24,451 bases of DNA from a virus. The notes under the pieces were generated by a model. It saw only the letters and a program-made list of their open reading frames with translations, was not told where the DNA came from and did no database searches. Below are positions 1-24,451 of the stretch, piece after piece. Positions within the stretch are counted from its first letter, which is position 1; the number at the start of each line of letters is the position of its first letter. Made by a program: the position numbers and the translations under genes. Location of the stretch: the IMG/VR virus record IMGVR_UViG_3300037587_000418, positions 1-24,451 of that record, one strand, 5' to 3'.

Positions 1-453
1 TTCAGCTCTCCGCTCGTCTGCATCATCCGGCTGGGTAGATGGAGTCGGCTGGATCGCCAGTTCTTCTGTGAGCGCTTCGTAACGCTTGCGGGCGGTAACT
101 GCCGCCTGTGTCTGCACATCTGCATTCTGCCCTTTTTGGAGGGCTTCGATGGCTTCAGCGACTGGAATCTCCCGGTCTTCGCCATTGACTTTAAGCTGCA
201 AATACTGCTGGCCTTCACGCTCAATAAGCCCAGTATCGGGCGCAGGCGCGGCATTGTCAAGCTCGTCAGCGATTACGACTGCGTCGGCCGGCTCAACAGC
301 AGGAGCTACCGAGGGCGCCACACCTGCGATTTCTTCAAGCGAGATGTCATCGGCCACGTCTTCATCTCGGCGCTCGCGGGCGCTGGCAGCGATCGCATCC
401 ATGGCTGCAGTACGTGGGTTCAGAGCTGGTGTAGCTACGTCAGTTTTAAGCAT
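1..453 (-). CDS. Scaffold-like virion assembly protein, partial
   Basis: The reading frame is open from ATG at 453 to the left edge (151 codons), so the C-terminus is missing. The visible part is acidic and Ala/Glu-rich with no cysteine. It contains a short stretch, VNGEDREIPVAEAIEALQKG followed by QNADVQ, that resembles the region found in phage scaffolding/capsid assembly proteins encoded between portal and major capsid genes. A second ATG lies at 456, but the Shine-Dalgarno GGAGAG (464-459) spaces better with 453. The start overlaps the end of the upstream gene by eight bases. The call rests on gene order (terminase, portal, small gene, this) and composition, and is an inference. The capsid gene would be expected further left, outside the window. 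Confidence 0.6.
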   Translation of the reverse strand, partial: MLKTDVATPALNPRTAAMDAIAASARERRDEDVADDISLEEIAGVAPSVAPAVEPADAVVIADELDNAAPAPDTGLIEREGQQYLQLKVNGEDREIPVAEAIEALQKGQNADVQTQAAVTARKRYEALTEELAIQPTPSTQPDDADERRAE

Positions 454-811
454 CATTGCTCTCCGTTCTAATCGCTTCTAGATGTTTAAGTGCTTCAGGG
501 CCACCAACGATGACCTGCCCGATAACTGTCTCGATCCGGCTCCATACCGCGAAGTCGAACTGAGCTTCTTTGATTTCTTCTGGCTTTGTAAGTGTCGCTG
601 CTCGAGTCATCGCATCGAGCTTATTTACTGCGATCATCTTCTTGAACTCTTTGCCGAGGGGCTGCCGGAGCCATTCTTTAGCACCTTCTGACGCCTGGAC
701 GATATGCTCTAAGTCGGTAGTCATGGCGGCCTGCCGTGCGTCAACAGCGATCCGCGCGTCTTCGGTTAGCTCGTCATTCCCAGTGTACGCTGTGTCATCG
801 ATATCGGTCAT
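446..811 (-). CDS. Small phage protein between portal and scaffold-like gene
   Basis: This 121-residue acidic, mostly helical-looking protein has no recognised domain. Its ATG overlaps the portal stop codon (ATGA at 811-808), and its own stop overlaps the next start, so it is translationally coupled on both sides. Its position between portal and scaffold suggests a head-related role, but nothing in the residues proves it. Confidence 0.75.
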   Translation of the reverse strand: MTDIDDTAYTGNDELTEDARIAVDARQAAMTTDLEHIVQASEGAKEWLRQPLGKEFKKMIAVNKLDAMTRAATLTKPEEIKEAQFDFAVWSRIETVIGQVIVGGPEALKHLEAIRTESNDA

Positions 812-2931
812 ACGCCTGTGTCCCCTGTTGTACGCTTGTACTCAAGCTCATTGGTGTGACTCTGCGCCTGCATCGCCGCAGTGTCTCGGCGTGTGCGATC
901 CTTCGATGTTTCAATCTGAAGTTTACCCTCAAGTGTCTTCATTGAGACGCCTTCACTCAGCGCGATTTTGGCATATCCGAGTTCTCGATCGACCTCGAGC
1001 TTGGCCATCGCAACGCGCTCACGGGACTCGGTGTCTGCCATCTTGGCCTTGTCCGCAGCTTCTTCCTGCCCTTGCTCGTAGGCGGCCTGCACATCGTCCT
1101 CAGTCGGCCCCGACTCACCCTCCTCGTCCTTAAGTAGGAACCGCTTGCCGTCGCCGTACCCATTGGCTGAGAACTGCTCGATTGTAACCTCGTCCCAGTC
1201 GATCCGCTTGGCCTGCTCTGGGTTCTCCGCGATGGATTTAACTGTCCTGGTCAGAGTGTCAGACTTCCGCTGAGGGCTCGTCGCCCCGAGGCCTACATTG
1301 ACTCGCAGCGTCATCGCGTCTTTGCGCATCCGCTCGATCAGCCGCTTCTTGGTGGCTTCCTCGTCCTCACCCTCAACCGCCTCAAACCCTGCGACCTTGC
1401 GACCTTCCTGGAACGCCATGTTGAGCAGCACATCGTCGGTCTCATTCATCCGAATGTAGGCCATCAGCAACTCGAGCTGAGGCTTCATGAATGTCTCAGC
1501 GAACGTCCGAATGTCAAAATCACTGATCGCGTTGCTACCCTCGGCCAGCATCTCCATTCCGCCGACCGTCTCGTTCAACGCGCGGTTGTTCTGGATCGAC
1601 GACCCAGTGAATGATCCGGTGATGTCGTTGCTCTCAGTCTCGAGGCGTTCCTGCTCCTTATAGCTAGACGCGGTGACATCGCTGGTCGTGATGACCTTGA
1701 TATCCCGCTCCACGTCGTTCGTATAAACGCCACCGCCAGGCACGCTCGCCATCAACGCATCCAGGTCGATCGCTGAGCCTCGGCGCAGGATATAGCGCTT
1801 GTTGAGCGCAAGTCGGACGTTATCCATCCGAAGGTTGGCAGTGTCATTGATCGCCATCTGCACCTGCGAGATCAGCTCGGTCGGGGAGCTCGGGGAGAAT
1901 TTATGCGCCTCGATGACGCTGAACCCGTATGTGATCGGCCGGCGACCTACTAGGTATGCTTTCTTCAGCGGGATCGGCCGAGTCAGCAAATTTGATCCGA
2001 TCGTCCAGTACACCCACTCTTTGCCGTCAAGCCTGACGTAGTTCTCGATCGCCATGACGATCTTAAACTCAGGGCGATCCTGTGAGTCAAACTTATCCGG
2101 GCGGTTGTCACCCTCCCGCGCCTGTCGTACCTGGTTATATCGATCGGTGCCTGCCGAGAGGATCTGCTCTCGGGTCAAGGTTAGCCACGGCTCAGCCTTA
2201 GACTCATCCGAATCCTTCATCCGATCCTCGACGTCAACCACATACATCGGCACCAGCCGCAGCACATAGGGGCTCGAGTTGATCGCATCACGCCAGTCGC
2301 ACGCCGGGTCTACGATCAGGCCTTCCGGTGGGATCATCTCGATCACCGGCTTGTCAGACAGCACCTCAGCCTCTGTAAACTCAGACGACTCGCCCTTTTC
2401 AGCCTCGACCTTCTGCTCCCGGTACTCCCATGTGGTATACGTGGCACATGGCCCATAGACGCGGGTGTCCTGCCAGGCGCCGAGCGCGGTGAGGTACCAC
2501 GGGATCGTCTTCTCCAGACGATACTTCATGATGTGCTTGATCATCCGCGCGCTGGCGAGCTGCTCCGGATCACCTCCGTTCTCAGGCGTGATGTCGATGA
2601 TCTCTAGGTTCGAGAACATCGCAGCTGCGAACTGAGCAGCACCTGAGCGTTCAACCGCTCGAGTCAGCGGCCTGAACAGCCGGCTGCGACCTGCATATAA
2701 CTTCGAGGTATAAGCAGACCGACGGTAATGCTTATTGTTGAAGTGGTCCGCGTTCCGCTCCCACTGATTTGTCAGCGCAGCGTTCTGATAATTCTGACCG
2801 GTGGCGAGATTGACCGCGGCAAGGCCGATCCAAAACGAGTCGTCGTGACCTCCCACGTCGGCAGGCGTTACGACCTCAGCACTCGGGTCTTCAATTACCA
2901 GGTCGGTATCCTCAGGGTTTATCTTAGTCAC
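808..2931 (-). CDS. Portal protein (head-tail connector), podovirus type
   Basis: The portal forms the dodecameric ring at one capsid vertex through which DNA is packaged and ejected. The 707-residue product has the size and features of portals from short-tailed phages. Near residues 75-95 there is a basic stretch with RSRLFRPLTR, like the RSKLF-PKTR segment seen in that group. A long central region is followed by a charged helical C-terminus (residues about 600-690) rich in Glu, Lys and Ala. The start is GTG at 2931, which overlaps the stop of the previous gene (GTGA), with AGGA about ten bases upstream. It lies downstream of TerL in the same operon, the usual packaging order. The portal call is from remembered family features and context; no alignment was run. 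Confidence 0.85.
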   Translation of the reverse strand: MTKINPEDTDLVIEDPSAEVVTPADVGGHDDSFWIGLAAVNLATGQNYQNAALTNQWERNADHFNNKHYRRSAYTSKLYAGRSRLFRPLTRAVERSGAAQFAAAMFSNLEIIDITPENGGDPEQLASARMIKHIMKYRLEKTIPWYLTALGAWQDTRVYGPCATYTTWEYREQKVEAEKGESSEFTEAEVLSDKPVIEMIPPEGLIVDPACDWRDAINSSPYVLRLVPMYVVDVEDRMKDSDESKAEPWLTLTREQILSAGTDRYNQVRQAREGDNRPDKFDSQDRPEFKIVMAIENYVRLDGKEWVYWTIGSNLLTRPIPLKKAYLVGRRPITYGFSVIEAHKFSPSSPTELISQVQMAINDTANLRMDNVRLALNKRYILRRGSAIDLDALMASVPGGGVYTNDVERDIKVITTSDVTASSYKEQERLETESNDITGSFTGSSIQNNRALNETVGGMEMLAEGSNAISDFDIRTFAETFMKPQLELLMAYIRMNETDDVLLNMAFQEGRKVAGFEAVEGEDEEATKKRLIERMRKDAMTLRVNVGLGATSPQRKSDTLTRTVKSIAENPEQAKRIDWDEVTIEQFSANGYGDGKRFLLKDEEGESGPTEDDVQAAYEQGQEEAADKAKMADTESRERVAMAKLEVDRELGYAKIALSEGVSMKTLEGKLQIETSKDRTRRDTAAMQAQSHTNELEYKRTTGDTGV

Positions 2932-3368
2932 GACAGGTCTATCCTCGCTTCACCGCTAATAGTTCGCTGGATCTCCATGATGGCTGCTTCACTGAACCTC
3001 GTCCGGCTCAGCCCACTACGCTCCAACATCTCACCGCCGATCCGGCTTACGTCCAGCGCGAACGTGCCAGGGTTTATCTCGTCCATCTTCCAGATCCAAC
3101 CGATCCGCCCTGAGATATGCGCGTTGTAGATCTTAACGATCCCGTTCTGAATGTCAGACACGACCTGCCACCCATGGCCCGGGTACTGCCGGACGAACTC
3201 GCTCCCGACCATCCCTGCGATCTCAGCATCCTTAACCGCGGCGATCGCCTCTTCAGGGGTCTGCGCCATCGACTGCTCAATCACAGCACGCTCAGCGCTA
3301 GCCTTTTTGGCTGCGGTCTTCTCTCGGTTCCGGCGGCGCTCACGCGACAGTGCGTAACTTGGCATCAT
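2928..3368 (-). CDS. Hypothetical phage protein in packaging operon
   Basis: This 146-residue protein has a strongly basic N-terminus (residues 8-25, many Arg and Lys) followed by an Ala/Glu helix and a mixed C-terminal half with Trp and Gly. No family was recognised. Two adjacent ATGs (3368 and 3365) are possible starts. It sits one base after the upstream gene and overlaps the portal start by four bases. The basic head could contact nucleic acid, but that is a guess. Confidence 0.75.
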   Translation of the reverse strand: MMPSYALSRERRRNREKTAAKKASAERAVIEQSMAQTPEEAIAAVKDAEIAGMVGSEFVRQYPGHGWQVVSDIQNGIVKIYNAHISGRIGWIWKMDEINPGTFALDVSRIGGEMLERSGLSRTRFSEAAIMEIQRTISGEARIDLS

Positions 3369-3369
3369 G

Positions 3370-3591
3370 TCAAGGTGCCTTCTGTGGCCACATAACTGGG
3401 TCTTCGAGCCCGTCCGCCCATGCAGTTACGATGGCCAGAATGCTAGACGATGCTGGAAATGATTTATGGTGCCAGCCCTGCACGCCTGGAAAGTCGTCAT
3501 TACTGAGGTTGTTAATCCGCACATAGACTTGCGTCAGCTCCGGTTCAATTACAACTCTCAGCTCTGCATACTCAATTACGGTATTTGCCAT
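3370..3591 (-). CDS. Hypothetical small phage protein
   Basis: The product has 73 residues, looks beta-rich at first (ELRVVIEPELTQVYVRINNL) and has several Trp residues near the end. The start is ATG at 3591 with GGAG six bases upstream, which makes it a credible gene. No family was recognised. It is part of the tightly packed minus-strand operon between TerL and portal. Confidence 0.65.
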   Translation of the reverse strand: MANTVIEYAELRVVIEPELTQVYVRINNLSNDDFPGVQGWHHKSFPASSSILAIVTAWADGLEDPVMWPQKAP

Positions 3592-3594
3592 GGT

Positions 3595-3777
3595 TTACTC
3601 CACAATGTCCTGGTAGCGACGGTAGGTCTGCCCGGGTACTTCAGGGCGTTCAAAGAAGTTGCGACCGCCGAACCGGTACGCCGGGTACGCTCGCTCTCGG
3701 CCATCGAGTTGGTTCACGATCGCTCGGCCGTTCAGTGTTTTGAAGATTACTCTTTTAGTCAAAGGTCGGTTAGCCAT
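3595..3777 (-). CDS. Hypothetical small basic phage protein
   Basis: This 60-residue protein is rich in Arg, Tyr and Phe. A good Shine-Dalgarno (AGGAG, six bases before ATG at 3777) supports it as a real gene despite its size. It starts nine bases after the TerL stop and ends three bases before the next start. No function can be read from the sequence. Confidence 0.65.
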   Translation of the reverse strand: MANRPLTKRVIFKTLNGRAIVNQLDGRERAYPAYRFGGRNFFERPEVPGQTYRRYQDIVE

Positions 3778-3786
3778 GGTCGTCTC

Positions 3787-5493
3787 CTAGATGTGCCCGT
3801 AAGCACTAAATGGGTCAAAGCTACTCTCTGAGCCTCCTGCAATTGTCGTCGATGGCATGCAGAACGTCAATGCCGCCCCATCCGTGATGTCTGTGGACTT
3901 CTTGATCCGCTTCTTGATTTCAGCCTTTGACTCCAGTTGCAGCTGGTCGGTCGTCCGGTCGTGCATGTATGTTATCGCGCAGAGCTCAGTCAGCCACTCA
4001 TCCCGATCCGGTATCGCCGCGCCGGCCTCCAGCCACTCTTTGAGCAGCCAGTACATCTCAGTACGCCGGTTCTTATACCGCTCCCGCTCGATCGCCTTCT
4101 CCGCGAACCCCACCGGCGTTATCCGCTCTCCGAACCCATACCCGACCAACACATCATACACCCCGGCGCCATAGCCACCGGTCGCATCGATACAGACGTG
4201 GTCGATATGGTGCTCACGCAGCGCCATGATTATCTCGTTGGCCACCTCGAGTGTCTTCAGCTTACTTAACCGGCGGTACCACAAGATCACGCGGCCCTGA
4301 CGCAGCACCAACGTGGTGTCGTCATCACCCTCCCGCGCCACGTCCACCCCCAATATCGTCCGTCCGACCGGTATGAACACATGCTCCCGACCGGCCCGCA
4401 TCGCCCGAAGAACAACCTCCGGCGTCACGAGTGCGTTGTTGAGGTCCGCGTTGAACGCCTCAGCTGGGTTGGCCGGATACTCACGCTGGAATTGGGCCAC
4501 GCCGCCGTGCTTGGTTGCGATCTTGTGCCGACGCCACGCCATCTGTTCGTCGTCGAGATTATAAAGATCGACAACCTCCTGCTCGTCGTCAGTCAATTCA
4601 AAGTCAGCCGCCGGCTTGCGACGATACCCTGGCTCCCAGAACCACGGCACGAACACGCGCCAGTACCCATTCCAGTGGGACGGGGGTGTGTCGTCGGCGT
4701 AGCACGCACCCTCCCACATCGAATGGAAGTAGTTGCCGACACCCTTGGCTGTGGACTCAAGGTACACCTCAGTGCCCTCGCCTTCAGGGATTCCCTCCAT
4801 GACTCCATCACTGATCTCTTCGGCCGACGCCCAGTAGCCGACCTCGCTGCCGTGGAAAAACTGTATCGTCTGCGACCGCCCGGTGTCTCCGGTCTTTGCT
4901 GTACCTACAGCGTATTCAGATTCCATCTCACTGAAGATCAGCTCGTTCGCGTTCGACCTCTTCACGATCGGCTTCAGCTCAGCCGGGCAGTGCTCGTGGT
5001 ACCGCTTGGCCATATTGAACAAGTTCTTCGTGGCAGGCGCCTCATGGGCCAAAATGTAGGCATTGATCCCCTCATGTTGCGACGTTTTCCAATACCCTCT
5101 CGCTTCGACCCACGTACTCAGTCCTTGCTGCCGACCCTTCACAATAATGATCCGGATCATCCCATGTGTGGCAAGCATCAGGTTAGCTACCGAGTCTAGA
5201 TACCGCTGCGCGTCGTTGAAGATCAGCGGCTGCACTCCTTTGGTTTTCGTCTTGATTTTCAGGCAGGCCTTGGCAAAATACTCAAAACTTTTCAAGCATC
5301 TCATCACAAACGCATCTATCGTCGACTGATGCCGGCGGGCGCGGGCTGCGTCGTCCTCACCTTGGTGTACGATCTCATCCTCCATCGGGATGTCGAGCAG
5401 GCCTTCAAGCTCCGCGGGCGCGGTGACTACGGCCGGAGGGGCTGGGGGTGGAGGTGGTACTTTGTGAGGTGGTGGTGGGATTGGTAGAGCCAT
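3787..5493 (-). CDS. Terminase large subunit (TerL), packaging ATPase-nuclease
   Basis: TerL drives DNA into the prohead with an N-terminal ATPase and cuts concatemers with a C-terminal RNase H-like nuclease. The 568-residue product shows both. The Walker A-type loop KGRQQGLST lies at about residues 119-127, and the Walker B-like strand QFFHGSEVGYW at about 211-221. The segment FQREYPANPAEAF (335-347) is typical of the linker region. Three acidic nuclease motifs are visible: LGVDVAREGDD (Asp384), CIDATGG (Asp436) and ITDGAA (Asp538). The start at 5493 has AAGGATTAAT before ATG. Unusually, the first 25 residues are a proline-rich tail with runs of four and five prolines. It is the best-supported gene of the minus operon. 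Confidence 0.95.
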   Translation of the reverse strand: MALPIPPPPHKVPPPPPAPPAVVTAPAELEGLLDIPMEDEIVHQGEDDAARARRHQSTIDAFVMRCLKSFEYFAKACLKIKTKTKGVQPLIFNDAQRYLDSVANLMLATHGMIRIIIVKGRQQGLSTWVEARGYWKTSQHEGINAYILAHEAPATKNLFNMAKRYHEHCPAELKPIVKRSNANELIFSEMESEYAVGTAKTGDTGRSQTIQFFHGSEVGYWASAEEISDGVMEGIPEGEGTEVYLESTAKGVGNYFHSMWEGACYADDTPPSHWNGYWRVFVPWFWEPGYRRKPAADFELTDDEQEVVDLYNLDDEQMAWRRHKIATKHGGVAQFQREYPANPAEAFNADLNNALVTPEVVLRAMRAGREHVFIPVGRTILGVDVAREGDDDTTLVLRQGRVILWYRRLSKLKTLEVANEIIMALREHHIDHVCIDATGGYGAGVYDVLVGYGFGERITPVGFAEKAIERERYKNRRTEMYWLLKEWLEAGAAIPDRDEWLTELCAITYMHDRTTDQLQLESKAEIKKRIKKSTDITDGAALTFCMPSTTIAGGSESSFDPFSAYGHI

Positions 5494-5494
5494 A

Positions 5495-5830
5495 TTAATC
5501 CTTACCTTTTGATATATCAGCGGCTAGCCCGTTGGCCCACTTAGCGATAGCTTCTGGTAATCGCGGCATGCTCGGCATATCCAGTACTTGCTGGGCTAAA
5601 TCTAGCGTCTCAGTGGCGAACTCAACGCTGGCTGCTCCAGGGCTACCTGCCCACCACCACTTACCATGAATCGAGTGTATCGGCTCGGGATCGGTGACAA
5701 GTACAGGAACCTTCCCAGTGCAGCCTGTTAAAATCTCGCTTATGTCGTCTGGGATGTACGTGTCTCCATCTTCAGCGGCATGAATCGCAGCACAGAGAAC
5801 GTCGCCGTTTTTCCTAATTCGTAGTGACAT
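5495..5830 (-). CDS. Hypothetical phage protein upstream of terL
   Basis: The product has 111 residues from ATG at 5830. A GTG at 5833 is also in frame, but AGGAGG (5842-5837) is ideally spaced for the ATG. The middle carries GKWWWAGSPG, followed by a helical C-terminal half. It shares one base with the stop of the preceding gene (TGATG) and ends one base before the terL start. No family was recognised. Confidence 0.7.
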   Translation of the reverse strand: MSLRIRKNGDVLCAAIHAAEDGDTYIPDDISEILTGCTGKVPVLVTDPEPIHSIHGKWWWAGSPGAASVEFATETLDLAQQVLDMPSMPRLPEAIAKWANGLAADISKGKD

Positions 5831-6069
5831 CACATACCTCCTCGATGTTCATCTTTGCCATTTGTTAGATTTATCGCTGCTGCTTTATACGCCTCAATCA
5901 AAGGTGCTACCTTATCTGAATCATACTCCTCATCTAGGAAGACCTTGACTCTGCCAAAGAATTGTTTTATCTCCTCATCTCCGCAAGTCTTCGCTAGGGA
6001 GTACAGTGCCATCCTTGCGGAGATGTCTATACAGATCGCTAGTTCGTCTAGATCCTTTAACTGGCTCAT
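5830..6069 (-). CDS. Hypothetical small acidic phage protein
   Basis: This 79-residue, largely helical protein has an acidic middle (FLDEEYDSD). The preferred start is ATG at 6069, overlapping the upstream stop by one base (TGATG); an in-frame GTG at 6072 is an alternative. No recognisable domain is present. Membership of the packaging operon is the only clue to its role. Confidence 0.65.
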   Translation of the reverse strand: MSQLKDLDELAICIDISARMALYSLAKTCGDEEIKQFFGRVKVFLDEEYDSDKVAPLIEAYKAAAINLTNGKDEHRGGM

Positions 6070-6812
6070 CACATAATATCTCTAGGGGTGACTGCCTTGG
6101 CGATGCCGCCTCGGGCCTTGGCCTGATCCTTGGCTGCGGTGTCCATCTGGCTGGCGAGGCGTCGGACCCGGGCGGCCTGAGACTCGATAGAGCTTGTGGC
6201 CTTGTCGTTCTCGCCGTACTCGTGGTCCATCTTGTTCATCTCCTGCACGGCGCCGAACGCAACCTTGGGGTCCGCCAGGCCATAGACCGCCGGTGCGACC
6301 TCCTCTCCATGCTCGTCGAGCTGCGCCGCCTCCATTATCTTGGACTGCATGCCGTAGGCCACGAGTTCCTTAAGTATACCTCGCTTACCATCGCCATCGA
6401 CCCGGAGCCGGTCGGCTAGCTGCTGGAGGTGTCCCTTATCTGACATCACCAGTTCTTCAATATGCTTGTGTGTTATCGCCGCGAGTGAGGTCTTCTCCAT
6501 GATCTGCCTGATCAGGACCGAACGGGCTGAGTCAGTCTCCTGTCGGCACACCACCCCAAAATAAAAAGCAGTCATCGCTGGGGGTGTCATCATCGCCACT
6601 GATGTGTTGTAGCCGGTGGCGCCCGTCGCCTTGTGGAAGTCCTTGAACGTAGTGCTGGTCAGCAGCGCCTTGACGGTCGACTTATCTGCGATGTCCAGGC
6701 TGGCCCACTGCGTGTTGAAGTCCTTCATCGTCGGCATGTGCGACCGGTCGATGTTGAGAGCATCAAGATCGATGTAGTCGATGATGGGCCGGGTGGGTTT
6801 GAAGGCTGTCAT
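6069..6812 (-). CDS. Possible terminase small subunit
   Basis: The 247-residue product is mostly alpha-helical in appearance, with a charged C-terminal quarter (residues about 195-240) rich in Arg, Lys, Ala and Gln that may form a coiled coil. It lies two small genes upstream of terL in the same operon, where many phages encode the small terminase that recognises DNA and regulates TerL. No helix-turn-helix could be identified with certainty, so the call is by position and size only. The start overlaps the upstream stop by one base (TAATG at 6814-6810). An unrelated head protein is the main alternative. Confidence 0.4.
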   Translation of the reverse strand: MTAFKPTRPIIDYIDLDALNIDRSHMPTMKDFNTQWASLDIADKSTVKALLTSTTFKDFHKATGATGYNTSVAMMTPPAMTAFYFGVVCRQETDSARSVLIRQIMEKTSLAAITHKHIEELVMSDKGHLQQLADRLRVDGDGKRGILKELVAYGMQSKIMEAAQLDEHGEEVAPAVYGLADPKVAFGAVQEMNKMDHEYGENDKATSSIESQAARVRRLASQMDTAAKDQAKARGGIAKAVTPRDIM

Positions 6813-7450
6813 TATTTAAGCATGTCCGCTCGCAGGTGGATGCGAAGATCCATAATATCACGCTCCAAGATCCTCAGCCCGGCGAGCGCTGTGACTGCGT
6901 GGTTGTCGACGTTGAACGCAGTGCATGGGTTACCATCACCATTGACAGCTACGTACGCCAGATCCTGGAACTCACCAGACTTAGCTCTACGCAGCGCCTC
7001 CTCCAGGATCTCCACGACGGTCTCGTTGATTTTAGGCTCTGTAGGTCTAGGCTCGATTACTGAGAGTTTTGGAGCGCTGATTGCACTGTCGCTAACACCA
7101 AGTTCTTCGATGCTTGATCCTGACTTCGCGTAAGTTACGTTAGGCTTGATGGCAACGCCGAAATCTGCTGCGTTGCCGATCGAGGATCTGAGGGTGAACG
7201 CGTCGTTGAAGTTGCTCACTGTGAGCACTGAGTACTCCTTATCGTTGAGGATGAGCATATAAGCTCGCTTAGCCATGTCGAACGTGGGTGCGAAGACGTC
7301 ACCGACGATGTGGTAGTCGTCACCTCCCTCAATACGTACATGCACCAGTGGGACGCAGGCAAGTTCGTAGCCTGGTGGCTTCCCCACTTTTATAATTTTA
7401 GCTGCTTCAACTTCACGCCCTTCATAGTCAACGTACGTTTGCATCGTCAT
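6812..7450 (-). CDS. Hypothetical phage protein
   Basis: This 212-residue protein has a beta-rich N-terminal half (residues 1-110, with GGDDYHIVGDVFAPTF) and a helical C-terminal half (140-212). No family was recognised. AGGA eight bases before ATG at 7450 supports that start; a second ATG at 7444 is in frame. The start overlaps the upstream stop (ATGA). The larger size next to a possible TerS suggests an operon-proximal accessory protein rather than a core virion part, but this is inference. Confidence 0.75.
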   Translation of the reverse strand: MTMQTYVDYEGREVEAAKIIKVGKPPGYELACVPLVHVRIEGGDDYHIVGDVFAPTFDMAKRAYMLILNDKEYSVLTVSNFNDAFTLRSSIGNAADFGVAIKPNVTYAKSGSSIEELGVSDSAISAPKLSVIEPRPTEPKINETVVEILEEALRRAKSGEFQDLAYVAVNGDGNPCTAFNVDNHAVTALAGLRILERDIMDLRIHLRADMLK

Positions 7451-7629
7451 GGCGTGGGTCCTTGTAGTTGTTTTTCTAAGTTCTTCATCATCCGGTACTG
7501 AAGTGGGAAGTACTTCTTCATGTGAGCTTCCATGAGTGTCTTCTGGATCGCCAGGCCCCAGACCGGTCCCATGAAGCTGGCGTTACCCATAGCGAGAGGT
7601 GATTCCCATTTAATTTGAGTGGGTGTCAT
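7447..7629 (-). CDS. Hypothetical small phage protein
   Basis: The product has 60 residues beginning MTPTQIKWESP. The frame is open further upstream (to 7689), but ATG at 7629 is preceded by GGAGAGGAC and overlaps the upstream stop in the operon's usual ATGA arrangement, so it is the better start. It contains several Met, Tyr and Lys residues near YFPLQYRMMKNLEKQ. No function was recognised. Confidence 0.6.
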   Translation of the reverse strand: MTPTQIKWESPLAMGNASFMGPVWGLAIQKTLMEAHMKKYFPLQYRMMKNLEKQLQGPTP

Positions 7630-7817
7630 TGTCCTCTCCAAGTCAGTGCGTCTGCACGTCCAGTAAATACCATCCAAGCCAGCTTCCAACGGCGCGTCCA
7701 GTAGTGGTAAGGCTCAGGCCTTGCAAGTACCCATCCTTTACCTTGTGACGTTTTGATCTCAGTCATATTACTCGATCCCTGTATTACGTCAGCGATGTGC
7801 AATCCTGGAGTCTTCAT
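7626..7817 (-). CDS. First gene of the minus operon, small phage protein
   Basis: Up to 63 residues are encoded if the ATG at 7817 is used. An internal ATG at 7766 (MTEIKTSQGKGW) would give 46 residues and follows a GGGATCGAG stretch that could serve as a ribosome site. The C-terminal segment WKLAWMVFTGRADALTW resembles a motif common in very short phage proteins (Ala-Trp, then Gly-Arg/Lys-Ala and a final Trp). It lies about 32 bases downstream of the predicted transcription start of the operon promoter. Confidence 0.55.
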   Translation of the reverse strand: MKTPGLHIADVIQGSSNMTEIKTSQGKGWVLARPEPYHYWTRRWKLAWMVFTGRADALTWRGQ

Positions 7818-7855
7818 GGCTTGGATTCTCGGAGGTTAGGTATATGATGAAAGGT

Positions 7856-7884
7856 ACTATAATATATACATTAACGTTTTTCAA
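7856..7884 (-). promoter_or_regulatory. Sigma70-like promoter for the minus-strand packaging operon
   Basis: On the minus strand the -35 box is TTGAAA (7884-7879) and the -10 box is TATAGT (7861-7856), separated by exactly 17 bases. Each box matches the consensus at five of six positions. The spacer is AT-rich. Transcription would begin near 7849 and run into the first gene of the operon. Confidence 0.7.
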
Positions 7885-8043
7885 ATTTTTTGGGTTCGCA
7901 AATATATCGACCGGGTATGTAGTAGAAATGCCTAAACCCCCCGATCCTGGAACGCAAACCCTGAAACCGAAAACTCAAAAACGTTTCCTTTAACGGTACT
8001 TACGGTTTTTCCTGGCGTGTTTCCGCGCGGTGGCCTGGCGCAG

Positions 8044-8070
8044 CCTAGAGCCCTGTTCGATTGCTCTAGG
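8044..8070. repeat. Perfect 8-bp inverted repeat CCTAGAGC/GCTCTAGG
   Basis: The arms at 8044-8051 and 8063-8070 are exact reverse complements separated by 11 bases. No T-run follows, so this is not an obvious terminator. It could be an operator or an RNA hairpin in whichever transcript crosses it. Confidence 0.6.
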
Positions 8071-8135
8071 GTCAACCGAATAGTGCGGCTAAGTTGTTGA
8101 TGTATAAGCAAGGAGGGTAGGGCCTAGTTGCTAGG

Positions 8136-8159
8136 TGCCCCCAGATGTGCCCCCAAATG
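8136..8159. repeat. Tandem 12-mer TGCCCCCARATG, two copies
   Basis: Two adjacent copies, TGCCCCCAGATG and TGCCCCCAAATG, differ at one base. The function is unknown. The C-run is unlike the AT-rich surroundings further right. Confidence 0.6.
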
Positions 8160-8232
8160 TATGAGGCTGGCAGCGTTTGAGGCGGTGGCGTAGAGCTCAG
8201 CAGCCAGGCGCTAAGCTGGTCACCCTGAGCAT

Positions 8233-8274
8233 GTTGCATATTCTGCAACGATGAGGCTTAGATTGTTGCAGAAC
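8233..8274. promoter_or_regulatory. Candidate operator, GTTGCA half-sites
   Basis: GTTGCA (8233-8238) and TGCAAC (8244-8249) form a perfect dyad around five bases. A third half-site, GTTGCAGAAC, follows at 8265-8274. Spaced half-sites of this kind are typical of repressor binding; no binding protein is identified. Confidence 0.4.
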
Positions 8275-8448
8275 AAGGGATACTCTGACTGACTAACCAA
8301 TAATGCGCGGGCCTAACCCGATGCTCAAAACCTCGAAACAGCCTATATCTACGCCCAAAAAGAGCGCAAAAAATAGCGACTTACCAAGGTTGGCAAGCAC
8401 TCAAAACTTAGCCGTGTAAAGCTACTACATAATGCTATCAATACGTAA

Positions 8449-8502
8449 CACCAGCAAGCTACTACATAACACCAGCAAGCTACTACATGACACCAGCAAG
8501 CT
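8449..8502. repeat. 21-bp tandem direct repeats (iteron-like)
   Basis: The unit CACCAGCAAGCTACTACATAA occurs at 8449-8469, again at 8470-8490 with one change, and partially at 8491-8502. A related fragment, AAGCTACTACATAA, lies at 8419-8432. The 21-base period is two helical turns, as in iterons that bind initiator proteins on one face of DNA. Confidence 0.75.
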
Positions 8503-8678
8503 CTTTCGAACCATCTAAAGCGATAGACACAAAACACCAAAAATAGACAACACTCAAAATGGTGTCTAAAACGCTGTCTCCTTACTCGCACTAAGACTGC
8601 AGCCATTTTCAGTCACTAGACAGCGATTTGGCTATTTCCATTACTTTAACAGATAATACCTCTTCTCTTCCTCCTTCT

Positions 8679-8710
8679 TATATATATATATATCTATCTA
8701 TCTATAATAA
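8679..8710. repeat. AT-rich microsatellite, possible DNA unwinding element
   Basis: A run of alternating T and A (8679-8693) passes into TATC repeats (to about 8702) and then TATAATAATAA. A pyrimidine-rich stretch precedes it. It is the most easily melted DNA in the window and lies about 180 bases from the 21-bp repeats. Confidence 0.6.
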
Positions 8711-8905
8711 TAAAGAACAGACTAGTAACTAAAATGGAGCGGCAAGCCAGTAACCATGGGCCTTCCAGCGCAGACACTGAAAATAGTCACAAAATCGCAT
8801 TTTCTCGTCGCTGTCTATTACTCCCAGCTTACCGTTGTAGATCAATGACTTACGCGTAGACATCCATCAAACAACTGACTAAACACTCCACATCACTGAT
8901 ATGAA

Positions 8906-8935
8906 TGTGACTTCGTTTTGATCTGCACATATAAT
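8906..8935 (+). promoter_or_regulatory. Candidate promoter for the plus-strand early operon
   Basis: TATAAT at 8930-8935 is a perfect -10 box. The only upstream partner, TGTGAC at 8906-8911 with an 18-base spacer, is a weak -35. Transcription near 8942 would give an 80-base leader before the endonuclease start at 9023. It would also exclude the longer reading of that gene from 8918. Confidence 0.4.
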
Positions 8936-9022
8936 CACCCAGCGCCTAGGCCTGCAACCGAACTGCTGATAGCTCATCAGCTGGCGCAACCTTCCAAGAG
9001 CTCAGACCATGGAGCAATGGTT

Positions 9023-9568
9023 ATGCATTCTCAAGAACTTACACAACAGCAGCTACAGGACGCCCTGTGGTATTGTAGCGCCACAGGTCGCTTCTTTTGG
9101 CGGTTCGACGGCGGACCTCCACAAGGTGGCGGGTCATGGAGCATTAAAGCTGGTGACCCGGCAGGGCGTCAGAAAATCAAGATATGCGGCACCTTATACC
9201 AAGCACATCACCTGGCCTGGCTCTATACCTGTGGAGCTTTCCCAGATGGGATGCTGTTCCACATAGACGGTGACCTAACAAATAACCGAATTGGAAACTT
9301 ACAACTTAAGGCCCGCAACGGCAGCGCGCCTTCACAGCCGCGGCAACACGACGTAACCCAATGCCCCGGCGTAACCTGGAGCCCTAGAGATAACAAATGG
9401 TTAGCCAACATCACCAGCAACGGCAAAAAGAAATACCTAGGCCTATTTACTGACCACGCTGACGCGGTAACAGCCCGCAAAGCCGCTGAGGTACTGCGCC
9501 AGATCCCGGCTCCACCGGCCGCAGCTCTACCAACTCCACCACCACATCTGCCGACGCCCTTATGGTGA
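9023..9568 (+). CDS. HNH endonuclease with AP2-type DNA-binding domain
   Basis: HNH-AP2 proteins are phage-borne nickases or double-strand endonucleases that often behave as free-standing homing enzymes. The N-terminal part (YCSATGRFFWRFDGG) matches the usual lead-in of these proteins. The HNH core follows, with HHLAWLYTCGAFPDG, HIDGD and NNRIGNLQL. The AP2-like module is GVTWSPRDNKWLANI plus the YLGLFTDHADAVTARKAAE stretch. A proline-rich tail ends the protein. The frame is open from 8918, but ATG at 9023 (181 residues) has GGAG eight bases upstream and begins just before the conserved region, so it is preferred. It is the first gene of the plus operon. Whether it is mobile or has a phage role such as packaging or host DNA damage cannot be told. 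Confidence 0.88.
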   Translation: MHSQELTQQQLQDALWYCSATGRFFWRFDGGPPQGGGSWSIKAGDPAGRQKIKICGTLYQAHHLAWLYTCGAFPDGMLFHIDGDLTNNRIGNLQLKARNGSAPSQPRQHDVTQCPGVTWSPRDNKWLANITSNGKKKYLGLFTDHADAVTARKAAEVLRQIPAPPAAALPTPPPHLPTPLW

Positions 9569-9594
9569 TTGGATCAACTATAAATAAATTTAAT

Positions 9595-9623
9595 AGTACA
9601 AATCATATTATAAGGTCTATACT
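9595..9623 (+). promoter_or_regulatory. Weak candidate promoter before the small-gene cluster
   Basis: TATACT at 9618-9623 is a good -10 box in a very AT-rich gap, but the hexamer 17 bases upstream (AGTACA) is a poor -35. It may let the small-gene cluster be transcribed independently of the endonuclease. Confidence 0.25.
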
Positions 9624-9671
9624 TCACAGTATCAAAGCACGCCCCACCAACGACTAACCGGAGTCGACACC

Positions 9672-9857
9672 ATGCGCAACTACCTCAAAACCGCACTACT
9701 CTTTGCAGTCCTACTGCTGACCGGGTTCGACCCGGTTGCGCTGGTATCTGGAGTGGCTGCCGCAGCGTCTAACCGTCACCAGGCCCTAGCATCAGCACTC
9801 GACACACCCCCGTCGAGCGTTGCTACTGCACGCCTGGCTCAACCCGCAGCATTTTAA
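9672..9857 (+). CDS. Small secreted or membrane-anchored protein
   Basis: This 61-residue protein has a basic start (MRNYLK) and a hydrophobic run from about residue 8 to 31 ending in VAAAAS, which looks like a signal peptide or single membrane anchor. The remaining 28 residues are polar and Ala/Pro/Ser-rich. GGAG at 9660-9663, eight bases before ATG, supports the start. Small exported phage proteins can act in superinfection exclusion or inhibition of host envelope functions, but nothing here identifies a target. Confidence 0.65.
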   Translation: MRNYLKTALLFAVLLLTGFDPVALVSGVAAAASNRHQALASALDTPPSSVATARLAQPAAF

Positions 9858-9860
9858 ATT

Positions 9861-9882
9861 AACTATTGGAGCTAAAATCATG
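9861..9882 (+). repeat. ATTGGAG leader, copy 1
   Basis: AACTATTGGAGCTAAAATC leads directly into an ATG. The same leader, with small changes, precedes three other small genes at 10612, 11378 and 11561. It carries the Shine-Dalgarno GGAG, but identity extends beyond what ribosome binding needs. Confidence 0.65.
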
Positions 9883-10068
9883 AACCTATACGAAGTAACC
9901 TTAACGAATACTGTTGGCACCCATACCGACATAGTTCAAGGCAAAAGACCAGCTGTTGAGGCCTACGCTGAAAAGGAGGCGAAAGCATACGGTGCTACCG
10001 TCTCCGATATTCACCCAGCCGTAATGCCAGACACCAAAGCTGAGCGAGAGCGTGTAATTATCCTCTGA
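9880..10068 (+). CDS. Hypothetical small phage protein
   Basis: The 62-residue product begins MNLYEVTLTN. An upstream in-frame ATG at 9820 exists, but the repeated ATTGGAG leader points to ATG at 9880. The protein looks like a compact beta-alpha fold with an Ala/Glu/Lys helix in the middle (AVEAYAEKEAKAYGA). Its stop is followed after two bases by a conserved RNA hairpin. No family was recognised. Confidence 0.65.
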   Translation: MNLYEVTLTNTVGTHTDIVQGKRPAVEAYAEKEAKAYGATVSDIHPAVMPDTKAERERVIIL

Positions 10069-10070
10069 TA

Positions 10071-10114
10071 GTATGCCGCCTGGCCATTCTAACGAGTGAT
10101 CAGGCACGGGATAC
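10071..10114 (+). repeat. Post-stop 44-nt hairpin element, copy 1
   Basis: The element runs from GTATGCCGCCTG to CAGGCACGGGATAC. It folds as a long stem: GTAT/ATAC at the base, CCG/CGG and CCTG/CAGG in the middle, and TTC/GAG closing a TAAC loop. It starts two bases after a TGA stop. Copies 2 and 3 lie at 10417 and 11748 and differ mainly by changes that keep pairing or exchange for G-U pairs. There is no T-run, so it is not a standard terminator. Confidence 0.8.
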
Positions 10115-10140
10115 AATCCAACGAATAGGAGACCGCAGCT

Positions 10141-10416
10141 ATGAGGGACTATAAGCTGAACACTGGCAAGGTAGACGTCTGCTGGATCTTAAGAACTTCA
10201 ATCATGCGCAACCTGGCGCACTTACCAGACACGCTAATCGACACACGTGGTAGAATTGAGTGGATTTATCACCAGTGTCTAGTCGATATGCGTGGCCATG
10301 ATTGGAGCAAGTTAAACAAAATCAAAAGCTGGCTGTGCTGGTCAGTATTCTGGTTGCTATTCATCGCTGCAGCAGTGGGCGCTGGGTGGCTCCAGAGCTA
10401 CGCCAACAGCCTGTAA
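10141..10416 (+). CDS. Small tail-anchored membrane protein
   Basis: This 91-residue protein has a soluble N-terminal part (1-60) and one strongly hydrophobic segment near the C-terminus (about 65-85, CWSVFWLLFIAAAVGAGWL), suggesting a C-terminal membrane anchor with the N-terminus in the cytoplasm. AGGAG at 10127-10131 precedes ATG by nine bases. It is flanked on both sides by copies of the 44-nt hairpin, the second beginning directly after its TAA. No family was recognised. Confidence 0.7.
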   Translation: MRDYKLNTGKVDVCWILRTSIMRNLAHLPDTLIDTRGRIEWIYHQCLVDMRGHDWSKLNKIKSWLCWSVFWLLFIAAAVGAGWLQSYANSL

Positions 10417-10460
10417 GTATGCCGCCTGATCATTCCAACGAGTGACCAGGCACGGGACAC
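10417..10460 (+). repeat. Post-stop 44-nt hairpin element, copy 2
   Basis: This copy begins directly after the TAA of the upstream gene and has the same fold and CAAC loop. The final bases are GGGACAC instead of GGGATAC, which weakens the basal pairs. The 16-bp-stem RNA element starts two bases after it. Confidence 0.8.
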
Positions 10461-10461
10461 A

Positions 10462-10603
10462 GTGCGTTTATCTGTGGAGGGTTCGATTCCCTCATGCTGT
10501 GTACGGTGGCAGGGTTCGAGTCCTTGCAGGCGAGTGGGGTAGTGGTTGCCCAGCCGATAGAAACCAGGGTTTAGCCGGAAACAGCGCCCACAGATAAACG
10601 CAC
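10462..10603 (+). ncRNA. Candidate structured RNA with two tRNA T-arm-like hairpins
   Basis: The ends GTGCGTTTATCTGTGG (10462-10477) and CCACAGATAAACGCAC (10588-10603) are a perfect 16-bp inverted repeat closing 110 bases. Inside are two hairpins with canonical T-loop sequences: AGGG-TTCGATT-CCCT (10478-10492) and GCAGGG-TTCGAGT-CCTTGC (10509-10527). A second helix, GCTGT (10496-10500) with ACAGC (10581-10585), extended by CGG/CCG (10504-10506 with 10575-10577), encloses the second T-arm and a GC-rich part resembling a D-arm (GGGGTAGTGGTTGCCC). No complete tRNA cloverleaf can be drawn in either order. No credible coding frame uses this stretch. The element lies between hairpin copy 2 and the next gene's leader, so it reads as an inserted RNA cassette. 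Function unknown; a tRNA mimic or a decayed tRNA cluster are alternatives. Confidence 0.6.
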
Positions 10604-10611
10604 CGACCATA

Positions 10612-10633
10612 AACTATTGGAGTTCAGATCATG
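10612..10633 (+). repeat. ATTGGAG leader, copy 2
   Basis: AACTATTGGAGTTCAGATC precedes the ATG at 10631. It differs from copy 1 at only a few positions after GGAG. Confidence 0.65.
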
Positions 10634-11113
10634 GAATACCCACTATTTTACAAGAAAGCTATGCAAGCATGTCCTAACGCTCGTTATGTTGGAGGCACAT
10701 CCAAGCACCTTTGCGAGTGCCAGGACCCTAAGACTTGCAACGGCGTAGCACTGCAGCAAAAACGCCAACAGCAGGTTGATGCTCTGCTTGATGCTGGGAT
10801 TAACTACTGCCGCGCGGAGTACATGGCCAAGGACGTAAGCTACGCAGATTATTATGGACAGTTTGGCGCTAAGTGCATGCGCTCCGTAGTTTCACACATT
10901 GGTGTAATGCCATTGCGGCGTAGCACAGACGAGCACCTTAACGATATCCCCTTGAGCCGCTGGGATAGTACCCGTATCTCACCTGAAATTATGCGGCTAG
11001 TAGCTTACTCAAATGCGAGCTGTACGCAAGGGTATGAGGCGGGTTACTCGTTGTCTGATACCGTCTGCGTTGCAAAGGCGGCTGCAAGACTTTGGAAGGA
11101 GTCGGACCAGTGA
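10631..11113 (+). CDS. Cysteine-rich hypothetical phage protein
   Basis: This 160-residue protein has eight cysteines, four of them early (residues 14, 28, 30 and 36, as in HLCECQDPKTC), plus 60, 82, 131 and 146. The early group could bind a metal ion, although spacing does not match a zinc finger that I recognise. The start follows the ATTGGAG leader. Its TGA overlaps the GTG of the next gene. No family was recognised. Confidence 0.7.
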   Translation: MEYPLFYKKAMQACPNARYVGGTSKHLCECQDPKTCNGVALQQKRQQQVDALLDAGINYCRAEYMAKDVSYADYYGQFGAKCMRSVVSHIGVMPLRRSTDEHLNDIPLSRWDSTRISPEIMRLVAYSNASCTQGYEAGYSLSDTVCVAKAAARLWKESDQ

Positions 11114-11292
11114 CAACACTTGAAGAAATTAGCACTGACGCCGCTGCTAATTACGCGTTTTGGACTGAGCGAGCCCGGCTAAACCTGGCGTGTTATGTTG
11201 CTAGGCCATGCCGCGCGGACCGGTGTAGATTAGAGCGCGCTGGCTTTAGGGCTGCTATCCGCAACCGCAAGGCCCAAACATATTACCGTTAA
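11110..11292 (+). CDS. Hypothetical small basic phage protein
   Basis: The 60-residue product starts at GTG 11110, which overlaps the upstream stop (GTGA) and is preceded at eight bases by AAGGAG (11096-11101). A TTG at 11092 in the same frame lacks such a site. The C-terminal half is Arg-rich with three Cys (CYVARPCRADRCR). The TAA is immediately followed by another stable hairpin. No function was recognised. Confidence 0.6.
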   Translation: MTTLEEISTDAAANYAFWTERARLNLACYVARPCRADRCRLERAGFRAAIRNRKAQTYYR

Positions 11293-11343
11293 GTACCGCA
11301 CCGGCTGCGCCTTGATTACCAGGGTGCAGTTGCGGAGCGCTAC
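11293..11343 (+). other. Post-stop hairpin of a different sequence
   Basis: Directly after a TAA, CTGCGCCTTG (11305-11314) and CAGGGTGCAG (11320-11329) pair over ten positions with two G-U pairs around ATTAC. An outer helix, CCGCA (11296-11300) with TGCGG (11331-11335), and GTA/TAC at the ends extend it. It copies the position and overall plan of the 44-nt element but not its sequence. No T-run follows. Confidence 0.6.
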
Positions 11344-11377
11344 CCGCTCAAATCAGCGCCGCGTGCGCGAAAATAGA

Positions 11378-11399
11378 AACTATTGGAGTTAAGACCATG
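11378..11399 (+). repeat. ATTGGAG leader, copy 3
   Basis: AACTATTGGAGTTAAGACC precedes the ATG at 11397. Confidence 0.65.
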
Positions 11400-11576
11400 A
11401 GGAAGGCGAAAGAGAAAATCGCTGTGCTTGACAGCAACGGGCGGATTATACGACACGTCTTACGGGTGCCGCACACTATTCGCGGGTTCAGTTCTTACCG
11501 ATACCATGGTGAGCTACTGCCAGGATATTGGAGCTATGAATTTGGCGCGTACATCAAAGTAACTAATCGGAGTTAA
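11397..11576 (+). CDS. Hypothetical small phage protein, 59 residues
   Basis: The frame encodes MRKAKEKIAVLDSNGRIIRH through to a Tyr/Gly-rich end (LPGYWSYEFGAYIKVTNRS). It looks like a small basic beta-rich protein. The ATTGGAG leader supports the start. Its stop codon TAA lies inside the leader of the next gene, so the two are coupled. No family was recognised. Confidence 0.6.
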   Translation: MRKAKEKIAVLDSNGRIIRHVLRVPHTIRGFSSYRYHGELLPGYWSYEFGAYIKVTNRS

Positions 11577-11582
11577 GACATG
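11561..11582 (+). repeat. ATTGGAG leader, copy 4 (variant)
   Basis: AACTAATCGGAGTTAAGAC precedes the ATG at 11580 and contains the stop codon of the upstream gene. Two changes before GGAG set it apart from the other copies. Confidence 0.55.
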
Positions 11583-11747
11583 CAAAAATTACAAGAGTTG
11601 TTTCAACTGTGGTGTATCACGCCAGCCGGGCGAGAGATTAAAGTCGGTACTCCGGCAACTGAGCGCGAGGCTGTTACATTTCGCGAGGCGCACTTAGGGT
11701 GCATCGGCGAGCAAGTAGGCAATCGGTACGTGGTCCGCCCCGCGTAA
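11580..11747 (+). CDS. Hypothetical small phage protein, 55 residues
   Basis: The frame encodes MQKLQELFQLWCITPAGREI and a polar remainder ending VVRPA. The start follows GGAG at eight bases. Its TAA is followed at once by hairpin copy 3, the same arrangement as at 10416. No function was recognised. Confidence 0.55.
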   Translation: MQKLQELFQLWCITPAGREIKVGTPATEREAVTFREAHLGCIGEQVGNRYVVRPA

Positions 11748-11791
11748 GTATGCCGCCTGACCACTCCAGCGAGTGGCTAGGCACGGGATAC
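11748..11791 (+). repeat. Post-stop 44-nt hairpin element, copy 3
   Basis: This copy begins directly after TAA. The stem GCCTGACCACTC / GAGTGGCTAGGC closes a CAGC loop. Relative to copies 1 and 2, CATTC became CACTC and GAGTGA became GAGTGG, giving a fully paired upper stem. The element is followed by GGAG and the lipoprotein start. Confidence 0.8.
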
Positions 11792-11807
11792 CAACCGGAG
11801 CAACGCA

Positions 11808-12083
11808 ATGAAACCCATCATTTCATCCATAGCGATAGCGCTATCCGCCAGTTTAGTAGGATGCAGTCAGTCCGCGCCTGTTAAACCTGAGGCACCGCCG
11901 CCGGTAGTGCAGCCTGCTAAAGCGGACCGCATTGTTAATAGCTGCCTGGAGTATAAGCGGTTCGTTATTAAGTACTACGACACCACCGGCAACATGGAGT
12001 ATGTGACGTTCGCATGCCAGCCGATATTTACGTCGAAGCAAGGGCCGCGCCAGAACGCCGTAGAGCTAGCCCCGACGCAGTAA
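11808..12083 (+). CDS. Putative phage lipoprotein
   Basis: The N-terminus, MKPIISSIAIALSASLVGC, is a typical lipoprotein signal with lipobox LVGC, so Cys19 would be lipidated and the mature 73 residues would face the periplasm. The mature part starts with a Pro-rich linker (VKPEAPPPVVQPA) and has two further cysteines (CLEYK and FACQP). GGAG precedes ATG. Small phage lipoproteins include Rz1-type spanins and superinfection-exclusion proteins. No Rz partner is seen next to it, so a spanin role is not supported. Confidence 0.75.
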   Translation: MKPIISSIAIALSASLVGCSQSAPVKPEAPPPVVQPAKADRIVNSCLEYKRFVIKYYDTTGNMEYVTFACQPIFTSKQGPRQNAVELAPTQ

Positions 12084-12084
12084 A

Positions 12085-12095
12085 CGGGAGGCCCG
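12085..12095 (+). repeat. Mini-hairpin CGGGAGGCCCG, copy 1
   Basis: CGGG/CCCG pair around AGG, one base after the lipoprotein TAA. The same 11-mer occurs in the same position after another stop at 12749. It also contains a GGAGG-like core. Confidence 0.55.
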
Positions 12096-12114
12096 ACAAA
12101 AATCACCCAAACAC

Positions 12115-12133
12115 GCCCCTTAGCTGGGGCTTT
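12115..12133 (+). terminator. Weak terminator or attenuator
   Basis: GCCCC (12115-12119) and GGGGC (12126-12130) form a 5-bp GC stem with loop TTAGCT, followed by only three T residues. It could partly stop transcription after the lipoprotein gene. Confidence 0.35.
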
Positions 12134-12167
12134 GAGGTGAAACTGATTAACTTTTGAGGTTAAAACG

Positions 12168-12314
12168 ATGGATATTTGGATTGTCTACCACCATAGCGGC
12201 GAAGTAATCGGCGTCTATGACAGTGAAGAAAAAGCGCATGATGTCTGCATACACCTTGCTGGCGACGGTGGTGCTTATGATCATAGAGTATTGAATCAGA
12301 CTATCCCAGCGTAA
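12168..12314 (+). CDS. Hypothetical small phage protein, 48 residues
   Basis: The frame encodes MDIWIVYHHSGEVIGVYDSE and ends VLNQTIPA. The pattern (a strand ending in a turn, a strand, then a helix EEKAHDVCIHLA) is common in small phage proteins. TTGAGG about ten bases upstream may be its ribosome site. Its TAA is followed by the AGGAG of the next gene. Confidence 0.55.
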   Translation: MDIWIVYHHSGEVIGVYDSEEKAHDVCIHLAGDGGAYDHRVLNQTIPA

Positions 12315-12329
12315 CAGGAGACCAAAATC

Positions 12330-12746
12330 ATGAACCTTGTAAGTAAACCCGTTTTCATACCGTGCCCGCGCAAGGTCACGTTCCCAACCCTGAGCCCCAA
12401 CGCAATTTATACAGCCATCGCTAAGATGGTCCGCAGCAACGCCCCGGGCACCGACCGTGACAAGCTCGTCCTGGAGCTGCACAACCGCGCGTGCTTGCCA
12501 CTGTCGCGTGCAAGGCTGCAAGGGTTCTACCGCACCGACCCTAACGACCACCGCGCACGTCGTGCGACGATGCAGGACTGTAAGAACCTCCTGACAGCGC
12601 TCCTACGCGTCGAGATGGACAAACCGGCGGCGATGGTACCCCTGACAGCGCAACAGCTGCTGGCGGTCAGTTCTATGGCCGTAGCGTCGATAACTAACCG
12701 CCCTGGCAGGAAGCTAGCGGACTTAATGCACCTGCTGACAGAGTGA
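12330..12746 (+). CDS. Hypothetical phage protein, 138 residues
   Basis: The start at 12330 has AGGAG nine bases upstream. The protein is basic in the first half (LHNRACLPLSRARLQGFYR) and helical in the second. The 14 bases across the start, AAAATCATGAACCT, are identical to those at the 9880 gene, although the proteins differ. No family was recognised. Confidence 0.7.
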   Translation: MNLVSKPVFIPCPRKVTFPTLSPNAIYTAIAKMVRSNAPGTDRDKLVLELHNRACLPLSRARLQGFYRTDPNDHRARRATMQDCKNLLTALLRVEMDKPAAMVPLTAQQLLAVSSMAVASITNRPGRKLADLMHLLTE

Positions 12747-12748
12747 AC

Positions 12749-12759
12749 CGGGAGGCCCG
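12749..12759 (+). repeat. Mini-hairpin CGGGAGGCCCG, copy 2
   Basis: Exact copy of the 11-mer at 12085, two bases after a TGA stop. Confidence 0.55.
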
Positions 12760-12792
12760 AGTGAGATAACTGTTATGTGTTAAGGAGTTTAT

Positions 12793-13065
12793 ATGTGGAA
12801 CGATACGACAAGTTTTGCCCAAGGTGATATAGAGCGAAAGCCCACAACCTGGACGCTGAAAAGTGGCCATCTTAAGGTGGTAGTAACCAGCGGCTATCTC
12901 GGCTACCGCGGGGAATGGGTCATGCACTGCCGAGAGCTTGGGATTAATACCCAGCACATGCCTGAAGCTAAAACGAAAGAGGACGCACAGGGTAGAGCGA
13001 TTGCGATTGTTCGCAATGCCGCAAACAAGCTTGCAGACGACGCTCGAAAGCTGGGACATGAGTGA
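12793..13065 (+). CDS. Hypothetical phage protein, 90 residues
   Basis: AAGGAG precedes ATG at 12793. The protein has a beta-rich first half (KSGHLKVVVTSGYLGYRGEW) and an Ala/Asp/Lys helix at the end (DAQGRAIAIVRNAANKLADD), a layout like small dsRNA- or protein-binding folds, but no motif was recognised. Its stop overlaps the next start by eight bases. Confidence 0.65.
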   Translation: MWNDTTSFAQGDIERKPTTWTLKSGHLKVVVTSGYLGYRGEWVMHCRELGINTQHMPEAKTKEDAQGRAIAIVRNAANKLADDARKLGHE

Positions 13066-13387
13066 CGCAGATCTGATCGACGCACTGCTCGCCGACACAC
13101 CGCCGCCGGGGTCCGACCGGCAGTGGCCACACCTGGCGAACTGGGAGTCCAAGTACCTCATGGGCTCGATCCCGCCACACGTGCTAGCTAACGCACCGCT
13201 AGGTACGTGGTCGATATATCAGGTCAAAGAGGGCACCGGTGCATCATCCGCGTCGCTGCACCTGGCGTCGCTGTGCGGCCGGTCTACCAACAAACTAGCC
13301 ACTCAGTCGATCTATGCGAAGGCGTACCGGGGCGAGCCCGCCCGGATCTTTATTCGTGCGACGGTGGTCAAGAGGACTAAATCATGA
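13058..13387 (+). CDS. Hypothetical phage protein, 109 residues
   Basis: The longer frame from 12938 lies almost wholly inside the previous gene, so ATG at 13058 (MSDADLIDALLADTPPPGSD) is chosen. It overlaps the upstream stop by eight bases. The protein is acidic at the start and basic at the end (VVKRTKS). Its stop overlaps the next ATG (ATGA). No family was recognised. Confidence 0.6.
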   Translation: MSDADLIDALLADTPPPGSDRQWPHLANWESKYLMGSIPPHVLANAPLGTWSIYQVKEGTGASSASLHLASLCGRSTNKLATQSIYAKAYRGEPARIFIRATVVKRTKS

Positions 13388-13545
13388 CTGAAGAAGATCT
13401 GAAAAAGCTAAAAGATGAGGCCTTGGAGGCGATTGAATCCGCAGCTGCCAAAATGTATAAATACGCCTGCGAATGCGAGCTTGGTGACGAGCGAATCTGG
13501 GCTTTTGAAACTTACGACACCGTGCGTCGATCGCGTATGCGGTAG
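13384..13545 (+). CDS. Hypothetical small phage protein, 53 residues
   Basis: The frame encodes MTEEDLKKLKDEALEAIESA and a tail with CECE and ERIWAFETYDTVRRSRMR. The N-terminal half is a charged, probably coiled-coil helix. Overlap with the previous stop (ATGA) supports it. It is the last gene before an independent promoter. Confidence 0.55.
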   Translation: MTEEDLKKLKDEALEAIESAAAKMYKYACECELGDERIWAFETYDTVRRSRMR

Positions 13546-13553
13546 CAAACACA

Positions 13554-13582
13554 TTGACCCCTAGGATCTGTAGGCTTATACT
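13554..13582 (+). promoter_or_regulatory. Strong sigma70-like promoter before the IscR-like gene
   Basis: TTGACC (13554-13559) and TATACT (13577-13582) are separated by exactly 17 bases; each box matches five of six consensus positions. Transcription from about 13589 gives a 25-base leader before ATG 13614. The spaced pair ACCT and AGGT (about 13590-13606) lies at the start site and might be part of an operator for the product itself. Confidence 0.75.
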
Positions 13583-13613
13583 CTAAGTACCTACAATTCT
13601 AGAGGTCACCACC

Positions 13614-13961
13614 ATGCTCATCGGAACCAAGTCAAAACACGCTGTGATCGCCATGGCCAACCTGGCGTTCGATTTTACCATTCACGGCTATCCCGTCTCA
13701 TTAACATCCCTCGCCAAGACGCAAGACGCCTCAGTTTCGTACCTGGAGCAGATCTTCGCCGACCTCCGTAAGGCCGAGCTGGTGATCAGCACGCGCGGCC
13801 CCGGCGGCGGCTACGTGGTAACCAGCCTGGATATCACGGTCGCCCAGATCGTCAACGCAATACACGAGCAGCCCGCCGAGGAGGCAACCGGTTGGAAGGC
13901 CGTGGAGCGCCGAGTGGGCGAGAGCCTCAATAGCGTCACACTGCGCGACCTGTTGGTCTAG
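13614..13961 (+). CDS. IscR/Rrf2-family transcription regulator lacking Fe-S cysteines
   Basis: Rrf2-family winged-helix proteins such as IscR bind DNA as dimers and sense Fe-S status through a [2Fe-2S] cluster held by three cysteines. This 115-residue protein keeps the DNA-binding part closely: residues 27-48 (PVSLTSLAKTQ then SVSYLEQIF), the ADLRKAELV helix and the wing RGPGGGY (61-67). The dimer helix also looks conserved (TVAQIVNAIHE). It contains no cysteine at all, and the segment where IscR carries its cysteine cluster is shortened to about 20 residues. It should therefore behave like constitutively cluster-free IscR. The gene has its own promoter and sits nine bases before the next gene, which shares AGGAGGTCAC. 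A regulator of phage genes only is the alternative to host control. Confidence 0.85.
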   Translation: MLIGTKSKHAVIAMANLAFDFTIHGYPVSLTSLAKTQDASVSYLEQIFADLRKAELVISTRGPGGGYVVTSLDITVAQIVNAIHEQPAEEATGWKAVERRVGESLNSVTLRDLLV

Positions 13962-13969
13962 GAGGTCAC

Positions 13970-14251
13970 ATGGAGAATAACGTAATCATACTTACGACAG
14001 ACAGCGCAGCAGCGCTAGCCACCGCGATCACGCTTGAGGTCAGCGCCGAGATAGTGATCGTCGATGAGATACCAGCGACCCGATCGGTAACTGGAGAGGA
14101 TGCAATCTTCGGTCGCGTCGACACCATCCGCTACATCTCGTGCCCTGAGCCACCAGCAATAGCATATTCAGAACCCCGACGCGGCGGCAAGGGCCGAGGC
14201 CGTGGTCGAGCGGACTGGAACAAAACGAACCGAGGGTACTGGGATGACTAA
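13970..14251 (+). CDS. Hypothetical phage protein with Gly/Arg-rich tail
   Basis: This 93-residue protein has a strong ribosome site (AGGAGGTCAC directly before ATG). Residues 1-60 look like an alternating alpha/beta fold. The C-terminal part is basic with RRGGKGRGRGR, an RGG-like stretch that often binds RNA or DNA. Co-transcription with the IscR-like regulator may link the two functions. No family was recognised. Confidence 0.65.
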   Translation: MENNVIILTTDSAAALATAITLEVSAEIVIVDEIPATRSVTGEDAIFGRVDTIRYISCPEPPAIAYSEPRRGGKGRGRGRADWNKTNRGYWDD

Positions 14252-14417
14252 ATGTTACCAATGTAAGCGAGACGCCTTCCCGCTGAGTCATCGCTCTCGC
14301 TGTGCGATTTGTGAGGCCAACCGTGCTGACCTTAACGAGTGCGAAAACGAGGATCTAAGGGAAGAGATGGCCGAGCAGGCTGAACGCGACGACATGGTGG
14401 AGACCGACGATGACTGA
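14244..14417 (+). CDS. Small zinc-ribbon protein
   Basis: The 57-residue product from ATG 14244 has paired cysteines CYQC (4-7) and CAIC (20-23), enough for one zinc site, followed by a very acidic tail. The frame is open to 14202, but ATG 14244 overlaps the upstream stop as elsewhere in this operon. Such mini zinc ribbons often bind nucleic acid or host protein; no target is evident. Confidence 0.65.
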   Translation: MTKCYQCKRDAFPLSHRSRCAICEANRADLNECENEDLREEMAEQAERDDMVETDDD

Positions 14418-14658
14418 TGAATATGGTATTAAGGCGATACTTGATAACAGTGGTGTTGACTCGGACAAAGTACTTCATTTGATCACCGCGCAGATAGATA
14501 AAGTTTGCGGAAATTACCTGATGAGCGCAGCAGAAATTAGACAATCTGCATTTACAGAAATGAAGTGCTACCTACTACAGGCGATGATCGACACTAGAAA
14601 TGACGGCAAATTAAAAGACCGAATTCAGAAAATTGTGCAGGAGATAAGTGATGACTGA
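14410..14658 (+). CDS. Hypothetical small phage protein, 82 residues
   Basis: GGTGGAG seven bases before ATG 14410 supports the start, which overlaps the upstream stop by eight bases. The protein is acidic and helical (VDSDKVLHLITAQIDKV). No family was recognised. Its stop overlaps the following start. Confidence 0.65.
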   Translation: MTDEYGIKAILDNSGVDSDKVLHLITAQIDKVCGNYLMSAAEIRQSAFTEMKCYLLQAMIDTRNDGKLKDRIQKIVQEISDD

Positions 14659-15040
14659 TTACATCTGGATGCTCGACGATGGCTGTGTCCGAGGATGCAT
14701 GAGCTGTCTATCCGAAGTCCCGCTGCGTGAGTTCAGCACGCCGCATGGGGAACAGCGACCAGGATGCACTGATGGTAAGCAGCTCTTATGTGAGCTGTGT
14801 GCGGACTCTGCCATTTCAGCCATGACCTTATGGGAGCATAACCGTGAGTACCATCAGATGGCCAGGGCGACCGCACAAGCCGCGAACTTCACGGTCAAGA
14901 AGCTGGGCGGGTTCAAGGGCGTCAAGTCGAACTGCCCGGACTGCAGTGGCGCCGGTGAGATGGAGTTCGTCGAGGGATATGACGATCAGCAGGCATTAGT
15001 ATCAATACCGTGCGAGACATGTAAAGGAGTAAACCTATGA
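14651..15040 (+). CDS. Zinc-ribbon protein with DnaJ-like cysteine repeats
   Basis: This 129-residue protein has four CxxC pairs: CMSC (16-19), CELC (47-50), CPDCSGAG (95-102) and CETCKG (121-126). The last two match the CxxCxGxG repeats of the DnaJ zinc-binding region and probably form one zinc site; the first two may form another. AGGAG seven bases upstream selects ATG 14651 over the GTG at 14648. Its stop overlaps the rtcB start (ATGA), so the two proteins are made together, which hints at a link to RNA handling. That link is inference. Confidence 0.7.
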   Translation: MTDYIWMLDDGCVRGCMSCLSEVPLREFSTPHGEQRPGCTDGKQLLCELCADSAISAMTLWEHNREYHQMARATAQAANFTVKKLGGFKGVKSNCPDCSGAGEMEFVEGYDDQQALVSIPCETCKGVNL

Positions 15041-16134
15041 AGCAAACTAAAATTTACGCTGAGCATCTAGAGCAGACAGCACTGGATCAGTTCAACAGTG
15101 CGATGGAGCAAGACTTCGCGGTTAAAGGTGCGCTGATGCCTGACGCCCACACCGGCTACACCTTGCCGATAGGTGCAGTGGTAGCTACTGACGGTGTGAT
15201 CGTGCCCTCATGGGTCGGCTACGACATCGGTTGTGGTATGTGTGCAGTGCAGACGACGTTCAACGTCGATGAGATCAAGTACGCGAGCAAGCGTATTTTC
15301 GATGAGATATATCGTCGAGTGCCGGTCGGGTTCCACGTCAACGACAAGCCGATTGAGTGTCACCTCGATCCCGACGACCTGACTGAGCTTGGGCGTAAGG
15401 CGTTCGACGGTAGGAAAGGATTCCGCGCGCTGGGTACCCTCGGCGGCGGCAACCACTTCATCGAGATTGGATACGACAAGGCTGACGTAGTCTGGATCAT
15501 CATTCACTCAGGTTCGCGCGGTGTCGGTCACGGTGTCGCTACTGAATACATGCGGCTGGCATCAGGCACCGGCAAGGTCAAGGAGGGACACTTCGGACTG
15601 GACGTTAAGAGCGATGCCGGCATGTGCTACATCCGCGATCTGAACTTGGCACTGGCGTACGCACTGACTAATCGCCAGGAGATGCTGCACCGGGTCCAGG
15701 CTGCCATGACTAACTATTGCACCGGTGAGATTCTATGGGCCTCACTGATCAACCGGAATCATAACCACGCCGAAGAACGTGATGGTCTGTGGATTCACCG
15801 CAAGGGCGCGACACACGCCGAAGCGGGGATGATGGGGGTGATACCCGGCAACATGAGGGATGGGACATTCATCGTGCGTGGCAAGGGCAACCCTGATGCT
15901 CTGTGGTCCAGCTCCCATGGCGCTGGTCGTGTGATGGGTCGCAAGCAGGCCAAGCGTGAACTGCACACCGATGACTTCAAGGTAGCCATGCGAGGTGTGA
16001 CCGCGAAGGTATGCGACAGCACGCTGGACGAGTCGCCGATGGCATACAAGAACATCTTCGAAGTCATGGCGCTACAGGCTGATCTGGTCGATGTGGTCGC
16101 GTACATTAAGCCGATAATTAACGTCAAGGGGTAG
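15037..16134 (+). CDS. rtcB: RtcB-type RNA ligase (3'-phosphate to 5'-OH)
   Basis: RtcB joins RNA 2',3'-cyclic phosphate or 3'-phosphate ends to 5'-OH ends using GTP and Mn2+. It seals tRNA halves and repairs ribotoxin-cut RNA. All core motifs are present in 365 residues: PDAHTGYTLPIG (35-46), VGYDIGCGM (Asp63, Cys66), GTLGGGNHFIE (Asn139, His140), HSGSRG (His157), NHNH (His242), HRKGATH (254-260) and SSSHGAGR (291-298) with His294 as the residue expected to carry GMP. It ends with ESPMAYKNI and KPIINVKG, as in bacterial and archaeal RtcB. The length is slightly short compared with E. coli RtcB (about 408). AAAGGAG precedes the start. In a phage it may counter tRNA-cutting host defences or process phage RNAs. 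Confidence 0.95.
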   Translation: MKQTKIYAEHLEQTALDQFNSAMEQDFAVKGALMPDAHTGYTLPIGAVVATDGVIVPSWVGYDIGCGMCAVQTTFNVDEIKYASKRIFDEIYRRVPVGFHVNDKPIECHLDPDDLTELGRKAFDGRKGFRALGTLGGGNHFIEIGYDKADVVWIIIHSGSRGVGHGVATEYMRLASGTGKVKEGHFGLDVKSDAGMCYIRDLNLALAYALTNRQEMLHRVQAAMTNYCTGEILWASLINRNHNHAEERDGLWIHRKGATHAEAGMMGVIPGNMRDGTFIVRGKGNPDALWSSSHGAGRVMGRKQAKRELHTDDFKVAMRGVTAKVCDSTLDESPMAYKNIFEVMALQADLVDVVAYIKPIINVKG

Positions 16135-16137
16135 CTC

Positions 16138-16755
16138 GTGATCACCAACACCACCCTCTGCATACTCCCCGACGACCGGCCGACGCAGCTGCTGTGGCGT
16201 GACGTCGCCCTCTCGGTGCAGATCCCTACAGCTGACCACAGCCTGTTGCAGGTACGCAAAGACGCCAAGGACATCAAAGAAAAGCAGGGCATCCGAGGGC
16301 GCAAGGGCCGATATCAGATCCGTCTAGGCCCGTCGTGCACCGAGTACCGCGTGGTCAAGATCTTCCTGATCCAGTCGCTGCTCCACCGGGCGATCAGTCG
16401 GCAGCGCGCCACAGTGACCGACGAGATGATTGAGAAGTTCTGGCCGCGCACCTTAGACGCTGAGCACACATGGTGCGGCGTGTTCGAGATGATGTTCGGA
16501 CCGGTGGACATGCGATATTACAGCCAGGCGCTGGTGTCGGCGTACTCAGTGTGTGTGGCGCTCCAGGACCCGTTCAGTTTACAGCGTGGACTGGAGAAGC
16601 TGGCCGGTGAGCTACTTGTGCGGCGCTACGACCCGACTGGCGTGAGGGAACTCATCGACCGATCCCGCGTGTACCTCTGGAGATATCACGAGTTCAAAGG
16701 ATTTTTTAGAGATGCGGGTGAGTTGGCTCTTGATAACCGCTCAGCTATGTTATAA
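16138..16755 (+). CDS. Hypothetical phage protein after rtcB
   Basis: The 205-residue product begins at GTG 16138, three bases after the rtcB stop, with AAGGGG upstream. It is mixed alpha/beta and basic in the region RKDAKDIKEKQGIRGRKGRY, which could bind nucleic acid. The second half is rich in aromatic residues (RVYLWRYHEFKGFF). No family was recognised. The end of the gene contains the promoter of the next gene, with the -10 box over its stop codon. Confidence 0.7.
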   Translation: MITNTTLCILPDDRPTQLLWRDVALSVQIPTADHSLLQVRKDAKDIKEKQGIRGRKGRYQIRLGPSCTEYRVVKIFLIQSLLHRAISRQRATVTDEMIEKFWPRTLDAEHTWCGVFEMMFGPVDMRYYSQALVSAYSVCVALQDPFSLQRGLEKLAGELLVRRYDPTGVRELIDRSRVYLWRYHEFKGFFRDAGELALDNRSAML

Positions 16756-16756
16756 T
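16730..16756 (+). promoter_or_regulatory. Extended -10 promoter for the ATPase gene
   Basis: TATAAT (16751-16756) is preceded by TG at the extended -10 position (TGTTATAAT). TTGATA (16730-16735) is a possible -35 with a short 15-base spacer; extended -10 promoters tolerate that. The stop codon of the upstream gene lies inside the -10 box. The predicted start is about 16763, 20 bases before ATG. Confidence 0.65.
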
Positions 16757-16783
16757 CTATCATACAAAGTATAGGAGAAGATC

Positions 16784-18007
16784 ATGAAGGCACTAATTAT
16801 CCAAGGACCGCAGGGCTCAGGTAAGTCGACGATCGCACGCGCAGTTGCTGGGATGTTAGGCACACTCACGACGGTCGTAGATGTTGAGGCATTCCGGAGT
16901 CCGTTCGACATCGGATACGCATTAAAGGACAGCCCGCATACCTTGATTGTAGAGGGGATAGATGTCTCGAATCCCAACCACTTAGAGTTCCTTAAGGTGA
17001 TGGCTACTCCAGGAAAGATCGAAGTAAATCAAAAAATGAAGCCGGTTAGCTACATCGACGCTCCAAACTTAATTGCAGTGTCAAACTCTGCCGATCTAAT
17101 TAAACTCCCATCGACCGACCGCCGGTTCGTAGTCCTGGATACCACAAATTTTAGCCGTGACGCCAATCAGATCCACGTTACCGGCAGCTCGAAGCCTGAA
17201 GATTTCGATAAGTTACTGGCGTCAATAAAGCCCGGCGCGGTCACTTCAATCAGCCCGGTACCAGAGCCGATCCGTCCGGTGCTTTTAAGTGCGATCAATG
17301 AGCTCGGCAAGGAGGCCGGAGTTACCGGCGTGCCGATCACCGTCGAGGATATCATCGGATCGTCACTCGGCGAGATGCTGCTCGTGGAGGTATTGCGAGA
17401 GGCTACGCTGCGCCAGACCCGCCTGTCCGAGGGCTACGAGCGTCTCCGGAGCGTGGCGGTACGTGCAGCTGAGGCGATGAGTCAGTGTCTGTGCGATACC
17501 GGCGACGAGTTTAGCACTCGCTGTGACGCGGCCTACCAGCTTACTCAGCTCAACCGAGAGATCGCTGTCGGCTTGGCCGATCGACCTGCTGCAAAAATAC
17601 CGTTCAGCGAAATGAATGCAGCTACCTCTAAAGCACCGACGCCAAAGAGTTCTAAACCACTCCGAGACGCAGCAGTGGATACAGTGCAACTCGTAGGTAA
17701 GCTCATACGCAACAAAGGCGTAACGATGCAGCAGGTGCAGTGTCAGATAGATACACTCTGGCGCGCGATATATTACGATCAGGACGCTGAGCAGATCCAA
17801 CACACACCAGCTCCATCGAGCTGCCCTGAAGGTTATGAGATGCGCTCCAAGCACTCGTATCAAGAGTTTGTCGATAAAGGTTGGACTGACAGCCAGCTGA
17901 TTAATGTCGGATACATGCAGCAGCTCTCTAAGCAAGTCGTCGATGCAAGGGCGCAGTTGGATAAGATCCAGATCGGGATGAAGAAGCTGCAGGGGATGCT
18001 GAAATGA
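16784..18007 (+). CDS. P-loop ATPase, SF3-helicase-like core
   Basis: This 407-residue protein begins almost at once with a perfect Walker A (GPQGSGKST, residues 8-16). A Walker B-like strand follows (HTLIVEGID, about 52-60). Then comes NLIAVSNSADLIKLPSTDRR, which matches the sensor and Arg-containing segment of superfamily 3 helicases and phage primase-helicases. There is no primase domain in front. The second half is helical. A C-terminal segment (SYQEFVDKGWTDSQLINVGY) is of a kind seen at the end of phage single-strand DNA-binding and related proteins. A replicative helicase, a loader or a packaging-independent DNA motor are all possible. AGGAGAAG before ATG and an own promoter point to high expression. 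Confidence 0.75.
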   Translation: MKALIIQGPQGSGKSTIARAVAGMLGTLTTVVDVEAFRSPFDIGYALKDSPHTLIVEGIDVSNPNHLEFLKVMATPGKIEVNQKMKPVSYIDAPNLIAVSNSADLIKLPSTDRRFVVLDTTNFSRDANQIHVTGSSKPEDFDKLLASIKPGAVTSISPVPEPIRPVLLSAINELGKEAGVTGVPITVEDIIGSSLGEMLLVEVLREATLRQTRLSEGYERLRSVAVRAAEAMSQCLCDTGDEFSTRCDAAYQLTQLNREIAVGLADRPAAKIPFSEMNAATSKAPTPKSSKPLRDAAVDTVQLVGKLIRNKGVTMQQVQCQIDTLWRAIYYDQDAEQIQHTPAPSSCPEGYEMRSKHSYQEFVDKGWTDSQLINVGYMQQLSKQVVDARAQLDKIQIGMKKLQGMLK

Positions 18008-18372
18008 CTACCAAAACGCCTAACCCAACGATCGAGCTGACGCTAACCTCCGGCGCCACGATCACGTCGAACGCACACTCCTGTGCAGGAACTATGGTCG
18101 ACGAGCTCAGGATACCACTATCCACACTCGCCAGCTCTCGGATTGTGAAACTGCCGACAGTGGCAGAAGTGGATACCGTCACTGAGAAGCTCGGCATCAT
18201 CCTCGTCGAAGTCAAGAAGCTTAAGAGTGAACGTGATCAACTGACGGCCAGGGTTGAACGGTTAAGTGCTGGCATTATGCACCACAGGCGGGAACTGACA
18301 ATAGGTGACGATCTATCAGATATCGACTTAGCTTTGTATAAGCTTGTTGCTACACAGGAACCTCAAAAATGA
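18004..18372 (+). CDS. Coiled-coil hypothetical protein
   Basis: This 122-residue protein has a predicted coiled coil around residues 50-95 (EKLGIILVEVKKLKSERDQL then TARVERLSAG). It starts at ATGA over the stop of the ATPase gene, so it is probably made in proportion to it and may be its partner. No family was recognised. Confidence 0.65.
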   Translation: MTTKTPNPTIELTLTSGATITSNAHSCAGTMVDELRIPLSTLASSRIVKLPTVAEVDTVTEKLGIILVEVKKLKSERDQLTARVERLSAGIMHHRRELTIGDDLSDIDLALYKLVATQEPQK

Positions 18373-18611
18373 CTCCGATCCAGTGGGCGCTCGTTGAGCT
18401 GCCATACCTGAGCCAAGACTTCGTCATCGTGCTGGCGCTGATCTACCTGATCGTTGGCATGGTGACCGTGTTCATAGTACCTGCGATCAGCGTCATCGCA
18501 GATTATGGCAGTGACAACACTGGCGTTTGGTGGGAGTTGCCACTGGCTATTGTATTAGCGATAACCTTGTGGCCGTACTTTCTTCTGTGGTTCTTTAGAT
18601 TTACCGACTGA
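18369..18611 (+). CDS. Small two-helix membrane protein (holin candidate)
   Basis: This 80-residue protein has two hydrophobic segments (about 18-44 and 57-76) separated by a short polar loop (GSDNTGVWW). The size and layout fit class II or III holins, but no endolysin or spanin gene is adjacent, and the gene sits in a middle-type operon. An inner-membrane protein acting on the host is equally likely. It overlaps the upstream stop (ATGA). Confidence 0.6.
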   Translation: MTPIQWALVELPYLSQDFVIVLALIYLIVGMVTVFIVPAISVIADYGSDNTGVWWELPLAIVLAITLWPYFLLWFFRFTD

Positions 18612-18634
18612 ACAAAACCAAGGAGCAAATCGAA

Positions 18635-19090
18635 ATGAGCAAATCATGGGTGCCCACATGGGCTGAGTACTTCATTCTGAGTGATGTATCACGCAACGGT
18701 GTCTCGATATCTTTTTATCGCTCCACCGACTTGATGCTGCTCCATGACATCGCTCAAGCACGTCCGATTACACAGCTACCTGTCATGTTTACAGTCGGGA
18801 CGCCGATGGAAGTTGTTGAGACCGGCAGCCACTCGCCACCAGTACTTGCTACGCCAGCCGACATGGTCAACGAGCCGCCGCACTACAAGGCCGGTGAGAT
18901 CGAGTGCATCGACGCCATCCGCGCGGCGCTGACGGACGATGAGTTCCGAGGGTACTGCAAGGGCAACATGATCAAGTATCAGTGGCGTGAGCGGCTTAAG
19001 GGCGGCCTGGAGTCAATCAAAAAGGCCATGTGGTACGGCCAGCAAATGATCAAGCACTGTAAGGAGCTGCCCGATGACAAAGCAGCGTAA
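18635..19090 (+). CDS. DUF3310-family protein (T7 gp1.7-like C-terminal region)
   Basis: Residues about 77-141 match the DUF3310 pattern: VNEPPHYKAGEIECIDAI, then the core GYCKGNMIKYQWRERLKGG and SIKKAMWYGQQMI. In T7, gp1.7 is a nucleotide kinase containing a region of this family; other members are uncharacterised. The first 75 residues here are not recognised. AAGGAG lies upstream of ATG 18635. A role in nucleotide metabolism is plausible but unproven. Confidence 0.75.
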   Translation: MSKSWVPTWAEYFILSDVSRNGVSISFYRSTDLMLLHDIAQARPITQLPVMFTVGTPMEVVETGSHSPPVLATPADMVNEPPHYKAGEIECIDAIRAALTDDEFRGYCKGNMIKYQWRERLKGGLESIKKAMWYGQQMIKHCKELPDDKAA

Positions 19091-19256
19091 AGAGTGCGCC
19101 ACCGGCGGCGACCGGAAATACATGGGCCTGGCGCACCCGATCAAATTCTGCGACAAATATAATAAACTCCGGATGGCTTGCGATAAGGAAGACGGAAGCT
19201 GCGGTGATCAGTATGTGGACTTAGGCTCGCGGATCGAGGTGGTGAACGATGAGTGA
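19074..19256 (+). CDS. Small cysteine-containing phage protein
   Basis: This 60-residue basic protein has four cysteines (8, 26, 36, 43) that could hold one zinc ion. AAGGAG seven bases before ATG lies within the end of the previous gene. It overlaps both neighbours. No family was recognised. Confidence 0.6.
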   Translation: MTKQRKECATGGDRKYMGLAHPIKFCDKYNKLRMACDKEDGSCGDQYVDLGSRIEVVNDE

Positions 19257-19626
19257 TGGATTCGAAAAGTGCCATAAATGCGATGGGCGTGGAGTCACTT
19301 ACAGAGGGAAGCGAGGCGCCCCTCGTCCTTCTTTCAGAGAAAGATGTGAAGAGTGCAATGGCGAAGGACGTATCCGATTGGAGCAGATCACCCTAGACCA
19401 AGCCAAGGCATGTGCAGCAGCCAACAGCTGCGCCATCGTGCCGCTAGAGGTTTCGGAAGCAATCAAGCCACTACTGGAATACTTCATGGAGGATTCCGCA
19501 GATCGCGATGTGATTATTGGCGAGCTTGGCGAGATGGTTGCGCGTATGGACGGCACCTATCTGTCAGAGGTACAGGAGCAAGGTGACGATGCAGAATACA
19601 GCCAAGATATCAAGAGCGATCTGTAG
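19249..19626 (+). CDS. DnaJ-like zinc-finger phage protein
   Basis: This 125-residue protein has two CxxCxGxG repeats near the start, CHKCDGRG (8-15) and CEECNGEG (33-40), which together make one DnaJ-type zinc site. The rest is acidic and helical. Residues 55-67 (CAAANSCAIVPLE) reappear almost unchanged in the next gene, in the same codon phase, so part of the gene has been duplicated. It overlaps the upstream gene by eight bases. Confidence 0.7.
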   Translation: MSDGFEKCHKCDGRGVTYRGKRGAPRPSFRERCEECNGEGRIRLEQITLDQAKACAAANSCAIVPLEVSEAIKPLLEYFMEDSADRDVIIGELGEMVARMDGTYLSEVQEQGDDAEYSQDIKSDL

Positions 19627-19924
19627 CGAGCTTAGACCACTGCTGCTCAAGGCCGTAAAGGAGCACTCAGAGGCCATGGCGTACGCATGGGCAGCAGCCA
19701 ACAACTGCGCCATCGTGTCGCTAGAGCCAACTGGCGCGCTGGATGCAGCTGGGAAAGGCGGCCGGTATCCGAAGTTCCTCAAAGGCTTAGCGCAGTACCT
19801 GCACATCGAAAAAGGTCTGGAGAGGATGCAGGTGCAGCACGCGGTCCAGCAAGTCACTGGTATCTGCATCCCCAAAGAGACATTAAAGTCCTGGCTGTAT
19901 AAGAAATCGGAGCAGATCGAGTAG
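19589..19924 (+). CDS. Last gene of the middle operon, unknown protein
   Basis: The 111-residue product starts at ATG 19589 after AAGGTGACG; the longer frame from 19517 lies inside the previous gene. Residues 33-46 (WAAANNCAIVSLE) repeat a segment of that gene. The C-terminal part (VTGICIPKETLKSWLYKKSE) looks like a helix-turn-helix, so DNA binding is possible. A terminator follows 21 bases after the stop. Confidence 0.65.
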   Translation: MQNTAKISRAICSELRPLLLKAVKEHSEAMAYAWAAANNCAIVSLEPTGALDAAGKGGRYPKFLKGLAQYLHIEKGLERMQVQHAVQQVTGICIPKETLKSWLYKKSEQIE

Positions 19925-19945
19925 CAGACCAACTCCCCTCAAATC

Positions 19946-19970
19946 GCCCGTCATTTAGATGGGCTTTTTT
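19946..19970 (+). terminator. Rho-independent terminator
   Basis: GCCCGTC (19946-19952) and GATGGGC (19958-19964) pair over seven positions with one G-U pair around ATTTA, followed by six T residues. It closes the early/middle plus-strand operon. Confidence 0.9.
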
Positions 19971-19995
19971 ATGCGTGCAAGGTTTGTGTTAGACT
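19967..19995 (+). promoter_or_regulatory. Candidate promoter for the virion genes
   Basis: TGTTAGACT (19987-19995) resembles an extended -10 element with box TAGACT; the hexamer 17 bases upstream (TTTTAT) is a weak -35. Placement directly after a terminator and before a new gene block makes a promoter here likely even though the boxes are poor. Confidence 0.35.
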
Positions 19996-20022
19996 CAAGC
20001 AAACTAATAAAGGACGGCGCAA

Positions 20023-20196
20023 ATGAGTAGCTAGCCAGCAACCATCAGGCAGGCCGACTCAGGAGACTGGGTCGTTGAGGTCGATGGGGTTGTAGTAATT
20101 GAAGCCTGTTCAGAGGATCGGGCAAGGCATATCGCAAAAACTCGGAATATTGAGATATTAGAGGTGAATGATGGGCCGTATACAGATCCTTATTGA
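20023..20196 (+). pseudogene. Small reading frame interrupted by an amber codon at codon 4
   Basis: AGGA precedes ATG 20023 at eight bases. The frame reads Met-Ser-Ser-TAG and then continues open for 53 codons (PATIRQADSGDWVVEVDGVV and on to TDPY) to a TGA that overlaps the next gene. No ATG, GTG or TTG occurs soon after the TAG that could restart the frame. It is either a recently broken gene, a sequencing or assembly change, or an amber-suppressed frame. TAG serves as an ordinary stop elsewhere in the window (for example rtcB). Confidence 0.5.
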
Positions 20197-20581
20197 CGAG
20201 ATGACTCTTGACCCTCTTGGTCTAGGTTATACCGCAATGACAAACATTCAAGTCGCCAGCTCTATGAACGGGCTTACTCGGAGCCGGAACAAAACACAGC
20301 TGTCGTCAACTGAAGTGCTGGAAGCTATCGAACCGGCTGCGCTAATGGGCCTGGCAGGCGATGCGTCTACGCGGGTATGGGGTTTGTTAGGGATGCCATC
20401 GTTCGACCCGTTCGGGGTAGCCGAGGACGTCATGAAAGATGCATTTGGCTTCACGTCTGGAACAATCACGGCCCTATCAGATTTAAGGGTAGAGGCTATC
20501 AGTCGGGCGCAAGAGTTAGCCTACCAAGGCAAGGTTAAAGAGGGGCATGTAGAACAGGCCCGTGCGAAGATGGGAGCGTAA
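20171..20581 (+). CDS. Conserved phage protein of the virion module
   Basis: The 136-residue product opens MGRIQILIDEMTLDPLGLGY, a pattern (IDE, DPL, GY, then AMT) that I associate with a family of uncharacterised proteins near phage head-tail genes. ATG 20171 is better spaced from GAGGTG than the ATG at 20168. The remainder is helical (VEAISRAQELAYQGKVKEG). It is followed after three bases by the next structural gene. The function is unknown. Confidence 0.65.
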   Translation: MGRIQILIDEMTLDPLGLGYTAMTNIQVASSMNGLTRSRNKTQLSSTEVLEAIEPAALMGLAGDASTRVWGLLGMPSFDPFGVAEDVMKDAFGFTSGTITALSDLRVEAISRAQELAYQGKVKEGHVEQARAKMGA

Positions 20582-20584
20582 CCA

Positions 20585-21091
20585 ATGACCACGTCAAAGA
20601 GTTTTATAACTGCTGAGTCCACAGTCAAGATCAACGGTGAGGCCGGGGCGGATCACGCATGGTCAGTTGAAGGAGTGGTTGACGGTGCTGGTCGAGTCTC
20701 TGTTCAGATTGATCTAGGGGGTGCACCAAGAGCCTCGATCTTTGATTGGTCAGGTGAGTTGTTATCACAAGCGACACCCACACAAGGAGGCACAGGGGAC
20801 TTCTATCGAGCAGGCGCACCAGATGACGACTCGACTCAGATCGACGGCGACGTAGGCGCATCAGACGCAGCTCTAGGTGATGTTGACCAGATCAGAAATC
20901 TACACTATATCGGCTCTGTAATCTCGGAGGAGGCCGACACAACTAAAATGGTTAGCAGCGGAACCTTTACCCACACCCAGCGGTACCTATCACTTGTGTT
21001 CGACAACAACTTAGGCGCAACAGTCAACGCTACCGACTCAAACTTCGTCTTTAAGCTCACCGCCCGTGCTTGGCAGGGACAGGCTACTTAA
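20585..21091 (+). CDS. Probable virion protein, beta-rich
   Basis: This 168-residue protein is rich in Gly, Ser, Thr and Asp and has an all-beta look. The segment AWSVEGVVDGAGRVSVQIDL and the FDWSGELLSQATPTQGGTG stretch resemble small structural proteins common in phage tail regions. There is no signal peptide and no cysteine. Its TAA overlaps the next ATG (TAATG). Assignment to the particle is by composition and neighbours. Confidence 0.65.
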   Translation: MTTSKSFITAESTVKINGEAGADHAWSVEGVVDGAGRVSVQIDLGGAPRASIFDWSGELLSQATPTQGGTGDFYRAGAPDDDSTQIDGDVGASDAALGDVDQIRNLHYIGSVISEEADTTKMVSSGTFTHTQRYLSLVFDNNLGATVNATDSNFVFKLTARAWQGQAT

Positions 21092-22290
21092 TGTCTCAGT
21101 TTGAGGTATTAAAAGAACACCACTACGACTTTGCTACCCCCGGCAAGAAGCCTCTAGAGCTAATTAAGATAGACCGCTCAAACAAGATAACGAGAGGGAT
21201 CATCTCAGTCATAGGAGATGGTTTGTCTCCTTTAGTTATCGGTACAGATGGGGTATTTAAGACTCTCGGCAAATCAAAAGGTATCGGCTGCACTACAGCG
21301 CTGACTGATTCAGCGTGGACAGCCCCATCTGCTGCAAATCTTGCGCCCTTACCCCAAAGCACACTCTATGTAATATATGAGCAAACGACTTACAACATTT
21401 CAATAAATGGCTCGACTATATACGCTGAGCGTCCTAACGGCACTCAGATATATAAGATAAACCAAGAGACAGGAAACGTAATAAACTGGGTAATCCGGAA
21501 CGCTGCGGGTAGTGGATTACAGTTAGGCCCGGTCTCAGTTGCGATAGATACAACTAGAAGTTTGCACACTACCTGTTTTGTTCGGGCAGGTGACGCGGAC
21601 AGAACACTATACAGTGATGGTAATAAGGGGACCCATACAGGTTCATCAGCAGGCACGTATAACCCAGCTATACCTAATTTATGCGCCGATCCCGAAAGCA
21701 CTGTGGATGCCAATGAGGATATAAGTATCCTTGCTGTTGTCGGATTTAATAGGCCGATAACAGAGGCTGAGTATAGATCGCTAGATAAAGACCCATTTCA
21801 GCTATGGGAGCCTACAACAGCACAGATATACAACTTCCCATCAGTAGCAGCAGTAACCTCAGTAACAACTGGCACGTCAGTCCCCACCCAAACAGAAGTT
21901 GAATATGTAGCCGGCGGAGAGACGAGCATCCTCACACTCACCGGTGACACATGGGTCGCAGCAGGATCAGCATTTAACGCCGTACGCCAAGCGATCATCA
22001 ATGGCTTCGACAGCGCGCAGCTGGAGCTCCTAGGCTGGAACAAAGAGATCCGCGACAAGGAGGTTGTTACTGCGGTCGTGCGTACCAGCGACACAGTTGT
22101 TACAATAACGTGGACGGCAGCAGCAGCTTATGACATAACAGCTACTGAGACGATCACACCGACCATCCCGGCATCGGCGCTGGTGCTAAGCTCAAGCTCA
22201 GTGGTCAGCACACCTACGTTCACTGTGACGCCGGTGGTAGCACCAGGCGGAATAATCGTTTTAAGACGACGGCTTAACGGGTACAGATGA
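21091..22290 (+). CDS. Tail or decoration protein with LamG-like domain
   Basis: The 399-residue product begins MSQFEVLKEHHYDF. The first 240 residues resemble a concanavalin/LamG-like jelly roll, with the terminal signature VVGFNRPITEAEYRSLDKD and PFQLWEP that closes such domains in phage adhesins. Residues about 255-395 form a second beta module (GWNKEIRDKE, then VRTSDTVVTITWTAAAAYDI and TATETITPTIPASAL), a repeat type seen in other phage structural proteins. LamG-like domains usually bind carbohydrate, so host-surface adhesion is likely. ATG 21091 overlaps the upstream stop; an earlier in-frame start at 21070 is less likely. Confidence 0.75.
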   Translation: MSQFEVLKEHHYDFATPGKKPLELIKIDRSNKITRGIISVIGDGLSPLVIGTDGVFKTLGKSKGIGCTTALTDSAWTAPSAANLAPLPQSTLYVIYEQTTYNISINGSTIYAERPNGTQIYKINQETGNVINWVIRNAAGSGLQLGPVSVAIDTTRSLHTTCFVRAGDADRTLYSDGNKGTHTGSSAGTYNPAIPNLCADPESTVDANEDISILAVVGFNRPITEAEYRSLDKDPFQLWEPTTAQIYNFPSVAAVTSVTTGTSVPTQTEVEYVAGGETSILTLTGDTWVAAGSAFNAVRQAIINGFDSAQLELLGWNKEIRDKEVVTAVVRTSDTVVTITWTAAAAYDITATETITPTIPASALVLSSSSVVSTPTFTVTPVVAPGGIIVLRRRLNGYR

Positions 22291-24451
22291 TGGCAGATTT
22301 AAGGAAGTACGGTGAATCAGCGACGATCTTATTCTCGTTGTTTCAGGTTGACGGGGTTGACTTCGAGATCGCTGCTACCTTCGCATCAGGCGACATCAAA
22401 GTCATGCGGGATGAGGGGGTGGAGACCACCACCACGAACCTGCCGACTGACGAGGGACAGGGCTACTCCATCGTTCTGACTGCTGCCGAGATGCAGGCTG
22501 CCAGGGTCAAACTCTATATTGTGGACCAAACCGCGACTAAAGTATGGCTTGACCACTCGGTAGAGCTGGAGACATACGGCAACGCCAGTGCCCAACATGC
22601 GTTCGACCTTGATACTGCCAGCGTGGCACAAACAGCTGACCATACCGCAGCCATCGCCGCCATACCAACTACAGCGATGCGAGGCACAGATAACGCGCTC
22701 CTAGCCGCAAATATTAGCCTGACAGCTGGGGTGCTTGATGAAGTCGCAGTCGTCACAGGGCACACACCACAGACCGGAGACTCGTTCGCGCGGATCGGCG
22801 CAGCAGGCGCAGGCCTCACCGGTATCACCAGCGCAGAGCTAGCAGCAGACCAGGCTGTCAACGCAGCCAAGATCGGCGGGCAGACGGTATCGGCCGCCGC
22901 AGGTATAACGGTCAACGCTGAGGTAGGCGCCAGTGCTGCGGCGATGGATAACTTCGAGGATATGTACGACGGTACCGGATATACAGACGACACCGCCCCA
23001 GCGTCAAGGTCTCAAGTCAGTCAGATTGCGAACGTAGGCGCGGCTATCAATGTGTCGGCCATCCCATCGCCGAACGGATTTACATTAACTACAGGCACAG
23101 AAGTCAATGATGAAGACGCCACAGGTCCACTCGACGGTACTCGACACGAGCTAACTGATGCCGCCGGTGTGTTGTCAGCCATTTATAAATTTGACATAGG
23201 AGGCGATGCTGCGCCTGTCAGTATTACATTTACAGGCGTCTACACTAGTAATAATGATAATTTCACTATCGAAGGTAATACAGGGTCAGACGCGTCACCA
23301 GTATGGGTGCAGATAGGAACACTGGTAGGTACAAACGCCGCTTCTAACGTAGTACGCCAATTTACCATGTTTGCCAATATGGTTGTGACTGACATTACAG
23401 GTCAAGTGCAGGTCCGTATAAGTGGCACAGGGCTGACCAGCTCAAGCTTCGATACTGACCAAGTTTTTGTATCCAAATCATCCACATCCAGATCTGTCGG
23501 CTATGCCCTCGGTCGAATTTGGGTTGACACTACTCGATCCAATACCAATACAGAACCTTTCATTGATGGCGTGGCGGATAACCCAGTATCGACATGGGCC
23601 GCAGCGCTAACATTATCGGCAAACCCAGCTGTAGGGCTTAAGGCATTTAATCTGGCAGCTGCTTCGATTATAGCGCTTTCAGCAAACTCGGACGCTTACA
23701 CCATTTTCGGCACTGGGGCGACAATAGCCCAAGGCGGACAGTCTATCGAAGGTGCCGTATTCTTTGGCGCTACGATAACAGGGATAGGCGTTGCGACTGC
23801 CACCCCGCCAACTTACAAATCTTGTAACATAGGTGTTGCCACTGTCCCGCCGTCGAGTCAAAGTTTCTGCCGGTACTTAAGCACTATGACTCTGGGATCG
23901 GCCGGTGACTATTTCTTTGACGATGGCCGGTCAGGTGTCGCTGGCAGTAGCTCACCAATGATCGACTACAACAGCATCGGCGCAAGCTCTACTGTCAATA
24001 TCAGAGCGTTTAGCGGTGGCCTCGACGCTATTAACATCGCGGCAACGACCGTAAGCTCTTGGGAGTTTACCAACGGAGGCACGGCGCAGGTTACAGGAAC
24101 CGGTGGTGAGGTATTTATTCGCGGGCAGATCTCTCAGACGATTAATAACTCCCTAGGGTCCGTGATAATGGATATCACCGGGGTTATGAACCAGACAACC
24201 AATGGTGTCATCAGAACAAATGTGGCACAAGGCCCAGGCACAGGGAATAACCAAATACAACTCGACACCGGCGCCTCGTCCGTTGACGGTGCATTCGATC
24301 CTGGACAGATCGCCATTATCAGTGGCACAGGTGCAGGCCAGTCCAGGCTGATTCTTGAATACGATGGAACATCAAAAACTTGCACAGTAGATAGAAACTG
24401 GAAAACAAATCCTGATTCAACCAGTACCTTCCTAATTACGACCAACCCTGG
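22287..24451 (+). CDS. Large tail or adhesion protein, C-terminus cut by window
   Basis: The frame is open from ATG 22287 (or the adjacent ATG 22290) to the right edge, at least 721 codons. Residues 1-110 look like a small beta domain. An Ala-rich region (about 110-230, AIAAIPTTAMRGTDNALLAA and ISLTAG) is of the type often found as a shaft in phage fibres. From about residue 250 the sequence is Gly/Ser/Thr/Asn-rich with repeated short beta strands. Later comes WVDTTRSNTNTEPFIDGVAD, then AKAFNL-like and TIFGTGATIAQGG stretches resembling a right-handed beta helix. It overlaps the upstream stop by three bases. Host receptor binding is likely but not shown. Confidence 0.75.
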   Translation, partial: MMADLRKYGESATILFSLFQVDGVDFEIAATFASGDIKVMRDEGVETTTTNLPTDEGQGYSIVLTAAEMQAARVKLYIVDQTATKVWLDHSVELETYGNASAQHAFDLDTASVAQTADHTAAIAAIPTTAMRGTDNALLAANISLTAGVLDEVAVVTGHTPQTGDSFARIGAAGAGLTGITSAELAADQAVNAAKIGGQTVSAAAGITVNAEVGASAAAMDNFEDMYDGTGYTDDTAPASRSQVSQIANVGAAINVSAIPSPNGFTLTTGTEVNDEDATGPLDGTRHELTDAAGVLSAIYKFDIGGDAAPVSITFTGVYTSNNDNFTIEGNTGSDASPVWVQIGTLVGTNAASNVVRQFTMFANMVVTDITGQVQVRISGTGLTSSSFDTDQVFVSKSSTSRSVGYALGRIWVDTTRSNTNTEPFIDGVADNPVSTWAAALTLSANPAVGLKAFNLAAASIIALSANSDAYTIFGTGATIAQGGQSIEGAVFFGATITGIGVATATPPTYKSCNIGVATVPPSSQSFCRYLSTMTLGSAGDYFFDDGRSGVAGSSSPMIDYNSIGASSTVNIRAFSGGLDAINIAATTVSSWEFTNGGTAQVTGTGGEVFIRGQISQTINNSLGSVIMDITGVMNQTTNGVIRTNVAQGPGTGNNQIQLDTGASSVDGAFDPGQIAIISGTGAGQSRLILEYDGTSKTCTVDRNWKTNPDSTSTFLITTNP

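Follow-up and report, generated by a model that had tools for sequence, protein, structure and literature searches.

A twin T-arm element from an uncultured phage as a member of an apparently undescribed family of phage RNAs

Why would a phage keep two tRNA T-arms side by side in a region in which no tRNA can be found? The question is raised by an intergenic element at positions 10462-10603 of an uncultured phage, known from a complete virus record of 24,451 bases that was analysed over its whole length (hereafter the window) and that carries terminase, SU10-type portal and RtcB genes. An earlier note on this DNA had described a perfect 16-bp inverted repeat that closes the element, two hairpins with canonical T-loops and an additional interrupted helix, located between a conserved hairpin and the leader of the next gene. 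All of these were recovered: the repeat at 10462-10477/10588-10603, 17-nt T-arms at 10477-10493 and 10510-10526, the helix GCTGT/ACAGC plus CGG/CCG, and the flanking hairpin (10411-10461) and leader (10609-10633). Because the repeat and the first T-arm share one base, 10477, the closing helix P1 counts 15 bp if the T stem is given 5 bp. The parts, from upstream to downstream, are:

10411-10461, plus strand: repeated intergenic hairpin abutting the element upstream; a neighbour, outside the conserved domain
10462-10477, plus strand: 5' strand of P1 (GTGCGTTTATCTGTGG), perfect complement of 10588-10603
10477-10493, plus strand: T1, the first T-arm, GAGGG-TTCGATT-CCCTC; canonical T-loop in 6/6 family members, stem covaries
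10496-10500, plus strand: 5' strand of P2, GCTGT, partner of 10581-10585
10501-10509, plus strand: core strand UACGGUGG, invariant in 6/6 members
10504-10506, plus strand: 5' strand of P3, CGG, within that core strand
10509-10527, plus strand: T2, the second T-arm, GCAGGG TTCGAGT CCTTGC, 6 bp, of which 4/6 pairs covary (core T-arm of 17 nt, CAGGG-TTCGAGT-CCTTG, at 10510-10526)
10529-10555, plus strand: P4 hairpin, GGC-GAG-UGGG(loop with GG)CCCA-GCC; letters invariant except in the loop and at one bulge base
10568-10580, plus strand: core strand GGUUYAGCCGGAA, identical in 5/6 members; AGUUUGCAGCCGGACA in the sixth, L219
10575-10577, plus strand: 3' strand of P3, CCG, within that core strand
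10581-10585, plus strand: 3' strand of P2, ACAGC, partner of the 5' strand
10588-10603, plus strand: 3' strand of P1, complement of 10462-10477; covariation
10609-10633, plus strand: leader of the next gene, including its ribosome-binding site; four leaders of this kind in the window
10631-11113: next gene, 160-aa product with no assigned role
15037-16134: RtcB gene, 4.4 kb from the element

Neither the inverted repeat nor the twin T-arms is a product of chance, since among 300 order-1 simulated windows none held a 16-bp inverted repeat whose arms lay within 150 nt of each other (0/300) and none a close pair of T-arms; the simulated expectation for canonical T-arms was 0.037, counting both strands. 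The folding energy of the element is -61.7 kcal/mol, against a mean of -46.1 for shuffled sequences (z -3.9; 0/200 shuffles). In the single-sequence minimum-energy fold the second T-arm is broken; it is retained in the centroid fold and supported by the comparative evidence. Single-sequence folds also offer CGGUGG/CCAGCCG as a competitor of P3/P4. A further structured intergenic stretch of the window, 11296-11372 (-37.5 kcal/mol, z -3.0), is partly kept in the nearest phage relatives (L011/L012, also L204/L205; 87% over 52 nt). These relatives have many genes and the intergenic hairpin, present three times in the window (10065, 10411, 11742), in common with it, and in a synteny comparison they lack both the element and RtcB. 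Aeromonas phage 13AC503A has an orthologue of the next gene and no element.

A scan for tRNA and tmRNA, one of the checks named in the earlier note, left the window empty: ARAGORN found neither. Rfam, including RF00005 and RF00023, gave no match in the window, which also holds no tmRNA tag reading frame, and neither T-arm is closed by a D-arm or an anticodon arm in a normal or a permuted cloverleaf.

Direct similarity searches with the element returned only T-arm matches to tRNAs. A pattern of two T-arms too close together for two tRNAs matched at least 120 viral stretches; among the matches listed, 122 of 129 places had at least one T-arm outside any ARAGORN tRNA. Many of the stretches are tRNAs in permuted or interrupted form, or RNAs of other kinds. 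One, L132, on an unrelated phage contig directly 3' of an integrase gene, is a true homologue (blastn, 76% over 108 nt, E 1e-13). A second pattern yielded L207, blastn with L132 yielded the Klebsiella phages BU9 and KP13-27 (L214, L215), and a scan of 84,980 genomes yielded one Acetobacteraceae contig (L219). IMG/VR was scanned with exact patterns, by which diverged members are missed. The covariance-model search that the earlier note had also put forward was run with a model, R1, built from three sequences (window, L132, L207); it gave three independent matches, to the held-out BU9 and KP13-27 (E 9e-18 and 1e-15) and to L219 (1e-12). Family A, as we call it, so far has six members from five lineages. 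No further member was seen in about 795 sampled Pseudomonadota genomes, and blastn returned nothing for the element against plasmids or for the L207 copy against plasmids and E. coli genomes. Pattern matches L206, L208-L213, L216-L218 and L220 were discarded as chance, as they lack T-arm context and most look coding. The family is absent from Rfam 15, and Rfam covariance models at gathering score matched none of the window, L132, L207, L214 and L219. A tRNA-Ser(CGA) called by ARAGORN within the L132 copy is treated as false, because across the family position 59 of the loop is variable and U60 is retained, as in a T-loop; T1 was probably read as an anticodon arm.

The six-member alignment was fitted to the structure and is biased towards it; within it, 94.9% of cells are paired and 15 of 34 pairs show changes on both sides. 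Cells with such changes number 36, against 13.4 after shuffling (0/500), and the covariation score is 0.443; shuffling lowers it to 0.132, and sliding to 0.10 at most. P1 has both-side changes in nine of its 13 modelled pairs: helices of 13-17 bp and different sequence occur in L207, the Klebsiella phages and L219, and can be read by eye (16/16 in the window, at least 13 in Klebsiella, 16/17 in L219, 14/16 including G-U in L207) although their letters are unrelated. By eye, L132 has no P1, and this copy, lacking it, folds no better than shuffles (z -0.1). The T1 and T2 stems both covary, and compensatory changes thus keep P1, T1 and T2 (L132 without P1). The P2 helix is suggestive from sequence, with the variants GCTGG/CCAGC in L207, GCTGC/GCAGC in L132 and GACGGG/CCCGTC in L219, and a permutation test that is not significant (12/120). 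Covariation is silent on the pairing of P3 and P4 because their pairs never vary. The unpaired core letters, UACGGUGG, AGUGGGGU and AGCCGGA, are nearly invariant across the family. In L219, T2 is an ordinary hairpin without a T-loop, and this sole member lacking the T2 loop also lacks the GG of GGUUYAGCC; such a joint loss is what a contact between T-loop and GG would predict, but it is a single event.

The same fold with different stem sequences in unrelated phages therefore marks a real RNA family, and on this comparative evidence the element is a member of it, apparently undescribed. Its fold would be a self-folding domain of about 120-140 nt in which a variable long helix, P1, serves as the handle of a nearly invariant inner core. 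T1 would sit at the junction with P1 and, probably, P2, and the inner domain would comprise T2, P4 and the nearly invariant single strands.

The Klebsiella phages place this domain in a larger setting. In KP13-27 and BU9 it stands at the tip of a stem, GGGCACACAAC ... TTGTGGTGAA, at which HK620, IME11 and VLCpiS10a carry another, unrelated module. Modules are thus exchanged on the CACACAAC/GTTGTG stem, which is part of a larger RNA locus without annotation; the swap gives the natural borders of family A and shows it to be an exchangeable plug-in domain. The earlier note's idea of an independent RNA cassette is supported by this exchange and by the compensatory changes in unrelated phages. Some 60 nt before the Klebsiella copies stands a tag frame, ANEEMYLAVA*, with a tmRNA-like pseudoknot; the surrounding stretch is free of genes over about 1.07 kb, and parts of it are found again in 869 phage records. 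The mosaic noncoding locus itself (L215 2828-2998, about 39510-39680 of the KP13-27 record; L231 601-782 in HK620) has a tag frame of ANEEMYLAVA* or ANDDVVLMAA* with synonymous changes between phages, and no match to Rfam above cut-off.

What might such a domain do? Family A copies are free-standing in four of five lineages, are found a short way downstream of SSB and small genes (L207, L219; an RMF-like gene in L219) and also between head genes, and are followed by a different gene in every member. In tRNA, the T-loop normally binds the GG step of the D-loop. In family A, T1 is followed by the P2 strand after a linker of 0-2 bases (window, L132, L207, L219), and two conserved GG-bearing loops are present; for these reasons taken together, the domain would present tRNA-elbow-like surfaces. 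We tentatively favour, short of confidence, the reading that family A is a structured domain whose T-loops, shaped like a tRNA elbow, are shown to a factor of the host's tRNA processing or translation. It would act at the RNA level: the T-loops would probably contact the GG-bearing loops in the manner of the tRNA elbow, and the docked surface would be offered to a host partner that binds tRNA, such as the ribosome or an enzyme that matures or modifies tRNA. The transcript might then be processed or stabilised, or the partner engaged. The partner might be RNase P or RNase Z, an enzyme that modifies T-loops, or the ribosome; equally, the RNA might contact only itself. Of the tRNA mimic suggested in the earlier note, the T-loop stands, T-loop 1 being kept in 6/6 members, and any binding partner is putative.

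Alternatively, and with less probability, the RNA could act in trans once released, as a decoy or regulator that, for example, titrates an enzyme recognising T-arms or a tRNA nuclease of anti-phage defence, or binds ribosomes. Free-standing copies would suit such a role, phages do keep stable RNAs without known function (T4 rnaC, 139 nt, has one T-arm), and the RMF-like gene before the L219 copy and the tag frame beside the Klebsiella copy hint at translation. However, the element lacks an anticodon loop as a target for an anticodon nuclease, and no promoter or terminator of its own was found in the window. A scan found no intrinsic terminators behind the L132 and L207 copies. Slightly less probable again is a role in cis as a riboswitch, a ribozyme or a signal for mRNA processing, in which the T-loops would do no more than stabilise the tertiary fold. 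Its nearly invariant unpaired letters recall ligand-binding or catalytic RNAs, CGGUGG and AGCC allow two mutually exclusive pairings, and in the window it directly precedes the next gene's leader, but the downstream genes differ in all members, the L132 copy stands directly behind an integrase gene, and no Rfam ribozyme or riboswitch family matches.

We consider it improbable that the element derives from a larger phage RNA, tmRNA-like or ornate, of which one domain alone stands in the window. The tag frame, pseudoknot and long gene-free stretch around the Klebsiella copies invite this reading; against it, no tag frame was found near other family A members, different modules occupy that stem in other phages with the tag module, and the tmRNA D-loop motif is not seen in the element. 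That the element is a tRNA gene in circularly permuted or interrupted form, whose parts the phage RtcB would ligate, is very improbable: RtcB lies 4.4 kb away and permuted-looking tRNA genes exist in other viral contigs, but no D-arm or anticodon arm closes in either order, the other members lack tRNA halves and no family A match lies near 71 RtcB relatives, so that we rejected the element as an RtcB substrate. A tRNA-Pro(UGG) gene accompanies phage RtcB genes of the window's type in at least 12 contigs (among L133-L176), but in the window no tRNA was seen; in L185, at about 6530-6900, interrupted-tRNA pieces stand beside RtcB, flanked by a repeated motif, CGAATGTT. Least credible is an array of degraded tRNA genes, as the earlier note had also suggested from the two T-arms without complete tRNAs, since it is refuted by the compensatory changes seen between unrelated phages and by a core that is invariant among them and unlike tRNA.

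Among known RNAs, the acceptor/T half of tRNA is the nearest likeness: T1 is a canonical T-arm with a helix strand directly after it, as in acceptor/T stacking, and T1 stacked on P2 would resemble that half in the permuted order of a circularly permuted tRNA. The element runs from T-arm to a P2 3'-like strand, the inner domain and the P2 partner; it differs from tRNA in having no D-arm, anticodon arm or CCA, and in the long P1 where the D and anticodon arms would be. T4 rnaC and rnaD (species 1 and 2) are likewise phage RNAs of about 140 nt with unassigned function, and rnaC has a tRNA T-arm, but there is one T-arm only and no core in common; with no R1 match, they were rejected as homologues. 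With tmRNA the element shares a T-arm and a long helix, and the Klebsiella copies a neighbouring tmRNA-like tag frame, whereas the window has no Rfam tmRNA match, tag or D-loop motif. GOLLD and ROOL (PMC12286853) are also structured phage RNAs without known function, but no Rfam family matches the element and the family A unit is only about 130 nt. No description was found in the literature on permuted tRNA or tRNA-mimic phage RNAs.

A second and separate family of twin-T-arm RNAs, family B, was found in L037, L077, L115, L116, L124, L118, L086, L064 and Touem01/L228 (about 800-915). It resembles family A in its intergenic position, in two T-arms 15-40 nt apart and, in several cases, in AGCCGG(G)AA near the 3' end; unlike family A, it has the core UCGCUGGCCGAGRUUAGGUAAG between the arms, and it gives no significant R1 match, so that the resemblance is one of motifs only. 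In L118 and L124 it lies close behind a gene with an SSB-like protein end (DDDIPF/DDEIPF). On the reverse strand of L054, at about 5505-5620, an apparent circularly permuted tRNA-Asn(GUU), its 3' half before its 5' half, lies inside a viral array of 23 tRNAs. Viral tRNA genes in L075, L059, L040, L042 and L067 have short inserts near the anticodon with an extra T-arm, and L057, L058, L063, L112 and L126 carry tRNA-like elements with a 7-12-bp closing stem, two small hairpins and two T-arms and no evident anticodon loop. It is conceivable, if rather unlikely, that phages carry an undescribed class of exchangeable paired-T-arm RNA domains (A, B and others) that would engage the host's tRNA-handling or ribosome machinery by double tRNA-elbow mimicry.

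A covariation-supported family with two T-arms and no tRNA, present in very different phages, offers a handle on tRNA mimicry by phages. Moreover, as members of family A reside in cultured Klebsiella phages, experiments are possible at once.

Follow-up and report, generated by a model that had tools for sequence, protein, structure and literature searches.

The window analysed here, a viral record of 24,451 bases, carries a gene for a cysteine-free, Rrf2/IscR-like regulator of 115 aa (13614..13961, + strand), and the promoter of this gene lies within an inverted repeat that is kept in related contigs; it is this promoter-in-dyad arrangement upstream of the regulator gene that is new here. Judged from its sequence, the product is a conserved, sensor-less Rrf2/IscR-type phage regulator. 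The reading that we favour, with somewhat better than even confidence, is that of a dimeric, cluster-independent Rrf2 factor whose primary target is its own promoter, leading to negative autoregulation of a phage operon.

The family assignment of the protein relies on several searches. Pfam Rrf2 (PF02082) is matched with an E-value of 3e-17 and 63.4 bits against a curated cut-off of 30, and the top match of a sequence search of the PDB is IscR 4hf0 (7e-14); the resemblance to IscR is far beyond chance. The more specific IscR profile TIGR02010 is matched with 80 bits over residues 1-86, below its equivalog cut-off of 207.55. PHROG 24072, a phage sequence cluster without an assigned function, is matched by the window protein (E 6e-22) and likewise by 24/24 members of alignment A3, and its profile also accepts a three-cysteine protein, L012, which is discussed below. 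The close family comprises the window protein together with L002/L003 (72%) and L009 (65%, best segment), and the coding sequence of the regulator is under purifying selection, with dN/dS values of 0.41, 0.31 and 0.29 in the comparison of three contigs.

When considered from the side of the DNA-reading surface, the protein follows IscR closely. The alignments place the recognition-helix segment ASVSYLEQIFADLRK (residues 39-53; 13728..13772, + strand) on E. coli IscR ISLSYLEQLFSRLRK, so that IscR S38, S40, Y41, E43 and Q44 correspond to S40, S42, Y43, E45 and Q46 in the phage protein (5/5 kept), and the wing STRGPGGGY (residues 59-67; 13788..13814, + strand) on SVRGPGGGY of IscR, R61 and G62-G66 being identical to R59 and G60-G64. 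Helix residues S40, S42, Y43, L44 and E45, as well as wing residues R61, G62, G65, G66 and Y67, are invariant in the 24-sequence alignment A3. The IscR residues considered as DNA-contacting (S40, Y41, E43, Q44, R59 and G60-G64) are partly discussed in the literature (PMC9338935). Every contact position checked matches E. coli IscR, in agreement with the original observation that helix and wing are preserved almost intact. The remaining residues of this set likewise count as DNA contacts of IscR.

The sensory part is missing. The protein has zero cysteines, and counterparts of the IscR cluster ligands Cys92, Cys98, Cys104 and His107 are absent from it in the alignments; in their place lies a shortened loop (residues E85-W94; 13866..13895, + strand), which from Glu85 to the conserved Trp counts 8 residues versus 24 in E. 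coli IscR, and is thus 16 shorter. Both the loss of all cysteines and the shortening of the cluster loop, as claimed beforehand, are therefore borne out. The L002 protein, 72% identical, has one cysteine, Cys70, which is located in the wing strand and not at a cluster-ligand position. The dimer helix that follows the loop (W..VERRV..SLNSVTLRDLL) is retained. An AlphaFold2 model of the monomer, built from the 24 sequences of alignment A3 (mean pLDDT 88.4, pTM 0.81), contains the winged-helix fold and the C-terminal dimer helix. Foldseek ranks apo-IscR first for this model (TM 0.86, E 1e-9), and the superposition on IscR that had been proposed as a check gives, with VIA-align on apo-IscR 4hf0, a Z of 17.5 and an rmsd of 1.8 Å over 108 residues, spanning residues 1-115; among the viral models of BFVD, M4M9K8 alone clearly resembles the window protein. 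The protein thus shares with E. coli IscR the fold, the recognition helix, the wing residues and the dimer helix, and it differs from IscR in its lost ligands and in being encoded by a phage, with no isc genes as neighbours in the window. The model supports an IscR-like DNA-binding protein that would be cluster-independent, and apo-IscR-like, cluster-free DNA binding is predicted because the cluster ligands are gone.

A cluster-free Rrf2 regulator is already known in CymR, which acts in the cysteine metabolism of B. subtilis and S. aureus, and the phage protein resembles CymR in the Rrf2 fold, the lack of an Fe-S cluster and a similar length. The DNA binding of the phage protein might accordingly be switched by a partner protein or a small ligand, as in CymR, instead of being constitutive, which we regard as rather unlikely. 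The fit of the model to CymR (2y75; Z 15.5, 113 residues, 2.5 Å) is only slightly poorer than that to IscR, and the match to the CymR profile NF047409 runs over the full length, residues 1-113; its 58.3 bits nevertheless miss the equivalog cut-off of 195, the window protein scores higher to IscR in sequence, and no cysteine-synthase homologue that could serve as a CysK partner was recognised among the window proteins searched. A point in favour comes from a bacterial cysteine-free relative, L105, in which a cysteine-synthase-like gene, as read from the sequence, lies ~0.5 kb downstream. This locus (Rrf2 gene at 2501-3025, cysteine-synthase-like gene at 3496-4452) is found in a betaproteobacterial MAG and belongs to a group present in many Rhodoferax; its Rrf2 protein is possibly a CymR-like regulator in Proteobacteria.

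How common is the loss of the cysteines? Scanning of viral sequences with alignment A1 yielded 80 loci, equivalent to 35 distinct proteins, and the C-x(4-8)-C-x(4-8)-C motif is absent from 34/35 of these distinct viral relatives; the lack of the triad extends to the closest relatives of the window protein, which supports cluster independence. The same motif is absent from 42/80 of the nearest bacterial relatives, a figure biased towards cysteine-free proteins, since the query of the similarity ranking was itself cysteine-free. The candidate for a three-cysteine phage relative, L012 (43%, C-C-C motif), was rejected: it lies near a contig end and groups with bacterial IscR, so this DNA may come from a host rather than a phage. 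To judge by the proteins retrieved, cysteine-free homologues are nothing unusual among Rrf2 proteins of bacteria and prophages, and the window protein is not exceptional; cysteine loss alone is therefore no sign of host takeover.

The majority of the viral loci retrieved belong to an enterobacterial lambdoid prophage group that includes Citrobacter phage Chris1, whose annotation lists its copy as an iron-sulfur cluster regulator. These lambdoid Rrf2 proteins (Chris1 "IscR" and those of Klebsiella prophages) resemble the window protein in being phage-borne, cysteine-free or nearly so, and devoid of the cluster loop, and differ from it in their sequence (~40-45% identity), C-terminus, clade and context, the Chris1 gene being near cro and exoVIII; the promoter block described below found no match in two lambdoid upstream stretches (L005, L006). 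L013-L088, mostly enterobacterial prophages of Klebsiella, Kluyvera and Citrobacter, form a large cysteine-free Rrf2 group, of which no description was found in the papers searched, and a search of the open-access literature did not turn up any account of an IscR/Rrf2 regulator encoded by a phage. On the tree, the phage label changes five times, at least four of these changes being forced by well-supported branches, for a short protein with long branches. Phage Rrf2 proteins are thus not one clade in this data set, and IscR-type phage proteins without the sensor have apparently been acquired more than once. When bacterial genome contigs were scanned for hosts of the close family or for prophages that carry it, no relative emerged, and a second scan gave only relatives at 32-54%; no integrase was found in the window and its close relatives, whose records are fragments.

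Upstream of the gene, a σ70-type promoter, TTGACC-17-TATACT (13554..13582, + strand), matches the consensus at 10/12 positions. Its -35 and -10 hexamers are identical in the window, L002 and L009, and are separated by 16 or 17 bases across these three related contigs. The promoter scan of the window is overall at chance level, with no more promoters than in shuffles, and since the scan itself does no better than this, it is conservation that supports the call. Across the three contigs, 41/64 columns are invariant between -62 and -1 versus 12/174 further upstream, so that promoter and dyad are kept while the sequence above them is unrelated.

The dyad is an imperfect inverted repeat (13555..13608; arms at ~13555-13576 and 13587-13608), a candidate operator and/or RNA hairpin, which covers the spacer between -35 and -10, the predicted transcription start and the Shine-Dalgarno. 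The latter, a GAGG (13602..13605, + strand) located 8 nt before the ATG, lies inside the right arm and is paired in the predicted hairpin. The arms are complementary at 14/14 positions in L002, longer in L009 with one mismatch and small bulges, and weaker in the window; the corresponding dyad scores are 15.5, 16.8 and 12.1 (shuffle mean for the window 5.8, sd 1.0), and in each of the three contigs the score lies above 60/60 shuffles. Two-sided changes occur in 4/22 dyad pairs, compared with 1.6 in shuffles, 9/500 of which reach as high a count, and they drop to 0 or 1 when the dyad partner is slid by 1-3 columns; for the outermost of these four pairs and for another close to the loop, one of the sequences is unpaired. 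These compensatory changes, from three sequences, may thus back conserved pairing, being suggestive rather than conclusive. The dyad can furthermore be tied to the regulator gene because, among 42 leaders in the window (a few gene starts being approximate), its leader is the sole extreme, with a folding z of -4.2 against -2.4 for the next. When an arm pattern with up to two mismatches was searched for in the window and in relatives of 57 kb, 28 kb and 16 kb, exact and near matches appeared solely at the regulator promoter, and further two-mismatch matches were no commoner than in the reversed control. A half-arm search of the window with 3 mismatches remained at chance level, a scan of viral contigs with the promoter/dyad pattern returned only contigs already known, and an Rfam search of the window gave no match.

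Autoregulation is usual for Rrf2 regulators. The RsrR protein has been crystallised with a fragment of the rsrR promoter (PDB 6y42), and in E. coli the isc promoter is itself bound by IscR (PMC4055776). In the mechanism proposed for the phage protein, deletion of the cluster loop would allow DNA to be bound without an iron-sulfur cluster, like apo-IscR; with Rrf2 dimers placed on the repeat arms (13555-13608), the transcription start, the -10 box and the stretch between -35 and -10 would all be covered, and this occupancy would repress the regulator gene and probably also the genes behind it. An autoregulator is the best reading because the regulator's own promoter carries a conserved dyad, known from three homologous promoters, whose arms do not recur convincingly elsewhere in the contigs. 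The original suggestion that the protein regulates phage promoters without sensing fits best as far as this conserved repeat goes, from which we infer binding of the protein to the dyad, repression as its outcome, and the absence of any further gating signal. Two features count against the operator reading: a single Rrf2 dimer would need neither arms of this length nor complementarity of this degree, and both the Shine-Dalgarno in the right arm and a core stem pair that deviates in the window and is G-U compatible fit an RNA hairpin.

The repeat may indeed be mainly an RNA device, a possible reading to which we give clearly less weight than to autoregulation, with which it is compatible. Read-through transcripts would then bury the Shine-Dalgarno, those from the internal promoter, beginning only at the right arm, would be free of the left arm and be translated, and the protein would act at sites elsewhere. 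Besides the G-U pair, this is favoured by a very stable predicted stem covering the Shine-Dalgarno (-23.5, -26.0 and -30.6 kcal/mol in the three contigs; z -4.3, -7.0 and -6.8), although any long DNA dyad would also give such fold energies, and by the location of the -35 and -10 elements in the left arm and loop of the predicted hairpin. T4 gene e and I-TevI are known to have the same architecture, in which a hairpin occludes the ribosome-binding site and contains or adjoins the promoter (PMC3014915), and the window leader combines a stable predicted stem over the Shine-Dalgarno with an internal promoter as in the gene e type. In contrast to the T4 late promoter of those cases, the promoter here is of the σ70 type, which gives no hint of a late class; the genes also differ, and homology is not expected. 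Moreover, a device for timing would perhaps serve several genes, whereas the hairpin is found at the regulator gene only among the 42 window leaders. That one and the same block serves both as DNA operator for the sensor-less repressor and as read-through RNA hairpin hiding the repressor's ribosome-binding site is a tentative and rather improbable proposal; if it were true, synthesis of the regulator would be strictly tied to the firing of its own autoregulated promoter.

Finally, the protein might sit on host IscR type-2 sites of the suf and hya type and impose an apo-IscR programme on the host. In E. coli, apo-IscR binds type-2 and not type-1 sites, without a cluster (PMC4055776, PMC4169559), and all IscR DNA-contacting residues checked are kept in the phage protein, including the equivalent of Glu43 (Glu45). 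Such a takeover is nevertheless very unlikely, as conservation and dyad point to the protein's own promoter. The type-2 motif at the phage promoter (13555-13579) scores 7/9, whereas six other window matches reach 8, and the best matches of the window, L002 and L009 stand in differing registers; the preferred sequence may therefore differ from that of IscR. When the window, L002 and L009 were searched with two published consensus forms of the type-2 box, no site stood out or proved to be conserved; a 15/16 match to the looser form occurs in L002 (5512-5536), in a register unlike that of the window and L009 sites. No Fe-S, isc or suf gene was recognised by Pfam among the 20 window proteins searched, a set that excludes small ORFs and DNA beyond the contig. 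With neither a conserved type-2 box nor a recognised Fe-S gene in the window, the original idea that the protein locks host iron-sulfur control in the apo state gains no support from the window.

Behind the regulator, an ORF of 93 aa with a GGKGRGRGRADWNK tail (13970..14251, + strand) is probably co-transcribed with it. The gene also occurs in L009, directly behind the regulator, and in L002, where one more gene intervenes, and the protein has no Pfam or PHROG match above cut-off. An RtcB-type RNA ligase gene (15037-16134; Pfam 1e-87) is located further downstream on the same strand. HNH/AP2-type endonuclease genes occur at variable positions, namely at 8918-9568 in the window (Pfam) and, by reading, at 747-1244 and 4996-5514 in L002, where one of them stands between a conserved upstream gene and the IscR-like gene. 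A 51-nt hairpin-capable repeat without a T run is present in three copies that are 76-86% alike (10065-10115, 10411-10461 and 11742-11792), the third of which ends right before an ORF at 11808 (leader z -2.4); the repeat has no Rfam match. A 25-nt ribosome-binding leader ending in ATG, of the ATTAACTATTGGAGCTAAAATCATG type, recurs four times with a spacing of 751-771 bases (9858-9882, 10609-10633, 11375-11399 and 12146-12170). A perfect 16-nt inverted repeat has its arms 110 bases apart (10462-10477 / 10588-10603), and tandem 21-base repeats of the AAGCTACTACATAACACCAGC type (8419-8504), possibly replication iterons, lie between two oppositely oriented gene halves.

The conserved promoter dyad provides a single short DNA fragment that allows a direct test of both the operator and the RNA-hairpin model, and sensor-stripped phage proteins of the IscR type are natural test objects for the Rrf2 scaffold without its cluster. 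If phage proteins of this kind do read host type-2 boxes, infection could shift the regulation of Fe-S metabolism in the host.
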